Assembly (NCBI RefSeq): GCF_001641085.1
Contig: NZ_LXIE01000031.1
Location: 1-64,000, forward strand
From: Aequorivita soesokkakensis
GTDB taxonomy: Bacteria > Bacteroidota > Bacteroidia > Flavobacteriales > Flavobacteriaceae
Reading direction: 5' to 3'
DNA length: 64,000 nucleotides
Below are positions 1 through 64,000 of this stretch, one piece after another (within the stretch, counting starts at the first letter, position 1; the number at the start of each line of letters is the position of its first letter). The position numbers were made by a program, and so were the translations under genes. Under the pieces are notes generated by a model. That model did not search any database, had not been told where the DNA came from, and worked only from the letters and a program-made list of their open reading frames with translations.

Positions 1-19
1 AAACCTGAAACCTGAAACT
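1..19. repeat. Heptamer tandem repeat, cut by window start
   Basis: The unit AAACCTG occurs twice in a row and then begins a third time, ending six bases before the ATG of the BlaI-type gene. The array may continue to the left of the window. It belongs to the class of 7 bp spacer repeats seen at several other places in this window. Confidence 0.7.
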
Positions 20-24
20 AAAAA

Positions 25-393
25 ATGAAACAACTAACAAAAGCTGAAGAAGATATTATGCAGATCCTTTGGGATTTGGAAGAGGCAAATGTTGCTTCAA
101 TTATAGAGAAACTGCCAGAGCCAAAACCTGCTTATAATACCGTTTCTACAATTGTTCGGATTTTGGAGAGTAAAGATTTTGTGGATTATAGAAAGGAAGG
201 ACGTGGTCACGTTTATTTCCCAAAAGTGAAAAAAACCGAATACAGCAACCAATCCTTAAACAAATTAATGGATGGCTATTTTCAAGGCTCTTTCAAAAGT
301 ATGGTTTCCTTTTTTATGAAGAAAAACGACATCAGCATCCAGGAAATGGAAAGTATTATGAAAGAAATTAATTCTGAAAAACCCGAAAAATGA
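25..393 (+). CDS. BlaI/MecI/CopY-family transcriptional repressor
   Basis: A 122-residue protein with the winged-helix layout of BlaI/MecI: an N-terminal segment with AEEDIMQILWDLEEANVASI, a recognition helix around YNTVSTIVRILESK (residues 38-51) and the wing RKEGRGHVYFP. The family binds DNA as a dimer and is inactivated by proteolysis when the partner membrane sensor is triggered. The next gene overlaps its end by 4 bases and encodes that kind of sensor, so the two form one operon. In Bacteroidota such pairs are common and need not concern beta-lactams; no beta-lactamase is near. The promoter lies outside the window. Confidence 0.93.
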   Translation: MKQLTKAEEDIMQILWDLEEANVASIIEKLPEPKPAYNTVSTIVRILESKDFVDYRKEGRGHVYFPKVKKTEYSNQSLNKLMDGYFQGSFKSMVSFFMKKNDISIQEMESIMKEINSEKPEK

Positions 394-1661
394 TGCATAC
401 ACTACTTCAAATACTCGTGTTTCAAGCGCTGTTTTTGGCAGTGTATGATCTCTTTCTGAAAAAAGAAACTTTTTTTAATTTGAACAGAATTTATCTTTTA
501 CTGACCCCAATTTTGGGTTGCATTTTGCCATTTATAAGTATAAATTTTCTTCAACAAAACATTCCGCAAGAGTTTATATTTCAATTGCCAACCGTTATTA
601 TTGGTAGCAATAACCCCGAAACAGTTTTTAATGGAACAATTTGGTTTTCAATTTTATGGCTTATGGGAATGCTATTTAGCGGCTTATTTTTCATTTGGAA
701 ATTTTACAAAATAATAAAGCTGAATTTTTCAGGAACAATCATAAATTCCCAAAATTTTAAATTGGTAATTCTCCCTAAAACCGATACGGCCTTTTCCTTT
801 TTCAACACCATTTTTTTGGGCGAAAACATTTCCAAAGAAAACAAAGCAAACATAATTGCCCACGAAAAAATTCATATAAAACAAAAGCATTCTTTGGATC
901 TACTTTTCTTTGAAATGTTACGTATCATTTTTTGGTTTAACCCTATGGTTTATCTCTTCCAAAACCGAATGGCCACGCTTCATGAGTTTATAGCAGATGC
1001 AAAAGTTGCTGCCGAAAAAGATAAAAAACAATACTATCAAAACCTGCTTTCAGAAGTATTCCAAACGGAAAAAATATCATTCATCAATACATTTTTCAAT
1101 CAATCATTAATCAAAAAACGAATCATTATGTTACAAAAATCAAAATCGAAAAAAACCGCTCAATTGAAGTATTTAGTACTATTGCCAGCAATTTTCGGAA
1201 TGTTGTTTTACACTGCTTGTAGCGACAACCCAAAAGCAGAGGAAACCCAAACCGTTCAGCAATCCGATTCTGAAGTGATTCCGAAAGCTGACGGATCTAC
1301 CGAAACAGACGTCCCTTTTGGGACGATTGAAAAAGTGCCTGTTTTTCCTGGCTGTACTGGTGCTGACAACGAAACTTTGAAAAAGTGTTTCTCTGAGAAT
1401 ATAAGTGGTTTTGTTGGCAAGAATTTTAATACAAAGCTCGCAAATGATTTAAATTTATCGGGCATACAGCGAATAATTGTAAGGTTTAAAATTGACAAAA
1501 CAGGAAAAATAGTTGATGTACAGGCTCGTGCGCCAAAACCAGAACTTGAGGCCGAAGCCATTCGTGTAATTGAAAAACTTCCGCAAATGGAAGCTGGAGA
1601 ACAAGAGGGTGAAAAAGTAGCCGTGCTCTATTCCTTACCCATTGTTTTTGAAGTGAAATAA
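390..1661 (+). CDS. BlaR1/MecR1-type M56 metallopeptidase with TonB-like C-terminus
   Basis: A 423-residue membrane sensor-protease. Hydrophobic segments lie near residues 5-22, 35-55 and 86-106. The zinc motif HEKIH is at residues 158-162, preceded by the conserved AFSFFNTIFLGE stretch (134-145). Another hydrophobic segment at about 260-277 is followed by a periplasmic domain (about 313-423) resembling the TonB C-terminal fold, with VPVFPGC and a second cysteine 11 residues later. The protease probably cleaves the BlaI-type repressor encoded just upstream (ATGA overlap). The TonB-like tail is related to the proteins at 1786, 44597 and 45121. The inducing signal cannot be told from sequence. 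Confidence 0.9.
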   Translation: MMHTLLQILVFQALFLAVYDLFLKKETFFNLNRIYLLLTPILGCILPFISINFLQQNIPQEFIFQLPTVIIGSNNPETVFNGTIWFSILWLMGMLFSGLFFIWKFYKIIKLNFSGTIINSQNFKLVILPKTDTAFSFFNTIFLGENISKENKANIIAHEKIHIKQKHSLDLLFFEMLRIIFWFNPMVYLFQNRMATLHEFIADAKVAAEKDKKQYYQNLLSEVFQTEKISFINTFFNQSLIKKRIIMLQKSKSKKTAQLKYLVLLPAIFGMLFYTACSDNPKAEETQTVQQSDSEVIPKADGSTETDVPFGTIEKVPVFPGCTGADNETLKKCFSENISGFVGKNFNTKLANDLNLSGIQRIIVRFKIDKTGKIVDVQARAPKPELEAEAIRVIEKLPQMEAGEQEGEKVAVLYSLPIVFEVK

Positions 1662-1680
1662 GCTCTTTCATCTTCTTTTT

Positions 1681-1708
1681 AAAAGCCGAAGAATTTCTTC
1701 GGCTTTTT
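1681..1708 (+). terminator. Intrinsic terminator after the BlaI/BlaR1 operon
   Basis: A perfect stem AAAAGCCGAAG / CTTCGGCTTTT with a short AATTT loop ends in a T run, 20 bases after the stop codon of the M56 sensor gene. Confidence 0.9.
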
Positions 1709-1750
1709 ATTTTTTGAAATAACAGCAGCCACCAACCCAGTAAGTTTCAA

Positions 1751-1758
1751 TAAATTTG
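1751..1758 (+). promoter_or_regulatory. Flavobacterial -7 element TAAATTTG
   Basis: Matches the Bacteroidota -7 consensus TAnnTTTG and lies 28 bases before the lipoprotein ATG at 1786, downstream of the terminator at 1681. No good TTG -33 box is visible at the usual distance, so the call is tentative. Confidence 0.45.
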
Positions 1759-1785
1759 TACTTTTCAAAGTAGATTTATTCTGAA

Positions 1786-2265
1786 ATGATAAAGCGTTTC
1801 CATTTTATTATTCTTTTATTACTGGCAACTTCCTGCCAGTTTTTTGAGACCGAAAAAGTTTCCTCGGAAGAAATTTATAAAGAAGAGATGCAAACAATTG
1901 ATTGGAAAGACGTGGATCGATATCCGTCGTTTCCGAGTTGTGAAAACTCTCTGGAAAAGCCCGAACAGAAAGATTGTTTTATAAATACCATCAGCTCACA
2001 TTTGTATAAATCAATCAGCCATCAAGATATGATTGCTGTGCGCGAGGTTTACGATACCGTAAAAGTGAATTTTGAAGTGAGCGGGAAAGGAGAACTCTCT
2101 ATTTTGGAAATAAAAATGGATACGATTTTACAGAAAGAATTTCCAAATTTGGAAACCTGGCTTTTGCAGAGCATCGATTCACTAAAACCTGTTGCACCGG
2201 CCTATAAACGTGGAATTCCTGTGAGAACACAATTCACGCTTCCCGTAATAATCAAAACAAATTGA
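1786..2265 (+). CDS. Lipoprotein with degenerate TonB-like domain
   Basis: A 159-residue protein with a lipoprotein signal ending LLATSC (cysteine at residue 17), so it is probably anchored in a membrane facing the periplasm. Its body carries YPSFPSC...DCF, the same two-cysteine pattern as VPVFPGC...KCF in the M56 sensor just upstream, and ends with a strand-rich segment TQFTLPVIIK like the TonB C-terminal domain. It looks like a free-standing relative of the sensor's C-terminal domain. It has its own candidate promoter and follows the terminator of the sensor operon. Function unknown; energy transduction is unlikely because there is no TonB transmembrane or proline-rich part. Confidence 0.8.
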   Translation: MIKRFHFIILLLLATSCQFFETEKVSSEEIYKEEMQTIDWKDVDRYPSFPSCENSLEKPEQKDCFINTISSHLYKSISHQDMIAVREVYDTVKVNFEVSGKGELSILEIKMDTILQKEFPNLETWLLQSIDSLKPVAPAYKRGIPVRTQFTLPVIIKTN

Positions 2266-3150
2266 TTAAAGGTTGAATTTATAACCAAGCGTAAAATCTA
2301 CGGGAAATTCATCATTGCTTTCCACATTCAACCCCACAATGTCATTGTAGTTGAAGGTAATGTAGCCATTGCCAATTTTATAATCCGCACCAATTCCGAA
2401 AGTCACTGGGGCGTTAAAGTCACTTCCCGAATTATTTTCAGTAACAATCATCGGAGGTAATGTTTCGATTACATAGGTAATTTCTCTTTTTGAATAAGTA
2501 AATGAAACGAATTTGCAGTTTATAAATGCATCAAATCTAGGCGTTTTCACAAATTTAAAACGGTAATTTAAAGAAATCTGCGAAGCAGTATATTTGTAGT
2601 CACTGCTCTCAAAAGTCTGCTTAAAGCGCAATACCATTGCATGCCTTTTCAGTTTTATGTAATCTACCAATTCTAGATCAATTCCCGCGACTGGTTGCAG
2701 TGCATTGGTTGGGTTTTCGGTATAAACACTGTTGCTCACGCCTGCAAAGGCTCCAAGCCTAAACCCAAGCTGGACGGATTTTTTTTCATCAACAAAATTG
2801 GGGTCTTTCTTTTTGTTGTATTCCACAAAAAAGGCGCTTAAGCTTGGCAATGTCAGCTTTACTTTTTCGGTTGAAACTGCGTCATCGCTGGTTTGTTGCT
2901 TTAAAGTTTCTTTGTATTCCTCTTGATAATCGCCGTTTTGTTTTGTGTTTTTCAATTCTTGAATGTCGTTTCCTTTTTTTGAAAAATAACGGTATTCGCC
3001 ATTGATCGAATTCCACAGCAATGTTAAAGTGCCTTCCACTTCAGTATTCAAAGTATAAGTTTGGCCATCAATGGTGTATTGTTGTTGTGCTTGTAACGTT
3101 TCTACAGAAAGTAAAAGAAACAAAACGAAAATTGAAAGGAGCGATTTCAT
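2266..3150 (-). CDS. Secreted outer-membrane beta-barrel-like protein
   Basis: A 294-residue protein with a Sec signal peptide (residues 1-22, ending LQAQ). The N-terminal part is polar; from about residue 125 alternating hydrophobic and polar strands suggest a small outer-membrane beta barrel, ending in LGYKFNL with an aromatic residue near the end, as barrel proteins do. It begins directly opposite the end of the lipoprotein gene at 1786 (stop codons adjacent, convergent). I do not recognise a named family. A PorT/outer-membrane-barrel-like fold is an inference from the pattern. Confidence 0.75.
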   Translation of the reverse strand: MKSLLSIFVLFLLLSVETLQAQQQYTIDGQTYTLNTEVEGTLTLLWNSINGEYRYFSKKGNDIQELKNTKQNGDYQEEYKETLKQQTSDDAVSTEKVKLTLPSLSAFFVEYNKKKDPNFVDEKKSVQLGFRLGAFAGVSNSVYTENPTNALQPVAGIDLELVDYIKLKRHAMVLRFKQTFESSDYKYTASQISLNYRFKFVKTPRFDAFINCKFVSFTYSKREITYVIETLPPMIVTENNSGSDFNAPVTFGIGADYKIGNGYITFNYNDIVGLNVESNDEFPVDFTLGYKFNL

Positions 3151-3198
3151 AAGGGCGTGATTTAAAGTATGGCTAAGTTAAAAAATTTAATCAATTTA

Positions 3199-4326
3199 TC
3201 ACGGGTTTTTAAAGCTGCGGCCTTTCCAAGAATAGTTTCCGCGCAAGCTTCCCAAGCTAACAACCAAAACAATTATGGCATACATATAAGTTTGCGGCAG
3301 AAATTTCCAAAACGAGGATTTTTTGCCAAAAAGCGAAAAATTTTGTTGTACAACAACGTAATCCACAATAATTTTTATAGCTGTTAGTAGCAAATAAAAG
3401 CCAAGATTTTCGGTATCGAAAATCATAAAAAAAGGAAACACCAAAACGGAAAGATTCATTAAAAAAACAAGAATCCCCAAAACTTTGGAAGTTAGGCCTT
3501 TCTGCTTTGAAGTTTTAGAAGCCCAACGAATTCGCTGATTTATAACATTTTTCCAAGTTTTTTGTGGGTTCGTGGAAACGATGGATTCTTCTGATTTTAA
3601 AAACTGAACCCGCTTCGGAAACGCTTTTTTCATCTTTTCCAACAAAAATATATCGTCGCCACTGGCAATGTGGTTGTTTCCCGAAAAACCATTCACTTTA
3701 AGAAAAGCTTCCTTTTTATAAGCCAAATTTGCGCCGTTACAAAGCAACGGATTACGCAGTCCAAAACTGCCAATGGTCACCGACTGCAGACTCAAACCGT
3801 CCAATTGTTGGAAATTCTCAATAAAACTTCCGTTGGATTTATAAATAACGGGCCCGCAGACCATTAACGGATTATTTTTTTGAATAAAGGCGTCAAACAC
3901 TTTCAGCCAGTTTTTTGGAAGCTCACAATCTGCATCCGTAGTTACGATCCACTCAAAGTTTGAATTTTTAATGGCTTCGGAAATAGCATCCTTTTTTGGG
4001 GAATTGGAAACACGTTTGTTTTGGATTAGTTTTATTGAAAACCTGCTTTTTTCTATCGTCTCGGAAATAATCGCTTCGGAAATATCTTCGGAAGCATCGT
4101 TCACAAAAATAAGCTCGAACATTTCCGAAGGATACTTCAATCCATTTAGGGTTTTCAAAAGATTCGGAAGATTTGCCGCTTCATTCCTAAAAGGAATTAC
4201 AACACTGAAATGGGTTAAAGGTTTTGTCTCTTCCGAAGAAAAAAAGCGAACATTTCTATAACCCAAAACTATAAAAACCATACTGTAAAAGTATAGGGCG
4301 AAAAGAATAAAAAACCCAAAAATCAT
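3199..4326 (-). CDS. Family 2 glycosyltransferase, membrane-bound
   Basis: About 375 residues. The start chosen is the ATG overlapping the stop of the upstream gene (ATGA); a longer reading frame exists but has an atypical extension. An N-terminal membrane helix (MIFGFFILFALYFYSMVF) precedes a GT-A domain with FSVVIPFRNEAANL, the metal-binding TTDADCELP, and the acceptor-site SGDDIFLLEKM with the Q-x-x-RW motif NQRIRWASK. C-terminal membrane helices follow. This is the processive or transmembrane GT2 layout. The partner gene upstream encodes a flippase-like protein, so the pair may build a membrane glycoconjugate. Substrate unknown. Confidence 0.88.
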   Translation of the reverse strand: MIFGFFILFALYFYSMVFIVLGYRNVRFFSSEETKPLTHFSVVIPFRNEAANLPNLLKTLNGLKYPSEMFELIFVNDASEDISEAIISETIEKSRFSIKLIQNKRVSNSPKKDAISEAIKNSNFEWIVTTDADCELPKNWLKVFDAFIQKNNPLMVCGPVIYKSNGSFIENFQQLDGLSLQSVTIGSFGLRNPLLCNGANLAYKKEAFLKVNGFSGNNHIASGDDIFLLEKMKKAFPKRVQFLKSEESIVSTNPQKTWKNVINQRIRWASKTSKQKGLTSKVLGILVFLMNLSVLVFPFFMIFDTENLGFYLLLTAIKIIVDYVVVQQNFSLFGKKSSFWKFLPQTYMYAIIVLVVSLGSLRGNYSWKGRSFKNP

Positions 4327-5279
4327 TTGGTGGTGGGTTGATAGGTGAGCACGAAAAAACTTCCGAAAAGTGCCGGAAGCACAAAATTGAAAATCCAAAT
4401 TGTCAGCACTGTTGCCAAAACGGCAAACTCAGAAACGTTTACGAATGAAAACAGCCAAACGGCAACTCCTCCCCGAATCACAACATCAAAAATGAAAAAC
4501 GTTGGAATTATGGAAACGAAAAAATACATGGTGAAAATCAGGAGCAGGGCGTCAAAAAAAGGAATTTTGGCACCAAAAAACAGTAACAATCCATAAAACA
4601 TTCCGCTGAAAATAATGTAGCGAAAGATGGAATACAGCAGTACGTTTCGTTTTATTTGAAAAGGAATCTGTTTGAAAAATTCAAATAACTTTGAAAAGGA
4701 AAAACCCTTCATCAGCAGTTCTTTTTCTTTAAAATAATAACCGACAGCGAAGAGTAAAATAACGCCTATTCCAAAATAACAAACTGTTTTCACGGAATAG
4801 TCAACGTTGAAATTTCGAAGGAAATACAGTAACCCAATTATTCCAAAAAGAGTTGTCACCAACATTTGTGACCCGCTGGAAAAGAAATTTAGCAACAAAA
4901 CTTTTTTTCGTTTTGAACTTTCAAAAAACATTGCTTTGGCGCCGTATTCACCAATCCGGTTGGGCGTTGCCAAAGACACCGTGAGCGATGCCAAGCTTTG
5001 TTTCATTGCCGTTTGGAAATTTATTTTTTTGATTACGGAAACTAAATTTTGCCATTTCAGAATTTCAAAATACCAATTTGCCGCAGCCAAAAATAAAAAG
5101 AGCAGTATCAAATATCCCGAAATGCTGGCTTGGGCTGTAATTGTGTTTTTAAACTCCGAAAAGCTTAGAGAGGAATTAAAACTGATTTTATAAAAAATAT
5201 ATCCAAAAGTCAATCCAATAATCAAAACCTTGGCGGTGACGAGCAGATATTGTTTAGCTTTGTGGGAGATGGCAATCAT
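4323..5279 (-). CDS. Lysylphosphatidylglycerol synthase TM region/YbhN-like membrane protein
   Basis: About 318 residues starting at MIAISHKAK; the 14-residue longer alternative would run almost to the ruvC start. Eight or so hydrophobic segments and conserved stretches such as TPNRIGEYGAKAMFFE and the C-terminal VIRGGVAVWLF fit the LPG_synthase_TM (UPF0104) family without the catalytic synthase domain. Members are thought to act in lipid or glycan translocation. It overlaps the glycosyltransferase gene by 4 bases, so the two are translated together. It is divergent from ruvC with only about 44 bases between starts. Confidence 0.85.
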   Translation of the reverse strand: MIAISHKAKQYLLVTAKVLIIGLTFGYIFYKISFNSSLSFSEFKNTITAQASISGYLILLFLFLAAANWYFEILKWQNLVSVIKKINFQTAMKQSLASLTVSLATPNRIGEYGAKAMFFESSKRKKVLLLNFFSSGSQMLVTTLFGIIGLLYFLRNFNVDYSVKTVCYFGIGVILLFAVGYYFKEKELLMKGFSFSKLFEFFKQIPFQIKRNVLLYSIFRYIIFSGMFYGLLLFFGAKIPFFDALLLIFTMYFFVSIIPTFFIFDVVIRGGVAVWLFSFVNVSEFAVLATVLTIWIFNFVLPALFGSFFVLTYQPTTK

Positions 5280-5323
5280 GTTGCTAAAATACGAATTCCC
5301 AACAAAGCAGAAACGCTTCAAAT

Positions 5324-5884
5324 ATGCAGCACAAAACAGAAAAAATAATTTTAGGTATTGATCCCGGAACCACGATTATGGGCTTCGGCTTGATAAAAGT
5401 TGTAGGCAAACAAATGCAATTTATGCAATTGAACGAGCTGCAACTAAAAAAATATGATGACCATTACCTAAAACTGAAACTCATTTTTGAACGTACTATC
5501 GAGCTGATAGATACGCACAATCCGGACGAAATTGCCATTGAGGCACCGTTCTTTGGAAAAAATGTACAATCGATGCTAAAATTGGGAAGGGCGCAGGGAG
5601 TTGCAATGGCGGCGGGACTTTCGCGACAAATACCAATTACGGAATATTCCCCAAAAAAAATAAAAATGGCCATTACGGGCAACGGAAATGCCAGTAAGGA
5701 ACAGGTTGCGAAAATGCTGCAAAGTCTTTTAAGTTTAAAAGAACTCCCAAAAAATCTGGACAGTACAGATGGTTTGGCTGCTGCCGTTTGCCATTTTTAC
5801 AATTCCGGGAAAGTTGAAACCGGGAAAAGTTATACGGGCTGGGCGGCATTTGTGAAACAGAATGAATCAAAAATCATCAAATAA
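5324..5884 (+). CDS. ruvC: Crossover junction endodeoxyribonuclease RuvC
   Basis: A 186-residue RuvC of normal length. It resolves Holliday junctions made in recombination and repair, working with RuvAB. Catalytic acidic residues are visible in GIDPGTTIMGFGL (Asp), AIEAPFFGKNV (Glu) and the C-terminal STDGLAAAVCH (Asp). The start ATG gives MQHKTEKIILGIDPG, the usual short leader. It is followed by hemW after a 33-base spacer filled by a heptamer repeat. Confidence 0.97.
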   Translation: MQHKTEKIILGIDPGTTIMGFGLIKVVGKQMQFMQLNELQLKKYDDHYLKLKLIFERTIELIDTHNPDEIAIEAPFFGKNVQSMLKLGRAQGVAMAAGLSRQIPITEYSPKKIKMAITGNGNASKEQVAKMLQSLLSLKELPKNLDSTDGLAAAVCHFYNSGKVETGKSYTGWAAFVKQNESKIIK

Positions 5885-5886
5885 TT

Positions 5887-5914
5887 CTGAATTCAGAATT
5901 CAGAATTCAGAATT
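5887..5914. repeat. Heptamer tandem repeat (CAGAATT)x4 abutting hemW start
   Basis: Four head-to-tail copies of the 7-mer CAGAATT (first copy one base different) fill nearly the whole ruvC-hemW spacer and end three bases before the hemW ATG. Degenerate copies of the same unit recur at 39248. Confidence 0.9.
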
Positions 5915-5917
5915 AAA

Positions 5918-7072
5918 ATGAGCGGAATTTATATTCATATACCATTTTGCAAGCAAGCATGCCATTATTGTGATTTTCACTTTTCTACTTCTTTGAAGAA
6001 AAAAACTGAATTGGTCAATGCGCTTTGCCAAGAATTGGTGTTGCGAAAAGAAGAATTGAAAGATGAAGTTGAAACCATTTATTTAGGCGGCGGAACTCCA
6101 TCTTTGTTGTCGATTGAAGATTTACGATTGTTGATTTCTGAAGTTTATAATAATTATGAAGTTTCAGAAAACCCTGAAATCACCCTTGAAGCAAACCCCG
6201 ATGATCTTTTGGATGTCAGTCTGAGCGCAGTCGAAGACCTCGCGGAAACCAAATTATTGGCGTTTAAAAATATAGGAATTAACAGATTAAGCATAGGAAT
6301 CCAATCCTTTTTCGAAGAAGATTTGAAACTGATGAACCGCGCTCATAATGCTTCCGAAGCGTTGGAATGTATAAAAGAAGCGAAGAAATATTTCGAAAAT
6401 ATCAGCATCGATTTGATTTATGGAATTCCCGGAATGAGCGACGAACGTTGGAAAAAAAACCTTGAAATAGCTTTAAAACTTGATGTTCCGCATCTGTCGT
6501 GTTATGCTTTGACGGTAGAACCAAAAACAGCTTTAAAAAAATTCATTGAAAAAGGGATTGTGCCTCCGGTGGACGAAGATGTTGCAAAAAAGCATTACGA
6601 AATTTTACTTTCTGAAACCGAAAAAGCCGGTTTGGAAAACTATGAATTTTCAAATTTTGGAAAACCGGGTTTCCATTCCCGCAACAATACCGCATATTGG
6701 GAAGGAAAACCTTATTTGGGCATTGGGCCATCGGCGCACAGTTACAATGGAAAATCCCGCAGTTGGAATGTGGCAAACAACACAAAATATATTAAAAGTA
6801 TTGAAGCTGGAATTCTTCCTTCGGAATCGGAAATCCTTTCAAAGGAAGACAAATACAACGAATATATAATGACGGGATTGCGCACTAAAAAAGGTGTTTC
6901 CTTAGAAAAAGTTGAAAGTGAATTTGGGGAAAAATATTCAGAATATCTTTTGAAGCAAGCTGAAAATTCTTTAAAAACCGGACTTTTAATTCAAGAAAAT
7001 CAAACTTTGAAAATTTCAAAAAAAGGAAAATTTTTAAGCGATGGAATTGCTGCAGATTTATTTTGGATTTAA
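5918..7072 (+). CDS. hemW: HemW-like radical SAM heme chaperone
   Basis: A 384-residue radical SAM protein. The [4Fe-4S]-binding CKQACHYC motif (C-x3-C-x2-C) near residue 10 is HemW/HemN-like, followed by YLGGGTPSLL, RLSIGIQSF and DLIYGIPG, and a C-terminal HemN_C domain with EYIMTGLRTKKGV. The first motif with three rather than four cysteine-spaced positions and the length favour HemW (heme insertion chaperone) over true coproporphyrinogen dehydrogenase. Odd feature: residues about 97-109 interrupt the normally short NPDDL-to-KLLAFKNIGINRL segment and are encoded by a dispersed intergenic-type repeat (see 6214). Confidence 0.93.
   Translation: MSGIYIHIPFCKQACHYCDFHFSTSLKKKTELVNALCQELVLRKEELKDEVETIYLGGGTPSLLSIEDLRLLISEVYNNYEVSENPEITLEANPDDLLDVSLSAVEDLAETKLLAFKNIGINRLSIGIQSFFEEDLKLMNRAHNASEALECIKEAKKYFENISIDLIYGIPGMSDERWKKNLEIALKLDVPHLSCYALTVEPKTALKKFIEKGIVPPVDEDVAKKHYEILLSETEKAGLENYEFSNFGKPGFHSRNNTAYWEGKPYLGIGPSAHSYNGKSRSWNVANNTKYIKSIEAGILPSESEILSKEDKYNEYIMTGLRTKKGVSLEKVESEFGEKYSEYLLKQAENSLKTGLLIQENQTLKISKKGKFLSDGIAADLFWI
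6214..6239. repeat. Dispersed TGAGCGCAGTCGAA repeat inside hemW
   Basis: The core TCTGAGCGCAGTCGAAGACC sits in frame inside hemW, coding for roughly DVSLSAVED. The same core occurs between genes at 33285 and 36761. From memory of flavobacterial genomes this is a common spacer repeat (reverse complement CTTCGACTGCGCTCAGACTG). Its presence in a coding region as an apparent insertion is unusual. Confidence 0.8.
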
Positions 7073-7104
7073 GACCTAACAGGTCTTAAAGACCTGTTAG
7101 GTCT
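7072..7104. repeat. Perfect 16-bp inverted repeat after hemW
   Basis: AGACCTAACAGGTCTT, a single A, then its exact reverse complement. Each arm is itself a small palindrome (AGACCT/AGGTCT), so the element can fold as one long hairpin or two short ones. It begins at the last base of the hemW stop codon. There is no T run directly after it, so it is a palindromic repeat element rather than a typical terminator. Confidence 0.9.
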
Positions 7105-7140
7105 GAGATTGTTGTATCTTTATTTTTTCAAAATTTGTGA

Positions 7141-7887
7141 ATGAAAACTACAATTGAACATAAAGGAAAATCAATTAAGATCGATCTTTCCAAACCGCTG
7201 GATATTTCAATTCCATTACAGGCTTCGGAAGAAAATCCGTTGGCGTGGTATCAAAACAAACCGGTAATCGAACCCGTGAAAATGGGCGATTGGACAGGGA
7301 AAGTATCAGAGGGCGCTTCGGTGAATTTCAACAATGTGTTTTTCAATCCGCATGCACATGGAACGCATACCGAGTGTTTTGGGCATATTTCAGAAGAATT
7401 TCATTCTGTAAATGAAGCATTAAAAATCTTCTTTTTTTTAGCTGAGGTAATTTCCGTAAAACCAGAAAAAGTTGGCGAAGATGAAATAATTTCAGAAGAG
7501 AGCATCTCAAAATCTTTAAACGGAAAAACACCCGAAGCTATTGTAATTAGAACCCTTCCGAATAATTCAGAAAAAAAATCAAAGCATTGGTCAGACACCA
7601 ATTGGCCTTTTCTTCATGAAAAAGCAGCATTATTTTTACGGAAAATTGGCGTGAAACATTTGTTGATCGATCTTCCTTCCGTTGATAAAGAACGCGATGA
7701 AGGCAAGCTTTTGGCGCACAAAGCTTTTTGGAATTGCCCCGAAAACCCACGAAAGGATTGTACAATTTCGGAATTGATTTATGTGAACGACTCCATAAAA
7801 GACGGCGGCTATTTACTGAATTTACAAATCGCTTCATTTCATAACGACGCCTCGCCAAGTAAACCTGTTCTCTATAAAATTTTATAA
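7141..7887 (+). CDS. Cyclase/kynurenine formamidase-family metal hydrolase
   Basis: A 248-residue protein of the cyclase family (PF04199). The metal-binding stretch NPHAHGTHTECFGH matches the family's HxGTHxDxPxH, with Glu where Asp is usual. Further conserved parts are DLSKPLDISIPL at the N-terminus and LLIDLPSVDKERDEGKL. Family members hydrolyse formylkynurenine or cyclise polyketides; the substrate here is not evident, and no tryptophan catabolism genes are nearby. The next gene begins one base after its stop, so it heads a cluster with 7889, 8246 and 8622. Confidence 0.85.
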   Translation: MKTTIEHKGKSIKIDLSKPLDISIPLQASEENPLAWYQNKPVIEPVKMGDWTGKVSEGASVNFNNVFFNPHAHGTHTECFGHISEEFHSVNEALKIFFFLAEVISVKPEKVGEDEIISEESISKSLNGKTPEAIVIRTLPNNSEKKSKHWSDTNWPFLHEKAALFLRKIGVKHLLIDLPSVDKERDEGKLLAHKAFWNCPENPRKDCTISELIYVNDSIKDGGYLLNLQIASFHNDASPSKPVLYKIL

Positions 7888-7888
7888 A

Positions 7889-8242
7889 ATGCAAATCACT
7901 TTAAAAATTGAAGAATTAGCGCAATTTATTTTAGGTATAATTGTGTTTTCAACCCTAATTTATGATTGGTGGCTCTTCCCTTTATTGCTATTTTTACCCG
8001 ACATAAGTATGTTGGGATATTTAGTGAATCCAAAAGTGGGCGCAATTTCCTATAATTTGTTTCACCATAAAGCAGTTGCCATTGCCATTGCATTATTTGG
8101 GATGTATAATGTAGATTTTTTAATAGCATTGATAGGCGTAATTTTGTTTTCCCACGCTTCTTTTGATAGAATTTTTGGCTTCGGTTTAAAATATCCCGAC
8201 AGTTTTAAAAATACACATTTGGGAAAAATTGGTAATGGTTAA
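7889..8242 (+). CDS. DUF4260 membrane protein
   Basis: A 117-residue integral membrane protein with three to four hydrophobic segments and the conserved LLFLPDISMLGYL, YNLFHHKA and ASFDRIFGFGLKYPDSF stretches that I recognise as DUF4260. The family ends with a FxxTHLGxIG motif, present here as FKNTHLGKIG. Function unknown. It lies tightly between the cyclase-family gene and the MmcQ/YjbR gene (spacings 1 and 3 bases), so it is probably co-transcribed. Confidence 0.85.
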   Translation: MQITLKIEELAQFILGIIVFSTLIYDWWLFPLLLFLPDISMLGYLVNPKVGAISYNLFHHKAVAIAIALFGMYNVDFLIALIGVILFSHASFDRIFGFGLKYPDSFKNTHLGKIGNG

Positions 8243-8245
8243 GCT

Positions 8246-8605
8246 ATGGATATAGAACAGTTTAGAGATTATTGTATTTCAAAAAAAGGCGTCACGGAGT
8301 CTTTTCCTTTTGATGAAAAAACACTCGTTTTTAAAGTGATGGGCAAAATGTTTGCTCTTACGGGCTTAGAATATAATCCAGCCCAAGCCAACCTAAAATG
8401 TGACCCCGAAAGAGCTATTGAGCTTCGGGAAGAATATGACGGATTGATAAATCCGGGTTACCATATGAGTAAAGTGCATTGGAATACCGTGGAATTGGAA
8501 AGAAATATTCCCCATGAATTGTTGCTGGAATTGATTGACCATTCGTATGATTTGGTGGTAAAAAGCCTCACAAAAAAGCTTCAAGCGGAACTTGCTTCGC
8601 TTTAA
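8246..8605 (+). CDS. MmcQ/YjbR-family protein
   Basis: A 119-residue protein of the MmcQ/YjbR (CyaY-like fold) family: CISKKGVTESFPF near the N-terminus, VFKVMGKMFAL, LKCDPERAIELREEY and the NPGYHMSKVHWNTVEL signature, then a C-terminal DHSYDLVVKSL helix. The family is called DNA-binding in databases but a biochemical role is not well established. It follows the DUF4260 gene by 3 bases and precedes the MutS-like gene by 16. Confidence 0.93.
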   Translation: MDIEQFRDYCISKKGVTESFPFDEKTLVFKVMGKMFALTGLEYNPAQANLKCDPERAIELREEYDGLINPGYHMSKVHWNTVELERNIPHELLLELIDHSYDLVVKSLTKKLQAELASL

Positions 8606-8621
8606 AATATAAAAAAACTAA

Positions 8622-10394
8622 ATGAACAACGCTTCCGATTTTTACAAATTACAGATTGAGATCCATTCCGAGGAATTACAAAAAATAAAGCGAAAGCTCG
8701 CTGTTTCAAGCACAATACGTCTCATAGTGTTTTTGCTTGCGTGTTTTGGCGTATATTTTTTCTTCGGAAATGCAAAAATTGTAATTGCTGTTATCGTATT
8801 GGCAATTGCTGCCTTTGTTTATTTGGTATCAAAACACAGCGGTTTGCAGTATGAACGCGATTTAAAAAAGGCTTTGATTGCACAAAATGAAACCGAGCTC
8901 GAAGTATTGAACCGCGCATTTCACCATTTGGCTTCCGGCGAAAAATATAAAAATCCGCTCCATTTTTACAGTCAGGATATAGATCTTTTTGGCCGTGGTT
9001 CTTTCTTTCAATATTTGAATAGAACATCGTTGGAAAGTGGCTCAGATTTTTTGGCTAAACTTTTCACGGAAAACAAAATTGATTCCATCCAAACAAAGCA
9101 ACAGGCAATTAATGAGCTTTCACAAATGCCTAAATGGCGACAGCGGTTTTCGGCAATTGCCTCTTTGGTAAAAACCGAAGTTGCTGCTGCAGAAGTTACC
9201 GATTGGCTAAAAGATTACAGCGCTTTTGTTCCCAAATGGATTAAACCAGTTTCACTTTTATTTTCAGTAATTTCCGTTGGATTAATTGTTTTGAACTACT
9301 TTGATTTGGTTTCGGGTTATGCCATTGGCGGGTGGTTCTTTTTGGGGCTTGCAATTTCTGGAAAATATTTAAAAAAAGTAAATGATCTTTCTTCCCATAC
9401 TTCAAAAATACAGAGCACTTTTGAACAATTCCACAAGCTCATTTTGGAGATTGAAACCCAGGATTTCACTACAGAATTACTTTCTGAAAAAAGAAATCTA
9501 ATAATTAATTCAGACAAAAAAGCTTCTTCAATTTTGAAGAAATTTGCAAAGCACCTCGATGCCTTGGATCAGCGAACTAATATGCTTATTGGCGCTGTTG
9601 CCAACGGGTTTATGCTCCGTGATCTTCGCCAAAGTTATAATATTGAAAAGTGGATTCAAGCGCACAAAGAGAGTGTGCCCGTATGGTTTGACGTGATTAC
9701 TTTTTTTGATGCTTACAATAGTTTGGGAAATTTTGTCTTTAACCATCCCGGCTATGTTTTTCCGAAAATAAGTGATGATGTTCCTGTTTTAAAAGTGAAA
9801 GGCGCCGGGCATCCATTATTGAAGGAATCTACAATGGTCCGCAATGATTTTCAGATTAATTCAGAAGAATTTTTTATTGTTACTGGAGCAAATATGGCAG
9901 GGAAAAGTACATTTCTGAGGACGGTTTCACTTCAAATTGTAATGGGCAATATCGGCTTGCCTGTTTGTGCCGAAAAAGCTGAATATAACCCGATAAAACT
10001 CATCACGAGTATGCGGACTACAGATAGTTTGACTGATGATGAATCTTACTTTTTCAGCGAATTGAAACGTTTGAAATTTATAGTTGACGAAATAAAAACG
10101 GATCGTTATTTTATCATTCTTGATGAAATTCTGAAAGGCACAAACAGTACCGACAAAGCAATCGGCTCCCGAAAATTTGTGGAAAAACTTGTTGCCAGCA
10201 ATTCTACGGGAATTATTGCTACACACGATTTAAGCCTTTGCGCAGCTGCGGAAGAATTGCCTGAAGTGAAAAACTATTTCTTCGATGCACGGATTGAAAA
10301 TGACGAACTCTTTTTCGATTACACGTTTAAGCCCGGAATCTGCCAAAATATGAATGCATCATTTCTGCTGAAAAAAATGCAAATCGTGGATTGA
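8622..10394 (+). CDS. Membrane-anchored MutS-family ATPase
   Basis: A 590-residue protein with the MutS core and ATPase domains but no N-terminal mismatch-recognition domain. Hydrophobic pairs lie at about residues 30-65 (LIVFLLACFGVYFFF and IVIAVIVLAIAAFVYLV) and 205-245, so it is probably held in the membrane. The C-terminal ATPase has Walker A GANMAGKST, Walker B FIILDEILKGTNSTD and the signature TTDSLTDDESYFFSEL. Canonical MutS is encoded separately at 30399. Such paralogs are widespread in Bacteroidota and unlikely to act in ordinary mismatch repair. Last gene of the 7141-10394 cluster. Confidence 0.88.
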   Translation: MNNASDFYKLQIEIHSEELQKIKRKLAVSSTIRLIVFLLACFGVYFFFGNAKIVIAVIVLAIAAFVYLVSKHSGLQYERDLKKALIAQNETELEVLNRAFHHLASGEKYKNPLHFYSQDIDLFGRGSFFQYLNRTSLESGSDFLAKLFTENKIDSIQTKQQAINELSQMPKWRQRFSAIASLVKTEVAAAEVTDWLKDYSAFVPKWIKPVSLLFSVISVGLIVLNYFDLVSGYAIGGWFFLGLAISGKYLKKVNDLSSHTSKIQSTFEQFHKLILEIETQDFTTELLSEKRNLIINSDKKASSILKKFAKHLDALDQRTNMLIGAVANGFMLRDLRQSYNIEKWIQAHKESVPVWFDVITFFDAYNSLGNFVFNHPGYVFPKISDDVPVLKVKGAGHPLLKESTMVRNDFQINSEEFFIVTGANMAGKSTFLRTVSLQIVMGNIGLPVCAEKAEYNPIKLITSMRTTDSLTDDESYFFSELKRLKFIVDEIKTDRYFIILDEILKGTNSTDKAIGSRKFVEKLVASNSTGIIATHDLSLCAAAEELPEVKNYFFDARIENDELFFDYTFKPGICQNMNASFLLKKMQIVD

Positions 10395-10565
10395 TTTCTA
10401 TAATTATCACGGAAACAGCTTTTTATAATTATTTTTTTATTACTTTTAAAACAGTTTTATTCCTCATAAACTCTTCATTTTAGCTTTTTTACCCTCCTCG
10501 GCTTGCCCCAAAATTTAAAATAGTAATCAATTTTAATTTTTATACTAATTTAATTTTATGGGATT

Positions 10566-11390
10566 ATGAAAACAACCACCAACCTTAAGTTTATTGCAAT
10601 AGCATCAATTATGTTGCTGTTGAATTTTAGTGCGTTCGCCCAAAATGAAGCGAACCGTCCAAAGTATATTTCAGTCACAACCATGCATTGGAATATGGAT
10701 AAAGAAGATTTCAGCATGGATGCTTGGAAGGCTTTAGAAAAGGAGTATTTACAAAAAGTGACCAGCAAAAATCAATACATTATCTCTGCTTCCTATTACA
10801 CGCACCTTTTTACTCCAGACAACTCCGAAGTGATTTATGTACAGACCTATCCATCTTGGGAAGCAATGGACAAAGCGGCTGAGAGAAATAGTGAATTGGA
10901 AAAACTAGCCTGGCCGGATGAAAATGCTAGAAATGCATTTTTTAAGAAACTTGACGATAATTTTTCGGTTAAGCATTCTGATGAAATTTATGCTCCCATA
11001 GATGGAGCTATGCTATTGCCGCAGGACAATAATAAAGATTTAGTGATGTATGTTAGAAAAACCTACTTCACATTTCCTGAAGATGGCTCTGAAAAGGAAT
11101 TTAAGGAGATGCACACAGAAAATGTTGCAAAAGTAATTTCAAAAAATCCGTACATAAAAGGTTATTACCCAAATGTTCATGCGTGGGGAAGTGATAAAAC
11201 TGAATTCGTGGAAGCCTTCTTTGTGGATTCTTTGTGCGATATGGAAAAAATGTTCGATAAAAACGGCGAGTTGATTGGCGAAGCTTGGCCTGGAGATTCT
11301 GGAAAACAACGAGGAAAAAAATGGGGCAAATATTTCACGGGTGTTCACGGGGATGCTGCATATACCTTAGTGGCAGAACTTTCAAAATAG
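10566..11390 (+). CDS. Secreted protein with duplicated ferredoxin-like halves
   Basis: A 274-residue protein with a signal peptide (cleavage near FSAFAQ, residue 20). The mature part seems to be two similar halves: both have a beta strand start (YISVTTMHWN; VMYVRKTYFTF), a helix with lysine/glutamate-rich sequence, a YPSWEAM/FVDSLCDMEKM strand-helix turn, and an AWP motif followed by a charged helix and HSDEIYAPI/HGDAAYTLV. This pattern suggests a dimeric alpha-beta barrel (ABM-like) fold formed within one chain. No named family recognised. It stands alone, ending in a terminator at 11416. Confidence 0.75.
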   Translation: MKTTTNLKFIAIASIMLLLNFSAFAQNEANRPKYISVTTMHWNMDKEDFSMDAWKALEKEYLQKVTSKNQYIISASYYTHLFTPDNSEVIYVQTYPSWEAMDKAAERNSELEKLAWPDENARNAFFKKLDDNFSVKHSDEIYAPIDGAMLLPQDNNKDLVMYVRKTYFTFPEDGSEKEFKEMHTENVAKVISKNPYIKGYYPNVHAWGSDKTEFVEAFFVDSLCDMEKMFDKNGELIGEAWPGDSGKQRGKKWGKYFTGVHGDAAYTLVAELSK

Positions 11391-11415
11391 CATTTCAGAA
11401 ATTATAACTTTTTAG

Positions 11416-11447
11416 AAAAGGATGTTTTAAAAAAGCATCCTTTTTTT
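11416..11447 (+). terminator. Intrinsic terminator
   Basis: Stem AAAAGGATG / CATCCTTTT with an 11-base loop followed by a run of T, 26 bases after the stop at 11390. Confidence 0.85.
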
Positions 11448-11501
11448 ATATTGTAGAAGCGCGTATTTTCGCAGCTTGGCTGTAGTAAATAGTAGCTTTT
11501 A

Positions 11502-12497
11502 ATGGATTCAATAACACAAATTGTTTTGGGTGCCGCCGTTGGCGAAGCGGTCTTGGGAAAAAAGATTGGCAATAAAGCCATGGTTTTGGGCGCCATTGCT
11601 GGCACGATTCCAGATCTGGATGTAATTGCTAATTATTTTACCGATACAGTTTCCGCTCTGGAAATCCATCGTGGGTTTACGCATTCTATTGTTTTTGCTG
11701 TTATTTTCGGGTTGTTTTTTGGCTGGCTGCTCTCACTTTGGGATAAACGAGCTAGTTTAAAACAATGGTCGTGGTTTTGGTTTCTGTGTTTCGTAACGCA
11801 TCCTTTGCTTGACGCCCATACAACTTGGGGCACGCAGCTTTTTTGGCCATTTGATCTTCGCCTAGCTTACAAGAATATTTTTGTGATCGACCCGCTTTAT
11901 ACGTTGCCGTTTTTAGGGTTTTTGATTTTGGCGATGTTTCAAAAAAGAGGAAGTGTCAAAAGGCGAAGATTCAATAATCTGGGGTTGATTGTTAGCAGTG
12001 GGTATATGCTGCTGACTTTGATTTTTAAAGGAATTACGTATCAAAAATTTGTGAATGCGCTTGCAGAGCAAAAGATTGATTATTTAGCTATTGAAACCAA
12101 ACCCAGCCCAATGAACACTATAATGTGGACAGCAAATGTGGAAACTGAAGACGCATTTTTGATTGGCGACTATTCTTTTTTTGATAGTAAGCCAATCCAG
12201 TTTTTTTCACACCCCAAAAATCATCAAGCTTTGGGAGATTTAAGAGAAGAAGACAAAGTACAGCGGCTTATAAAAATTACAAAAGGTTGGTATACCATTT
12301 CTGAAAGGGAAGATGGCATTTATTTAAACGACTTGCGTTTTGGGATGATGAGCGTTGATTCAAATTCAGAAAAATTCGCTTTTAGTTTTCTTATTGAAAA
12401 AACTGGAAACGAAGTAACGGTCACGGAAGAAGAGAAAAATACTCGTGAAGCCGGAAAACTGCTTTCAGCTCTTTGGGAACGGATAAAAGGAAATTAG
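11502..12497 (+). CDS. YdjM/DUF457-type inner-membrane metal-dependent hydrolase
   Basis: A 331-residue protein whose first half is the LexA-regulated YdjM-like hydrolase domain: MDSITQIVLGAAVGEAVLG, GTIPDLDVI, EIHRGFTHSIVF and HPLLDAHTTWGTQLFWP, with the metal-ligand His and Asp residues and several membrane helices. The second half (about residue 190 on) is soluble. Close homologs are called membrane-bound metal-dependent hydrolases; the reaction is unknown. It converges on the gene at 12494, with stop codons overlapping by 4 bases. Confidence 0.9.
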   Translation: MDSITQIVLGAAVGEAVLGKKIGNKAMVLGAIAGTIPDLDVIANYFTDTVSALEIHRGFTHSIVFAVIFGLFFGWLLSLWDKRASLKQWSWFWFLCFVTHPLLDAHTTWGTQLFWPFDLRLAYKNIFVIDPLYTLPFLGFLILAMFQKRGSVKRRRFNNLGLIVSSGYMLLTLIFKGITYQKFVNALAEQKIDYLAIETKPSPMNTIMWTANVETEDAFLIGDYSFFDSKPIQFFSHPKNHQALGDLREEDKVQRLIKITKGWYTISEREDGIYLNDLRFGMMSVDSNSEKFAFSFLIEKTGNEVTVTEEEKNTREAGKLLSALWERIKGN

Positions 12498-12919
12498 CAG
12501 CTTAAATCTGCAATAACTTTCCATTCACCTTCAATTTTCCGGAAGATAATTAGGAAAACCCCGTTTGCATTTCCCACATCACGAACCAAATGGAATTGCC
12601 CCATCATATAATAAGCACCTTCCTCAATTTTGGTAATTGCATCAATTGTAAAGGAAAGATTTCCCGTTTCGGCTTTGGTGGGATAGCCTTTTTTGTAGTT
12701 GTCCAACGTGTTTTGCCAGCCGTTTGTGATGCCTCTACTGCCGTAAAATTTTAGGGAATCACTCTTAATATAACCCTGCATAAAACCTTCGAGGTCGCCT
12801 TTATTCCACGCGTCTTGTTGCATTTTTAGAACTGCGGTTATTGCTTTCCTGTCTTCAGCTTCGGTTTGGGCAAAGCTTGTTAGGGAAAGGAGTAGAAATA
12901 GTAGGGCCAGCTTTTTCAT
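12494..12919 (-). CDS. Secreted NTF2-like (DUF4440/SnoaL-type) protein
   Basis: A 141-residue protein with a signal peptide (MKKLALLFLLLSLTSFAQ). The mature part has the NTF2-like cone-fold pattern: ITAVLKMQQDAWNKGDLEGFMQGY, the FYGSRGITNGWQNTLDNYKKGYP loop and the strands YYMMGQFHLVRD and GVFLIIFRKIEGEWKVIAD. Bacteroidota homologs are annotated DUF4440. A ligand or enzymatic role cannot be assigned. Possibly co-transcribed with the M23 peptidase gene upstream (42-base gap). Confidence 0.85.
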   Translation of the reverse strand: MKKLALLFLLLSLTSFAQTEAEDRKAITAVLKMQQDAWNKGDLEGFMQGYIKSDSLKFYGSRGITNGWQNTLDNYKKGYPTKAETGNLSFTIDAITKIEEGAYYMMGQFHLVRDVGNANGVFLIIFRKIEGEWKVIADLSC

Positions 12920-12961
12920 ATTTGATGGATTTTATAACCAACTAAAGATAAACTGTTTTTT

Positions 12962-13645
12962 CTAAAACTCTTCAATAAATAATAGGCTTGGGTTTGGGCA
13001 AATAGTTTTCCACTTTTCAATTTCAGAGGGAAACGCCACTCCGGGAAAGTTTTCAGTGTTTCCGAGTAAATCCAAAAGTATTTGAAAATGGAGGTGCGGC
13101 TCCCAATTGCCATTTTCTTCGGGTTTTCCTATAAAACCTATCAGTTCGCCTGCCTGAAATTGTTTTTCTTTTTTGTGAAGCGCTAAACTTTCTTGCGAAA
13201 GATGTCCGTATAATGTGTAAAATAGTTGGCCATCAAAATTATGTTCCAAAACCAAGGTGGGGCCATAGTCTTTTGGAAAATTGTTGTCTTGCGAAATAAC
13301 TACTTTCCCATCAAAAACAGCATGAACAGGCGTTTGCGCAGGAACCCAGAAATCAGTTCCCAAATGTATGTTTCTGTATTCCGAACCGTTTGGGGTGGTT
13401 CTTTTGTAGGCTTCTGTGGTGTAAAACATCCGTCTTTCCAAATAGCCGTTTGCCAAAAGTGCATCGGGATTTTTCTTTTGGATTTCAGCAATAAAATCAC
13501 CCAATTCCGCTACGGTGTCGTAGTTGGAATCGGGTGAAAGTTCTGTACTCATATCAATTTTCAAAACTTCGGAAAAGGAAGTTTTTGGAAACATTTTGTG
13601 CAATGAAACGGCGTTGTTTCTCGCTATATTTTTAAATTCTTCCAT
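12962..13645 (-). CDS. M23-family peptidoglycan peptidase, no signal peptide
   Basis: A 227-residue protein with a LytM-type M23 domain: HLGTDFWVPAQTPVHAVFDG (zinc His and Asp), LVLEHNFDGQLFYTLYGHLS and EPHLHFQIL (HxH zinc ligands), all present. M23 enzymes cut peptidoglycan cross-bridges. Unusually no signal peptide is seen; the start MEEFKNIARNN is hydrophilic, so it may be cytoplasmic. I see no better upstream start. Homologs in flavobacteria are annotated peptidoglycan DD-metalloendopeptidase family. Confidence 0.88.
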   Translation of the reverse strand: MEEFKNIARNNAVSLHKMFPKTSFSEVLKIDMSTELSPDSNYDTVAELGDFIAEIQKKNPDALLANGYLERRMFYTTEAYKRTTPNGSEYRNIHLGTDFWVPAQTPVHAVFDGKVVISQDNNFPKDYGPTLVLEHNFDGQLFYTLYGHLSQESLALHKKEKQFQAGELIGFIGKPEENGNWEPHLHFQILLDLLGNTENFPGVAFPSEIEKWKTICPNPSLLFIEEF

Positions 13646-13690
13646 TCAATTAATCAACTAATAAACAAATGCGCTAATTCGCTAATCGAC

Positions 13691-14791
13691 TTAAAGCACA
13701 CTTTTCTGTTTCTTATAAAAAGCATCCGCCTGCATTTGCATCAATTCGCGGGCTTTTTTGCGTTTGTAGTCATAAAGTTCTTGTTCTTCGGCAATGTCTG
13801 CATACACGCGGTTGTTTACGTCGCGGTCTGTGGTTACCAATATATCGCGTTGGGTTTTTTGTTGGTTTACCCAAGATTTTAATGAACCCTCTTGCTCTTC
13901 CAATTTTAAATCGTACGCGCCTTTTGGCGACAACAATTTTGCGAGAATTGGCGAAGTTTCAATTGCCAAAAACAATAAAAAGATAAACAGCGAAGGCAAC
14001 CACGGCAGTTTGTTTAACGCATTTATACGCGCCATCAAACCATCAAAGCCATCGATGATTGGTTGGGTGTCTGCTACTTTGGTTTTGTATTCGGTCGCTA
14101 AAGTTGCTATTTGGGCTTCTGCAGCGGTTATTTTTTCTGCGTTGGTCTTTTTCAACGCTGCCAAAGCGGCAAGTTCTGCGTCGTGTTTTTCTCGTTTTTC
14201 TTTATAAACGGGGCCTTTGCCTAATTTTTGGGTACCGGCAGTTCCTTCCGCTTCGGAAATGTAGGTGTCGTAAAGCGCGTTTACTTCGGCTTCCTTATCG
14301 GTTACTTCTTTTTTCAATCCAGCAATTTCAGTTTCTAAAGCGGTTACGGATGGCGTGTATTGCAACGCCAATTGGTCTTTGTTGGCGAGGGTCATTTCGT
14401 TTTTCTCGGTAAGCAACACCTGATTGATTTCCTTTTCGAAAATTTTCATTTCCAAAGGTTTTGAGATAACTATGGCAATTATAATTGCCAAAGCGATTCG
14501 CGGCGATGCCTGCAGCAGTTCGTCAAAAAAGCTGTTGCGTTTTTTGATGGTGGAAACGATAAATCTATCCAAATTGAAAATCAACAATCCCCAAATGGTG
14601 CCGAAGAAAATGGCGGAGTAATAATTGTCGAAAACCGTGTAAAGCGCATAGGCAGCAGCGATGGTTGCCATAACGGCTGTAAAAAAAACGGTGGCGCCAA
14701 TGCCGGCATATTTGGTGCGTTCTCCGGGGGAACATTCGTCAAGGATGGCGGTATCTGCGCCAGAGCAGAAGATGAAAAAGCGTTGTAACAT
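13691..14791 (-). CDS. DUF4407 membrane protein with coiled coil
   Basis: A 366-residue protein beginning MLQRFFIFCSGADTAILDEC, typical of DUF4407. Membrane helices lie at about 30-55, 58-75 and 100-120, followed by a long glutamate/lysine/alanine-rich coiled coil (about 125-250) and a fourth helix around LPWLPSLFIFLLFLAIETSP, then a charged tail. The coiled coil probably projects on one side of the membrane. Function unknown. Upstream of it (14792-14979) there is only an array of heptamer repeats. Confidence 0.9.
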   Translation of the reverse strand: MLQRFFIFCSGADTAILDECSPGERTKYAGIGATVFFTAVMATIAAAYALYTVFDNYYSAIFFGTIWGLLIFNLDRFIVSTIKKRNSFFDELLQASPRIALAIIIAIVISKPLEMKIFEKEINQVLLTEKNEMTLANKDQLALQYTPSVTALETEIAGLKKEVTDKEAEVNALYDTYISEAEGTAGTQKLGKGPVYKEKREKHDAELAALAALKKTNAEKITAAEAQIATLATEYKTKVADTQPIIDGFDGLMARINALNKLPWLPSLFIFLLFLAIETSPILAKLLSPKGAYDLKLEEQEGSLKSWVNQQKTQRDILVTTDRDVNNRVYADIAEEQELYDYKRKKARELMQMQADAFYKKQKSVL

Positions 14792-14871
14792 AGGTAGTTT
14801 AGATTGATGAACCTATATAACGCTATTTCTTTCAGATTGTTACAATGTTCAATTAGCAATGAACAATTTTT

Positions 14872-14934
14872 AAATCACAAATCACAAATCACAAATCACA
14901 AATCACAAATCACAAATCACAAATCCCAAACTCC
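14872..14934. repeat. Heptamer tandem array (AAATCAC)7 plus two variants
   Basis: Seven perfect head-to-tail copies of AAATCAC from 14872 to 14920, then AAATCCC and AAACTCC. It is the longest and cleanest of the 7 bp arrays in this window. It lies in the spacer between two minus-strand genes. Confidence 0.97.
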
Positions 14935-14979
14935 AAGCTTGTTGAAGTGTCTATTTCCTCTTCTCTTTTTGCTCTAATC

Positions 14980-15369
14980 CTATTGCGGTATTTTCTCAAC
15001 TAAAATGTTATTCCCCGCTTTATCATAATACGTGCACGTCATATCATCTAGGCTTACGTACCATTTTTCAATACCGGTTTCTGCGCAGTGGTTGCAGAAG
15101 GTTTGGTAATCGGTTTCGCCTTGTTGGTGTAGTTTTAGGTAGTTTTTAAATTGTTCTTTGTTGCTTGTGTTTGCAATTTCCAGGACTTCATACATTGGGG
15201 TGGAGGCTGTTTGAAAATCGTTTGCGCCAAAATAAACGGTGTGGCTGTCTGTTACCCAAGTTTCAAAGGCGGTAACGCCAAGGGCTTTAATTTCCTGTAT
15301 GTATTTTGGAAAGTCTGCGCCCGATTTTACTTTGTTGTGGGCTTCTTTTATTTGGGTGGTTGTGAACAT
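14980..15369 (-). CDS. DUF1398 (YbcV-like) protein
   Basis: A 129-residue soluble protein. Conserved parts are KEIKALGVTAFETWV-like (here IQEIKALGVTAFETWVTDS), TVYFGAND, FCNHCAETGIEKWYVSLDDMTCTYYD and a closing ILVEKIP, which match DUF1398. The C-terminal signature with C-x-YYD is intact. Function unknown; members are often found singly on chromosomes or mobile DNA. It has a 41-base gap to the DUF4926 gene upstream. Confidence 0.88.
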   Translation of the reverse strand: MFTTTQIKEAHNKVKSGADFPKYIQEIKALGVTAFETWVTDSHTVYFGANDFQTASTPMYEVLEIANTSNKEQFKNYLKLHQQGETDYQTFCNHCAETGIEKWYVSLDDMTCTYYDKAGNNILVEKIPQ

Positions 15370-15410
15370 TTATTTTTTTGGTTTAGTTGGTCACGAGCGG
15401 AATGCTGGCG

Positions 15411-15620
15411 TTAGCTGGGGGCTTCCCAAATAACTTCAAGTTGGTCACCACTAATAGTGAATGTTGAAGATTCTTCATATTCAATATTAAATTTATCATT
15501 ATCAAGAAATTCTACTTCAAATTCATTGTTTCCATAGCTAATCAATATGGTTCCCTCCATTCCTTTTAGGATATTCTTGTTTAAGTTAACTTTAAGTTTA
15601 ACTATATCGTATTCTTTCAT
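15411..15620 (-). CDS. DUF4926 small protein
   Basis: A 69-residue protein with the DUF4926 pattern MKEYDIVKLKVNLN, GMEGTILISY, FEVEFLD and a closing QLEVIWEAP, a small SH3-like beta barrel in likely fold. DUF4926 proteins are often near toxin-antitoxin or mobile small genes, though no partner is evident here. Its start is immediately preceded (minus strand) by GTTAGGTGTCATTAAAGA, the end of the attC-like element at 15630. Its stop TAA is within GCTAACGCC, resembling how integron cassette stops lie in their recombination sites. Confidence 0.85.
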   Translation of the reverse strand: MKEYDIVKLKVNLNKNILKGMEGTILISYGNNEFEVEFLDNDKFNIEYEESSTFTISGDQLEVIWEAPS

Positions 15621-15629
15621 TCTTTAATG

Positions 15630-15770
15630 ACACCTAACGGTCTCGTATAAGAATAGTTACGGGTTTACGTGCGAGGATTTTCCGCAGGAAAATCAGACGT
15701 AGTAAACTTGCAACGACCTATGGTTAAGCCCAAAATTGAGCAATTATTTTTATACATTGTTGGCACACGT
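15630..15770. repeat. attC-like 140-bp imperfect inverted repeat
   Basis: A long dyad with nested pairing arms: ACACCTAAC (15630-15638) with GTTGGCACAC (15759-15768); GTATAAGAAT (15645) with ATTTTTATAC (15746), one G-U-type difference; GTTTAC (15663) with GTAAAC (15702); and a central perfect hairpin GATTTTCC-GCA-GGAAAATC (15676-15694). On the minus strand the element ends GTTAGGT, which fits the integron R' core GTTRRRY. It lies exactly between two short minus-strand genes. Identity as a recombination site is an inference; a MITE-type or other dispersed repeat is the main alternative. Confidence 0.6.
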
Positions 15771-15772
15771 TT

Positions 15773-16252
15773 TTATTTTATCAGTCCAGAAACATTGTTC
15801 CAATTAATGTCCTTTTCCATAGTGAAATTAATTCTTCGTATTTCCTGAATTTGGTCAAAAAAGATATTTGTTTTGTCTTGGTCAAATCTTGGTTGGTCAA
15901 CGTAAAAAATAATATCCCTAAATCCGTTCTGCGTTACTCGTCCGATAAAATGAGTTTTGTGTTTTTCCGCAACAAATTTCTCGATTTTATCTTCTAATTC
16001 ATTCAGTATTTGTGCTTCACTTTCTGTCGGCATTTTTCGGTCGTCAATATCTTTAAGTTCTAAAGTTACTTGAATCCACCAAGGAAAGTATTTTTTATTC
16101 GGATAATTGTCATACGACTTATTAATATTCGAAAATCCGAAGAATCCATTATCATCTGTGATTTCACTAACCTCAAACAATTCGCCAGGATAAATCGGTT
16201 CGGTCGGTCCGTATTTTTTCGGTTCTTTTTTTGAAAATAATTTCTTAAACAT
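15773..16252 (-). CDS. Hypothetical protein, putative cassette gene
   Basis: A 159-residue hydrophilic protein with a lysine-rich start (MFKKLFSKKEPKKYGP). No family recognised, though TNIFFDQIQEIRRINFTMEKDINWNNVSGL and the mixed alpha/beta pattern resemble DUF695-type small hypotheticals. It has no signal peptide. The gene is flanked by 10 bp inverted ends, GTTGGCACAC at 15759 and GTGTGCCAAC at 16268, and by the attC-like element on its 3' side. That arrangement fits a single gene cassette in minus orientation. Confidence 0.75.
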   Translation of the reverse strand: MFKKLFSKKEPKKYGPTEPIYPGELFEVSEITDDNGFFGFSNINKSYDNYPNKKYFPWWIQVTLELKDIDDRKMPTESEAQILNELEDKIEKFVAEKHKTHFIGRVTQNGFRDIIFYVDQPRFDQDKTNIFFDQIQEIRRINFTMEKDINWNNVSGLIK

Positions 16253-16267
16253 CTTGTTCGGTTAAAT

Positions 16268-16277
16268 GTGTGCCAAC
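16268..16277. repeat. Cassette-end inverted repeat GTGTGCCAAC
   Basis: An exact reverse complement of GTTGGCACAC at 15759-15768, 16 bases upstream of the start of the gene at 15773-16252. In an integron-type reading, cassette excision would rejoin these complementary core ends. Confidence 0.6.
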
Positions 16278-16312
16278 TAGTAAATAACAACATGCAGTTT
16301 ATTTTCCATGTC

Positions 16313-16329
16313 TTTGCTAAGATAGCAAA
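16313..16329. repeat. Small hairpin TTTGCTA-AGA-TAGCAAA
   Basis: A perfect 7-bp inverted repeat with a 3-base loop, lying directly after the stop codon of the minus-strand gene remnant. There is no clear T run on the minus strand, so terminator function is uncertain. Confidence 0.5.
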
Positions 16330-16463
16330 TTAACTATTCCCCACCACAGCCATCAACCTCTCCACCTTGGCATTCAGCAGTTTATTTTCCTCTTCCAGTG
16401 TGGCAATACGTTCCTGCAAGGGCAGGGTAGGGTCTAGGTCTTTGACGGTAAATTTGGACGGGA
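16330..16463 (-). pseudogene. Remnant: coiled-coil C-terminus of a lost gene
   Basis: An open frame without start codon, bounded upstream by an in-frame stop that overlaps the end of the gene at 16464. It encodes about 43 residues: a KFTVKDLDPTLPLQERIATL part followed by EEENKLLNAKVERLMAVV and a stop. This heptad-rich tail resembles the extreme C-terminus of secreted tail-fibre-like or chaperone-of-endosialidase proteins of flavobacteria. Everything upstream of the tail is missing, so it is probably a leftover from a deletion or cassette replacement at this site. Confidence 0.65.
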
Positions 16464-16841
16464 TTAATCATCTAGTTTAATAAACTCAACAGGCGCATCT
16501 ACATAAACGCCCTTGGCGTGAACTTTCATCCAGTTGCCTTTTGTTTCAAGGATTTCGCAGTAATTTTTTTTGCCTATTATGTGGCTCACGTCTTCTGGGT
16601 AGTTTTCTATTCTTTTGTAGGTTAAAACATATTCGCAATCTGAAACCCATTCCACTGTGGAATGGATTTCTATTTTATCTATTGGGTTTATTTCCACTTG
16701 TGTAGAATCTGTACGGATTACAATTTCGGGCTGCTCCTCAAGCACATATTTAAAATTGCCCGTTTTGAAAAAGGCACAGTCTTTTTCTTGAGCGTTTATG
16801 CAGAAAGAGGCCAAGAGGAATATGTATAGTATGTTTTTCAT
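16464..16841 (-). CDS. Small secreted protein of unknown function
   Basis: A 125-residue protein with a signal peptide (MKNILYIFLLASFCINAQ). The mature part has KDCAFFKTGNFKY, a VEWVSDCEYVLTYKR strand pair and CEILETKGNWMKVHAK, which I recognise as a small family in flavobacteria that databases sometimes mislabel as DNA topoisomerase IV; nothing topoisomerase-like is present. The two cysteine pairs could form disulfides in the periplasm. The start overlaps the stop of the upstream gene by 4 bases. Confidence 0.8.
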   Translation of the reverse strand: MKNILYIFLLASFCINAQEKDCAFFKTGNFKYVLEEQPEIVIRTDSTQVEINPIDKIEIHSTVEWVSDCEYVLTYKRIENYPEDVSHIIGKKNYCEILETKGNWMKVHAKGVYVDAPVEFIKLDD

Positions 16842-17353
16842 ATAGTGTGGGTTTCTTGCTTGGTTTGTGCTTTAAGGATTTTTTTTAGTTCGGTTATCGC
16901 TTTGTTTTTTTCAGTGGTGAAACCAAAGTAAGCCATCCCGATTCCAAAGACCACCATTAGTAAGGGTATTACAATAAAAGAGGAACCTTCGTCATGGTTA
17001 AAAGATCCAACAACGGAGAGAATGAAGCCTAAGGAAAGTACACCTACCCACAAAATCATAAAGGCAACAACAAATGCTGGGAGTTTTAATTCGGCAATCA
17101 ATTTTGTTCCATTAAGGTGTGGCGCAATCCGACCATTGATTTGCGGGAGGAAGGAGTTTTTGCCTGTTATGATTCGCTGTATCTGAAAGCAATCTTCATG
17201 AAAATAGCCTTCAAAGATTTTGTCTGTTTTTGGTTTTTTAATAATAAATGTTTGTATTTCTTTAGGCTGTAGGTTTTCAGTTAGTGCCTTTCTCACTTCC
17301 TCTTGAGACAGGAGGGTTGTTAATTCAATTTTTACAGATGGGGTGAATTTCAT
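16838..17353 (-). CDS. Hypothetical protein with two C-terminal membrane helices
   Basis: A 171-residue protein. The first 90 residues are soluble with FTPSVKIELTTLLSQEEV at the start and GYFHEDCFQIQRIIT in the middle; two membrane helices follow (about 93-115 and 125-145), then a short lysine-rich cytoplasmic tail. No family recognised. It overlaps both neighbours by 4 bases (genes at 16464 and 17350), so the three are translated as a coupled unit. Confidence 0.8.
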   Translation of the reverse strand: MKFTPSVKIELTTLLSQEEVRKALTENLQPKEIQTFIIKKPKTDKIFEGYFHEDCFQIQRIITGKNSFLPQINGRIAPHLNGTKLIAELKLPAFVVAFMILWVGVLSLGFILSVVGSFNHDEGSSFIVIPLLMVVFGIGMAYFGFTTEKNKAITELKKILKAQTKQETHTI

Positions 17354-18072
17354 TGGATGGTTGTTCTTATTGTCTTTTTACCTTCAACAGTTATCTCTGA
17401 ACCTTCTGCAAGCATTATTGAATCGGGCTCAAGCTTGTTTAGAAATTCAAAATCAGTTCCATAAACAACTCCAAAATCGACTTTTATTTCTGAGCTTTTT
17501 ACTTTGTATTGACGCCATTTTGGGTGCGTTACTTCATATTCATTCGTTGTGTTTTCATTCACTTTTGCATAGCCCCAATAATGTTCTGTAATGAATTCGG
17601 TTGCGCTATTTTCCTTAATTTCTGAAGTCTCTAAAGCTGCAATTATTTTAAAGGATTGCCATTGCTTGTTTTTTTTCCATTGATAGGTTACAACTCTTTC
17701 AGTATCAATCTCTTCCCAATTGTGATGCATTGGCAAGGTTTCATAATTCTCGTTGTAAATTGTATTTGCAACTAAGGTCAAGGCTGGTTTTGGAACTATT
17801 TCCTTGATAAAAACCACCCCGCGTTTCCACATGCCGTTTTCAAATCTTTTTACATAAAACCTAAGATTGACTTCCTCAAAATTTACGTGCAACGGAATTT
17901 TTATTCCTAATAACTTGGTGTTTTTGAACATAAACCCAACTAGGCTTGCGTAACATTTTCCTTCCCATAAATCGAGTTCGGTTCCTGCTGGGAGATAGTT
18001 GGCGAGCGTTGCGGGATCAATCACATAATTTGCAATTGCTAAATTTCTCCATTCGGCTTTTAAGAAGCTCAT
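17350..18072 (-). CDS. DUF2071 (YqjF-like) protein
   Basis: A 240-residue protein with clear DUF2071 signatures: MSFLKAEWRNLAIANYVIDP at the N-terminus, LANYLPAGTELDLWEGKCY, SLVGFMFKNT, VNLRFYVKR and the later ATEFITEHYWGYAKVNE and DFGVVYGTDFEFL. The fold resembles acetoacetate decarboxylase, but the catalytic role of DUF2071 proteins is unknown. It is coupled by a 4-base overlap to the membrane-protein gene downstream and directly abuts the lipoprotein gene upstream. Confidence 0.92.
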   Translation of the reverse strand: MSFLKAEWRNLAIANYVIDPATLANYLPAGTELDLWEGKCYASLVGFMFKNTKLLGIKIPLHVNFEEVNLRFYVKRFENGMWKRGVVFIKEIVPKPALTLVANTIYNENYETLPMHHNWEEIDTERVVTYQWKKNKQWQSFKIIAALETSEIKENSATEFITEHYWGYAKVNENTTNEYEVTHPKWRQYKVKSSEIKVDFGVVYGTDFEFLNKLEPDSIMLAEGSEITVEGKKTIRTTIQ

Positions 18073-18462
18073 TTAATTTTCACTTTGAATTATAAATTCT
18101 CTATTGCCTGGGTTGTGTATTATATATGTGAACTTGTAATAATCCACACAAGCACAGGCTTCGTTTGATATTTGTCTGGTTAGCAGGTAGAGCGTGTCAT
18201 TTGAGGTTCTGATGTCTGCAATTGTATTGCCACAGCAATTAATTCTCATCAATGTTGTCACGGTTAGCGTATCATTTTTATATTTAGTAGAGAAGTAAGG
18301 TTTTATAAAGTTTTCATGGTCCTTAAAAAAACCATCAACTTGTTCTCCGTCTTCCATAATGAAATCACTCTTCCAAGAAACAAGGCGATCATCTTGTTTG
18401 ACGGTTTTTTCACCTTTGCACGATATAATAAGGAGGATTAATATGAATGTGAGTTTTCTCAA
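18073..18462 (-). CDS. Small lipoprotein, unknown function
   Basis: A 129-residue protein with a lipoprotein signal MRKLTFILILLIISC (cysteine at residue 15). The mature domain contains cysteines in RINCCGN and EACACVDYYKF and ends in a strand pair YKFTYIIHNPGNREFII. No family recognised. It directly abuts the DUF2071 gene (next base after its stop), so it is in the same operon. Confidence 0.8.
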   Translation of the reverse strand: MRKLTFILILLIISCKGEKTVKQDDRLVSWKSDFIMEDGEQVDGFFKDHENFIKPYFSTKYKNDTLTVTTLMRINCCGNTIADIRTSNDTLYLLTRQISNEACACVDYYKFTYIIHNPGNREFIIQSEN

Positions 18463-18465
18463 TTT

Positions 18466-18969
18466 TTATTTGGATAAAGCTTTTTCTGCACGTTCAAGAA
18501 TAGGCTCATAATCAAAATTTGAACAATTACCTTCGCTCATGACCCTTTTTCCAATCCGCTTAATTTCGTTATCATCGGTTTCCCAATCGAAAATATAAAT
18601 TGTTGCCTTAAAAACTTCTTTTATCTCGTTATAATTTAGTTTGCCGTTTTTGTATCCGAAATTTTCTTCTGTTTCTATTATTTTTATTGGAAAACCATTT
18701 TGTAAATAAATTGTAGTTCTTATTCGGCCATAAGAAAGTCCGGCTTCTTCGACAATCTTAAAGATTTGGTTTTTATTTTTCCAAATTTTTAAAACTCCGC
18801 CACCATCTGTTGAGATTCCGGTTAATTTTACCAAATCAAATTCCGTTTTCGTTAGAGTTGAGTTAGATTCTATTAAAGTTACTTCCTCATCAATTCGGAC
18901 AAGTTTATTTTCTTGTCCATATGTTACAAATCCGACTAAAGTTAATATTGTAAGTAATGTTTTTTTCAA
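18466..18969 (-). CDS. Secreted hypothetical protein
   Basis: A 167-residue protein with a signal peptide (MKKTLLTILTLVGFVTYGQ). The mature region is strand-rich (FDLVKLTGISTDGGGVLKIW, LSYGRIRTTIYLQNGFPIKI) and ends in a short helix EPILERAEKALSK. No family recognised. It follows the MepB gene by 13 bases and precedes the lipoprotein gene by 3, in the same minus-strand run. Confidence 0.78.
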   Translation of the reverse strand: MKKTLLTILTLVGFVTYGQENKLVRIDEEVTLIESNSTLTKTEFDLVKLTGISTDGGGVLKIWKNKNQIFKIVEEAGLSYGRIRTTIYLQNGFPIKIIETEENFGYKNGKLNYNEIKEVFKATIYIFDWETDDNEIKRIGKRVMSEGNCSNFDYEPILERAEKALSK

Positions 18970-18982
18970 TTGTATTTAATGG

Positions 18983-19459
18983 TTATGTGTATAGTCCAGC
19001 AACTTTTTTAAGATCGGTTGCACTATCTATTTCGAAAAAATAATCAAGCTGCCACTGCTGTGTTTTTTCAGCTTGTTTGTTTGTAACAGCATCCCAAACG
19101 GAATAAACCCGAAAGCCTCTTTTGCCGTCTTTCTTTTCTGTGGAAACAATTCCCTTGGCTATTAAAACAGATTTTGGGAAAACGAATTGCCCATTACGTT
19201 TTTCCTTTGTTACGTTGATAACGTAAAACTGGAAGTCGTCTTTTTCAGAATAGGGTTGGGTGATTCCTTTTGTATTTCTCATCCAAAAAGTAACGAATTG
19301 CCCCGTTTTTTTAGGGGTTATTTTTGCGGTTCTGCTTATAACAAGACGCCCGTCAATTAGAAATTGACAGGCGTTGTATTCCTTACTTTCGGATTCGGGT
19401 ATATACTCAGAAATTTTTAGGTCGCAATTACTATAAATTTCTGTGATGATCTCATTCAT
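18983..19459 (-). CDS. MepB-family protein
   Basis: A 158-residue soluble protein matching the MepB family: EYIPESESKEYNACQFLI, IVSRTAKITPKKTGQFVT-like (here VISRTAKITPKKTGQFVTFW), DDFQFYVINVTKEKRNGQFV and GKRGFRVYSVWD with a closing QQWQLDYFFEI. MepB takes its name from the staphylococcal mepRAB operon but its activity is not established. No MepA or MepR homolog is near, so the gene context does not support drug efflux here. Confidence 0.92.
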   Translation of the reverse strand: MNEIITEIYSNCDLKISEYIPESESKEYNACQFLIDGRLVISRTAKITPKKTGQFVTFWMRNTKGITQPYSEKDDFQFYVINVTKEKRNGQFVFPKSVLIAKGIVSTEKKDGKRGFRVYSVWDAVTNKQAEKTQQWQLDYFFEIDSATDLKKVAGLYT

Positions 19460-19488
19460 TAACTTGAATTGGGGTTTTTCCTTTATTG

Positions 19489-19881
19489 TTAAATAGGCTT
19501 CATAACCTCAAATTTTAACCCGCTGTCTTTGTCGGTAAAAAACGTTTTATCGCCGCTTTTGGAAATTTGAAGCGTCATTTTTGAACGTGTAGTGCTGATG
19601 GTTTGGCTGCTTTGGTTGAAGCTCCAGGTTGCATTTTTATTAGTAGTAGTGTTGTATGTATAAGCTGGGCCGTTTCCCTGTCTTTCCTTTACTTCAAAAC
19701 TATTATCGGCGTAAAGGTTAATCACTGCATTGCCCATTGCCGCTGCCATTTTCGGGTTGCTGTTGCTGTTTTCAACATTTACAACCAGCCAAGTGCCGGT
19801 AACGTCTTTTTGGGTAAGGGATTGGCTTTGCGCTGTTGCGGCAAAAAGAACGAAGGCGAAGAGAACGATTAGATTTTTCAT
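19489..19881 (-). CDS. Secreted lipocalin-like protein
   Basis: A 130-residue protein with a signal peptide (MKNLIVLFAFVLFAATAQSQ). The mature part has the pattern of Bacteroidota lipocalin-like small domains: GTWLVVNVENS near the start, NLYADNSFEVKERQG, ATWSFNQSSQTIS and MTLQISKSGDKTFFTD. This is the fold of proteins that describe a reference state followed by antiparallel strands. Ligand unknown. It is the first gene of the minus-strand run ending near 14980, or a separate unit; the spacing to 18983 is 29 bases. Confidence 0.8.
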   Translation of the reverse strand: MKNLIVLFAFVLFAATAQSQSLTQKDVTGTWLVVNVENSNSNPKMAAAMGNAVINLYADNSFEVKERQGNGPAYTYNTTTNKNATWSFNQSSQTISTTRSKMTLQISKSGDKTFFTDKDSGLKFEVMKPI

Positions 19882-19962
19882 AGTATATTTTTTAAAGAAT
19901 TGATTTTATGTTTTAAACTTTTGTGAAAGATAACAATTTTTGAATAATGATTTTGATTTATT

Positions 19963-19985
19963 AAAAAAACCCCGATAATACGGGG
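19963..19985 (-). terminator. Intrinsic terminator of the gene at 20019
   Basis: On the minus strand a CCCCG-TATTAT-CGGGG hairpin is followed by seven T. It lies about 35 bases after the stop codon of the repeat-rich T9SS gene. Confidence 0.9.
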
Positions 19986-20018
19986 CTTCTTTGGTTGACT
20001 AATTGAAAATGAAAAAAA

Positions 20019-21608
20019 TTACTGTTTTGTTATTTTTAAGGTTGCTTGTTTTCCTTCCGCGGTTTTTACGGTTGCCAAATAAATTCCTGTTGTGCCGTTA
20101 ATTTCCACATCAAGATTTTGTGCGTTTTTATAATTTGTGGTGCTTATAAGCAGCCCTAGCATATTGTAAATGGTAACCGTGGTTTCTGAAAAGCTTTCAC
20201 CTAAGTTTATTGTGAATTTACCATTGTTTGGGTTGGGGTATGCGTTTAGTTTTGGGCCGAAAGTGTTTTGTGAAACGCCCAAAATGGCTGCGGTGGTTTT
20301 AAATACCCAATAATCGTCAAGGCCTTCGCTGTTATCGCTTTTATCGCCAGAGATGTTGCTGTCTGATGAGCAGAACATCGCGAAAGTGCCATCTGCATTC
20401 TCTATAATGTATGACCCACTTTCATCTGCCGCGCCCCCAATGGAGTTTTGGGAAATGATATTGCCCAAACTACTCAGTTTTACTAACCAATAATCATATC
20501 CGCCATTGCTATTTTCAGTTTTGTCGCCAGAAATATTGCTGTTGCTCCAGCCACCAATCATATAAGCGCCATCTGCAAGTTGCTTGACATCACGCGGATA
20601 GTCTATGCCACTGCCGCCAATGGTGTTTTGCCAAACTATGTTGCCGTTAACATCCAATTTTAATATCCAAAAATCAAAATCGCCTTGGGAGCTTTCTGTT
20701 TTATCGCCAGAAATGTTAGATTTTGAATAGCCACCCACAAGATAGCCGCCATCTGCGGTCTGAATCATATCCCTAAAAGTGTCGCTATCATTTCCGCCGA
20801 TAGTGTTTTGCCATTGAATGGTGCCGTCAGAATTCAATTTTACTATCCAATAATCGTTTCCGCCCTGATTCGCTTCGGTTTTATCACCAGAAATACCAGA
20901 GGTGGAAAAACCGCCAATTATATACCCGCCGTCTGAGGTTTGGAAAGCCGCTTGAGGGCGATCTACCAAACTACCGCCAATGCTGTTTTGCCAAACAATG
21001 TTTCCGCTACTGTCAAGTTTCAGCGCCCAATAATCGCGCTGACCGTTGGTAGGATCTGTTTTCTCCCCGCTTACATCACTGTCTGAATATCCGCCAACGA
21101 AATAGCCTCCGTCTGTAGTTTCAACAATGTAAGTATCAAATTCAGGTTGATTGCCGCCGTAGGTTTTTTGCCAAGTGATATTTCCGGAGGCATCGAGTTT
21201 CAAAATCCAATAGTCCAAACCGCCACGGGAGTTTTCGGTTTTATCTCCCGAAATATTTGAGTCTGACCCTGCGCCTACAATATAGCCTCCGTCTGTGGTT
21301 TGTTGCATGGATATTAAAAAATCATCGCCAGCACCTCCAATTGTATTTTGCCACATAATATTGCCGGAGCCGTCAATTTTTACGATCCAAATGTCGATCT
21401 GGCCGTTGCTGTTTTCGGTTTTGTCACCAGAAATGTTACTGGTGGAATAGCCGCCGAGAATGTAACCGCCATCTGCGGTGGCCTCAAATACTGTTGAGAA
21501 GTCGGTGTCGCTACCGCCAATTGTGTTTTGCCAGATTATGGCAGGATCTTGGGAATGTGCTGTGAATAGGCATAAGAATAATGCAAAGAGTGTAATTGAT
21601 GGTTTCAT
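20019..21608 (-). CDS. T9SS-exported protein with seven propeller-like repeats
   Basis: A 529-residue protein with a signal peptide (ending TAHSQ) and a C-terminal type IX sorting domain (from about 455: LNAYPNPNNGKFTINLGESF, LGLLISTTNY, GIYLATVKTAEGKQATLKI). Between them are seven repeats of about 64 residues, each with WQNTIGG, TADGGYILGGYS-like, NISGDKTENS and DIWIVKIDGSGNI-like strands. This looks like a seven-bladed beta propeller exposed at the cell surface. Repeats are similar at DNA level too, which may allow copy-number change. Preceded by an upstream orphan terminator at 21709. Confidence 0.93.
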   Translation of the reverse strand: MKPSITLFALFLCLFTAHSQDPAIIWQNTIGGSDTDFSTVFEATADGGYILGGYSTSNISGDKTENSNGQIDIWIVKIDGSGNIMWQNTIGGAGDDFLISMQQTTDGGYIVGAGSDSNISGDKTENSRGGLDYWILKLDASGNITWQKTYGGNQPEFDTYIVETTDGGYFVGGYSDSDVSGEKTDPTNGQRDYWALKLDSSGNIVWQNSIGGSLVDRPQAAFQTSDGGYIIGGFSTSGISGDKTEANQGGNDYWIVKLNSDGTIQWQNTIGGNDSDTFRDMIQTADGGYLVGGYSKSNISGDKTESSQGDFDFWILKLDVNGNIVWQNTIGGSGIDYPRDVKQLADGAYMIGGWSNSNISGDKTENSNGGYDYWLVKLSSLGNIISQNSIGGAADESGSYIIENADGTFAMFCSSDSNISGDKSDNSEGLDDYWVFKTTAAILGVSQNTFGPKLNAYPNPNNGKFTINLGESFSETTVTIYNMLGLLISTTNYKNAQNLDVEINGTTGIYLATVKTAEGKQATLKITKQ

Positions 21609-21708
21609 AATTTGGTTTTAAGGATTATATAAATACATCGGGATTGGGTTGGAAATGTCATCGGGTTTTTAGCGAAAAGCGAAATGGGATGAGGGATTTA
21701 TCCTGTTT

Positions 21709-21740
21709 TAAAAAAATGCCTCCATATTTTAGGAGGCATT
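21709..21740 (-). terminator. Orphan minus-strand terminator
   Basis: On the minus strand AATGCCTCC and GGAGGCATT pair around an 8-base loop, followed by at least seven T. No annotated minus-strand gene ends here; the nearest minus-strand gene to the right (22983) ends opposite the 3' end of mvaD. It could stop antisense transcription through mvaD or end an unannotated small RNA. Confidence 0.8.
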
Positions 21741-21876
21741 CGGGTTGTCTTGCAACCTCACATGCTATTGAAAAATCTATTGTTATATAATCCTTAAAGT
21801 GCTTGATTTTTCTTTAGCTACTATATTTTCTATCGAAACCTTTATGAATTGTCATCAGGATAACAAAAAAGAATTT

Positions 21877-21884
21877 TACTTTTG
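21877..21884 (+). promoter_or_regulatory. -7 element TACTTTTG of mvaD
   Basis: Fits TAnnTTTG and lies 19 bases before the ATG chosen for mvaD (21904), which supports that start over the upstream ATG at 21799. A -33 box at usual spacing is not convincing. Confidence 0.5.
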
Positions 21885-21903
21885 TAATCTATCCCAACCA
21901 AAT

Positions 21904-22986
21904 ATGCCGCAGCACAAATTCATCGTTTGTAGTTATACCCAACCTTTAACTTCAGGAACCGTTTCTTGGCAATCGCCCAGCAATATTGCTTTGGCTAAAT
22001 ATTGGGGTAAGTATGGCGAGCAGTTGCCGATGAATCCTTCTATAAGTTTTACTTTGAGCAATTGCAACACGAGAACTTCTTTGTCTTTTGAAAAGAAAAA
22101 TTCCGATGGATTCGACTTTCAGGTTTTTCTCGACGGAAAGAGAGAAGTTTCATTTGAGCCGAAAATCCAAAAGTTTTTTGAAAGAGTAGGGGTTTATTTG
22201 CCATTTCTGAAAGATTTCAAATTCAAAATTGAAACCTCAAACAGTTTTCCACACAGTAGCGGCATTGCTTCCTCGGCCAGTGGGATGAGTGCTTTGGCAC
22301 TTTGTTTAATGGATATGGAACGGCAAATGCAGCCCGATATTACTGACGGTTATTTTAATGAAAAAGCATCTTTTCTTGCACGTTTGGGTTCCGGTAGCGC
22401 CTGTAGAAGCTTGGAAGGGCCGCTAATCGTTTGGGGCGAGCATGCCGAAATTGAAGGCAGCAGCAACCTCTTTGGAACAAAATATCCTTTTGAAGTTCAC
22501 GAAAATTTCAAAAATTATCAAGACACCATTCTTTTGGTTGACAAAGGCGAAAAGCAAGTAAGCAGTACCGTTGGCCACAACTTGATGCAAGACCACCCTT
22601 TTGCCGAACAACGCTTCAGGCAGGCGAAGGAAAACCTTTCAAAGTTAATTCCAGTTTTTAAAAATGGAGCTATTTCCGAATTCATAAAAATAGTGGAAAG
22701 CGAAGCATTATCGCTGCATGCGATGATGATGACCTCAATGCCCTATTTCATTTTGATGAAACCAAACACCTTGGAAATAATCAACCACATTTGGAAATTT
22801 AGGGAAGAAACGGGAAGCAAAATATGTTTCACTTTGGATGCGGGGGCAAATGTTCACGTGCTTTATCCAGAAACAGAAAAGGGAACAGTTTTGCAATTCA
22901 TAAAAAATAAACTTTCGCAATTTTGTAAAAACGGGGAGTTTATTGAAGATGAGACGGGTTTGGGCGCTTCTAAAATTCTGAATTAA
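21904..22986 (+). CDS. mvaD: Diphosphomevalonate decarboxylase
   Basis: About 360 residues of the GHMP kinase superfamily. It converts mevalonate 5-diphosphate to isopentenyl diphosphate using ATP, the last step of the mevalonate pathway. Signatures: WQSPSNIALAKYWGKYGEQL and MNPSISFTLS near the N-terminus, the phosphate-binding SFPHSSGIASSASG, ARLGSGSACRSLEGP and the C-terminal FTLDAGANVHVLYPE (Asp). The start at 21904 (MPQHKF) is chosen because homology begins there and a -7 element lies just upstream. Converges with the CHAT gene, stops overlapping by 4 bases. The kinase and prenyltransferase genes at 27703 and 28692 belong to the same pathway. Confidence 0.95.
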   Translation: MPQHKFIVCSYTQPLTSGTVSWQSPSNIALAKYWGKYGEQLPMNPSISFTLSNCNTRTSLSFEKKNSDGFDFQVFLDGKREVSFEPKIQKFFERVGVYLPFLKDFKFKIETSNSFPHSSGIASSASGMSALALCLMDMERQMQPDITDGYFNEKASFLARLGSGSACRSLEGPLIVWGEHAEIEGSSNLFGTKYPFEVHENFKNYQDTILLVDKGEKQVSSTVGHNLMQDHPFAEQRFRQAKENLSKLIPVFKNGAISEFIKIVESEALSLHAMMMTSMPYFILMKPNTLEIINHIWKFREETGSKICFTLDAGANVHVLYPETEKGTVLQFIKNKLSQFCKNGEFIEDETGLGASKILN

Positions 22987-25900
22987 GCAGCTGTGCGTTT
23001 TTTGTTTTGAATTATCAAAATAACAATTGCAATTCCAACAATTCCCGCCAAAACATACCACCACCAAGCCACACCAGTATTTAATTCTATGGGAGAGGTA
23101 TCGCCCATTAGAACCAATCCTGCCCAGTATTGTGGGGCAGCTGTTCTTCCTTCGGCAGTGGCTATATAGTCTAGTTTTGCCTTTCGCAAGGCTTTGTCCT
23201 TTGGCATTCCTTTGGAAAGATTATCATAAAAAAGCTGTACTATTTTTGCGCTGGATTCCTCATCTATTTCCCAAAGACTGGTCAAAATGCTTTCACTTCC
23301 TGCATAATTAAAAGCGTGTGCCAGAGAAATCATTCCCTCGCCCGCTTGGTAGGTTGGTTTTCCGGTCTCACAAGCGGTGAGAATGGCGAGATTGGAAGAT
23401 AAATCTATGTTGTAGATATCATAGGAATACAGCGAGTTTTCATCATAATTCTCTTTGCCGTCGGTTTTTTTCGCAAAAATTAAACGACTCAATTCAGGAC
23501 TAATATTGTTGCTTTCTGCGTGGGTGCCAATGTGGATTATTTTGTGCTCCTTTGCTTGATTTATAAATAAATCCTTGCTGGCGTTTTCGTTAATAAAGTA
23601 ATTGCCATCAAAAATTTTGGCGTACTGTTTCACCAAATCCTCACTAAAAGGCTGCGGCAACAGCATTAAATAGGTTTTGTCCAGTTTTACGGAATCTTTA
23701 ACGGCGAGTTTGTATTTCTCTTTCATCTTTGTATTGAAACCGGGTGCAAAGGCAATAAATTCAGAAGAATAATCTGCCACTTTCCCTTTGTCTTTATACA
23801 GCAAAAGGCTGAAATTATAGGAAATATCATAATTGGCCAACAAACTGTTGGTTGCCAATTCCTGAAAGGAGCGCATTGGTTTTGGGGTAAGGGTTTCAAA
23901 ACTGAGGTTGAAAAGTTCGCGATCGGGAATGATTACCACTTTTTGGGTGTGTACATATTTTTCAAGCGGAAACCATAAAGCGCGATAAAGCTCATAAAGC
24001 AACGGTCGCATTTTTTCCACGGAAAACTCATCGTTTTTAAGTTTCGGAATATGGTTTTTTACGTTGTCATAATTCAGTTTTATCATTTTTTTTAGGGAAG
24101 CGGAAGCTACAAATACATACAGGTTTTCATCAATAAAAATATAGCGAACAACCGTTGTGTTTTCTGGAATTTTTTGCTGAAGGTCGTTAAGCGGTTCTTC
24201 CAAAGTGGCGTAGCGCATTTTGTAATATTTTGGAAAATTTTGCTTCAGGGAATCCAAAAATTTCTCCCAGTTATCGGTAGCATCAAAATAGGTTTTTATG
24301 CTATTGTTTTCAGAATCGTTGAGTGAAGAAACCATCTTTGCCTTCAATTGGTTTTCCCTTGAAACAACTTCCTTCGGTATATGTTGAAAAGCAACATTGT
24401 CACGAAGATTTAGCCGAGAGCGGATACGGCTGTAAATACTGGATTCATGCAGGGCAATGAGTTTGTCAAGAAACACTTCGTCTTTGGTAATTCTATAAAG
24501 CTCCAGCCTTATTTTTTCGGCAAAATTTAAAAGCCCCTCGTTTTCGGTAATGAGCAGGGTAACGTCTTCGTGATTGGTTACTACTTTTTTTCGTTGGTCT
24601 AAAATGGAAATTCCTTCTTCCACTTGTTGCAAAAGCTCTTTCAGGAAAAATGGATTTTTGTTTTCGGATAAATAATATTTTGATTTGGCATTGATGAGCA
24701 AGGCCTGTGGTTTTCGGTATTGGCTTAAAATGGAATCGGTGGCGCTAATTTTTTCGTCTTTCAAAACGTTGAATTTCAGTGCTTCGTTGCTGTATTTTTC
24801 TGCTTCTTCATAATTTTTCAGAAGATAATTTACCTGCGCCAAATTGATAGTGTGATAAAATTCTTGAAGGGTATTTTTGAAATCACCGTTATGCGTAAAA
24901 TTATAAGTTTCCTTCGCTAAGGAAATGGCCTTTTCCTTTTTTTGGTTTTTGGCGGCAAAAAGGGAATATTCCAAAATGTTGTCCAGAAAATCCTTTGTAT
25001 AGCTGGTTCCCATGGATTTTCGATATACGTTTTCAGCATTTTCATAAAACTTGGCGGCATTTTCAACATCGCCCATAAATTCATAAATGGTTGCGCGGGT
25101 TGAAAGGGCTGCGGCTTCCCAATATAAATCGGAACCCGGACTGGTTTTTAAAAGCTCCAATGCTTCGTCTGCATTTTTGGCCGCACCTTCAAAATCGCGG
25201 CTCGCCGTTTTGGCCTCTGCAAGAATGATATTTGAAATAATAATGTTGATGTCGTTCTTTTCAAAAAGCTTTTTTTTCTGTTCAAAGGAATATTCAATTA
25301 ATTCCTGCGACCGGGAATACTCGCCCAAAGTGTTATAGAATGTGGCCATATTATCTATTACAACACATTGATGGTTTTTAGCTTTGTTGGTCCGGGCCTC
25401 ATCCGTAGAACGGTTTATATATTGCTGGAACCCTGCAAGCGCTTCTTCCGAAATTGCAATGGCTTCTTGATTTTTGCCCAAGGAGTTCCATAAAATGGCA
25501 AGGTTCATTTTTACAAGTGAAGGGCGGTAGTAGCGGTTCATGATATCTGTCGTGTCTGTCTTCTCCAATACTTTAACAGCTTCCTGAAAATAGTATTTTG
25601 TACTGTCCAGTTTGGCTTCCTGCCACATCATTCCGCCAAGGGCATTATACACTTGGTTATAAAAAACATAATCGTTTTTACCGGTTTTTTTCAAAAGGCG
25701 CAAGGCTTTTTGGTAGTGTTTGTTTGCCATTTTATAATCGCCCATTTTGGATGCGTAATACCCGAGTCGATATTCTAAACTGGCAATATCGGTATTGTTC
25801 TGTTCTTTATTTTGAAGGGCAAATGGAAAAGCAGTTTCCAGTAAATTATAGGCTTTTTGGTGCTCCCCGGCATCGTCATAAATCCAGCCAAGTTCGGTAA

Positions 25901-26231
25901 TTGCCTCAACAATAAAATGAGACGAGGCTTTTTTTGTTATTTCTTCCGTAAGGGTTTCGGCTTTTTTAAGCGCCAGTTTTTTATCGCCCTTGTTTAATTT
26001 AAAACTGCCTTCAAATTGTATGTAATTATAAAGGCTGTCGAATATTTTCTCGGAGCGATAATAAGCGAGGTTTTTTGAAACTTCGGCACGGGCCTTTGCC
26101 AAAGAATCCTGTTCAATCAAGGTTTGGATTTCCTTTACGGAAGTAATTTTCTGTTGGGCATATCCAACGGAAATTGTGAGCACAAAAAAGAATTGAAATA
26201 GAAAGGAAAGTCTCCGGTTTTTAAATACCAT
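22983..26231 (-). CDS. TPR-CHAT protease-like protein, periplasmic, membrane-anchored
   Basis: A 1082-residue protein: signal peptide (1-25, ending SVGYAQ), a long series of TPR helices (about 30-600, for example FALQNKEQNNTDIASLEYRL and YKMANKHYQKALRLLKKTG), a linker, and a C-terminal CHAT domain. The caspase-like dyad is present: His904 in HIGTHAESN and Cys954 in LTACETGKP, followed by GMISLAHAFNYAGSESILTS. A final hydrophobic helix WWWYVLAGIVGIAIVILII precedes a short positive tail, so the domains should face the periplasm. CHAT proteases are known from separase and from TPR-CHAT partners of type III-E CRISPR; substrate here unknown. No partner gene except the lipoprotein upstream. Confidence 0.93.
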   Translation of the reverse strand: MVFKNRRLSFLFQFFFVLTISVGYAQQKITSVKEIQTLIEQDSLAKARAEVSKNLAYYRSEKIFDSLYNYIQFEGSFKLNKGDKKLALKKAETLTEEITKKASSHFIVEAITELGWIYDDAGEHQKAYNLLETAFPFALQNKEQNNTDIASLEYRLGYYASKMGDYKMANKHYQKALRLLKKTGKNDYVFYNQVYNALGGMMWQEAKLDSTKYYFQEAVKVLEKTDTTDIMNRYYRPSLVKMNLAILWNSLGKNQEAIAISEEALAGFQQYINRSTDEARTNKAKNHQCVVIDNMATFYNTLGEYSRSQELIEYSFEQKKKLFEKNDINIIISNIILAEAKTASRDFEGAAKNADEALELLKTSPGSDLYWEAAALSTRATIYEFMGDVENAAKFYENAENVYRKSMGTSYTKDFLDNILEYSLFAAKNQKKEKAISLAKETYNFTHNGDFKNTLQEFYHTINLAQVNYLLKNYEEAEKYSNEALKFNVLKDEKISATDSILSQYRKPQALLINAKSKYYLSENKNPFFLKELLQQVEEGISILDQRKKVVTNHEDVTLLITENEGLLNFAEKIRLELYRITKDEVFLDKLIALHESSIYSRIRSRLNLRDNVAFQHIPKEVVSRENQLKAKMVSSLNDSENNSIKTYFDATDNWEKFLDSLKQNFPKYYKMRYATLEEPLNDLQQKIPENTTVVRYIFIDENLYVFVASASLKKMIKLNYDNVKNHIPKLKNDEFSVEKMRPLLYELYRALWFPLEKYVHTQKVVIIPDRELFNLSFETLTPKPMRSFQELATNSLLANYDISYNFSLLLYKDKGKVADYSSEFIAFAPGFNTKMKEKYKLAVKDSVKLDKTYLMLLPQPFSEDLVKQYAKIFDGNYFINENASKDLFINQAKEHKIIHIGTHAESNNISPELSRLIFAKKTDGKENYDENSLYSYDIYNIDLSSNLAILTACETGKPTYQAGEGMISLAHAFNYAGSESILTSLWEIDEESSAKIVQLFYDNLSKGMPKDKALRKAKLDYIATAEGRTAAPQYWAGLVLMGDTSPIELNTGVAWWWYVLAGIVGIAIVILIIQNKKRTAA

Positions 26232-26339
26232 AATTTTAAAACTCAGTAATTAAATTAGTTTCCGGGGATAGTGCTAAGAAAGATACAAATTATTTTGTTC
26301 AAAATATTCGCACTCCGGAAAGTTTCAGTTTACTGAAAA

Positions 26340-27482
26340 TTATTGCTCCTCTCCATATTCCGTCCAGGTTTGGTTATTTATGTTTTGATCTAAATTTGGA
26401 TCGTAAAGTGAATTATCACTTTTTATATATTCGCCTTGGTCGTTCATCCAGTATTGTTTTGAGCCAGCTTCCACTTTATAGGTTTGCCCTGTATTTGGGT
26501 CGCTCACGTTGGTATTTCCATTTACATAATCTATAAATTGCTCTTGATTTCTGTCGCCAGCAGCTTGGTTTGCACGCCAACTATTCATATTTTGATCCAT
26601 TGCAGTCATTCTTTCATTGAAACGTGCTGTATTTTGATCGCCAAAAGATTTTATGTTGGCCATTCGTTGTTGGTGTCCTGCATTGCTCTGCTGGGCAATT
26701 TGCATATCTTTTTGGTTAACGGCCTGAAGCCATTGAGGGTTTATCTGTTGGTTTAAAAGCCCGTTGATGTATTGTGTTTTGGCTTGCTCAAAGGCACTTT
26801 CGGAAGCTTCCAAAACGGAATATGTTATGCCCCAATAACCTCCATACTGATCATAAGAAACAAAATGGTGAAGAATGGTTAAAAACGAAGTGCCATCGGG
26901 ATCGCGCCATTCCAAACCCATAACATTGAAAGTTTTTTGTGAAGGCATGCTTTTGTAGAGTTGGTCATCAAATTGTTTGTCCCAAACGGCAAATTGAGGC
27001 ATTGGGTATTTGCGCACTAATTTTCGGTTTATTTTGTTGGCATATTCCATAAAACCTTCATTGATTACTTGTTCGATCGATTTTGGAAATTGAACTTGCA
27101 TGCCGCTTTGTTGATACATTTGGTTCATCTGTGGATCGTTGGAAAACATAAAACTGCCACCGCGCTCTCCGTGGATTTTTATATCATTAGGGCCTGTGTA
27201 AAGATACTGACCGCCGTTTTGTTTCTGCCAAGACGCAGGAAATGGAATGCGGGACATCACTATTCCATTGCGGGAATCTATGGTGTTGAAATATTTTATC
27301 GTTGTATTCATTGCCATCTCGTTATGTTCGTTTTGGGAATTTACTGTTTCATTTCCTTCATAGTAATTATCATTTAAATTTTCACCTTCACCAAAATTTG
27401 GTTGTTCCCTATTGCCGTTGAAGCAAGATGTGAAAAGTGTGGAAAATAAAACTAAAGTGAAAAGGGAGGCTAAAGATTTCAT
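26340..27482 (-). CDS. Lipoprotein of unknown function
   Basis: A 380-residue protein with a lipobox LFTSC (cysteine about residue 20) and an asparagine/glutamate-rich start. A folded domain follows (about 55-240: VMSRIPFPASWQKQNGGQYL, VMGLEWRDPDGTSFLTILHH, YGGYWGITYSVLEASE), then a glutamine/asparagine-rich helical stretch (NAGHQQRMANIKSFGDQNTA) and a C-terminal GNTNVSDPNTGQTYKVEAG segment. I do not recognise a named family. It lies 108 bases upstream of the CHAT gene in the same direction and may be its functional partner. Confidence 0.8.
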   Translation of the reverse strand: MKSLASLFTLVLFSTLFTSCFNGNREQPNFGEGENLNDNYYEGNETVNSQNEHNEMAMNTTIKYFNTIDSRNGIVMSRIPFPASWQKQNGGQYLYTGPNDIKIHGERGGSFMFSNDPQMNQMYQQSGMQVQFPKSIEQVINEGFMEYANKINRKLVRKYPMPQFAVWDKQFDDQLYKSMPSQKTFNVMGLEWRDPDGTSFLTILHHFVSYDQYGGYWGITYSVLEASESAFEQAKTQYINGLLNQQINPQWLQAVNQKDMQIAQQSNAGHQQRMANIKSFGDQNTARFNERMTAMDQNMNSWRANQAAGDRNQEQFIDYVNGNTNVSDPNTGQTYKVEAGSKQYWMNDQGEYIKSDNSLYDPNLDQNINNQTWTEYGEEQ

Positions 27483-27634
27483 GGTTTGGTATTTTTTGAT
27501 TTAATACCCCTACATCGAAAAGTCGCTTAAAATGTCATCAAGAAAAAGAATACAAAGCTTAAATACAGCTTGTTAAAAACTTTTCGGATGGTTTTATTTA
27601 TAAATCTTTCTAAAGATATAATTGTTAAAATGGT

Positions 27635-27642
27635 TATCTTTG
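27635..27642 (+). promoter_or_regulatory. -7 element TATCTTTG before the GHMP kinase
   Basis: Matches TAnnTTTG, about 60 bases before the chosen start at 27703. The upstream gene is divergent, so a promoter is expected in this spacer. A clear -33 TTG at the usual distance is not seen. Confidence 0.45.
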
Positions 27643-27702
27643 CGGCAGATTTCAGTTTTAAAAATAAAAAACTGTATTTTTATAGTTACAATCACACAAC
27701 CT

Positions 27703-28641
27703 ATGCGAGGCCCCCTTTTTTACTCAAAAATTTTACTTTTCGGTGAATACGGAATTATTAAGGATTCAAAAGGACTTTCCATCCCCTATAATTTTTACAA
27801 TGGGGCGCTGAAAATAGATAAGCACCACACCGTTTCTACCCACAAATCAAACGCGAGTTTAAAACGCTTTGCTGAATATTTGGAAACGCTTCAAAAGGAA
27901 AATCCAAAATTGGTTTCCTTTGATATGAATGCGTTAAAAAAAGATGTGGAAAACGGATTGTATTTTGACAGCAGCATTCCGCAAGGTTATGGCGTTGGCA
28001 GTAGCGGCGCTTTGGTTGCGGCTATTTACGATAAATATGCCAATAATAAAATTACCGTTCTTGAAAACCTTACCCGTGAAAAATTGCTTAGCCTAAAAGC
28101 TATCTTTGCGGAAATGGAGTCTTTTTTCCACGGAAAATCTTCGGGATTGGACCCGTTGAACAGTTATTTGAGCCTTCCCATTTTGATCAATTCCAAAGAC
28201 AATATTGAACCAGCCGGCATTCCTTCCCAAATTGAAAACGGAAAAGGCGCCGTGTTTTTATTGGACAGTGGAAGTACTGGCGAAACTGCGCCGATGGTTC
28301 AGATTTTTATGGAAAATATGAAGCAGGAAGGTTTTCGGAATATGCTGAAAGACCAATTCGTGAAACATACCGATGCCTGTGTGGAGGATTTTCTACAGGG
28401 CGATATAAAATCACTTTTCGGAAATATTAAACAACTTTCAAAAGTTGTTTTGGATAATTTTAAACCAATGATTCCTGCCCAGTTCCATAAACTTTGGAAA
28501 AAGGGAATTGACAGCAATGCGTATTATCTAAAGCTTTGCGGTTCAGGTGGTGGTGGCTATATGTTGGGATTTACCGAAGATATTGACAAAGCCCGTAAAG
28601 CCTTAAAAGATTATAAACTGGAAGTGGTTTATACTTTTTAG
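27703..28641 (+). CDS. Mevalonate kinase-type GHMP kinase
   Basis: About 312 residues beginning MRGPLFYSKILLFGEYGIIK, the usual GHMP N-terminus; the frame is open 81 bases further up but that part lacks similarity. The phosphate-binding loop is IPQGYGVGSSGALVAAIYDKY-like (residues about 85-105), with SSGLDPLNSYLSLP in the middle and the C-terminal LKLCGSGGGGYMLGF motif. It probably phosphorylates mevalonate; phosphomevalonate kinase activity is the alternative. It precedes the UbiA-type gene by 50 bases and shares the pathway with mvaD. Confidence 0.88.
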   Translation: MRGPLFYSKILLFGEYGIIKDSKGLSIPYNFYNGALKIDKHHTVSTHKSNASLKRFAEYLETLQKENPKLVSFDMNALKKDVENGLYFDSSIPQGYGVGSSGALVAAIYDKYANNKITVLENLTREKLLSLKAIFAEMESFFHGKSSGLDPLNSYLSLPILINSKDNIEPAGIPSQIENGKGAVFLLDSGSTGETAPMVQIFMENMKQEGFRNMLKDQFVKHTDACVEDFLQGDIKSLFGNIKQLSKVVLDNFKPMIPAQFHKLWKKGIDSNAYYLKLCGSGGGGYMLGFTEDIDKARKALKDYKLEVVYTF

Positions 28642-28691
28642 GAATGATTTTCTCTGAAGTTTCTTTCAGATTTCTTCAATTTTAAAATTTT

Positions 28692-29603
28692 ATGCTGAAC
28701 CGAAAACAAAAACTCTTCCTCCTAAAGTTTTTCAGCCTGTTTTCAGTAGTTCGCGGCTATAATATACTCATTATTGTAATTGCCCAATACCTTACCAGTA
28801 TTTACATTTTGGCTCCAGGTTTACCCGTACGTCAGGTTCTGTTTGATGTGAATTTATTGATGTTGGTGCTCGCTTCATCTTCCGCCATAGCCAGCGGCTA
28901 TATCATTAACAGTTTTTACGACAGTGAAAAGGATTTGATAAACCGGCCCCGCAAAACCATGCTGGACAAACTGGTAAGCCAGCGCACAAAGCTTTCGGCC
29001 TATTTTGTGCTCAATTTTTTGTCTGTCATTTTCGCAAGTTATGTTTCGTTTAGAGCGGTGTTATTTTTCTCCATTTATATATTTTTCCTATGGTTTTATT
29101 CCCACAAGTTGAAAAAGTATCCTTTTATTGGGAATATAACGGCGGCCGTTCTCGCGGTTGTTCCATTTTTTGCAATTTTTGTGCATTATGCAAATTTCGA
29201 TATCGTGATTTTTGTACACGCTACATTTCTTTTCTTGCTGATTTCTATGCGCGAATTGGTAAAGGATCTCGAAAATATTAAAGGCGATTTAACACACGGA
29301 TACAATACCATTCCGGTGGTTTATGGTGAAAAAACCTCAAAAAGAATGCTTACAATTTTGAGTGTTTTAACGCTTGCGCCAATTATTTTGCTTATCACAA
29401 AATTTAAGGAAGAAATAGGTTATATGGACTATTATTTTTACGCAAGTATTCTGGGATTGGCTGTGTTTCTTGCAGTTCTTTGGTATTCAAAAAACAAAAT
29501 CCATTATATGGTTTTGCACAATATTTTGAAGTTTGCCATCGTCATTGGCGTTTTCAGCATTGTGCTAATTCACGTGAATTTATTGCTTCACCGATTTTTT
29601 TGA
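28692..29603 (+). CDS. UbiA-family prenyltransferase (GGGP geranylgeranyltransferase-like)
   Basis: A 303-residue membrane enzyme with about eight hydrophobic helices. The two Mg-diphosphate-binding motifs are NSFYDSEKDLINRPRKT (residues about 76-92) and RELVKDLENIKGDLTHGY (about 182-199). Homologs in Bacteroidota are annotated geranylgeranylglycerol-phosphate geranylgeranyltransferase, an enzyme known from archaeal lipid synthesis. It sits directly behind the mevalonate kinase-type gene, which fits use of isoprenoid diphosphates. The exact acceptor (glycerol phosphate or a quinone precursor) cannot be told from sequence. Confidence 0.87.
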   Translation: MLNRKQKLFLLKFFSLFSVVRGYNILIIVIAQYLTSIYILAPGLPVRQVLFDVNLLMLVLASSSAIASGYIINSFYDSEKDLINRPRKTMLDKLVSQRTKLSAYFVLNFLSVIFASYVSFRAVLFFSIYIFFLWFYSHKLKKYPFIGNITAAVLAVVPFFAIFVHYANFDIVIFVHATFLFLLISMRELVKDLENIKGDLTHGYNTIPVVYGEKTSKRMLTILSVLTLAPIILLITKFKEEIGYMDYYFYASILGLAVFLAVLWYSKNKIHYMVLHNILKFAIVIGVFSIVLIHVNLLLHRFF

Positions 29604-29662
29604 AAAGACAAAAGATAAAAGACAGATAAATTTTCATTAATTTTCTCACTTCTCACTTCTCA
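29603..29662. repeat. Two heptamer arrays between UbiA and TrmH-like genes
   Basis: AAAAGAC, AAAAGAT, AAAAGAC, AGATAAA (29603-29630) directly follow the UbiA stop. Then TTCTCAC occurs three times (29643-29662) and forms the last codons and stop codon of the minus-strand TrmH-like gene (its C-terminus KLRSEK). Confidence 0.85.
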
Positions 29663-30188
29663 ACTTAACAAACAAATCCCAAACCACAACGCCCACACTT
29701 ACCGAAATGTTCAACGAATGTTTCGTGCCAAACTGTGGAATTTCAATCACCGCATCACTCGCGGTAACCACTTTTTGCTGCACACCTTTAACTTCGTTAC
29801 CAAAAACAATTGCATAAGTCAATTCCTTTTGTACCGAAAAATCGTTGAGGTTTACGGCAAGTTCAGCTTGTTCTATGGAAGCTACAAATACACCTTCATT
29901 TTGCAATTTCGAAACCACTTCCATTACATTTTCAGCATATTCCCACTCCACGCTGTCCTGTGCGCCGAGGGCTGTTTTTTGAATATCCTTGTGCGGCGGT
30001 TTTGCAGTAATGCCGCAGAGGTAGATTTTTTTCACCAAAAAAGCATCCGCAGTGCGAAAAACGGAGCCTATATTATTTAAACTTCTAATATTATCGAGAA
30101 TAATAATAAGCGGTGTTTTTTCCGAAGCTTTATATTCTTCAGCATTGATGCGATCAAGTTCGCTGTTTTTTAGTTTTCGGTTTTTCAT
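29646..30188 (-). CDS. SpoU/TrmH-family RNA 2'-O-methyltransferase
   Basis: A 180-residue protein with all three SPOUT motifs: LNNIGSVFRTADAFLVKKIY, AIVFGNEVKGVQQKV and EIPQFGTKHSLNISVSVGVVV, which make the trefoil-knot SAM site. The N-terminal part is short, as in TrmL/TrmH-like members. It probably methylates a ribose in tRNA or rRNA. The last codons are made of heptamer repeat. Gene is convergent with the UbiA-type gene. Confidence 0.92.
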   Translation of the reverse strand: MKNRKLKNSELDRINAEEYKASEKTPLIIILDNIRSLNNIGSVFRTADAFLVKKIYLCGITAKPPHKDIQKTALGAQDSVEWEYAENVMEVVSKLQNEGVFVASIEQAELAVNLNDFSVQKELTYAIVFGNEVKGVQQKVVTASDAVIEIPQFGTKHSLNISVSVGVVVWDLFVKLRSEK

Positions 30189-30199
30189 AGGGGGGCAAA

Positions 30200-30280
30200 G
30201 TTAATCGTTAAAGGTTAAAAGTTATTGGGTTATTGAGTTATTTCTCTGTGAAACTCTGTGTTTCTCTATGCAACTCTGCG
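30200..30280. repeat. Stacked 7-, 8- and 10-bp tandem repeats
   Basis: Three arrays in sequence: GTTAATC, GTTAAAG, GTTAAAA (7 bp, 30200-30220); GTTATTGG, GTTATTGA, GTTATTTC (8 bp, 30221-30244); and four 10 bp units with the CTCTGTG core (30241-30280). The 8-bp array is the reverse complement of one at 36646. Confidence 0.85.
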
Positions 30281-30398
30281 TAATAATTATTTTTAAATTG
30301 TTGATAAAACAGCATAATTCACAAAAGCTTCATTTCGAATAAAAAAGCATTTTCGCTACATTTATCAATTGATAAATAATAAGAATAGAAAATAAAAA

Positions 30399-33014
30399 AT
30401 GGCGACGAAGGAAACCCCGTTGATGAAGCAGTACAATACCATTAAAGCAAAGTATCCCGATGCATTGTTACTGTTTCGCGTGGGCGATTTTTACGAAACT
30501 TTTGGGGAAGATGCCGTGCGAGCCGCAGGAATTTTGAATATTACATTAACCGCTCGAAATAACGGCGGTGATAACGTTGAACTTGCTGGTTTTCCGCATC
30601 ATTCCTTGAATACGTATTTGCCAAAACTGGTAATGGCAGGTTGTAGGGTTGCTATTTGCGACCAACTGGAAGATCCAAAAATGACCAAAACCATCGTAAA
30701 ACGTGGCGTTACCGAATTGGTTACCCCAGGCGTTGCCTTTAATGATGATATCTTAAAATCCAAATCGAATAACTTTTTGGCTGCTGTTCATTTTGGCACG
30801 AAGAATTTGGGCGTCTCTTTTTTGGATGTTTCCACGGGCGAATTTTTGGTTTCCGAAGGTTCTGCAGAATATGTTGACAAATTGCTTCAGAATTTCAATC
30901 CTTCGGAAGTGCTTTTTTCAAAACAAAAACGAAAGCTTTTTTCTGAAACTTTCGATTCTAATTATCACGTTTTTCATCTGGAAGATTGGATTTTCCAAAG
31001 CGATTATTCTTTTGAAACGCTCACGAAGCATTTTGATGTAAAAAATTTGAAAGGTTTTGGCGTAGACCATTTGGAAGACGGCATTATCGCCGCCGGCGCC
31101 GCGCTTCATTATTTAACCGAAACGCGCCACACAAAATTGCAGCATATTTCACGCTTATCGCGAATTGCCGAAGATGAATATGTTTGGATGGACCGCTTTA
31201 CCATTCGCAATTTGGAACTGTACCATTCCAATCAGCAAAATGCGGTGACGCTTTTGGATGTGATTGATAAAACAATTTCGCCCATGGGCGGGCGGCTTTT
31301 AAAACGGTGGATGGCACTTCCGCTTAAAAATGCTGAAAAGATAAACCGCAGACACGAAGTGGTGAGTTTTCTGTTGGACAACCCGATTACTTTAGAAAAA
31401 ACCCAACAATACACGAAACGCATCGGCGATTTGGAGCGACTCATTTCAAAAGTCGCAACCGGAAAAGTGAACCCGCGAGAGGTTATCCAACTTAAAAATT
31501 CTTTGGAAGCGGTTGTTCCCATAAAAGCGTTGGCGCTGAATTCCAAAAATGAATCGCTGAAAATTATCGGCGAACAATTGCACGATTGCGAATTACTTCG
31601 GAATAAAATAAAGGAAACGCTTTTTGAGGAAGCGCCCGTAAATATTTTGAAGGGAAATTCCATCGCCGAAGGTTTTTCTAAAACGCTGGATGAATTGCGA
31701 AATATTTCAGCAAACGGAAAGGAATATTTGGATGAAATGCTTGAACGCGAAACAAAGCGCACTGGAATTTCTTCACTTAAAATAGCTTCTAACAATGTTT
31801 TTGGATATTATATTGAAGTCAGAAATACCCACAAGGACAAGGTTCCGCAGGAATGGATTCGCAAGCAAACACTTGTAAGCGCTGAAAGATATATAACAGA
31901 AGAACTGAAAGAATACGAAACCAAAATACTTGGCGCCGAAGAAAAAATTCTCGCTTTGGAGCAAGAGATTTTTTCAAAATTAGTGGATTGGATGCTTCAG
32001 TTTATTGCTTCAGTTCAACAAAATGCGGCTTTGATTGCGCAAATGGATTGTCTTTGTTCTTTCGCAACGCAAGCGAAAGAAGCAAATTACACTCGTCCGC
32101 TTTTAGACGAAACTTTTGATTTGGATATAAAAGAAGGCCGCCATCCAGTAATCGAAAAACAACTTCCGCCCGACGCACCTTATATTGCGAACGATGTTTT
32201 TCTCGATCGTGAAAACCAGCAAATTATTATGATTACCGGGCCAAACATGAGCGGTAAATCGGCCATTCTTCGGCAGACTGCCTTGATTGTTTTGTTAGCG
32301 CAGATGGGCAGCTTTGTTCCTGCTTCGGAAGTGCGAATGGGTTGTGTGGATAAAATTTTCACACGCGTTGGTGCAAGTGATAATATTTCGATGGGCGAAT
32401 CAACTTTTATGGTTGAAATGAACGAAACCGCGAGTATACTAAACAATCTTTCGGATCGTAGTTTGATTCTTTTAGATGAAATTGGCCGTGGTACTAGTAC
32501 TTATGACGGTATTTCAATCGCTTGGGCAATCAGTGAATATTTACACGAACATCCTTCAAAAGGGAAAACGCTTTTTGCCACCCATTATCACGAATTGAAT
32601 GAAATGACGGAAACTTTTCCGCGGATAAAAAACTATAATGTTTCTGTAAAGGAATTAAAAGATAATGTGCTTTTCCTCAGAAAATTGGTCCCGGGCGGAA
32701 GCCACCACAGTTTCGGAATTCATGTTGCAAAAATGGCAGGAATGCCGCAAGCTGTATTACAAAGAGCGAATAAAATATTGAAAAGACTCGAAAAAAGTCA
32801 CGCTTCCGAAGAATTGACTGAAGAAATGAAAGCGGTTTCCAAAGAAGAAATGCAATTGAGCTTTTTTAAACTGGACGATCCATTGCTGGAAGAACTTCGG
32901 GAGGAGATATTAGAGATTGACATTGACACACTTACACCCGTAGAGGCATTGATGAAACTGAACGAGATTCGGCGAATGTTACAACGGAATGCATCAGTGA
33001 AGTTTAAAAAGTAA
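30399..33014 (+). CDS. mutS: DNA mismatch repair protein MutS
   Basis: An 871-residue canonical MutS. It recognises mismatches and small loops after replication and signals to MutL. The mismatch-intercalating Phe-x-Glu motif is in [14 protein letters not shown] near residue 33; the ATPase has Walker [14 protein letters not shown] and Walker [16 protein letters not shown], with the helix-turn-helix dimerisation part [15 protein letters not shown]. The C-terminal tail is short. The separate MutS relative at 8622 lacks the first domain. Transcription probably starts in the 210-base spacer that contains the repeats at 30200. Confidence 0.98.
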
Positions 33015-33042
33015 AATATGTGAATAATTTATCTAAAAAGAC

Positions 33043-33072
33043 TTTGCTTTTGAAGTAAAATTTTTAAATTTG
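33043..33072 (+). promoter_or_regulatory. Promoter of tRNA-Gly
   Basis: TTTG at 33043, 18 bases, then TAAATTTG at 33065, an excellent fit to the flavobacterial TTTG/TAnnTTTG consensus. A start near 33080 would give a short leader before the tRNA at 33113. Confidence 0.75.
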
Positions 33073-33112
33073 CTCCCGCTTTCAATAGGAAGCCACGTTC
33101 ATTAAATTTTTT

Positions 33113-33185
33113 GCGAAAATAGCTCAGTTGGTAGAGCGCCACCTTGCCAAGGTGGAGGTCGCGGGTTCGAATCCCGTTTTTCGCT
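33113..33185 (+). tRNA. tRNA-Gly (GCC)
   Basis: A 73-nt cloverleaf: acceptor GCGAAAA with TTTTCGC, D arm AGCTCAGTTGGTAGAGC, anticodon stem-loop CACCTTGCCAAGGTG with anticodon GCC, T arm GCGGGTTCGAATCCCGT. The CCA end is not encoded. Followed by its own terminator. Confidence 0.97.
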
Positions 33186-33192
33186 CAACCTT

Positions 33193-33220
33193 AAATGCCG
33201 ATGCAATTCGGCATTTTTTG
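33193..33220 (+). terminator. Terminator of tRNA-Gly
   Basis: AAATGCCGA / TCGGCATTT stem with a 6-base loop followed by T6, eight bases after the tRNA. Confidence 0.88.
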
Positions 33221-33284
33221 TTAAGTCCAGATTGTAATAGACAATCTTACCAAAGTTTCTTTAAGAGACTGAAGTATAGCCTGC

Positions 33285-33302
33285 ATTGAGCGCAGTCGAA
33301 AT
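33285..33302. repeat. Dispersed TGAGCGCAGTCGAA repeat before tRNA-Leu
   Basis: ATTGAGCGCAGTCGAAAT, 17 of 18 bases identical to the copy at 36761 and sharing the core with the copy inside hemW (6214). It abuts the first base of tRNA-Leu. Confidence 0.85.
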
Positions 33303-33386
33303 GCTCGAGTGGTGGAATTGGTAGACACGCCGGACTTAAAATCCTGTGACCATCTGGTCGTGCGGGTTCAAGTCCCGCCTCGAGTA
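33303..33386 (+). tRNA. tRNA-Leu (TAA)
   Basis: An 84-nt class II tRNA: acceptor GCTCGAG with CTCGAGT (G-U first pair), anticodon loop CTTAAAA with anticodon TAA, a long variable arm around TGACCATCTGGTCG and T arm GCGGGTTCAAGTCCCGC. CCA not encoded. A terminator follows at once. Confidence 0.96.
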
Positions 33387-33389
33387 CAA

Positions 33390-33424
33390 AAACCTCTTTG
33401 TTTTTAAAGCAAAGAGGTTTTTTA
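33390..33424 (+). terminator. Terminator of tRNA-Leu
   Basis: AAACCTCTTTG / CAAAGAGGTTT stem with a 9-base loop followed by a T run, starting four bases after the tRNA. Confidence 0.9.
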
Positions 33425-33435
33425 TTGTTATAACG

Positions 33436-33468
33436 CATAAAAAAACCCTCTCAAAATTGAAAGGGTTT
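33436..33468 (-). terminator. Terminator of the small lipoprotein gene at 33493
   Basis: On the minus strand AAACCCT / AGGGTTT pair around a 12-base loop followed by T7, 25 bases after the lipoprotein stop codon. Confidence 0.85.
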
Positions 33469-33492
33469 CTGTTTCTTTAGCAAAGAATTTGC

Positions 33493-33753
33493 TTATTGAC
33501 CGTCAGTAGCGTCTTTTACAGCTTCTTTAGTGTCGTCAGCAGCTTGCTCAACAGCATCGCCAGCATCTTTCATAGCATCTTCAGTAGCTTCAGCAGCATT
33601 GTCAACAGCTTCTTCAGCATTGTCCATTGCGTTTTCAGCGTCAGTTTGCATAGATTCAGCAGTTTCTTCAGCGTTTTCTTTTGTAGTCTCTCTACAAGAG
33701 TATACAGAAGCAACTAATGCAAGAGCGGCAAGTGATAAAAAGATTTTTTTCAT
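33493..33753 (-). CDS. Small alanine-rich lipoprotein
   Basis: An 86-residue protein with lipobox SVYSC (cysteine about residue 20, followed by RETTKEN). The rest is an acidic amphipathic helix made of imperfect 11-residue repeats (AENAMDNAEEAVDNAAEATE), like apolipoprotein or YtxH-type stress helices. Probably anchored to a membrane facing the periplasm. It shares the SCRE/D-x-K/T start with two other tiny lipoproteins nearby (34732, 35000). Divergent from the S24 repressor gene; regulation by that repressor is possible but untested. Confidence 0.88.
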   Translation of the reverse strand: MKKIFLSLAALALVASVYSCRETTKENAEETAESMQTDAENAMDNAEEAVDNAAEATEDAMKDAGDAVEQAADDTKEAVKDATDGQ

Positions 33754-33783
33754 TGTTGAAATAGATTAGTGATTAATAGTGTG

Positions 33784-33791
33784 CAAAAGTA
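33784..33791 (-). promoter_or_regulatory. -7 element of the lipoprotein gene at 33493
   Basis: TACTTTTG on the minus strand, about 30 bases upstream of the start codon, fits TAnnTTTG. The -33 position lacks a clear TTG. Confidence 0.5.
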
Positions 33792-33856
33792 ATTAAAATT
33801 TTGACAGTGTATCTTTTATGGACTTATTTTTTTAAATTTTATTGATATTTTTTTCA

Positions 33857-33889
33857 GGAAATTTTCCGAATATATTTTGGAATATTTCC
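33857..33889 (+). promoter_or_regulatory. Tandem operator-like dyads before the S24 repressor gene
   Basis: Two 11-bp dyads, GGAAA-T-TTTCC (33857-33867, perfect) and GGAAT-A-TTTCC (33879-33889, one mismatch, extendable to TTGG...CCAA), start exactly 22 bp apart, about two helical turns. The second lies over the -33 box and spacer of the promoter at 33875. This is the layout expected for cooperative binding of an autorepressor. Confidence 0.7.
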
Positions 33890-33906
33890 AATATATGTTA
33901 TTTTTG
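33875..33906 (+). promoter_or_regulatory. Promoter of the S24 repressor gene, probably leaderless
   Basis: TTTTG at 33875-33879, 19 bases, then TATTTTTG at 33899-33906, a full match to the flavobacterial consensus. The expected start of transcription falls on or next to the ATG at 33912, so the mRNA would have little or no leader. Confidence 0.72.
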
Positions 33907-33911
33907 GAAGT

Positions 33912-34679
33912 ATGGAAAAAAATATATCAACAGAGGCTGTAAGGTTTAAATCACTTCGCGAAGAATTAAGGCATACGCAACAATCATTTGCACAACTTCT
34001 TGATATTGGCGCAACAACTGCGGATATAGAAAGAGGCAAAACAAAAATTACAGGAAAAACCGTAATGGAATTGATGTCACAATTTAATATCAACCCTTTA
34101 TGGCTTTATGGTAAAAGTCTGGAAAAATATATAGATGCTATTCGTGGCGATGTCAGTCCGAAAGTTATAACAGTAGATTCCTCGGGCAATGACGGGATTC
34201 TGCTTGTAAACCAGAAGGCAGCGGCTGGATACCCAAATAACATTCATGACATGGGTTGGTATCAAACATTGCCCGCCTTTAGTATTCCTTTACCTGAATT
34301 TAGGAATGCTACATACCGTGGATTTCAGGTGGAAGGTGATAGTATGTTGCCCAATATACGTCCGAACGAGTGGGTACTTGGCCGGGCAGTGCCCAATATA
34401 GTTGAAGCCAGTGACAGTAAAATTTATATTGTGGTTTTAATAGATTCGGTATTGGTGAAGAAACTTCAAAAAATTCCAAATAATCCACAAAGCATCCGGC
34501 TTATTTCCTTAAATGATCAATATTTGCCCATTGATGTAAAAGTGAAGGATATTCAGGAGCTTTGGATGGTAAATAGCAAGCTCAGTTTTGGAGTGGATGA
34601 ACCTTCTGAAAGCAATTTGTTGCGGCAGCTTCAGCAATCTATGGATGAACTGAAAGGACAAATAAGTAGTTTAAAATAA
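33912..34679 (+). CDS. XRE/S24 LexA-like self-cleaving repressor
   Basis: A 255-residue regulator. An XRE-type helix-turn-helix spans about 12-65 (RFKSLREELRHTQQSFAQLL, GATTADIERGKTKITGKTV). The S24 peptidase domain (about 95-225) has a putative Ala-Gly cleavage site at 105-106 (QKAAAGYP), Ser144 in VEGDSMLPNI and Lys183/184 in VLVKKLQ; spacing is close to LexA. A C-terminal coiled-coil-like tail follows. It has phage-repressor architecture, but no phage genes are near. Two operator-like dyads overlap its promoter, so it probably represses itself and may be relieved by DNA damage. A terminator follows the gene. Confidence 0.92.
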   Translation: MEKNISTEAVRFKSLREELRHTQQSFAQLLDIGATTADIERGKTKITGKTVMELMSQFNINPLWLYGKSLEKYIDAIRGDVSPKVITVDSSGNDGILLVNQKAAAGYPNNIHDMGWYQTLPAFSIPLPEFRNATYRGFQVEGDSMLPNIRPNEWVLGRAVPNIVEASDSKIYIVVLIDSVLVKKLQKIPNNPQSIRLISLNDQYLPIDVKVKDIQELWMVNSKLSFGVDEPSESNLLRQLQQSMDELKGQISSLK

Positions 34680-34680
34680 A

Positions 34681-34711
34681 AAAGGGATGCTCACAAAGAA
34701 CATCCCTTTTT
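34681..34711. terminator. Bidirectional terminator
   Basis: AAAGGGATG / CATCCCTTT stem with an 11-base loop and a T run on either strand, between the convergent S24 gene and the lipoprotein gene at 34732. Confidence 0.85.
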
Positions 34712-34731
34712 GTTTTTGAAAGATAAAAAAA

Positions 34732-34968
34732 TTAGTTTTTATCTTCTGTTTTTATTTTTACATCACCGTCATCGTCGGTTTTAATTTTAACCTTTTCGTC
34801 TTCGGTTTCCATTTTTATTTTGTCGCCGTCATCTTTAATCTTAACATCGGCGCCTTTGTCTTGCATTTCTTCAATTATCTCTTCTTTTTCAGTTTTCTGA
34901 TCTCTACAAGATGAGAGAGAGATTGTTAAAAATCCTGCAAATAGAGCAATCATCGTTAGCTTTTTCAT
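34732..34968 (-). CDS. Small charged lipoprotein
   Basis: A 78-residue protein with a lipobox LSLSSC followed by RDQKTEKEE. The rest is extremely acidic/lysine-rich with a repeated strand pattern DVKIKDDGDKIKMETEDEKV, then KIKTDDDGDVKIKTEDKN, resembling repeating short beta hairpins. No family recognised. One of three tiny lipoproteins in this stretch with the start SCR followed by an acidic residue. Confidence 0.83.
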   Translation of the reverse strand: MKKLTMIALFAGFLTISLSSCRDQKTEKEEIIEEMQDKGADVKIKDDGDKIKMETEDEKVKIKTDDDGDVKIKTEDKN

Positions 34969-34999
34969 TGTTTTTAAGTTTTAAGTTAGAATTTATAAA

Positions 35000-35218
35000 T
35001 TATTTATCGTTTCCGATTTCGTCAATTTTTTTATCAATTTCCTCATTTACTTCTTTGTCAACTTCTTTTGCTGTGCGCTCTAAAATGCCTTCTCTTTCTT
35101 CAGTTTGTGGGGTTTCAACTTTTACTTCGCGAATTACTTCTTTGGTTTCAGTCTTATTTTCCCGACAAGATCCCAACGCTATTGTAGCAATAGAAATTAA
35201 AATAAATAGCCTTTTCAT
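35000..35218 (-). CDS. Small charged lipoprotein
   Basis: A 72-residue protein with a lipobox ALGSC (cysteine at residue 18) followed by RENKTETKEV. The remainder is a glutamate/lysine-rich helix (TAKEVDKEVNEEIDKKIDEI). It lies 31 bases upstream of the similar gene at 34732 and is probably co-transcribed. Function unknown; it resembles the small lipoprotein at 33493 in the sequence just after the cysteine. Confidence 0.83.
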   Translation of the reverse strand: MKRLFILISIATIALGSCRENKTETKEVIREVKVETPQTEEREGILERTAKEVDKEVNEEIDKKIDEIGNDK

Positions 35219-35359
35219 ATATAGATTGTTTTAATGGTTTAAGCAAATCTAACTTTTAAATGATGGAGAATTAATAATTATATCCTAAAAAGTGTGAATA
35301 AAATATTAATTTCAAATTATTTTATCATAATCTTCAATTTTTATCGAAAAATATTAGAT

Positions 35360-36595
35360 TTAATTTGCCGTGATATAATTAACTATTTTTTGAGTGGCTC
35401 CTGTATTTTTATTTACAAAGTGTCCGGCAATCATTCCTGTTTTATTTCTGAAATTGATATTGTTCACTAATTTACTTAAAATTTCGTCACATTCAGAAGG
35501 ATTTTTTACAGAAAATAATCCAGCTAAATCCTGTAAACGAATAGCCTCGGGAAATTCACTGTAGTTTTTCCCGATAACAATCGGCACCCCAAAGGTAGCC
35601 GGTTCTAAAATATTGTGAAGACCTGTTTTTCCAGCAGCACCCCCAACATAGGCAATATCGGCATAGCTATAAATTTTGCTTAATAGGCCAATACAGTCAA
35701 TTATTAGCACAGAATATTCAGCAATGTTTACCTCGTCTATTTGAGAATGTAGGATTGTTTTCTTAATAATTTTTTCTTTAAAATTTTCAATTTTATCCAG
35801 CTCAATTTTGTGTGGCGCAATAATGAATTTTACGTTTTCGGGAGCGGAATTTATATATTCCAGCAGTAAAACTTCATCTTCGGGCCACGTGCTTCCGCAA
35901 ACAATACAGATTGAATCTCCTTTAAATTCTTCTGCAAATCTTAGCGTATTGTCCATTTCAATTTGGTGCGAAACCCTATCAAAACGAGTGTCGCCGCTAA
36001 TCGTTAAATTTTTAAAACCAATATTTTTTAAAAGCACTTCAGAATTTTCATCCTGCAAAAAAAAGTGATCAAAATTACCAAGGGCTTTTCGCATAAAGCT
36101 TCCGTAGCTTTTGAAAAAGATTTGATTCTTTCTGAAAACACCCGAAACTAAAAGCGTTGGAATGTTTTTTTTCTTAAGTTCTAGAAGATAATTGGGCCAA
36201 AATTCATATTTCACAAATAAGACAAGCGAAGGATGGATTGCAGCAATAAATTTCTTCGCGTTCGCTTGTGTATCCATCGGTAAATAGACCACGGCATCTG
36301 CCAAAGGGGTGTTCTTCTTTATTTCAAAACCTGAAGGCGAAAAAAAACTGACCACTATTTTATGGTCTGGTTTTAGTTTTTTCATTGCTTCCATAATAGG
36401 GACACCCTGCTCAAATTCTCCCAACGAAGCGCAATGGAACCAAATGGTTTTATCTGTCGCTGATATTTTTTGCTGAAGAATTTTAAAAACATCCTTTCTG
36501 CCATTGACAAAGAGTTTCATTTTTTTACTGAAAAGCGCTACAATCCTTAAATGAAAGGAAGCTAAAAGAATCAACAAATTATAGATTGTATGCAT
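35360..36595 (-). CDS. waaA: 3-deoxy-D-manno-octulosonic acid transferase
   Basis: About 411 residues; start chosen at MHTIYNLLILLASFHLRIVA, where the usual N-terminal membrane anchor begins. Conserved features are WFHCASLGEFEQG near residue 60, IVVSFFSPSGFEI, YLPMDTQANAKKF, the ISGDTRFDRV and CGSTWPEDE stretches and AYVGGAAGKTGLHNILEP towards the C-terminus, as in KdtA/WaaA. It attaches Kdo to lipid A precursors at the inner membrane. The spacer upstream (36596-36789) contains repeat arrays. Confidence 0.95.
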   Translation of the reverse strand: MHTIYNLLILLASFHLRIVALFSKKMKLFVNGRKDVFKILQQKISATDKTIWFHCASLGEFEQGVPIMEAMKKLKPDHKIVVSFFSPSGFEIKKNTPLADAVVYLPMDTQANAKKFIAAIHPSLVLFVKYEFWPNYLLELKKKNIPTLLVSGVFRKNQIFFKSYGSFMRKALGNFDHFFLQDENSEVLLKNIGFKNLTISGDTRFDRVSHQIEMDNTLRFAEEFKGDSICIVCGSTWPEDEVLLLEYINSAPENVKFIIAPHKIELDKIENFKEKIIKKTILHSQIDEVNIAEYSVLIIDCIGLLSKIYSYADIAYVGGAAGKTGLHNILEPATFGVPIVIGKNYSEFPEAIRLQDLAGLFSVKNPSECDEILSKLVNNINFRNKTGMIAGHFVNKNTGATQKIVNYITAN

Positions 36596-36607
36596 ACAAA
36601 GCAAAAA

Positions 36608-36677
36608 TACCAAATTTCAAGTACCAAATTTCAAATACTAGGCTCAATAACTTAATAACCCAATAACTCAATAACTT
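36608..36677. repeat. 14-bp and 8-bp tandem repeats
   Basis: TACCAAATTTCAAG and TACCAAATTTCAAA in tandem (36608-36635), then four 8-bp units AATAACTT, AATAACCC, AATAACTC, AATAACTT (36646-36677). The first matches, in reverse, the spacer between etfA and etfB; the second matches 30221 in reverse. Confidence 0.85.
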
Positions 36678-36760
36678 CAACACAAACAAATATCATTTTC
36701 GTAATTTTACCGAATTCAAAATAGTAGTTGTCAATTTTAAAGATACCCGCCGAAGTTTAT

Positions 36761-36778
36761 ATTGAGCGGAGTCGAAAT
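36761..36778. repeat. Dispersed TGAGCGGAGTCGAA repeat
   Basis: ATTGAGCGGAGTCGAAAT, one base different from the copy at 33285, 11 bases before the ATG of the aminotransferase gene. Confidence 0.85.
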
Positions 36779-36789
36779 ACGGAAAAGGA

Positions 36790-37938
36790 ATGAAAAAAAT
36801 ACAGATGGTTGACCTTAAAGGTCAGTATGAAAATATAAAAGAACGCGTGGACAGTTCCATAATGAACGTGATTGAAACCACCGCTTTTGTGAATGGGACC
36901 GAAGTTCACGAATTTCAAAAAGAACTTGAGCAATATTTAGGTGTAAAACACGTAATTCCATGCGCCAATGGTACGGACGCACTTCAAATAGCAATGATGG
37001 GACTCGGTCTAAAACCGGGCGATGAAGTAATTACGGCTGATTTTACGTTCGCTGCCACGGTTGAAGTAATTGCACTTTTACAGTTAACGCCCGTTTTGGT
37101 GGATGTGGATCCAATTAATTTCAATATTGACATTGAAGCTATTAAAAAAGCGATTACGCCAAAAACCAAAGCCATAGTTCCAGTGCATCTTTTTGGGCTT
37201 GCAGCAAATATGGACGAGATTATGGCAATTGCGGAAGAACACAATCTGTACGTAATTGAGGACAACGCCCAGGGTATTGGGGCCGATTATACTTCTAAGG
37301 ATGGTTCAAAAAAGAAAACTGGAACCATTGGTCACGTTGCTTCAACATCATTTTTTCCTTCGAAAAATTTGGGATGTTATGGTGATGGGGGAGCAATCTT
37401 CACAAATGATGATGATTTAGCCCACATAATTCGGGGGATTGTAAATCACGGGATGTACGTGCGCTACCATCACGATGTAGTGGGCGTAAATAGTAGATTG
37501 GATTCTATTCAGGCTGCGGTGCTTCGCGCAAAACTTCCACATTTAGACAATTACAATAAAGCCAGAATTGAAGCGGCAAATAAATATTCCGAAGCGTTCA
37601 AAGGCATTGAAAATATTATAACTCCTGGAGGATTCGATTCTGAAAAAAATCTTTCGGAAAAGAGTCACGTTTTTCACCAATACACATTGAAGATTAAAAA
37701 TGCAGACCGCGATGCTTTGGTAAACCATTTAAATGAAAAAGGTATTCCATGTGGGGTTTATTATCCAATCCCGCTACATCTTCAGAAAGCTTATAAAGAT
37801 GAGCGTTATAAAGAAGAAGACTTTACAGTTACAAATCAGTTGATAAAAGAAGTGATTTCACTTCCGATGCATACAGAATTGGATGATGAGCAAATAAAAT
37901 ACATCACCGAAACAATTATAAATTTCGTTGCTAAATAA
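36790..37938 (+). CDS. DegT/DnrJ/EryC1-family sugar aminotransferase
   Basis: A 382-residue PLP enzyme: MKKIQMVDLKGQYENI at the start, CANGTDALQIAMMGLGLKPG, DPINFNIDIEAIKKAI, IEDNAQGIGADY and the PLP-lysine motif TSFFPSKNLGCYGDGGAIFT. The C-terminal HQYTLKIKN and GIPCGVYYPIPLHLQKAY are typical. It transaminates a keto-sugar nucleotide for LPS, polysaccharide or glycoprotein glycans. The following galE starts within its stop codon (TAATG), so the pair probably works in one sugar-nucleotide pathway. Confidence 0.95.
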   Translation: MKKIQMVDLKGQYENIKERVDSSIMNVIETTAFVNGTEVHEFQKELEQYLGVKHVIPCANGTDALQIAMMGLGLKPGDEVITADFTFAATVEVIALLQLTPVLVDVDPINFNIDIEAIKKAITPKTKAIVPVHLFGLAANMDEIMAIAEEHNLYVIEDNAQGIGADYTSKDGSKKKTGTIGHVASTSFFPSKNLGCYGDGGAIFTNDDDLAHIIRGIVNHGMYVRYHHDVVGVNSRLDSIQAAVLRAKLPHLDNYNKARIEAANKYSEAFKGIENIITPGGFDSEKNLSEKSHVFHQYTLKIKNADRDALVNHLNEKGIPCGVYYPIPLHLQKAYKDERYKEEDFTVTNQLIKEVISLPMHTELDDEQIKYITETIINFVAK

Positions 37939-38960
37939 TGAAAAAAATACTCGTTACAGGCGGTTTGGGTTATATTGGTTCCCACACTGTTGTTGAACTG
38001 CAAAATTCAGGTTATCAGGTTATTATCATTGATAATTTATCGAATTCCTCTTTGGATGTTTTGGAAGGAATAACCAATATTTCCAAAACCCCTCCGGCTT
38101 TTGAAAGGTTGGATCTTCGCATAAAAGCTGATGTTGCCGACTTTTTTAAAAGAAATCAAGACATCGAAGGAATTATTCACTTTGCAGCCAGTAAAGCGGT
38201 AGGGGAAAGCGTTGAAAACCCTTTGCTTTATTACGAAAACAACCTGAACACCCTTATTTATCTCCTTCAGGAATGCAATGCTTACGGAATTGAGAATTTT
38301 ATTTTTAGTTCTTCCTGCACCGTTTACGGCGAACCCGATTCGCTTCCCATAACAGAGGATGCACCTGTTAAAGCCGCCACTTCCCCATACGGAAATACAA
38401 AGCAGATAAGTGAAGAAATACTGAAAGATACTTGCTCGGTTTCGGCTTTAAAAGCTATTGCGCTACGGTATTTCAACCCAATTGGAGCACACGAAACAGC
38501 TGAAATTGGAGAGCTTCCTGCAGGTGTACCGCAAAATTTGGTGCCGTTTATAACCCAGACTGCTGCCGGATTGCGAAAGGAATTATCGGTTTTTGGGGAT
38601 GATTACCCAACGGAAGATGGCAGTTGCATTCGCGATTATATTCACGTTGTAGATTTGGCAAAGGCCCATGTTATTGCGTTGCAACGTTTACTTTCCGAAA
38701 AAAATGAAACCCAATTTGAGGTTTTCAATTTAGGGACGGGCAGAGGTAGTTCTGTGCTGGAAGTTGTAAATTCCTTTGAAAAAACAACTGGAGAAAAGTT
38801 GAATTATAAAATTGTGGAGCGTCGTCCAGGCGATGTGATTTCGGTTTATGCAGATACAAAAAAAGCAAATAAGGTGTTAGGATGGAAAGCTGAAAAAACA
38901 ATGGAAGATGCTTTGGAGTCTGCTTGGAAATGGGAGAAAAAAATCAGAAATATCTCATAA
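37938..38960 (+). CDS. galE: UDP-glucose 4-epimerase
   Basis: A 340-residue short-chain dehydrogenase-type epimerase that interconverts UDP-glucose and UDP-galactose. NAD-binding GGLGYIGSHTVVEL at the N-terminus, IHFAASKAVGESV, the catalytic SSCTVYG and SPYGNTK (Tyr-x3-Lys), IALRYFNPIGAH and the C-terminal RRPGDVISVYADTKKA are all present. The ATG overlaps the stop of the aminotransferase gene by one base, implying translational coupling. Confidence 0.96.
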   Translation: MKKILVTGGLGYIGSHTVVELQNSGYQVIIIDNLSNSSLDVLEGITNISKTPPAFERLDLRIKADVADFFKRNQDIEGIIHFAASKAVGESVENPLLYYENNLNTLIYLLQECNAYGIENFIFSSSCTVYGEPDSLPITEDAPVKAATSPYGNTKQISEEILKDTCSVSALKAIALRYFNPIGAHETAEIGELPAGVPQNLVPFITQTAAGLRKELSVFGDDYPTEDGSCIRDYIHVVDLAKAHVIALQRLLSEKNETQFEVFNLGTGRGSSVLEVVNSFEKTTGEKLNYKIVERRPGDVISVYADTKKANKVLGWKAEKTMEDALESAWKWEKKIRNIS

Positions 38961-38993
38961 ACAGTATTTTAATGAAGGTTTAACGTTAATAGC

Positions 38994-39024
38994 TTGGAAT
39001 TGGCGTTAAGCCTTTGTTTCTTTG
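38994..39024 (+). promoter_or_regulatory. Possible promoter of the small gene at 39048
   Basis: TTG at 38994 and TTTCTTTG at 39017 with 20 bases between; the -7 box differs from TAnnTTTG by one base. Confidence 0.35.
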
Positions 39025-39047
39025 CCGCAAACAGATAAACAAAAGTT

Positions 39048-39239
39048 ATGAAGTTAGTTTCAGTGAAACGACAAACAAAAACAGAAAAACGATTTACGGA
39101 AAAGATGGGAATGTTCACAACAAGCGTGATTTACATCAAAAAAACTTTTTTGAAAGTTCCCTTTAAAACTTTACACAAATATCGCGAAACCTATTATGGG
39201 GAAGTGAAAGACTGCTCGGATTGTAGAATAAGCGCTTAA
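39048..39239 (+). CDS. Small basic conserved-looking protein
   Basis: A 63-residue basic protein: MKLVSVKRQTKTEKRFTEKM, then a hydrophobic middle with TTSVIYIKKTFLKVPFKTLH and a C-terminal EVKDCSDCRIS with two cysteines that could bind metal. I believe similar small proteins occur in other flavobacteria, but cannot name a family. A good terminator follows, which supports it being a real transcribed unit. Confidence 0.65.
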   Translation: MKLVSVKRQTKTEKRFTEKMGMFTTSVIYIKKTFLKVPFKTLHKYRETYYGEVKDCSDCRISA

Positions 39240-39247
39240 ATAATTTT

Positions 39248-39272
39248 GAATTCGGAATTGTGAATTCAGAAT
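39248..39272. repeat. Degenerate heptamer repeat (GAATTCA type)
   Basis: GAATTCG, GAATTGT, GAATTCA and a partial fourth copy with exact 7 bp spacing; the same unit as the array before hemW (5887). Confidence 0.75.
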
Positions 39273-39275
39273 AAA

Positions 39276-39307
39276 AACGCCGAAAATTATCTTCGGCGTT
39301 TTTTTAT
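39276..39307. terminator. Bidirectional terminator
   Basis: AACGCCGAA / TTCGGCGTT stem with a 7-base loop and a T run on the plus strand (A run upstream serves the minus strand), between the small gene and convergent fabD. Confidence 0.9.
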
Positions 39308-39323
39308 TTTCAAAATATAAAAA

Positions 39324-40205
39324 TTAAACTTCTGCTTTTTCAGTCTCAGCCGAAGCATCAATTTTCTTTACAAGCCCCTGCAAAACATTTCCGGGGCCAA
39401 CTTCAATAAATTTAGTTGCACCGTCTTTTATCATATTTTGAACACTTTGTGTCCATTTAACGGGAGCGGTCAATTGAAAGATGAGATTTTCTTTTATATC
39501 TGAAGGATTTGTTACTGCAAAAGTTGAAACGTTTTGATAGATTGGGCAAGCTGGTTCCGTAAATTGGGTGGCTTCAATGGCAGCGGCCAACTCTTCCCGT
39601 GCAGGTTCCATCAAAGGACTGTGGAATGCGCCACCAACAGGCAAAATCAATGCTCTTCGTGCGCCGGCTTCCTTTAAACTTTCACAAGCTTTTCCCACGG
39701 CATCCACATCACCGGAAATTACTAATTGTCCGGGGCAGTTGTAGTTGGCGGCAACCACAATTCCCGGTGTGTTTGCGCAAATTTCCTCCACTAAATGATC
39801 TTCCAGCCCTAAAACCGCCGCCATTGTGGAGGGCGTTAATTCGCAAGCATGTTGCATTGCCAAAGCTCGTTTGTAAACCAATTGTAATCCATCGCTAAAG
39901 GCAAGTGTTCTATTTGCAACCAAGGCCGAGATTTCTCCCAAGGAATGCCCAGCAACCATATCTGGTTGAAAATTGCTACCCATTACTTCCGCCAAAATGG
40001 TGGAATGCAGAAAAATAGCGGGTTGCGTAACTTTTGTTTCCTTCAGTTCATCAGCGGTTCCTTCAAACATTATTTTGGTAATATCAAAACCCAAAACTTC
40101 ATTCGCTTGCTGGAAAAGTTTTTTTGCTTTTGGGGAATTTTCGTAAAGGTCTTTACCCATTCCGGTAAATTGTGCGCCTTGACCAGGAAATATATATGCT
40201 TTCAT
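39324..40205 (-). CDS. fabD: Malonyl-CoA:ACP transacylase
   Basis: A 293-residue acyltransferase that loads malonate onto acyl carrier protein in fatty acid synthesis. FPGQGAQFTGMGKDLYE at the N-terminus, the nucleophile motif GHSLGEISALVA, GGAFHSPLM (catalytic His) and the C-terminal FIEVGPGNVLQGLVKKI are typical. Length is normal. It is followed by a terminator and preceded by folA in the same direction with a 34-base gap. Confidence 0.97.
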   Translation of the reverse strand: MKAYIFPGQGAQFTGMGKDLYENSPKAKKLFQQANEVLGFDITKIMFEGTADELKETKVTQPAIFLHSTILAEVMGSNFQPDMVAGHSLGEISALVANRTLAFSDGLQLVYKRALAMQHACELTPSTMAAVLGLEDHLVEEICANTPGIVVAANYNCPGQLVISGDVDAVGKACESLKEAGARRALILPVGGAFHSPLMEPAREELAAAIEATQFTEPACPIYQNVSTFAVTNPSDIKENLIFQLTAPVKWTQSVQNMIKDGATKFIEVGPGNVLQGLVKKIDASAETEKAEV

Positions 40206-40239
40206 AGGTTGGTTTTTTAATGAGAATTAAATATAAAAT

Positions 40240-40725
40240 TTATTTGCGAACCCAAGTTTCATAGACAAAAGAATACTTGTGCCTATCATCTTTTTCATGT
40301 TCTGTTGTTGTTATTAGTTGCCATTCTGTTTCCGAAAAATTTGGGAAAAAAGTATCGGCATCTTCAAAAGTTGCATTTACGCGGGTAAGTTCAATTTTAT
40401 CTGCAAACGGCAGCCCCATTTTGTAGATTTCGCCACCGCCAATTATAAAGGGTTGTTCATCTTTTTCGGCAAGTTTCAAAGCTTCATCCATATCGTGAAC
40501 CACAACCGCGCCTTCCTTTTTATAATTTTTGTTTCGCGTAATTACTATATGGGTTCTATTGGGCAAAGGTTTTGGGAATGTTTCAAAAGTCTTTCGGCCC
40601 ATAATAATATGATGGCCAGTTGTGAGTTGTTTAAAACGCTTAAAATCGTCCGGCAAATGCCAAAGCAAATCGTTGTCCTTTCCCAGTTCGTTGTTTTCGC
40701 CAGCGGCGGCAATCATTGTAATCAT
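40240..40725 (-). CDS. folA: Dihydrofolate reductase
   Basis: A 161-residue DHFR reducing dihydrofolate to tetrahydrofolate. MITMIAAAGENNELGKDNDLLWHLPDDFKRF-type start (catalytic Asp in LPDDFKRF), HIIMGRKTFETFP, RTHIVITRN and FIIGGGEIYKMGLPFADKI are diagnostic. Its start overlaps the end of the 2TM gene by 4 bases. Thymidylate synthase, which produces its substrate, is about 5 kb away at 45561. Confidence 0.97.
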   Translation of the reverse strand: MITMIAAAGENNELGKDNDLLWHLPDDFKRFKQLTTGHHIIMGRKTFETFPKPLPNRTHIVITRNKNYKKEGAVVVHDMDEALKLAEKDEQPFIIGGGEIYKMGLPFADKIELTRVNATFEDADTFFPNFSETEWQLITTTEHEKDDRHKYSFVYETWVRK

Positions 40726-41159
40726 TCTACGTCTGGCGGTAAAGGGTTGTTCAGTTCGTTTTTTTTTATTTCTTCGGAAGACATTTTTGGCAGTTGCAGT
40801 TCAGTATCTACTTTTTTCTGAAGTTCCGCCATGCGTTCTGCTTGACGGGCTTTCAATTTTTCAAGTTGGCGGTCTTCCCATTCTTTATCCATAAACTTAT
40901 TCATCACAAACACATTGAAAAGGTGTACAAGAAAGATAAATGTCCAAATTAAAATTGCCCAAATAAACCAATCTTTTATAAAGAAATTTTCGCCATAACC
41001 CAAGACAGGGTTGATGATTATCAATAAGACTGATCCCACTAAAAACACAATAAAATGGCGCATCAGGTTTTTTTTCTGTTTTATGCGTTGCCGAGCATAC
41101 TCGTATTGTTCGCGCTGTTCGGAATCAATTCTTTCAGTTTTTTTAGCTTTTGAAAACAT
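40722..41159 (-). CDS. 2TM-domain membrane protein
   Basis: A 145-residue protein with the 2TM domain pattern: YEYARQRIKQKKNLMRHFIV, a first helix FLVGSVLLIIINPVLGYG and a second helix KDWFIWAILIWTFIFLVHLF, followed by KFMDKEWEDRQLEKLKA and an acidic C-terminal tail. The domain is common in flavobacteria, sometimes fused to LytTR or histidine kinases; here it stands alone. Function unknown. Translationally coupled to folA by a 4-base overlap. Confidence 0.9.
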   Translation of the reverse strand: MFSKAKKTERIDSEQREQYEYARQRIKQKKNLMRHFIVFLVGSVLLIIINPVLGYGENFFIKDWFIWAILIWTFIFLVHLFNVFVMNKFMDKEWEDRQLEKLKARQAERMAELQKKVDTELQLPKMSSEEIKKNELNNPLPPDVE

Positions 41160-41241
41160 AGTTGGGTATTTTCGTGGAATGGAAACTCAAGGTTTCCGTA
41201 TTGTAAAAATACCTTTTTTTCGCCTTTTAGACTATTCATTT

Positions 41242-42324
41242 ATGGAAGAAATACGCAAACACTTTCCCGCATTGGCAGCTTGTACATATTTAAATACCGC
41301 TTCCAATGGAGTGATACCGAAGCCAGTTGTGGAATGGCGAAGACAACACGATATGGATTTGATGAACCACGCCAGTGTGTTTCGCGACCAGCATAAAAAA
41401 CACATTGAACAAATTCGAAAAACGGTTGCCGATTTTTTTAACGCTTCGGAAGAAGAGACAGCTTTGGTGCCCAATTTCTCTTTTGGGATGAATACCGTTT
41501 TGGAAGGACTTCCGAAAGGGCAGAAAATACTTCTTCTAAAAAATGATTATCCGTCCATACTTTGGCCGGCAGAAACAAGGGATTTTGAGATATTTTATGC
41601 TGAAATTGACGAGCATCTGGAACAGAATATTGCTGCTGCGGTAGAAAAACACAAGCCCGATGTGTTTTTGTTCAGCATTGTACAATGGTTGAATGGTGTT
41701 AAAATTGATTTGGAATTTTTAAAACAATTGAAAAGCTACCACCCCAATTTATTGCTAATTGCAGATGGCACCCAATATTTGGGAGCTGAAGTATTCAATT
41801 TTAAGGATAATGCAATTGATGTGGTAGGGGCAAGTGCCTACAAATGGCTGACTGCAGGCTATGGCAACGGATTCATAATGGTGAAAGAAGCTGCCCGGGA
41901 ACGTATTTTTCCAAAAACGTTAGGCTTCAATAGTGCGGAACGGTTTGAAAGTAAACCCGAGGAAACAATGTTTATGAAGCATTTTGAACCTGGCCACCAA
42001 GACACTTTGAATTATGGAAGTTTAGAGCAGGCCATTTTATTCCAGAAAAAGCTCGGGACTGAAAATTTATATGAAAGAATAAAAATCTTTTCAGCAAAAG
42101 CAAGAGAACAATTTGCTGAAAGAGAATTTTTGAAGAACGACACTTTGCTACGAGAGAAACACAGTTCCATTTTTAATTTGAAGGGAGATTCGGTCTTGTT
42201 CCAAAAACTAAAGAGCGCCAATATTATCTGCTCCCCACGCGGTGGCGGTATTCGCGTTAGTTTTCATTATTATAATACGGAAGAAGAACTAGATAAATTG
42301 TTACAAGTTTTGAAGCGTGGGTAA
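41242..42324 (+). CDS. Class V aminotransferase-fold PLP enzyme
   Basis: About 360 residues starting MEEIRKHFPALAACTYLNTA; upstream in-frame ATGs exist but give unlikely extensions into the neighbouring gene. PLP-lysine motif GASAYKWLTAGYGNGFIM, LIADGTQYLGAEVFN and C-terminal SPRGGGIRVSFHYYNTEEEL show a cysteine desulfurase-like class V fold, but there is no catalytic cysteine loop of IscS/SufS. Such proteins include EgtE, the C-S lyase of ergothioneine synthesis. It ends 6 bases from the convergent egtD-egtB pair, which makes a lyase role worth testing. Confidence 0.85.
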   Translation: MEEIRKHFPALAACTYLNTASNGVIPKPVVEWRRQHDMDLMNHASVFRDQHKKHIEQIRKTVADFFNASEEETALVPNFSFGMNTVLEGLPKGQKILLLKNDYPSILWPAETRDFEIFYAEIDEHLEQNIAAAVEKHKPDVFLFSIVQWLNGVKIDLEFLKQLKSYHPNLLLIADGTQYLGAEVFNFKDNAIDVVGASAYKWLTAGYGNGFIMVKEAARERIFPKTLGFNSAERFESKPEETMFMKHFEPGHQDTLNYGSLEQAILFQKKLGTENLYERIKIFSAKAREQFAEREFLKNDTLLREKHSSIFNLKGDSVLFQKLKSANIICSPRGGGIRVSFHYYNTEEELDKLLQVLKRG

Positions 42325-42330
42325 TTTCAA

Positions 42331-43302
42331 TTATATTTTTCTAAAGGCATAATTTTTATAATAGCCTTTTTCATCAGTGAAGGAAGTTTCAATTTTAAGA
42401 CCTGCTTCTTTCGCTAGCCAAATCACAATATTATCATCATATTTCTGTGAAATCTCTGTGTGAATTGTTTCCCATTGATCAAAATTTACGGTAAGTTGAA
42501 GTTCTTCAATGGTTACTTCCATTGCTTTGGTAGCTACCAAAAAGCTTTTTGCCGTGCCGGTTTCGGGGTCGTAAACTTCCCAATGCTTAAAATTGTCAAC
42601 TTCAAAATTTCCGCCGAGTTCTCTATTTATGCGTGTTAAAACATTTTTGTTGAAAGCTTCTGTAATTCCAGTTTCATCATTATAAGCATCAAGGATTGTC
42701 TGCGGATTTTTCTTTTGGTCAAAACCCATAAAAAGCAAATCATCGGGCAACATAGCTTCTTTCAATTTTGTAAGAAATTCAATGGCTTTTGGATGCGGAA
42801 GATTCCCGATGTTACTTCCCAAAACCATTATCACTTTTTTGCGTTTATTGAAGCCTTTCAGCCGTTCCAAAACCTCAAAATATTCGCCCACTTCTGCATC
42901 AACATTTAAAGTTGGCATTTCATAAGCAAGATTTTTAGAGAGCAATTCCACGGCATTTTCGCTTATATCAATAGGTTTATAGATAAAGTTGAAATTATTT
43001 TCAGCCATATACTTCAAAAGCAATTTCGTTTTTTTTCCATCGCCAGCGCCCAGTTCTATTAGGTCCAAGCCGTTTTCTCTATCCCGAAATAATTCGCCAA
43101 TTGCAAAAGTGTTTTTTGAAATTATTTCAAATTCGCACCCGGTAAGATAATAGCTGGGCATAGCCATTATATCCTGAAAAAGTTTGTCGCCCTTTTTATC
43201 GTAAAAATATTTTGAGGAAAGGCGTTTTGGAAAACTGCTAAGGCCTTCGGTCACGTCTTTCTTAAATGTCTTGTTTTGTTGAGGTTTTATCTTTGTAGTC
43301 AT
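42331..43302 (-). CDS. egtD: L-histidine N-alpha-methyltransferase
   Basis: A 323-residue SAM methyltransferase that converts histidine to hercynine. KYFYDKKGDKLFQDIMAMPS and YYLTGCE near the N-terminus are diagnostic for EgtD; the SAM site is IELGAGDGKKTKLLLKY, with VLGSNIGNLPHP and the C-terminal HTEISQKYD (Glu and Ser of the histidine-binding pocket). Immediately downstream of egtB (16 bases), in one operon. Together they make the hercynyl sulfoxide precursor of ergothioneine. Confidence 0.93.
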   Translation of the reverse strand: MTTKIKPQQNKTFKKDVTEGLSSFPKRLSSKYFYDKKGDKLFQDIMAMPSYYLTGCEFEIISKNTFAIGELFRDRENGLDLIELGAGDGKKTKLLLKYMAENNFNFIYKPIDISENAVELLSKNLAYEMPTLNVDAEVGEYFEVLERLKGFNKRKKVIMVLGSNIGNLPHPKAIEFLTKLKEAMLPDDLLFMGFDQKKNPQTILDAYNDETGITEAFNKNVLTRINRELGGNFEVDNFKHWEVYDPETGTAKSFLVATKAMEVTIEELQLTVNFDQWETIHTEISQKYDDNIVIWLAKEAGLKIETSFTDEKGYYKNYAFRKI

Positions 43303-43318
43303 GGAGCTGTAGTCGTAT

Positions 43319-44482
43319 TTATTTTGCCAACCTTAAACCTGTAAATTGCCACCGTAGATTGGTTTGAAAAAAATTGCGATAAGTGGCGCGAGTATGTTTG
43401 GGAGGTGTTGCTACAGAACCGCCGCGAAGCACCTTTTGGTTTACCATAAATTTGCCGTTGTATTCACCAATGGCGCCGGGTGCTTTGGTGTAGCCAGGAT
43501 AGGGCAGATAAGCACTTTCCGTCCATTCCCAACGGTTACCCCATTGAAATTTTTGCTGTGCGGCTTCCCATTCAAATTCGGTGGGAAGGCGGCAATCTTT
43601 CCATTGTGCAAAAGCAAATGCTTCAAAATAGGAAATGTGTGAAACAGGGGCTTCCAAGTTTATTTTTTGAAGCCCTTTTAATGTGTATTGATGCCAAGTG
43701 CCCTCTATATTGTGCCAGTACATAGGTGCAGAAATGTTGTTTTGTAGCACCCAATCCCACCCTTCGGCATGCCAAAGGTTAAAATCTTTATAGCCACCAG
43801 CATTTATAAATTCAAGATATTCAGCGTTTGTGATTAGTTTATTCGAAATTTTATACTCGTGAAGATATACTTTGTGTCGGCCCAATTCATTGTCATAGCA
43901 GAATTCTTCTGGATTGTTGTGGCCAATTTCATAAATGCCTTCCTCCATTTCAATCCATTCCTGCTGAAAATTTTGGACAGGGTTTTCTAAAAAAGAATCG
44001 TTGTATTTTGGCAGCAACGGATTATTGCCGAGTATGTATTTGATATCGGTTGTAAGAAGTTCTTGGTGCTGTTTTTCGTGATGGATTCCTATTATAAGTA
44101 TTTCTTCAATTTCCTTTGAAATTTCTTCCGAAAGAAAATCCTTCATTTCGTTGGTAACGTAATGCCGATAATCATAAACCTTCGCTACACCAGGTCGGGA
44201 AAGATTGCCGCGATCATTTCTAATTACACGTTTCCCTACATTTTCATAATAACTGTTGAAAACGAAAGCAAAATCTTCGTGGAACAGTCGATAACCGGGT
44301 TTGTGGGGCTTCAATATAAATTCCTCAAAAAACCAAGTGGTATGGCCAAGGTGCCATTTTGGGGGAGAAACATCTACAATGGGCTGAACAACGTAATCTT
44401 CAATCTCCAGCGGTTTGCAAATATTTTCGGTATGTTGGCGGGTTTCCAGAAAGAACGAAACCAGTATATTTGTAGCAATCAT
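43319..44482 (-). CDS. egtB: Ergothioneine sulfoxide synthase EgtB
   Basis: A 387-residue non-haem iron enzyme. The N-terminal DinB-like domain has WHLGHTTWFFE (His47 region) and HHEKQHQELL (His135-x3-His139), giving the three-histidine iron site; the C-terminal FGE-sulfatase-type domain has EEFCYDNELGRHKVYL, LPTEFEWEAAQQKFQWGNRWEWTES-type motifs and VLRGGSVATP, ending RLAK. It joins hercynine and a thiol with oxygen. No egtA or egtC is near, so the thiol donor may be cysteine rather than gamma-glutamylcysteine. Confidence 0.93.
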   Translation of the reverse strand: MIATNILVSFFLETRQHTENICKPLEIEDYVVQPIVDVSPPKWHLGHTTWFFEEFILKPHKPGYRLFHEDFAFVFNSYYENVGKRVIRNDRGNLSRPGVAKVYDYRHYVTNEMKDFLSEEISKEIEEILIIGIHHEKQHQELLTTDIKYILGNNPLLPKYNDSFLENPVQNFQQEWIEMEEGIYEIGHNNPEEFCYDNELGRHKVYLHEYKISNKLITNAEYLEFINAGGYKDFNLWHAEGWDWVLQNNISAPMYWHNIEGTWHQYTLKGLQKINLEAPVSHISYFEAFAFAQWKDCRLPTEFEWEAAQQKFQWGNRWEWTESAYLPYPGYTKAPGAIGEYNGKFMVNQKVLRGGSVATPPKHTRATYRNFFQTNLRWQFTGLRLAK

Positions 44483-44496
44483 AAAAAAAGTGTTGT

Positions 44497-44514
44497 TCCC
44501 GATAGTTATCGGGA
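44497..44514. repeat. Palindrome TCCCGATA-GT-TATCGGGA
   Basis: A perfect 8-bp inverted repeat with a 2-base centre in the egtB upstream spacer. From memory, CCCGATA...TATCGGG palindromes are dispersed in many Bacteroidota genomes. It is not followed by a T run. Confidence 0.8.
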
Positions 44515-44596
44515 TTTTGACGACACTTTAAATATAATTATTAAAATTGTTCAACCCTATTTCACAGACGTTAAACAGTTGTTAAACTCGAAGATT

Positions 44597-45106
44597 TCAG
44601 TTTTTTGATTTTCGTTTATCTTTTTTAGAATCAATTTTTTGGGGAGCCTCAACTTGGAAAACAATGGGCAACGAATATAATACGCCAACTGCCTCTCCCC
44701 GCTGTTTACCGGGCTCCATTTGTGGAAGATTGCCAACAACCCGAACGGCTTCTTTTTCAATTTCGTAATGAGCTGCACGGGCTCTTACATCCACAACTTT
44801 CCCTTCTTTATCAATTTTAAATTGAACTGCCACCCTATAAACCTTTGGGGCTAAATTCAGAGATTCAATTTTTTTCATATTAAAATTACTGCTGACAAAT
44901 GCAGAAATTTTAGAAGACATGCATTCTTTCAATTCTACATTGCTATTCCCTTCACAACCTGGATATACTGGAACGTTTTCAATTACTGCATAAGGTACAT
45001 CACCTTTTGTCATTTCAGATTCAGTAACTTCGGTTATTGTTCCTTCCTGTGCAAAAGCAGATGATGTGGCAATAATTGCAGTGATTATTAGGAGTTTTTT
45101 CAACAT
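44597..45106 (-). CDS. Secreted TonB-like domain protein
   Basis: A 169-residue protein with a signal peptide (ending SAFAQ). The mature part VPYAVIENVPVYPGCEGNSN, KECMSSKISAFVSSNFNM and FKIDKEGKVVDVRARA, then LPIVFQV matches the C-terminal domain of TonB and of the M56 sensor at 390. It lacks an N-terminal membrane anchor and a proline-rich linker, and ends in a lysine-rich tail. Next to a second copy (45121) in the same direction, 14 bases apart. Role unknown; not a functional TonB. Confidence 0.87.
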   Translation of the reverse strand: MLKKLLIITAIIATSSAFAQEGTITEVTESEMTKGDVPYAVIENVPVYPGCEGNSNVELKECMSSKISAFVSSNFNMKKIESLNLAPKVYRVAVQFKIDKEGKVVDVRARAAHYEIEKEAVRVVGNLPQMEPGKQRGEAVGVLYSLPIVFQVEAPQKIDSKKDKRKSKN

Positions 45107-45120
45107 TTTATTATTTGGTA

Positions 45121-45540
45121 TTAAAAAGTAAAGGGAACAGTCATTTTAATAGCACGGGGTTTTCCGCCCATCATTCCGGGTTTTGCCATTTTCGGAATTG
45201 ATAAAATATTTCTTTTGGCTTCATCCTGTAATTCTTTTGTTCCACCGGAAACGCTCGTTACTTCTACAATACCTTTTTCATTGATAATAAAATCCACAAG
45301 GACCCTTATTTTTTCTTTTTTCTGGTATCCTGCGGGAAACTTAAAGTTTTTGGAAATATGAGAAGCTAATTTTTGGTTGAAACAAGCATCTCTTTTAGCA
45401 GCATCGCCGCCTTCACAACCTGGCCAGATGGGGCCTATTTCTTTTAGGGTTACGGTATTTTTATTAACATTGCCCCATTCTTCTTGGGCAAAAAGGGTGG
45501 TTGAAAAAAGAATGCAGAGGGCAATAAGTAGGTTTTTCAT
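45121..45540 (-). CDS. Secreted TonB-like domain protein
   Basis: A 139-residue protein with a signal peptide (ending TLFAQ), then GPIWPGCEGGDAAKRDACFN, KIRVLVDFIINEKGIVEVTS and a closing RAIKMTVPFTF. Same domain and two-cysteine pattern as the neighbour at 44597 and the protein at 1786. The two adjacent copies probably arose by duplication and are co-transcribed. Function unknown. Confidence 0.87.
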   Translation of the reverse strand: MKNLLIALCILFSTTLFAQEEWGNVNKNTVTLKEIGPIWPGCEGGDAAKRDACFNQKLASHISKNFKFPAGYQKKEKIRVLVDFIINEKGIVEVTSVSGGTKELQDEAKRNILSIPKMAKPGMMGGKPRAIKMTVPFTF

Positions 45541-45560
45541 TTTGGAAATTGTTTTTTAAT

Positions 45561-46385
45561 TTAAATAGCAACAGCGCCTTTGATGTGTGGGTAAGGATTG
45601 TAGTCTATAAGTGTAAAGTCATCAAAAGTGAAGCCAAATATATCTTTTACATTTGGATTTAGCAACATTTTTGGCAAAGCGCGCGGTTCGCGTGAAAGTT
45701 GAAGCTCTACTTGTTCAAAATGATTGCTGTAAATATGGGCGTCACCAAAAGTGTGGACGAAATCGCCAGCTTGATAGCCACAAACCTGCGCAACCATCAT
45801 AGTTAACAGTGCATAAGAAGCTATATTAAAAGGAACGCCCAAGAAAATATCTGCGCTTCTTTGATAGAGTTGGCATGATAATTTTCCTTCAGCAACGTAA
45901 AACTGAAAGAACGCATGGCAGGGCGGAAGGGCAGCTTTTCCATTGGCCACATTTTCTGAAAATGGCTTTGATGTATTTGGCATTACGCTTGGATTCCAAG
46001 CACTAACTAACATTCTTCTGCTGTCTGGATTCGTTTTTAGGGTTTGGATTATTTCTGAAATTTGATCTATTTCCTCACTGTTCCAATTTCGCCACTGGTG
46101 ACCATAAACGGGACCCAGATCGCCATTTTCATCTGCCCATTCATTCCAAATGCGCACGCCGTTTTCTTGAAGATATTTAATGTTTGTATCGCCGTTCAAA
46201 AACCATAAAAGTTCGTAAATAATCGATTTTAAATGCAGTTTTTTGGTGGTTATCATTGGGAATCCTTCACTTAGATCAAAACGCATTTGGTAGCCAAAAA
46301 CGCTTTTTGTTCCAGTGCCAGTACGGTCCTGTTTTTCGGTGCCATTTTCCATTACATGTTTCAGAAGGTCGTGATATTGTTTCAT
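45561..46385 (-). CDS. thyA: Thymidylate synthase
   Basis: A 274-residue ThyA that methylates dUMP with methylene-tetrahydrofolate. [18 protein letters not shown] and [19 protein letters not shown] at the N-terminus, [14 protein letters not shown], the nucleophile motif [33 protein letters not shown] and [15 protein letters not shown] are diagnostic. DHFR, which regenerates the folate, is at 40240. Normal length. Confidence 0.98.
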
Positions 46386-46504
46386 TTCAGGATAATCTAA
46401 ATTGTTGGCTTAAAAATACTAATAGCGAAGGTGATGCTCAAATTATTTTAGAGTTGCTTTTAAATAAGTTATCAACGATTTAACATTTATTTAAGAGTGT
46501 TGTT

Positions 46505-46512
46505 TATATTTG
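46505..46512 (+). promoter_or_regulatory. -7 element TATATTTG
   Basis: Fits TAnnTTTG, 18 bases before the ATG at 46531; TTG at the -33 position is not evident. Confidence 0.5.
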
Positions 46513-46530
46513 TATAACATTCTTTAAACA

Positions 46531-46896
46531 ATGAAAAAATCTTACAATACACCATATGGTCTAATGGAATGTTATGAAAACTATTTGGTTTTTCATTTAG
46601 CCTCTGATGGGGTTACTGGCGAGGCTTCAAAAGAGATTCTTTCCTTTGCGATGAAGCATTATGTGAATAGAAAATATGTTTTCATAGCCAGTAGGAAATT
46701 TGCTTCGCCTATTTCTCCATCAGCTTATAAAGCTATTAATCCAAAATATATGGTTGGATTGGCGATTGTTTCAGAAAGTGATGCCGTTAAAAAAGAAGCC
46801 TATAATGAACAGGGGCTTTTTAATGGAGCGTTTAGTTATTTTAAGACAATTGCTGAGGCTGAAGATTGGGCAAATACTGTTGTGAGGAAATCCTAA
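46531..46896 (+). CDS. Small soluble hypothetical protein (STAS/SpoIIAA-like?)
   Basis: A 121-residue soluble protein: MKKSYNTPYGLMECYENYLVF, helix-strand alternation with MKHYVNRKYVFIASRKFAS, NPKYMVGLAIVSES and a final AEDWANTVVRK helix. The alternating pattern is like SpoIIAA-like (STAS-fold) proteins of Bacteroidota, but I do not find a decisive motif. It converges with the transporter gene, stop codons overlapping. Confidence 0.75.
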   Translation: MKKSYNTPYGLMECYENYLVFHLASDGVTGEASKEILSFAMKHYVNRKYVFIASRKFASPISPSAYKAINPKYMVGLAIVSESDAVKKEAYNEQGLFNGAFSYFKTIAEAEDWANTVVRKS

Positions 46897-48647
46897 CCTA
46901 TAATCATTCCCGCAATTGTTGCCGAAATTAGCGATGCAATGGTTCCGCCAATCAATGCCTTCATCCCAAATTTTGAAAGTGTTTTTCGCTGTCCCGGCGC
47001 CAAAGAGCCAATGCCGCCAATTTGGATTCCGATAGAGGCGAAATTTGCAAAACCACAAAGCATATAGGTTGCCATAATAATGCTTTTTTCGTAATTCAGA
47101 TGCAGTTCATTTGAAACATTTTTAAGTTCTGCCAATTGTATGTAGCCAATGAATTCACTAGCCGCCAGTTTTATTCCCAATAATTGGCCCATCATAAACA
47201 TATCTTCTTTAGCAACGCCAATAAGCCACATTAGCGGGGCGAAAACACTTCCTAATATAAATTCCAACGAAAGACCATCATAGGCTGTATTCTTAGCAAT
47301 CACTTCGTTTAGCGACATAAAATGCCAATTAATATTCAAGGTTTGAATAGTGAAACCATCGAAACTTGCCAGCGCACCCAATATTCCATTGAACATTGCG
47401 ATAAAAGCAACAAAAACCAAAAGCATTGCCCCAACGTTTACGGCCAGTTTAAGACCTTCTGTAGTTCCGTTGGCAATGGCATCCAAAAAGTTGGAGCCAA
47501 TTTTGTCTGAAGAAACTTTCACATCTGTATTTATGGATTCGGTTTGCGGATACAATATTTTTGAAATAACAATTGCGCCCGGAGCCGCCATAACGGAAGC
47601 TGCCAAAAGGTGTTTTGCGAAGGTGAGTCGAAGCTCAGGGTCGTCACCGCCTAAAAAACCTATATATGCAGCAAGCACGGCGCCGGCAACGGTAGCCATT
47701 CCGCCAATCATAACCAAAAGCATTTCACTTTTGTTCATTTTCTCCAAATAGGCTTTTATAAGTAATGGAGCTTCAGTTTGCCCTAAAAAGATATTTCCGG
47801 CAACGCTTAAACTTTCAGCACCTGAAATATTCAAAAGCTTCGTCAGTAGCCATCCCATTCCTTTTACAACTACTTGGATTATTCCGAAATAAAACAAAAC
47901 CGAAGTCAGTGCTGAGAAAAATATGATAGTTGGCAAAACCTGAAAGGCGAAAATAAACCCGAAAGAGTTGATATCTATCATGCCGCCAAAGAGAAATTCA
48001 CTTCCGGCGCGGGTATAATTCAAAACATCAATAAAACGTTGGCCAATCCATTCAAAAATAATTTTTACGAAATTTACTTTTAAAACACTTATTGCAATAA
48101 TTAACTGAAAGGCCAAGCCAATACCGACGGTTTTCCAATTGATGGCTTTTTTGTTTGAACTGAAAAGGAAAGCTATAATTATTAAGGAAATCATTCCTAA
48201 AATACCACGCCAAAGGCTTTGCATTGAAAATCCTGCGCTGGGAATTATTTCTGAAGATTTCGCAACCGATTCCAAAGCTGAAGCGGATGCTATACTTGGC
48301 GTTTTTAGTTGATATTCGTAATTATTTTCTGAAAGTGAAAGTGTGCTATCGGTAACCTGCGTAACCCGAAATCTGCGAATGCTGTCACTGGGTTTGTTGA
48401 AGAAAAGTACCAATAGACTATTCTGAAAAATATAATCGCCGTTGGATTTTAGGCTATCACTGCCCGCCATTTGATATTCAAAAGAACCGTTTTCAAGTTT
48501 TAGGTAATCTTTTTCAGGATTTATATTGATGATTGATAGTCCGCTGTTATCCTTTACTTCTGAAAATTGCCACGTTCTTTCAATACTCTGCCCAAAAACG
48601 GTTCCGAAGCATAAAAGAGCGAGCGTTACAACTAAAAATTTCTGCAT
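46893..48647 (-). CDS. CNT-family nucleoside transporter with N-terminal lipocalin-like domain
   Basis: A 584-residue protein. A signal peptide (ending GTVFGQ) and a soluble lipocalin-like domain (about 20-115: SIERTWQFSEVKDNSG, SLLVLFFNKPSDS) are followed by a concentrative nucleoside transporter: helices from about 145, with GFIFAFQVLPTIIFFSA, GNIFLGQTEAPLLIKAYLEK and FANFASIGIQIGGIGSLAPG, which are CNT signatures. It imports nucleosides with Na or H. The periplasmic domain is not part of standard NupC. Confidence 0.92.
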   Translation of the reverse strand: MQKFLVVTLALLCFGTVFGQSIERTWQFSEVKDNSGLSIININPEKDYLKLENGSFEYQMAGSDSLKSNGDYIFQNSLLVLFFNKPSDSIRRFRVTQVTDSTLSLSENNYEYQLKTPSIASASALESVAKSSEIIPSAGFSMQSLWRGILGMISLIIIAFLFSSNKKAINWKTVGIGLAFQLIIAISVLKVNFVKIIFEWIGQRFIDVLNYTRAGSEFLFGGMIDINSFGFIFAFQVLPTIIFFSALTSVLFYFGIIQVVVKGMGWLLTKLLNISGAESLSVAGNIFLGQTEAPLLIKAYLEKMNKSEMLLVMIGGMATVAGAVLAAYIGFLGGDDPELRLTFAKHLLAASVMAAPGAIVISKILYPQTESINTDVKVSSDKIGSNFLDAIANGTTEGLKLAVNVGAMLLVFVAFIAMFNGILGALASFDGFTIQTLNINWHFMSLNEVIAKNTAYDGLSLEFILGSVFAPLMWLIGVAKEDMFMMGQLLGIKLAASEFIGYIQLAELKNVSNELHLNYEKSIIMATYMLCGFANFASIGIQIGGIGSLAPGQRKTLSKFGMKALIGGTIASLISATIAGMIIG

Positions 48648-48667
48648 AAATTTTTTATAAGTTCCGG

Positions 48668-49291
48668 TTATTGCCTTTTTGAAATTTCATCTCTCACTCT
48701 TGCAGCCTTTTCGTAATTTTCATTTTTTACGGCTTCGTCCAGCATTTTTTTCAGTTCGGTTAAGCTAAGTTTGCTGTAATCTTCCCCTGCAGGTTTCACG
48801 GATTCTTTGTCTTCGCCCAAAAGCAAATTTTCAATAACAGTTTCTTCTTCCTTTGAGATGGATTTTTTGCTGGTTGAGGTTTTTAAAAATATCCCCGCTT
48901 TGTCCAAAATATTTTTATAGGTAAAAATCGGCGCTTTAAACCGAAGTGCCAAAGCAATGGCATCGCTGGTTCTGGCATCTATTATTTCTTCAATTTTGTC
49001 GCGTTCGCAGATGATACTGGAATAGAAAACGCCATCAACCAATTTGTGTATTATCACTTGTTTTACTACAATATCAAATCTATCGGCAAAATTTTTAAAA
49101 AGATCGTGGGTAAGGGGTCGGGGCGGAGTGATGTCTTTTTCCAAAGCAATCGCAATGGACTGGGCTTCAAAAGCACCGATAACTATTGGCAATTTCCGTT
49201 CGCCATCCACTTCGTTTAAAATAAGGGCATAGGCACCATTTTGTGTTTGGCTGTATGATATTCCTTTTATGGTAAGTTTTACTAAACTCAT
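48668..49291 (-). CDS. Bifunctional nuclease family (DUF151) protein with UVR motif
   Basis: A 207-residue protein: DUF151 domain in residues 1-130 (LTIKGISYSQTQNGAYALIL, RKLPIVIGAFEAQSIAIALE, RTSDAIALALRFKAPI) and a C-terminal UvrB/UvrC motif (LKKMLDEAVKNENYEKAARV). The DUF151 family is described as a bifunctional DNase/RNase in plants. It is co-oriented with the transporter gene, 20 bases away. Immediately upstream of its start is a heptamer repeat array. Confidence 0.93.
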   Translation of the reverse strand: MSLVKLTIKGISYSQTQNGAYALILNEVDGERKLPIVIGAFEAQSIAIALEKDITPPRPLTHDLFKNFADRFDIVVKQVIIHKLVDGVFYSSIICERDKIEEIIDARTSDAIALALRFKAPIFTYKNILDKAGIFLKTSTSKKSISKEEETVIENLLLGEDKESVKPAGEDYSKLSLTELKKMLDEAVKNENYEKAARVRDEISKRQ

Positions 49292-49295
49292 TTTT

Positions 49296-49330
49296 CAGTT
49301 GTCAGTGCTCGGTACGCAGTGTTCAGTTAA
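49296..49330. repeat. Degenerate heptamer repeat (CAGTGTT type)
   Basis: CAGTTGT, CAGTGCT, CGGTACG, CAGTGTT, CAGTTAA in exact 7 bp register, beginning 4 bases upstream of the minus-strand start codon at 49291. Confidence 0.75.
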
Positions 49331-49365
49331 ACAATGGATTATAAAAATAGCGAATAAAAAACAAT

Positions 49366-49415
49366 AAAAAAAGCTGTTTAAATTTGGATGTTTCCATATC
49401 TAAACAGCCTTTTTC
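49366..49415 (-). terminator. Terminator of etfA
   Basis: GCTGTTTA / TAAACAGC pair around a 20-base loop, followed on the minus strand by T7 or more, about 30 bases after the etfA stop. Confidence 0.75.
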
Positions 49416-49436
49416 GAGGCACAAATTAATAAAAAA

Positions 49437-50402
49437 TTATGCGTTCTGCGCTTTAAATTCCTTTAATTTTTCTGTGAGTTTTGGCACAATTTCAAAAGCA
49501 TCGCCAACTATACCGTAGTCTGCGGCCTTAAAGAAAGGTGCCTCGGGGTCATTGTTTATAACCACTTTCACTTTTGAAGCGTTTATACCCGCCAAATGCT
49601 GTATTGCTCCTGAAATACCGATTGCAATATAAAGATTTGAGGCAACGGGTTTTCCAGTTTGACCAACGTGTTCGCTGTGGGGTCTCCAGCCCATATCGCT
49701 CACTGGTTTTGAGCAAGCTGTTGCAGCGCCCAATGTTTTAGCAAGATCCTCGATCATTCCCCAATTTTCAGGGCCTTTAAGGCCACGGCCGCCGGAAACA
49801 ACTATTTCGGCATCTGCGATGGTTACTTTATCGGTCGCTTTATCTACGGAAATAATTTCCATATCAAAATCATGGGCGTCCAGATTTGGAGAGAATGCTT
49901 CGGCTGTAGCTGAAGTTTCATTTTCTTTCAATCCGTATGAGTTTTTACCCAATCCGATAATTTTTCTGTCGGTTTTGATTTCGGTGGTTGCGAAAGCTTT
50001 GTTTGTAAACACATTCGATTTCACTTTGAAAGGGGAAGTGCTTTCAGGAAGCGCGGTAACATTGGGCACGTAACCAGCTTCCAAATTTACTGCAAGTGCA
50101 GGAGCCAGAAATTTACTGTTTGCGCTGGAAGTAACCACGATAACCTTTGCATCTTCAGTTTTCGCTGCTTGTGCAATTACATCTGCATAGGCTTCGCCAT
50201 TAAATTTGTTCAATTTATCGTTGGAAACCTGCAAAACTTTTGAAGCACCGTATTTTCCCAATTCTGAAATGTCGTTGGCGTTGATGCTAACGGCGGTAAC
50301 CGAAGTTCCCATTTGGTCTGCAATTCCTTTTGCGTATGAAACTGCTTCCAAGGCTATTTTCTTAATTTTTCCTTCTTCTGATTCTGTATAAACTAATATC
50401 AT
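49437..50402 (-). CDS. etfA: Electron transfer flavoprotein alpha subunit
   Basis: A 321-residue EtfA that with EtfB accepts electrons from acyl-CoA dehydrogenases. FAD-binding C-terminal domain: DAEIVVSGGRGLKGPENWGM, KPVSDMGWRPHSEHVGQTGK, NLYIAIGISGAIQHLAGI and VVINNDPEAPFFKAADYGIV are diagnostic. N-terminal half has MILVYTESEEGKIKK and VSINANDISELGKYGASKV. Its partner etfB is upstream, separated by 114 bases of repeats. Confidence 0.97.
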   Translation of the reverse strand: MILVYTESEEGKIKKIALEAVSYAKGIADQMGTSVTAVSINANDISELGKYGASKVLQVSNDKLNKFNGEAYADVIAQAAKTEDAKVIVVTSSANSKFLAPALAVNLEAGYVPNVTALPESTSPFKVKSNVFTNKAFATTEIKTDRKIIGLGKNSYGLKENETSATAEAFSPNLDAHDFDMEIISVDKATDKVTIADAEIVVSGGRGLKGPENWGMIEDLAKTLGAATACSKPVSDMGWRPHSEHVGQTGKPVASNLYIAIGISGAIQHLAGINASKVKVVINNDPEAPFFKAADYGIVGDAFEIVPKLTEKLKEFKAQNA

Positions 50403-50465
50403 TTTAATATTATTTTGAAATTAATATTCAAGATTTGGAATTATCAGTTAATTCGAAAATTCCAA

Positions 50466-50518
50466 ATCTAAAATTCCAAATTCCAAAGTTGGAATTTGGT
50501 ACTTGAAATTTGAAATTT
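50466..50518. repeat. Heptamer and palindromic repeat between etfB and etfA
   Basis: Contains a perfect inverted repeat CCAAATTCCAA-AG-TTGGAATTTGG (50476-50499), tandem ATTCCAA and GAAATTT 7-mers, and GGTACTTGAAATTTG, which is the reverse complement of the repeat at 36608. The last copy overlaps the etfB stop codon. Confidence 0.85.
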
Positions 50519-51257
50519 AAATAACCTTTGCCTCGTTGTGCAAAAGATTTACCAATTCATCTACGGTGTCAACCAATTTCACAGCGCCTTTTGGGGCTGG
50601 TTTTTCAAATGAAACTGTATTTGTTTCAGCATTTGAAGCCACTGGTTCCTTTACGTTTAATGGTTTTGTGCGGGCTTGCATAATACCGCGCATGTTTGGA
50701 ATGCGAAGGTCACTTTCCTCTACCAAACCTTTTTGGCCGCCAATTACTAACGGAAGTGACGTTTTTAAAGTTTCCTTTCCACCGTCAATTTCGCGAATAA
50801 CAGTAGCTTTATCGCCTTCCACTTCAAGGCCGATGCAGGTGTTTACGAAATTTGCTCCAATAAGCTTTGCAAGCATTCCCGGAACCATTCCGCCATTATA
50901 ATCGATAGATTCCCTTCCGCCTATCACTAAATCATAACCGCCTTCTTTTGCAATGCTTGCAAGTTGTTTTGCAACAGAAAAACCATCAGTTGCGGCAGTG
51001 TTTACGCGGATAGCTTCATCAGCGCCAATGGCCAATGCCTTCCGCAAAGTTGGCTCAGTTTCTGGACCCCCAACGTTTACAACGTGAACGGTTGCGCCTT
51101 GCTTTTCCTTAAACCACATAGCACGGGTAAGGCCAAATTCGTCATTTGGGTTGATTACAAATTGAACTCCATTGGTGTCGAATTTTGTATCACTATCGGT
51201 AAAATTAATTTTTGAAGTTGTGTCCGGTACGTGACTTATACAGACTAATATTTTCAT
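50517..51257 (-). CDS. etfB: Electron transfer flavoprotein beta subunit
   Basis: A 246-residue EtfB. MKILVCISHVPDTTSKINFT at the start, NPNDEFGLTRAMWFKEKQGA, the DLVIGGRESIDYNGGMVPGM signature and the C-terminal NMRGIMQARTKPLNV are typical. It binds AMP and forms the EtfAB heterodimer. Upstream of etfA in the same direction; the long repeat-filled gap may still be one transcript. A palindrome TTATGC-AC-GCATAA at 51360 lies in its upstream spacer. Confidence 0.97.
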   Translation of the reverse strand: MKILVCISHVPDTTSKINFTDSDTKFDTNGVQFVINPNDEFGLTRAMWFKEKQGATVHVVNVGGPETEPTLRKALAIGADEAIRVNTAATDGFSVAKQLASIAKEGGYDLVIGGRESIDYNGGMVPGMLAKLIGANFVNTCIGLEVEGDKATVIREIDGGKETLKTSLPLVIGGQKGLVEESDLRIPNMRGIMQARTKPLNVKEPVASNAETNTVSFEKPAPKGAVKLVDTVDELVNLLHNEAKVI

Positions 51258-51359
51258 TTTTTGAAGTGTTTTTTTGGATTGTGTATTTTATTCTGCAACC
51301 CCTCGCTAAAAGCTTCGGATTGTGTGGATGCGAAGTTAAGAATATATTTCCTTATTTTG

Positions 51360-51373
51360 TTATGCACGCATAA
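51360..51373. promoter_or_regulatory. Operator-like palindrome TTATGC-AC-GCATAA
   Basis: A perfect 6+2+6 inverted repeat about 100 bases upstream of etfB and 200 upstream of pdhB. A regulator site for either gene is possible; its binding partner is not evident. Confidence 0.45.
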
Positions 51374-51425
51374 TAAATTTTGGTTAAAAGTGGATAAATA
51401 ATACTGAAACAGATGGGATTTATAG

Positions 51426-51433
51426 TATTTTTG
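51426..51433 (+). promoter_or_regulatory. -7 element TATTTTTG of pdhB
   Basis: Fits TAnnTTTG in the spacer 137 bases before the pdhB start; the -33 region is weak. Confidence 0.45.
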
Positions 51434-51569
51434 CTGTCCCTGAAAAATTTCAGTTATTTACATTTCAATTTAAGCAGATGAAACATCCTCATTTATATTT
51501 TAAAATTAGCAGTAAGATGCTTTGTAAGGGTGTTCCATTTGACCTTTGAAAATCAAATATTCTAGACAA

Positions 51570-52550
51570 ATGAAAACATTACAATTCAGAGAAGCGGTTT
51601 GTGAAGCGATGAGCGAAGAAATGCGTCGCGACGATACTATATATTTAATGGGCGAGGAGGTTGCCGAATACAACGGAGCTTACAAAGCCAGTAAAGGAAT
51701 GCTTGACGAGTTTGGAGCTAAACGCGTTATAGATACCCCAATTTCCGAAATGGGTTTTTCCGGAATTGGCGTGGGTTCTGCAATGAACGGTAACAGACCG
51801 ATTATTGAGTTTATGACCTTCAACTTCTCTCTTGTTGCAATTGACCAGATTATAAACAATGCTGCCAAAATGCGTCAAATGAGCGGTGGTCAGTTTAACA
51901 TCCCTATTGTTTTTCGTGGCCCAACAGCTTCTGCGGGGCAACTTGCGGCAACGCATAGTCAGGCCTTTGAAAGTTGGTATGCAAACTGTCCAGGATTGAA
52001 AGTTGTGGTGCCAAGCAATCCAGCTGATGCAAAAGGTTTGTTGAAAAGTGCCATTCGTGATAATGACCCCGTTATTTTTATGGAAAGTGAGCAGATGTAT
52101 GGTGATAAAGGTGAAGTGCCTGAAGGGGAATATTTAATTCCACTTGGAGTTGCTGATATTAAACGAAAAGGAAAAGATGTAACGATTGTTTCCTTCGGAA
52201 AAATTATAAAGGAAGCCTATAAAGCTGCGGAAACCCTTGCTGAGGAAGGCATTGAGTGTGAAATTATTGATCTTCGCACCGTACGTCCGATGGATAAAGA
52301 AGCCATTTTGGAGTCTGTTAAAAAAACAAACCGTTTGGTAATTTTGGAAGAAGCATGGCCTTTTGGCAATGTTTCCACTGAAATAACATATATGGTACAG
52401 AACGAAGCGTTTGACTATTTGGATGCTCCTATTGTAAAAATAAATACCGCTGATACTCCCGCGCCCTATTCACCAGCTTTATTGGAAGAATGGTTGCCAA
52501 ATAGTGAAGATGTTGTTAAGGCTGTAAAGAAAGTTCTTTATAGAGACTAA
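51570..52550 (+). CDS. pdhB: Pyruvate dehydrogenase E1 beta subunit
   Basis: About 326 residues starting MKTLQFREAVCEAMSEEMRR; a longer start 24 bases up is possible but not supported by family. Motifs YLMGEEVAEYNGAYKASKGM, PISEMGFSGIGVG, PTASAGQLAATHSQAFESWY, RPMDKEAILESVKKTNRL and LEEAWPFGNVSTEI are those of PdhB. It forms the heterotetrameric E1 with PdhA, which is not in this window. Precedes the DUF5686 gene by 39 bases. Confidence 0.96.
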   Translation: MKTLQFREAVCEAMSEEMRRDDTIYLMGEEVAEYNGAYKASKGMLDEFGAKRVIDTPISEMGFSGIGVGSAMNGNRPIIEFMTFNFSLVAIDQIINNAAKMRQMSGGQFNIPIVFRGPTASAGQLAATHSQAFESWYANCPGLKVVVPSNPADAKGLLKSAIRDNDPVIFMESEQMYGDKGEVPEGEYLIPLGVADIKRKGKDVTIVSFGKIIKEAYKAAETLAEEGIECEIIDLRTVRPMDKEAILESVKKTNRLVILEEAWPFGNVSTEITYMVQNEAFDYLDAPIVKINTADTPAPYSPALLEEWLPNSEDVVKAVKKVLYRD

Positions 52551-52589
52551 GTTTACACATTCAAAAAAAATATTAGGGTCCCAAAATTT

Positions 52590-55082
52590 ATGAAGTACCT
52601 TCTTTTGTCTTTTCTAATTCTAATAGGTGCTTCGGTTTTTTCACAGACCAAGGTTAGTGGTGTTATTAAAGATGCTACAGGTTACCCGGTTGCCTTTGCC
52701 AATGTTATTTTTAAGGATTCGCAGGAAGGAACTATTTCTGATGAAAACGGGCGATTTTATTTGGAAAGTGATAAAACCTATAAAACAGTTGTCTTCTCAT
52801 TTATTGGTTTTACAACAAAAGAAGTGGAACTCACTTCGCGAACCACCTACAATATGGATGTAGTTATTGAAGAAAGCGCCGATGCTTTGGACGAAGTGGT
52901 GGTTTATTCCGGAAAGACTTCAAAAAAGAATAATCCCGCTATTGATATTCTCAGAAAAATTTGGGAAAACCGAAGGGAAAACGGGGTGAAAAAATTCAAA
53001 CAATACAATTACGACAAATACGAAAAGCTTGAATTTGACTTAAATACCATTGATAGCTCGCTAATAAAAAGTAAGGTTTTTAAAGGGATGGAATTTATTT
53101 TTGACCAGACCGATACATCAAATATTACCGGTAATACTTATCTGCCTATTTTCATTAACGAAGCCGCTTCCAAAGTTTACGGTGACAATGAACTTAATGA
53201 GGAAAAAGAAGTTTTACAGGGAAATAAAAATTCTGGTTTTGACAACAACCAAACGCTCATCGCCTTTGTAAAAGATCTTTACAGCGAATATGATGTGTAT
53301 GACAATTACCTAAAGTTTTTCGATAAAGCCTTTACCAGTCCGCTGTCCCGAACAGGGATAGATGTCTATAATTATGTGCTTCAGGATAGCGCCTATCGCG
53401 ATAATAAATGGTGCTACAATATTGTGTATTACCCGCGTCGAAAGAATGAATTGACCTTTAAGGGCGACTTTTGGGTAAACGATACTACTTGGGCCATAAA
53501 GGAAATAAATCTGCAAGCTTCCAAAAGTGCAAACCTGAACTGGGTGCGCGATGTATATATTGAGCAGGAATTTGATGTGCTTAATGATTCTATCTTTCTT
53601 ATTACTCGGGATTATTTTATGAGTGATTTCAGTTTTAGGAAAAAGGAGGAAGCAAAGGGCGTTTATGGCAAGCGAACAACACTTTATGATAATTATGTTT
53701 TTGACATTCCAAAGGATAAAAAGTTTTATTCCCAACAGGTAGATCCCTACAATTACGAAGTATATAACCGACCGGATGATTTTTGGGAAAAGAACCGGAT
53801 GGAAAAGCTGAGCAAGGATGAAACGGGAGTTTATAAAATGCTAGATACGCTTAAAACTGTTCCGCGATTTAAGGCTTTGTATAATGTGGGCGCGACTTTG
53901 GCTAGTGGGTATTACGAGGTTAACAATTTTGACATTGGCCCCGTATTTTCTATTTTCGGATTCAATGAAGCTGAAGGTTTGCGAATACGTTTGGGGGGAA
54001 GAACTTATTTCAGCCAAAACGACCCTTGGCGATTGGAAGGTTTTGGGGCTTACGGTTTTGGGGATGACCGTTTTAAATATGGTATTTCCGCGAAGTGGCT
54101 TTTAGACAGAAAGTCCAGACTAACTGTATTTGGTGGAAACCGTCGTGATGTGGAACAAACAGGTGCGAGTCTTACCAATAGTAATGACGTTTTGGGCCGA
54201 AGTTTGGCTTCTTCCTCACTTTTGTCCGTTGGGGCCAATGATAGGCTTTCTCGAATAAATTTAACAACGATAGGGTTTGATATAGAACCCTGGAAGAATT
54301 TTATTTTACGTCTTACTGGTTCCTACAGAACATTGGAATCTGCTACCGAAACATTCAGTATTGATTATAAAGTAATGGAAGACGGTATTTTTACGGGAGA
54401 AGTGAAAAGCGAACTGAAGCAGGCTGAAATACAATTAGGGTTTTTGTACGCTCCCGGAAGAAAAACCTCTGGTTATGGCGTGGAACGCTCGGTGATAAAT
54501 GATGGAGACTTTCCTTCTTTCTATCTGGGTTATAGCTATGGTTTAAAAGGAGTTTTACAAGGAGATTTTGAATACAAAAAAATACAAGCACTATATACAC
54601 AACCTTGGAATATAGGGGGAATTGGCCGATTGTTATCGACCGTTGAAGCGGGAACTACCATTGGTGCTGTTCCGCTTAGTTTGTTGAACCCTATTCCTGG
54701 AAATCAAACCTATTTTAGTCTTTATAATAGTTTTACGCAGTTGGATTATTATGAATTTGTAAGTGATACTTATACCTCGTTGCATCTTCAGCACAATTTT
54801 GGTGGCCGTATTTTTTCGCGCATTCCTTTGCTTCGTAAATTGGATCTTCGGGAAGTAGTTGGTTTTAGAGCTATTTATGGTACGATATCACAAGAGAACA
54901 AAGATTTAAATGCTTCCAATATTGTTTATCAAGCTCCCGAAGATATTTATTGGGAATGGAGTGTAGGGGTAGGCAATATCTTCCGGGTTTTTAGATTGGA
55001 TTTTAACTTCCGCGGGAATTATTTTGACAATCCCGACGCCCGAAAATTCGGGGTTACTGGCGTTTTTGGATTTACTTTTTAA
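52590..55082 (+). CDS. DUF5686 outer-membrane protein with CarboxypepD_reg-like domain
   Basis: An 830-residue protein: signal peptide (ending SVFSQ), a carboxypeptidase-regulatory-like beta-sandwich (about 20-105: VSGVIKDATGYPVAFANVIF, ENGRFYLESD), then the DUF5686 region with DALDEVVVYSGKTSKKNNPA, GDFWVNDTTWAIKEINLQAS and a C-terminal half of alternating strands ending KFGVTGVFGFTF, an outer-membrane barrel pattern. Such proteins are common in Bacteroidota. Function unknown. Convergent with the large T9SS gene; a shared terminator lies between. Confidence 0.93.
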   Translation: MKYLLLSFLILIGASVFSQTKVSGVIKDATGYPVAFANVIFKDSQEGTISDENGRFYLESDKTYKTVVFSFIGFTTKEVELTSRTTYNMDVVIEESADALDEVVVYSGKTSKKNNPAIDILRKIWENRRENGVKKFKQYNYDKYEKLEFDLNTIDSSLIKSKVFKGMEFIFDQTDTSNITGNTYLPIFINEAASKVYGDNELNEEKEVLQGNKNSGFDNNQTLIAFVKDLYSEYDVYDNYLKFFDKAFTSPLSRTGIDVYNYVLQDSAYRDNKWCYNIVYYPRRKNELTFKGDFWVNDTTWAIKEINLQASKSANLNWVRDVYIEQEFDVLNDSIFLITRDYFMSDFSFRKKEEAKGVYGKRTTLYDNYVFDIPKDKKFYSQQVDPYNYEVYNRPDDFWEKNRMEKLSKDETGVYKMLDTLKTVPRFKALYNVGATLASGYYEVNNFDIGPVFSIFGFNEAEGLRIRLGGRTYFSQNDPWRLEGFGAYGFGDDRFKYGISAKWLLDRKSRLTVFGGNRRDVEQTGASLTNSNDVLGRSLASSSLLSVGANDRLSRINLTTIGFDIEPWKNFILRLTGSYRTLESATETFSIDYKVMEDGIFTGEVKSELKQAEIQLGFLYAPGRKTSGYGVERSVINDGDFPSFYLGYSYGLKGVLQGDFEYKKIQALYTQPWNIGGIGRLLSTVEAGTTIGAVPLSLLNPIPGNQTYFSLYNSFTQLDYYEFVSDTYTSLHLQHNFGGRIFSRIPLLRKLDLREVVGFRAIYGTISQENKDLNASNIVYQAPEDIYWEWSVGVGNIFRVFRLDFNFRGNYFDNPDARKFGVTGVFGFTF

Positions 55083-55320
55083 ATTTTATCTTTTAATATT
55101 TTCAAAAACCTGAAATTTTTCTAAAATGAAATCAATTAATTCTTTTTTGGAAAGACTTTATTGGTTTTGGTTATCAGTATTTTTTTATTACCCAAGTCTA
55201 TTATTTGATAATTATATTTCCAATTAAATGGAGCGTAGTTCTATATTTTTCCAAGTTGATTGTGCAATTTTTTTTCGATTCAATAAAGGGTTCACTTTGA
55301 GTGGAGTTGTCAAAAAGAAA
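55083..55320. other. Spacer before the shared terminator
   Basis: AT-rich spacer. It holds one 33-codon frame (55126-55227, beginning MKSINSFLERLYWF) that might be a small membrane peptide but lacks support. Nothing else is seen before the terminator at 55321. Confidence 0.4.
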
Positions 55321-55348
55321 AAAAGACCGCTTTTGGGCGGTCTTTTTT
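55321..55348. terminator. Bidirectional terminator
   Basis: AAAAGACCGC / GCGGTCTTTT with a 6-base loop and T or A runs on both sides, between the convergent genes at 52590 and 55379. Confidence 0.92.
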
Positions 55349-55378
55349 TAGGTTAAGTGAATAATGGATTGTGGGGAT

Positions 55379-58300
55379 TTATTGTTTGATTATTTGTTTT
55401 GTTACAGAGCCCATATCGGTGCTTATTTTCACAAAATAGATAGCGCTTTGAAGGTTGGTCATGTCAACTTCGTAATGGGTTGAAGTTGAAAGATCCAGAT
55501 TTTGAAGCCTTCTTCCGCTAACATCATAAATTTCTAAGGTAGTAACTTTTGCCTCTGGAGAAACTATGTTCAATATAGCAGTGGTTGGGTTAGGGTAAAC
55601 AGCAACCTTTTCAAGAGCGGTTGCATTATCTCCCAGAACTTCATTGCTTCTAAATTGTAATGTGAAACGACTGTTGTATGTTCCTTTTTCGGCTTTGAAA
55701 GTATAATTTTCCTGCGATAAGTTGGTGAGGATGTTAAGCTCATTATCTATAAGGAAAACAGTAGTGTTGTCAAAAGTTGGCCCGAACATATCTTTTATTG
55801 AGATAGTGTATTCAAGATTGTCATCCAGCAAGGTAGAAAAGCCCATCAAAACTTTTGCACCGTCTTCAAAAACTTCTCGGCTTTGAATTCCGAATTCTTC
55901 ACTTCCATTTTCCAAATGCGTATATAATGAAAGCACATTTGCCAATCTGCGGCTGTCATAGCTTTGGTCTATACCTGCGGTTGTTAATGAAGAGAAGCCA
56001 ATCAAGGTAGTGTTTTGCATTTGGTATTGCTCGTTTTTAACACGAATCCAAACGCGTTCATTTCCATCAGCAAATGGTCGTGGAGCAACATTATTATTTC
56101 CTGTAACCCGCATGGTGTTTGTAAAAGTAGCAATGCCTGCAGCGGTAGCTTTAATGCCAAAACCCTGTCCGGTTGAAATATATCCGCTTGGATCGGTTTG
56201 GGTAGGATCTGATGGGGCAGGGGTTCCTCCCATAAGATTGTACATTGAAATATCTTCCATACTGAAATTCATAGAGCCTGCTCCGGGTAAGGAGGCATTT
56301 GGAGGCGTATTTGGGTTCCAGAAATAAACTTCGTTTACCATGCTGTTTGCATTTATGAAATCTACAGCACGTATGGCCGAAGCATATGGGTTGGAAAGAA
56401 CATTGGGGCTGTTATTTTTATTGGTATTGTATTTTACTGTAAAATCTACATTTCCGCTGTTGAGTGTTCCTTGTTCAAATGTCATATCATAGGTGGTATT
56501 GCCTTGAATCAAATCTGGCTGTGGGCGAACAATATAACCTTCTGCATAATTTATGGCGCCATTATAGGTAAGCCAGTTGTCATAATTGTCATCCGCAAAG
56601 TTTTCTGCATCAGGGAATTGTGTGGCAACATCTGGATTGGGTACAAAGTTTTCCGTTAAATGATTCAATACTTTGTGGGCATTGGTGAAAACACCATTCC
56701 GTGTTTCTGAAGTCATAGGGCTGCCCATAACCAAAAAGGTTCTTGGAAGCATAAATGGAGTTGTGTATTCCACATTGATAACACCATTATTGGCAACGGT
56801 GGCATTATCCTCAAATTGGACAACACTACCTTGGTGCTGTACAATTAGGTTGCCATTTACGGTGATGTCTTTGGTTACGTTAAGATAATCTTCGGCTGCA
56901 ACAGTAAGGGTTTTGTTTGCATCCACTTCACAACTACAGGCATCTATGCTGCCTTTTACAGCAGTGTCATAATTACTGCTAATTACAGCATTGGAACCTG
57001 GGCCCGGAGCCCCATTGTTCCAAGTGCTTCCCGAATAAGTTGTTGTTGGTGCTGCAACTGTAACAACAGCAGTACATGATGCTTTATTAGCATAGTCATC
57101 CTCTACGGTAAGTGTTACATTAAATGATTGACCAACATCTTTACAGGTGAATGTTGTTTGTCCGGCAGTTATAGTTCGCTTCGTAATTCCAAAATTGTCT
57201 GTTGATCCATTGTCAATATTAGCTGCCGTTATGGTTACGCTACCTGTATTTTTGTCCAGGATTGCGGTGTAGTTTTGGCATATTGCGTTGGGAGGTGTGT
57301 TATCGTATAGAGGATCTTTAATTACAAACAATCCACCATCTCCATTTACATTTTCGTCGCCAAATCCTGTAGCAATTAAATTTCCGCTTGCAAAATAGGG
57401 ATAAACATTCCAGGTACCATTGAAAGCTGCATTGTTATTTTGTGGAAAACAATCAAAATAGTTTACTTCCGTCATGCTCGGCGTTGTATTGTAAAGACCA
57501 TCAACCTTCATTATGCGAACTCCTGCTGCATAATTGGCCAGATAAAACCTATTGCCTCTTACGTATCCATTGTGATCAATAGCGTCTGTAGCTCCAAAAT
57601 ATGAATACACCAAAGTGGGGTTGTCTAAATCTTCAACATTAAATACTAAAGTCCGGGTTTTTCCGCCAATGGTTTCTTCGTCAACTTCATCACCCGCAAT
57701 AAAAAACTTTTTATCCTCAGTAAACCAACCTTGATGGGTGTAGTATTTGTTTGCATAAGTTACTGATGAAATTAATGTAGGGCTTGTTTTATTTGTAAAA
57801 TCTATAATGTTGATCTTATTATTCCCGCTAAAAGCGCCAATCATAATTTCATGGCCTTGGTAATCTGGGTCGGGCCCATCATAAATAACTACTTCAGCAT
57901 CATGGCAATAGCCCAAGGATGGATAAAGTTTTACAATTACTGGGTCGGTGGGAATCCCATCGTTATTGTTGTCGAGCTTAACTACAATAGGGCCGCCACT
58001 ATTATATCCTTGCGGACCTAAAATATAAGCATATCCGGATGTTTCATTTATAACTATATTGTGTGCACTTCCTTTTCTGCTGGTGCCGGTTCCATCCCAA
58101 AATAAATTTCCGTCAGTCTGTGTTTTCGTATAAGTTACAGCGGGGCTTCCTGTAAGAGTTCTTAATCGTTTCAGGTCAAAAATTTGCATTCCGTGATTTC
58201 CATTTGCGTCACTTACAATGAAAGCATAATTTTTATAGACTTTTACGTCGCGCCAAAGGCTAGAGGATACTTGACTGTTCAATCTTGCAAGATATTTTGG

Positions 58301-58567
58301 ACTAGTGGGATTACTTATATCAACGAAAGCCGTACCATTGTCCAATCCCACAATTGCATACTCCTTTCCGCTTTGGGGGTCTGTCCATCCCCATGAATCC
58401 TGACCTTCGGCAGCCCCCATGGTTGCTGCTGAAATATAACTCTGTAGTGTTAAACCGTTACAGGGATAACTTTTGCCTCCCACCGTTGCAAAACCATTAA
58501 CGCAAGGGGTTTGGGCTGATGCAATAAGGGAACAGATTGCAAAAATTAGGAGTAGATTTTTTTTCAT
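55379..58567 (-). CDS. Choice-of-anchor B T9SS cargo protein
   Basis: A 1062-residue protein with signal peptide (ending IASAQ). Residues about 45-430 are a choice-of-anchor B beta-propeller-like region (GWTDPQSGKEYAIVGLDNGT, FVDISNPTSPKYLARL, SHNGYVRGN-like DHNGYVRGNRFYLANY). A HYR-like domain follows (DNTPPNAICQNYTAILD, GSTDNFGITKRTI), then a large variable region and a C-terminal type IX sorting domain (VAVYPNPTTAILNIV, GRRLQNLDL, AIYFVKISTDMG, QIIKQ). Exported to the surface. Confidence 0.94.
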   Translation of the reverse strand: MKKNLLLIFAICSLIASAQTPCVNGFATVGGKSYPCNGLTLQSYISAATMGAAEGQDSWGWTDPQSGKEYAIVGLDNGTAFVDISNPTSPKYLARLNSQVSSSLWRDVKVYKNYAFIVSDANGNHGMQIFDLKRLRTLTGSPAVTYTKTQTDGNLFWDGTGTSRKGSAHNIVINETSGYAYILGPQGYNSGGPIVVKLDNNNDGIPTDPVIVKLYPSLGYCHDAEVVIYDGPDPDYQGHEIMIGAFSGNNKINIIDFTNKTSPTLISSVTYANKYYTHQGWFTEDKKFFIAGDEVDEETIGGKTRTLVFNVEDLDNPTLVYSYFGATDAIDHNGYVRGNRFYLANYAAGVRIMKVDGLYNTTPSMTEVNYFDCFPQNNNAAFNGTWNVYPYFASGNLIATGFGDENVNGDGGLFVIKDPLYDNTPPNAICQNYTAILDKNTGSVTITAANIDNGSTDNFGITKRTITAGQTTFTCKDVGQSFNVTLTVEDDYANKASCTAVVTVAAPTTTYSGSTWNNGAPGPGSNAVISSNYDTAVKGSIDACSCEVDANKTLTVAAEDYLNVTKDITVNGNLIVQHQGSVVQFEDNATVANNGVINVEYTTPFMLPRTFLVMGSPMTSETRNGVFTNAHKVLNHLTENFVPNPDVATQFPDAENFADDNYDNWLTYNGAINYAEGYIVRPQPDLIQGNTTYDMTFEQGTLNSGNVDFTVKYNTNKNNSPNVLSNPYASAIRAVDFINANSMVNEVYFWNPNTPPNASLPGAGSMNFSMEDISMYNLMGGTPAPSDPTQTDPSGYISTGQGFGIKATAAGIATFTNTMRVTGNNNVAPRPFADGNERVWIRVKNEQYQMQNTTLIGFSSLTTAGIDQSYDSRRLANVLSLYTHLENGSEEFGIQSREVFEDGAKVLMGFSTLLDDNLEYTISIKDMFGPTFDNTTVFLIDNELNILTNLSQENYTFKAEKGTYNSRFTLQFRSNEVLGDNATALEKVAVYPNPTTAILNIVSPEAKVTTLEIYDVSGRRLQNLDLSTSTHYEVDMTNLQSAIYFVKISTDMGSVTKQIIKQ

Positions 58568-58602
58568 AACTAAATATACATTTGTTTTTTAAGTAAAATT
58601 AT

Positions 58603-59490
58603 TTAATCTCCAATAAATGTGAACTCAACAGTACAAGGGATGTCGTGGCCAATATGGCCCCTACCTTCACCACTATCTCCATTATTTAAAAAATAAGCAT
58701 GACCGGTATTAATACAGTTGCTCAAATTGAACGTATAGGTAGATCCTGCCAATAGGTATTTATAATGTGTAACGGATGCATAGTGCCCTATATTATTATT
58801 CTGTATGGTAGGCGATTCTACCCTATTGTGTGTTGAATAAGAGTGGGTGTACATCCAGCCTTCCTTGTAATCATAAGAGCCTATAGAAGGAACTATGTTT
58901 ACTCCCGGCCCTGTCATTTGAAAAAAGAAAGCCCCTTCAGAGGTAGCGAGGGATATTTTATCATAACTACCAGTAAAATTTGTCATTTCACCTGCTCCAA
59001 AATTTGTTCGCACTTCTATTTTATAGGTTCCTGAATATTTTGGCGTAAAAGTTTGATTTGTTAGACCAGCTACATTATCTGCATGGTCTGGTCTTGGATC
59101 TCCATAACTTTCCCTAATGGTAGTACGCTGGCAGCCTCCAGTTTGGGAATATTTTTTATATTCTTCCATAATAAATTGGGGTTTCCAACTAGAACCATCC
59201 CAAGCATAAAGACCAGGGTAAAGATCATTGGAACCGTTGGTGGTTAAGCTTGTGTTATATACTACCGTACCTGCTACTAAATTACCGCCAACCGGATTTG
59301 CTACTGGAAGCCTTGTATTGGTAGCAGTTAATGCAATACGGGGGTAAACAAGACCATAAGAGGAGGTCTCTAAATCTAATGCTCCTTCTGGTTTTGAAGT
59401 GCCTATACCTACTTGCGCTTGATATTCCTGTATTGTTAAACAGCATATCAGAAAAGTAGTGCAAATATATTTTATTTTAAATCGTTCCAT
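58603..59490 (-). CDS. Secreted protein, N-terminal GIGTxxP module plus C1q-like domain (paralog 1)
   Basis: A 295-residue protein: signal peptide (ending EYQAQ) then VGIGTSKPEGALDLETSSYG, LVYPRIALTATNTR, GTVVYNT and LYPGLYAWDGSSWKPQF, the repeated N-terminal module of this group. The C-terminal part (TFTPKYSGTYKIEVRTNFGA, GSTYTFNLSN, GRGHIGHDIPCTVEFTFIGD) looks like a C1q/TNF-type jelly roll. No sorting domain is seen. First of three adjacent paralogs (58603, 59512, 60372). Confidence 0.85.
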   Translation of the reverse strand: MERFKIKYICTTFLICCLTIQEYQAQVGIGTSKPEGALDLETSSYGLVYPRIALTATNTRLPVANPVGGNLVAGTVVYNTSLTTNGSNDLYPGLYAWDGSSWKPQFIMEEYKKYSQTGGCQRTTIRESYGDPRPDHADNVAGLTNQTFTPKYSGTYKIEVRTNFGAGEMTNFTGSYDKISLATSEGAFFFQMTGPGVNIVPSIGSYDYKEGWMYTHSYSTHNRVESPTIQNNNIGHYASVTHYKYLLAGSTYTFNLSNCINTGHAYFLNNGDSGEGRGHIGHDIPCTVEFTFIGD

Positions 59491-59511
59491 TTTTTCAATA
59501 TAAAAGATTAG

Positions 59512-60357
59512 TTATTCACCAACATAGTTAAACTCTATGGTGCATTTTAAATCATTGTTTAAAATTATATATCCCCTTCCATCACCCGCGGGAATTACTG
59601 TTACATTTCCGTTACCCTCAATACCCGGTGCAGATGCTTGGTTGAAAGTCAACGAAAAAGTATAGTTGGTTCCAGCACTCAATAAATCTTGACGAACGAA
59701 TGATGTTTGATTGAATTTGTTGTTGTATTCCTTACGGGTACCATTGTCAAAAAGACGATCGTCATTGTTTCCGGAATAGGCTTTTACCGTAAAGGAGGAC
59801 GTTGTGCTGTTGAAAGTAAAGTTAAACACCCCTTCAGCAGCTACAAAATTGACATATTGGGAAGAAGGGGGTAAATCTGCCCTTCCTGCTCCATAATGGA
59901 CGGTCACCAAAACTTTATAATATCCAGTAAATTTAGGTGTGAAAGTATAACTGGGGAAACTTATAGTTTGATTGCCATCTAATGGTAGCAATGGTTCCGA
60001 GTCGGTTCTCACACTAGCGCTTTGGGTATAAAGTTTGTTATCTTTTTTCTCAAATTGCGGAACCCAGACAGTGCCATTCCAAACATATAGTCCAGGATAA
60101 ACACCTGTAATACCATCAACTGTATTGTTGTTATAAACTGTAGTTCCTGCAATTATATTTGCTCCATTGGGATTGTTTATGGTTTCGTTGTAAATATCCA
60201 ACAAGGAAACTACAGGATAAACCAGTCCAGTCGTTGTAGAGCCAATATCCAAGGCTCCTTTTGGGGAAGAAGATTGAATACCTACTTGTCCCCAGCTATT
60301 TGAGATAAAACAGAAAAGGACAAATGTATAGGTTAAAAAAAAGTATATTTTTTTCAT
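59512..60357 (-). CDS. Secreted protein, same family (paralog 2)
   Basis: A 281-residue protein with signal peptide (ending SNSWGQ) and the same layout: VGIQSSSPKGALDIGSTTTG, GTTVYNN, VYPGLYVWNGTVWVPQFEK and a C-terminal domain with FTPKFTGYYKVLVTVHYGAG, SAGTNYTFSLTFNQA and CTIEFNYVGE. N-terminal parts agree strongly with its neighbours while C-terminal parts differ, consistent with duplication then divergence. 21 bases from paralog 1. Confidence 0.85.
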   Translation of the reverse strand: MKKIYFFLTYTFVLFCFISNSWGQVGIQSSSPKGALDIGSTTTGLVYPVVSLLDIYNETINNPNGANIIAGTTVYNNNTVDGITGVYPGLYVWNGTVWVPQFEKKDNKLYTQSASVRTDSEPLLPLDGNQTISFPSYTFTPKFTGYYKVLVTVHYGAGRADLPPSSQYVNFVAAEGVFNFTFNSTTSSFTVKAYSGNNDDRLFDNGTRKEYNNKFNQTSFVRQDLLSAGTNYTFSLTFNQASAPGIEGNGNVTVIPAGDGRGYIILNNDLKCTIEFNYVGE

Positions 60358-60371
60358 AATCTTTAAATTTA

Positions 60372-61208
60372 TTAGTCTCCAATATATGTTACTTCAACGG
60401 TACAGGGAATATCGTAAAAGATATGTCCGCGACCGTTTCCGGAATTGCCACTTCCTTCAAATTCAAACGCAGCATCTTGGTCGAATTTTAAATCAAAAGA
60501 AGCAGTTTGGTTTGCAGTTAAGGAAATAAAGGTTTCAAAAGTATATTGTCTCCATATGGCAAAATAATTAGTTGCACCTACACTTGAATCATATGCGGTT
60601 GAATAGGAATGGGCCGGTATTTGATAGGTTGTACCGTTGAATGTAAAGTAAAAGATACCCGACTCAAGGGCTATGTTTAGGTTTCCGTCTGATTGGCTGC
60701 CTCCTCCCCCTTGATCTGGTACTTTAGCATTGCCTCCGCCATAATTCACACTTAAAGATACTCTATATTTTCCCGTATACTTTGGAGTAAAGTTTTTGCT
60801 TACCAAGCCAGGGATATTTCTTTGACCCTCATTAGATAGGGTTCTTAAATCACCACCAGTTTGTTCATACAAGACACTTTGTTTACGGTTAAACTGTGGA
60901 ACCCATTTTGCTCCATCCCAAGAATACATTCCAGGAGATACATCATTTGTACCCGAAGTTGTTGTATTGGTGTTGTAAACAGTTGTACCAACGGGTATGT
61001 TCCCCGTTTGTGGATTGGTTGCGGGAGCCATAATATTTGTTTTGGTAAGCGCAAGCCTAGGCAATACAACTCCGTTCGTACTACTATTTATTTCCAAAAT
61101 GCCATTGGGATTGATGGTATTTATTCCTACTTGGGAGTAGGAAACATTCTTAGCCAAGAAAAGAGTGGCTGCAAAAGCTAGCCACAGTGTAGGTAGTTTT
61201 ATTTTCAT
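60372..61208 (-). CDS. Secreted protein, same family (paralog 3)
   Basis: A 278-residue protein with signal peptide (ending NVSYSQ) and VGINTINPNGILEINSSTNG, VLPRLALTKTN, GTTVYNT and VSPGMYSWDGAKWVPQFNRK. The C-terminal domain has FTPKYTGKYRVSLSVNYGGG and HIFYDIPCTVEVTYIGD. It precedes paralog 2 by 14 bases, so the three are probably one transcript. Function unknown; surface-exposed or periplasmic. Confidence 0.85.
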   Translation of the reverse strand: MKIKLPTLWLAFAATLFLAKNVSYSQVGINTINPNGILEINSSTNGVVLPRLALTKTNIMAPATNPQTGNIPVGTTVYNTNTTTSGTNDVSPGMYSWDGAKWVPQFNRKQSVLYEQTGGDLRTLSNEGQRNIPGLVSKNFTPKYTGKYRVSLSVNYGGGNAKVPDQGGGGSQSDGNLNIALESGIFYFTFNGTTYQIPAHSYSTAYDSSVGATNYFAIWRQYTFETFISLTANQTASFDLKFDQDAAFEFEGSGNSGNGRGHIFYDIPCTVEVTYIGD

Positions 61209-61359
61209 AATTTGGGGTTTGGTTGAAAATATGATACAATATTAATATATAAATTCGATAAAAAGCAAATAAATCGGATTAAATGTTGATATTTTTTCGT
61301 TATAACTATTTAAATATCAGTTATTTCCTACATTTTTTAAGATATATTTAAGATTATTC

Positions 61360-63579
61360 TTACTTGTGTATAATTTTAGAACTTTCCTTTCTTTCATCTA
61401 CTTTTATATTTTCTGACTGCTTTTCTGAAATTACGCTTGGAGCATCAGGAAACCTAAGATCAGTATAAGAGGATTTTTCGCCAGAAACTTTATTTATTTC
61501 ATCTTTTCTATTAGCCACTATATGCCATGAAAAAGAAACGTTTGACTCTCCATTTTGCAGTTCTTTTACTTTAAAACCTGTTGCAGTTTTATCTGTGACA
61601 AAAACTCCATTGCATTCTCCTTCCAATTGAATAAATACTTTTAATGGGTGCTTATTGTCAACAGTAATATTTTGGGAAAAAATGGGGTCAATTGAAATAT
61701 TCGCAATACCGTTAACCAATCGGCCCGTTCCATAATCTTCAAAAAGAACCTCGGGGGCTTCCGGTGCAAACATTATTTTTTGCGCTCCATTCTGAGTATT
61801 GCTCTCAACAATTGTGGAAACAATACCATTTCCAATTATTTTATAATTAGTGCCATTGTATCTTGCCCCTGTATAAGCCCATGAGGCATCACTATTGCCT
61901 CCACTATAGAAATACCCTCCATAATACATATTGTCAGAACCTTGAGCGCTTTCATTAGTATATCCAGCAAGCATAGCTCTAGGGTCTTTTACATCCTGAT
62001 CGGAGGCAGATCCTGAATAATTTGTTTGAAATCTTGCAGCTTCTCTTACACCACTTGTTTTTTCAGTAAGGACATATAGTCCCAAGTCTTTGGCATTGGC
62101 ATTTATTGCAATATTTAAAACCTCAGTTGTAGAAATGGAATTGGCGCTACCTGATACTGCACGGATGCCAATATTTGAATAATTGGCAGGCCTTTTGTCT
62201 GCTATGGCAATCATTCCGTTGGCGCCATTGCTTCCAGATGCCAAACCGGCTACTCCTCCAGTAAGTTTATCGTTTCCACTGTATGTTGTAGTTCCATAGG
62301 ATCCATGCGAGTTTTCTGCATAACCAAACACGCCAATTCCTGTTCCATAATTTTCACCAATAATTGCATCTCCGGAACCATTTTCTACCCCATAAATTGA
62401 AGAGCCGCCAACGCTTGAAATTTCTGAAACTATTCCATAGTCGCTTTTTCCATCATTTATTCTTAATGTAGCATTGGATAAAGGATTAGAGCCAATTGCA
62501 ACATTGCCTTCTGAAAGTATACGCAAACGTTCTTGGTTGTTGGTACGGATTGCAAAATCCTGTTCGTCGGCAGTACCCAAAAAATGATACTCAGCGCTGG
62601 TTCCATAATTTCCTTCAGCTGACCAGTCATTGCCATTTACACCATCTATGGCGACCCATCGATAGCTATTCCAATAGTAAAATCCTGGTGCAACCAAATG
62701 TTCCCCACTGCCGGAATAGTTTATATTATAAACCAATAGTCCAGTTGCAGGTGAAGAGATTGGAGCTGATTCATAGGTGTCTGTGAGCATAACCCTATTT
62801 ACAAGTAGACCGCGATTTGTATCAGCCATATCAATTTGTGAACTTGTGTCGGGTTCATTTGTTCCAAAGCCAAAATTGTCATTTTCACCACTTACAAAAA
62901 AGGAGTTTTCATTATTGATTGTTGCAATTCTAAAATCCATATTCAACATATCTGGATTAATCAGAAATTCTAAATTTTCAGTGCTCTCAGCATTTGTATT
63001 GAAGAATGTTGAGTTATTAATAGAAAGATTCATTTGGTTATTTCCTGATTTCCAAAAACCCATCGTCTTGTTTTCATCCCAAGAATAAAAAGGGGCATCT
63101 AGAGTGCCATTGCCCAAGGCGAGAACTTGATCTGCATTTGATATTCTAAATCTTTGGATATTGTTTGTGCCTAAACTGAGGGACTGTTCATCAGTTGTTC
63201 CAATAAAATTTATATTTTCATCAGTGCCAGCAGTTCCCATGAGCCCCCATTTTTCTGAATCGGCCATTGCTTTCCATTTGGTACCCGACCAATAATAATA
63301 ACCAGGAACTACAGCATTATTTCCATTACCAGCTGTAGCTGTATTATAGACTAATAGACTTTCAGTTGGGAAAGGTTTTATAGGGTCAATTGAATTAGTG
63401 CCTATTAAAGCAACTCTAGGAATCAATAAACCTTTTGATCCAGTTATGTCACTAATGTCGAGTATGGCTGATAGATCTGGGGATGTAGTGCCAATTCCCA
63501 CTTGAGCCAATAGGTTATATTTCGGGAAAATTACAAATATGGCTAATGCCAAAATTATTCGTAGTAGTTTTAGATTCAT
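61360..63579 (-). CDS. Large secreted tail-fibre-like protein with two GIGTxxP modules
   Basis: A 739-residue protein: signal peptide (ending NLLAQ), then two copies of the module seen in the neighbours (VGIGTTSPDLSAILDISDIT ... PGYYYWSGTKWKA; TNRGLLVNRVML ... PGFYYWNSYRWVAID), separated by repeats with EEHFIGTTDEQ-like strands. A middle glycine-rich region (ENSHGSYGTTTYSGNDKLTG) and a C-terminal domain NITVDNKHPLKVFIQLEGEC that ends FSWHIVANRK follow. Unlike the tail-fibre proteins of phages, it sits in a chromosomal paralog cluster. Confidence 0.83.
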   Translation of the reverse strand: MNLKLLRIILALAIFVIFPKYNLLAQVGIGTTSPDLSAILDISDITGSKGLLIPRVALIGTNSIDPIKPFPTESLLVYNTATAGNGNNAVVPGYYYWSGTKWKAMADSEKWGLMGTAGTDENINFIGTTDEQSLSLGTNNIQRFRISNADQVLALGNGTLDAPFYSWDENKTMGFWKSGNNQMNLSINNSTFFNTNAESTENLEFLINPDMLNMDFRIATINNENSFFVSGENDNFGFGTNEPDTSSQIDMADTNRGLLVNRVMLTDTYESAPISSPATGLLVYNINYSGSGEHLVAPGFYYWNSYRWVAIDGVNGNDWSAEGNYGTSAEYHFLGTADEQDFAIRTNNQERLRILSEGNVAIGSNPLSNATLRINDGKSDYGIVSEISSVGGSSIYGVENGSGDAIIGENYGTGIGVFGYAENSHGSYGTTTYSGNDKLTGGVAGLASGSNGANGMIAIADKRPANYSNIGIRAVSGSANSISTTEVLNIAINANAKDLGLYVLTEKTSGVREAARFQTNYSGSASDQDVKDPRAMLAGYTNESAQGSDNMYYGGYFYSGGNSDASWAYTGARYNGTNYKIIGNGIVSTIVESNTQNGAQKIMFAPEAPEVLFEDYGTGRLVNGIANISIDPIFSQNITVDNKHPLKVFIQLEGECNGVFVTDKTATGFKVKELQNGESNVSFSWHIVANRKDEINKVSGEKSSYTDLRFPDAPSVISEKQSENIKVDERKESSKIIHK

Positions 63580-63799
63580 AATTTGGGACTATTGAAAATA
63601 AGAACAAGAATAATACAAAAAATCGATTAAAAGCAAATTTATACGATAAAAGTTGCATTATTTTAATATTTAACTTTTTAATTATAATCTATTTCCTACA
63701 TATTTTTTGTTTTAGATATTAATATGTAGGATTCTATGTAAGAATAGAATTTATCAAAATAAGCCAAAATGAATAAATTCATTAATTATCTTTACCATT

Positions 63800-64000
63800 A
63801 TGCAATTTTTCTTGTCTTTTAGCTCTTTACCATGCATTGAAATTGATTTGTCTCCGTTCAATTTTTTGGGATATTCTTTATTTATTAAAAGAGAAGACCT
63901 TCTCCATCCCTACGTTTCTGGCAATAAATTCAGAAAACTCAAATACAACTTTTTAGAGGCACAAGAAAAAAACCACAAAACCTTACTTACTTTCGGCGGG
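63800..64000 (+). CDS. ACC deaminase/D-cysteine desulfhydrase-like enzyme, cut by window end
   Basis: First 67 codons of a PLP-dependent enzyme: FNFLGYSLFIKREDLLHPYV and SGNKFRKLKYNFLEAQ, the latter holding the PLP lysine of the 1-aminocyclopropane-1-carboxylate deaminase/desulfhydrase family, followed by LLTFGG. The gene continues beyond the window. It is divergent from the tail-fibre-like gene at 61360. Confidence 0.85.
   Translation, partial: MQFFLSFSSLPCIEIDLSPFNFLGYSLFIKREDLLHPYVSGNKFRKLKYNFLEAQEKNHKTLLTFGG

Follow-up and report, generated by a model that had tools for sequence, protein, structure and literature searches.

The insertion I2 of integron integrases (IntI) is described as absent from all other proteins. 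Its origin has been posed as a chicken-and-egg question, namely what I2 was good for before attC, or attC before I2 (PMC7790495, PMC4792948). I2 is treated as a requirement (PMC7790495, PMC9668308). The former paper, citing Messier and Roy 2001, states that I2 is necessary for cassette capture. In an integron-like subgroup, the insertion is not fully conserved, yet it is called essential (PMC8138268). Since I2 is held necessary (PMC7790495), an I2-less enzyme acting on attC contradicts the accepted mechanism. From Bacteroidetes, only integrase genes without cassettes (In0) and one complete integron, that of Salinibacter ruber, are reported in the literature searched (PMC9024848). Neither I2-less integrons nor cassette arrays of Flavobacteriaceae were found described in the full-text literature searched; subscription journals and bioRxiv were outside the scope of this search, and an existing report cannot be excluded.

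We analyzed a 64,000-nt stretch of the Aequorivita soesokkakensis genome (the window) and the loci related to it. The system found there shares several features with chromosomal (sedentary) IntI integrons, e.g., those of Vibrio and Xanthomonas (PMC9024848, PMC11551772): an attI beside the recombinase and joined at G|TT; cassettes of ~0.7 kb in tandem, each with a single ORF in sense, an attC at its 3′ end, and an R″ complementary to its own start; a bottom strand favored for folding; and long arrays (~65 kb in genome G016). In contrast to these integrons, the recombinase of the family lacks I2 and is often oriented the same way as the cassettes, the core is not GTTRRRY/RYYYAAC, the attC sites of Flavobacteriaceae are ~130 or 190 nt long and have an L stem with a conserved pair that is A.C on the top strand and T.G on the bottom strand, and several integrase-free attI copies are dispersed in one genome. 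The reported Bacteroidota integrons (Salinibacter ruber, In0) belong to the same broad phylum and also consist of integron parts, but their IntI has the classical profile, whereas no protein reaches the cut-off of this profile here. We hold with high confidence, as one joint claim, that the window contains an attI, one complete integron-type cassette (DUF695 gene and attC), and the start of a truncated second cassette, that the complete cassette was most likely inserted in trans, and that all of these are parts of an integron system found widely in Bacteroidota, especially Flavobacteriaceae, with tyrosine recombinases that lack the IntI-specific I2 insertion.

All features of the window locus are on the minus strand, where a truncated gene end is followed by an attI-type site, cassette 1, its attC, and the start of cassette 2. 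The attI-type insertion site (..AGCAAAGACATGGAAAATAAACTGCATGTTGTTATTTACTA|GTT) is located at positions 16275–16324, with the G|TT crossover point between 16277 and 16276; its 37-bp site and junction recur before different cassettes. Cassette 1 is complete (639 bp, 15638–16276), as judged by its complementary end cores, and is composed of a 159-aa DUF695 gene (PF05117; 15773–16252; Pfam E 2.2e-13) and its own attC. The ORF starts 26 nt past the core, like in other cassettes of the family. A sequence-only reading of this DNA had proposed that a 140-bp inverted repeat ending in GTTAGGT is an attC-like element. The repeat was confirmed at 15628–15771, where it folds as a long interrupted hairpin, and GTTAGGT was found at 15632–15638 as the R′ of the site. 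This attC-type site was recognized by alignment and consensus fold and scored 145 bits with a covariance model of the element (R1). Its R″ is located at 15759–15768, its L stem is GTATAA.AATA / TATT.TTATAC, and its inner hairpin is GATTTTCC..GGAAAATC. Rfam gave no match in the attC/cassette region. The same reading had placed the DUF695 gene between 10-bp inverted ends, GTTGGCACAC and GTGTGCCAAC. These ends are exact, as the start core of cassette 1, GTTGGCACAC (16268–16277), is the exact complement of the R″ of its own attC, GTGTGCCAAC. In integrons, complementary cassette ends are the product of inserting a circle opened at G|TT. The interpretation of the inverted ends as one core site split by insertion holds, and end-to-end complementarity is the rule in arrays.

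Cassette 2 (15411–15637) begins with TTAGGTGTC at the R′ of this attC, is incomplete, and lacks an attC of its own. It carries a 69-aa DUF4926 gene (15411–15620; Pfam E 5.9e-8). The motif GCTAACGCC, noted earlier at the stop codon of this gene, is present there, but it is not the R″ expected for this cassette (GACACCTAAC), which was not found. Moreover, the surroundings of the motif are not repeated, it occurs once in the loci examined, and the border has no recognizable core site. The DUF4926 border looks like that of a truncated second cassette. In 59 related genomes, the DUF695 gene had no close relative and only distant matches (24%–28% identity), and the DUF4926 gene had no match at all, as expected of cargo. 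The beheaded gene tail suspected at the other border (16330–16467) is real. It is the 3′ end of a repeated, ~119-aa gene, with the C-terminus ..ERIATLEEENKLLNAKVERLMAVVGNS before the stop codon. The gene is intact in relatives but has its 5′ side cut off here, and the attI lies just downstream. Elsewhere in the window, a short tandem repeat, (ATCACAA)n with ~8 copies, was observed downstream of a DUF1398 gene (14871–14930).

The 37 bp at the junction (16275–16311) are identical at 33 of 37 positions to the site beside a tyrosine recombinase gene on another contig (C1) of the same genome. In this genome, attI was found in five copies (window, C1, C2, C48, and C49), which share one junction but are each followed by a different cassette. 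They have 0–4 mismatches to the C1 copy over 37 bp, and the junction is always ..ACTA|GTT or ..ATTA|GTT. The C1 copy is located ~50 bp after the stop codon of the 280-aa recombinase, and the copies on C2, C48, and C49 are without integrase. Among the relatives, G019 has a diverged attI (8 mismatches) 19 bp after the orthologous recombinase gene, and G017 has an orphan attI copy. For another recombinase type, two loci from two species (L051 and L053) have an identical integrase and an identical attI, followed by different first cassettes.

The window contains one attC and one attI copy, which stands alone without a recombinase gene beside it. As no integrase is in the window, a CALIN-type site had been suggested. 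The cassette is not simply integrase-less debris; the attI copy that it occupies is nearly identical to the recombinase-side copy on another contig. The locus also does not meet the CALIN criterion (at least two attC sites, without integrase or attI), having one attC and, in addition, the attI copy. In its isolated cassette without adjacent integrase, the locus is similar to CALINs and to cassettes inserted at attG, i.e., secondary, sites (Loot et al. 2024, cited in PMC12901181). It differs from these in that its target is a conserved attI copy and not a non-classical genomic site. Insertion of the window cassette at a random secondary (attG-like) site was no longer considered once its flank was recognized as an attI copy.

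A cassette role for the attC-like element would have failed if it occurred only once or always with the same two genes. Neither was the case. The element is multicopy, with three close copies (93%–100% identity) in its own genome and more detected by the covariance model, and the gene content between copies varies. Close copies are located on contigs C1 and C45, and further copies occur across the genus and family. Sixteen copies were aligned; their consensus fold has 30 pairs, and in 8 of these both sides change. Model R1 detected 107 matches in 20 loci and 13–18 in the own genome, and 37 of the 59 relatives had matches. The single-sequence fold of the window attC was no better than that of shuffled sequences (z about −0.8) and would not be proof by itself. 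In arrays, the attC sites are in one orientation and typically 0.5–1 kb apart; in the ~65-kb array of G016, 26 of them have cassette evidence on both sides.

For a comparison of sites, 193 distinct attC from 42 loci were used; arrays of the family occur in many Flavobacteriaceae and in other Bacteroidota. The site search required paired outer arms and had no bias for A.C over G.T. Conservation of the GTTRRRY/RYYYAAC motifs, on which the sequence-only reading had made the cassette role depend, was not observed: the classical consensus is kept in only 16 and 9 of the 193 sites, respectively. The core of the family instead consists of GTT-R and a run of loosely constrained bases, complementary within each cassette; GTT and AAC themselves are kept. 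An unpaired spacer with sides of unequal length (mostly 3 vs 5–6 nt) separates the R stem from the L stem. The seventh pair of the L stem is a top-strand A.C (bottom-strand T.G) in 119 of 171 flavobacterial sites, in place of a bulge; these sites were picked by ungapped pairing, which is biased against bulges. Across stem positions 7–11 of the 193 sites, A.C/C.A occurred 200 times and G.T/T.G only 6 times. In 176 of 193 sites, the bottom strand folded more stably than the top strand (mean −2.4 kcal/mol, compared to +0.3 for random segments). The sites therefore have the classical attC feature of a hairpin with L and R stems, an asymmetric unpaired spacer, and a favored bottom strand. Selection has kept the bottom strand foldable at the cost of the top strand, a pattern that would fit a bottom-strand substrate, like in known integrons. 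In several attC sites (L049, L058, L006, and L017), the R″ region is replaced by TTGTGCAACAGGCACA, a repeated variant junction. In the G016 array (L101–L104, G016:C1:1588000–1662000), units of ~277 bp recur many times and are probably copies of one short cassette.

All 7 variable positions of the start core were complementary to the R″ at the end in 34 of 119 consecutive site pairs, compared to 0.8 expected from shuffled pairings of ends (maximum of 6 in 2000 shuffles). The longest ORF was in sense in 43 of 44 well-formed cassettes, whose median length was 668 bp. In these units, the ORF starts ~30 nt past the core, and its stop codon is located 17 nt ahead of the end of R″. This is the anatomy of integron cassettes. 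These cassettes are also shared between genomes. A 964-bp cassette is 100% identical in two species (G001 and G021), and cassettes with 90%–91% identity are common to G000 (the genome of the window) and G024, to G015 and Seonamhaeicola, and to G006 and Algibacter, with alignment only from about the core onward. Homology of the shared cassettes starts at the core or within ~20 bp of it. Within the C1 array of the own genome, a 449-bp cassette-plus-attC unit is duplicated at 99.1% identity, once attI-proximal (L042:2953–3283) and once distal (L042:13688–14018), each 331 bp plus attC. This suggests recent excision and reinsertion, or copying. Arrays thus have cassettes in common as precise units, which is a criterion for an integron. 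The proposal that the window holds an attC and a gene cassette is upheld.

Wherever an examined array included its start, an I2-less recombinase and an attI were located there. In the scan of named genomes, the array began 35–301 bp past the stop codon of the recombinase in 9 of 10 array-bearing loci (Flavobacterium aciduliphilum, Flavobacteriaceae S0862, Seonamhaeicola aphaedonensis, Winogradskyella ursingii, Aquiflexum, a Sphingobacteriales MAG, Rufibacter, and two Bacteroidetes MAGs). In the tenth, Algibacter onchidii, this distance was 1262 bp. The same recombinase-then-array layout was found on a plasmid of Rufibacter tibetensis, where the attC sites are short. In shuffled controls across all loci, 23 chains of two and 2 of three were obtained. 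Because two-unit chains arise in these controls, the two-unit arrays L129 and L135 are weak evidence on their own.

The catalytic residues R, K, H..R..H, and Y are conserved in the array-side recombinases. The gap between the KG.K.R and H.LRH motifs was 64–71 aa in all 23 of them, compared to 72 aa in XerD and 106 aa in IntI1 and 13 other IntI; the IntI-specific insertion is thus absent. In agreement, the IntI profile TIGR02249 (cut-off 265 bits) gave 186–219 bits for the five array-side recombinases tested, and the alignment stopped at 181 and resumed at 239, skipping model positions 182–238. The predicted structure of one array-side enzyme (mean pLDDT 85, pTM 0.56) was closest, in its recombinase part, to XerA (Z 25.4) and IntI4 (Z 21.6). 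Xer/XerA-like simple tyrosine recombinases (PDB 5hxy and 4a8e), which have no I2, are the closest solved relatives by sequence and fold. In contrast to them, the array-side recombinases adjoin cassette arrays and attI, carry a C-terminal ..SPLD motif as in IntI, and in most cases have an extra N-terminal domain of ~90 aa or more.

In a wide tree, IntI formed one clade (SH-aLRT 100) inside a large I2-less family, and all array-side recombinases were outside this clade. They occurred in several Bacteroidota lineages, with weak deep forks, among relatives that had no array in the stretch examined; for 42 similar proteins in the tree, no array was observed nearby. A single array-side group beside IntI appeared only in the first tree, with three XerD as outgroup, and was broken up in the wider one. 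For this reason, we do not claim a sister group or ancestor of IntI; the claim is limited to an I2-less integron variant. I2-less relatives were also observed in Spirochaetota, Bacillota, Patescibacteria-type lineages, and archaea (L145, L149, L154, L157, and L171), with no convincing cassette array in the stretch examined.

The family meets the functional criteria for an integron, namely complementary cassette ends, an attI with G|TT near the recombinase, and a recombinase at the array start. The evidence for an integron, while confined to sequence, is very strong: cassette anatomy, attI copies with one junction, recombinase-started arrays, shared cassettes, absence of I2, and strand asymmetry are all established at this level. 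Most likely, the recombinase encoded on the other contig (G000:C1), with its almost identical attI, would have inserted the window cassette in trans. It would join the folded single-stranded attC (bottom strand) to the double-stranded attI at G|TT, and the strand asymmetry through wobble pairs is proposed to act in place of I2 in avoiding exchange of the second strand. Catalysis by the array-side recombinase, use of the folded bottom strand, and resolution of the junction without I2 are inferred, as no recombination was observed. For the broader proposition, we see the chances as evenly balanced: that some integrons run entirely without I2, with the I2-less family from which IntI branches capturing and shuffling cassettes through folded attC, and with the strand chosen by bottom-strand wobble pairs rather than by I2 reading bulged bases.

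An ordinary I2-bearing IntI could have placed the cassettes and since been lost from the own genome, leaving CALIN remnants. The missing integrase at the window would fit this, and true IntI exist in the phylum, where 84 of 296 genomes had a protein over the profile cut-off. However, nearly all of these were from other classes and none was within Flavobacteriaceae, where arrays are common; no protein over the cut-off was found in the own genome or the 59 relatives either. All arrays with a visible start have an I2-less recombinase and attI there, and the attI copies of the own genome are near-identical to the site beside the I2-less enzyme. We therefore consider lost IntI improbable. The chromosomal XerC/XerD might instead move the cassettes, with the array-side recombinases only neighbors or regulators. 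I2 is likewise absent from Xer enzymes, which are known to integrate the single-stranded DNA of phages (PMC4792948, PMC7790495), but this leaves unaccounted for the distinct, mobile-looking recombinase that heads one array after another across many genera. In addition, the attI sequence tracks the recombinase type, since the own genome and G019 share both, as do L051 and L053. This explanation appears very improbable.

Least credible of all, and barely worth entertaining, is that the sites are unrelated attC look-alikes, such as miniature transposons with palindromic ends, or REP-like repeats, that a transposase has spread. The element is indeed long (~140 bp), palindromic, and dispersed, and the classical GTTRRRY core is rarely kept. 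In contrast to such repeats, it alternates with single sense-oriented ORFs, arrays begin at a recombinase-linked attI, and duplications span exactly a cassette plus attC. The start core of a cassette pairs with the R″ of the next site and not with those of its neighbors. This within-cassette complementarity, together with the attI junctions, already contradicts an unrelated element.

If the I2-less integron reading is true, integrons without I2 would show how attC and cassettes could predate I2, or would show I2 to be dispensable. Such integrons, as a large natural group, would make the question of I2 origin testable with living enzymes. Surveys keyed to the IntI domain and the classical attC may have missed a major gene-capture system of Bacteroidota, given the matches in 37 of 59 related genomes.

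The ~119-aa gene whose 3′ end precedes the attI of the window is repeated in G000, G017, G007, G001, and others (also L218:6191–6550), with intact homologues in G017, G006, G013, and G001. Its conserved tail is ..LEEENK.L..KVETLMAVV. It may serve the platform, or an insertion element, as an accessory or regulatory gene. Copies of attI of the C1 integrase type were observed just downstream of this gene twice in G000, once in G017, and probably also in G007. A gene of this kind adjoins the array recombinase in G001.
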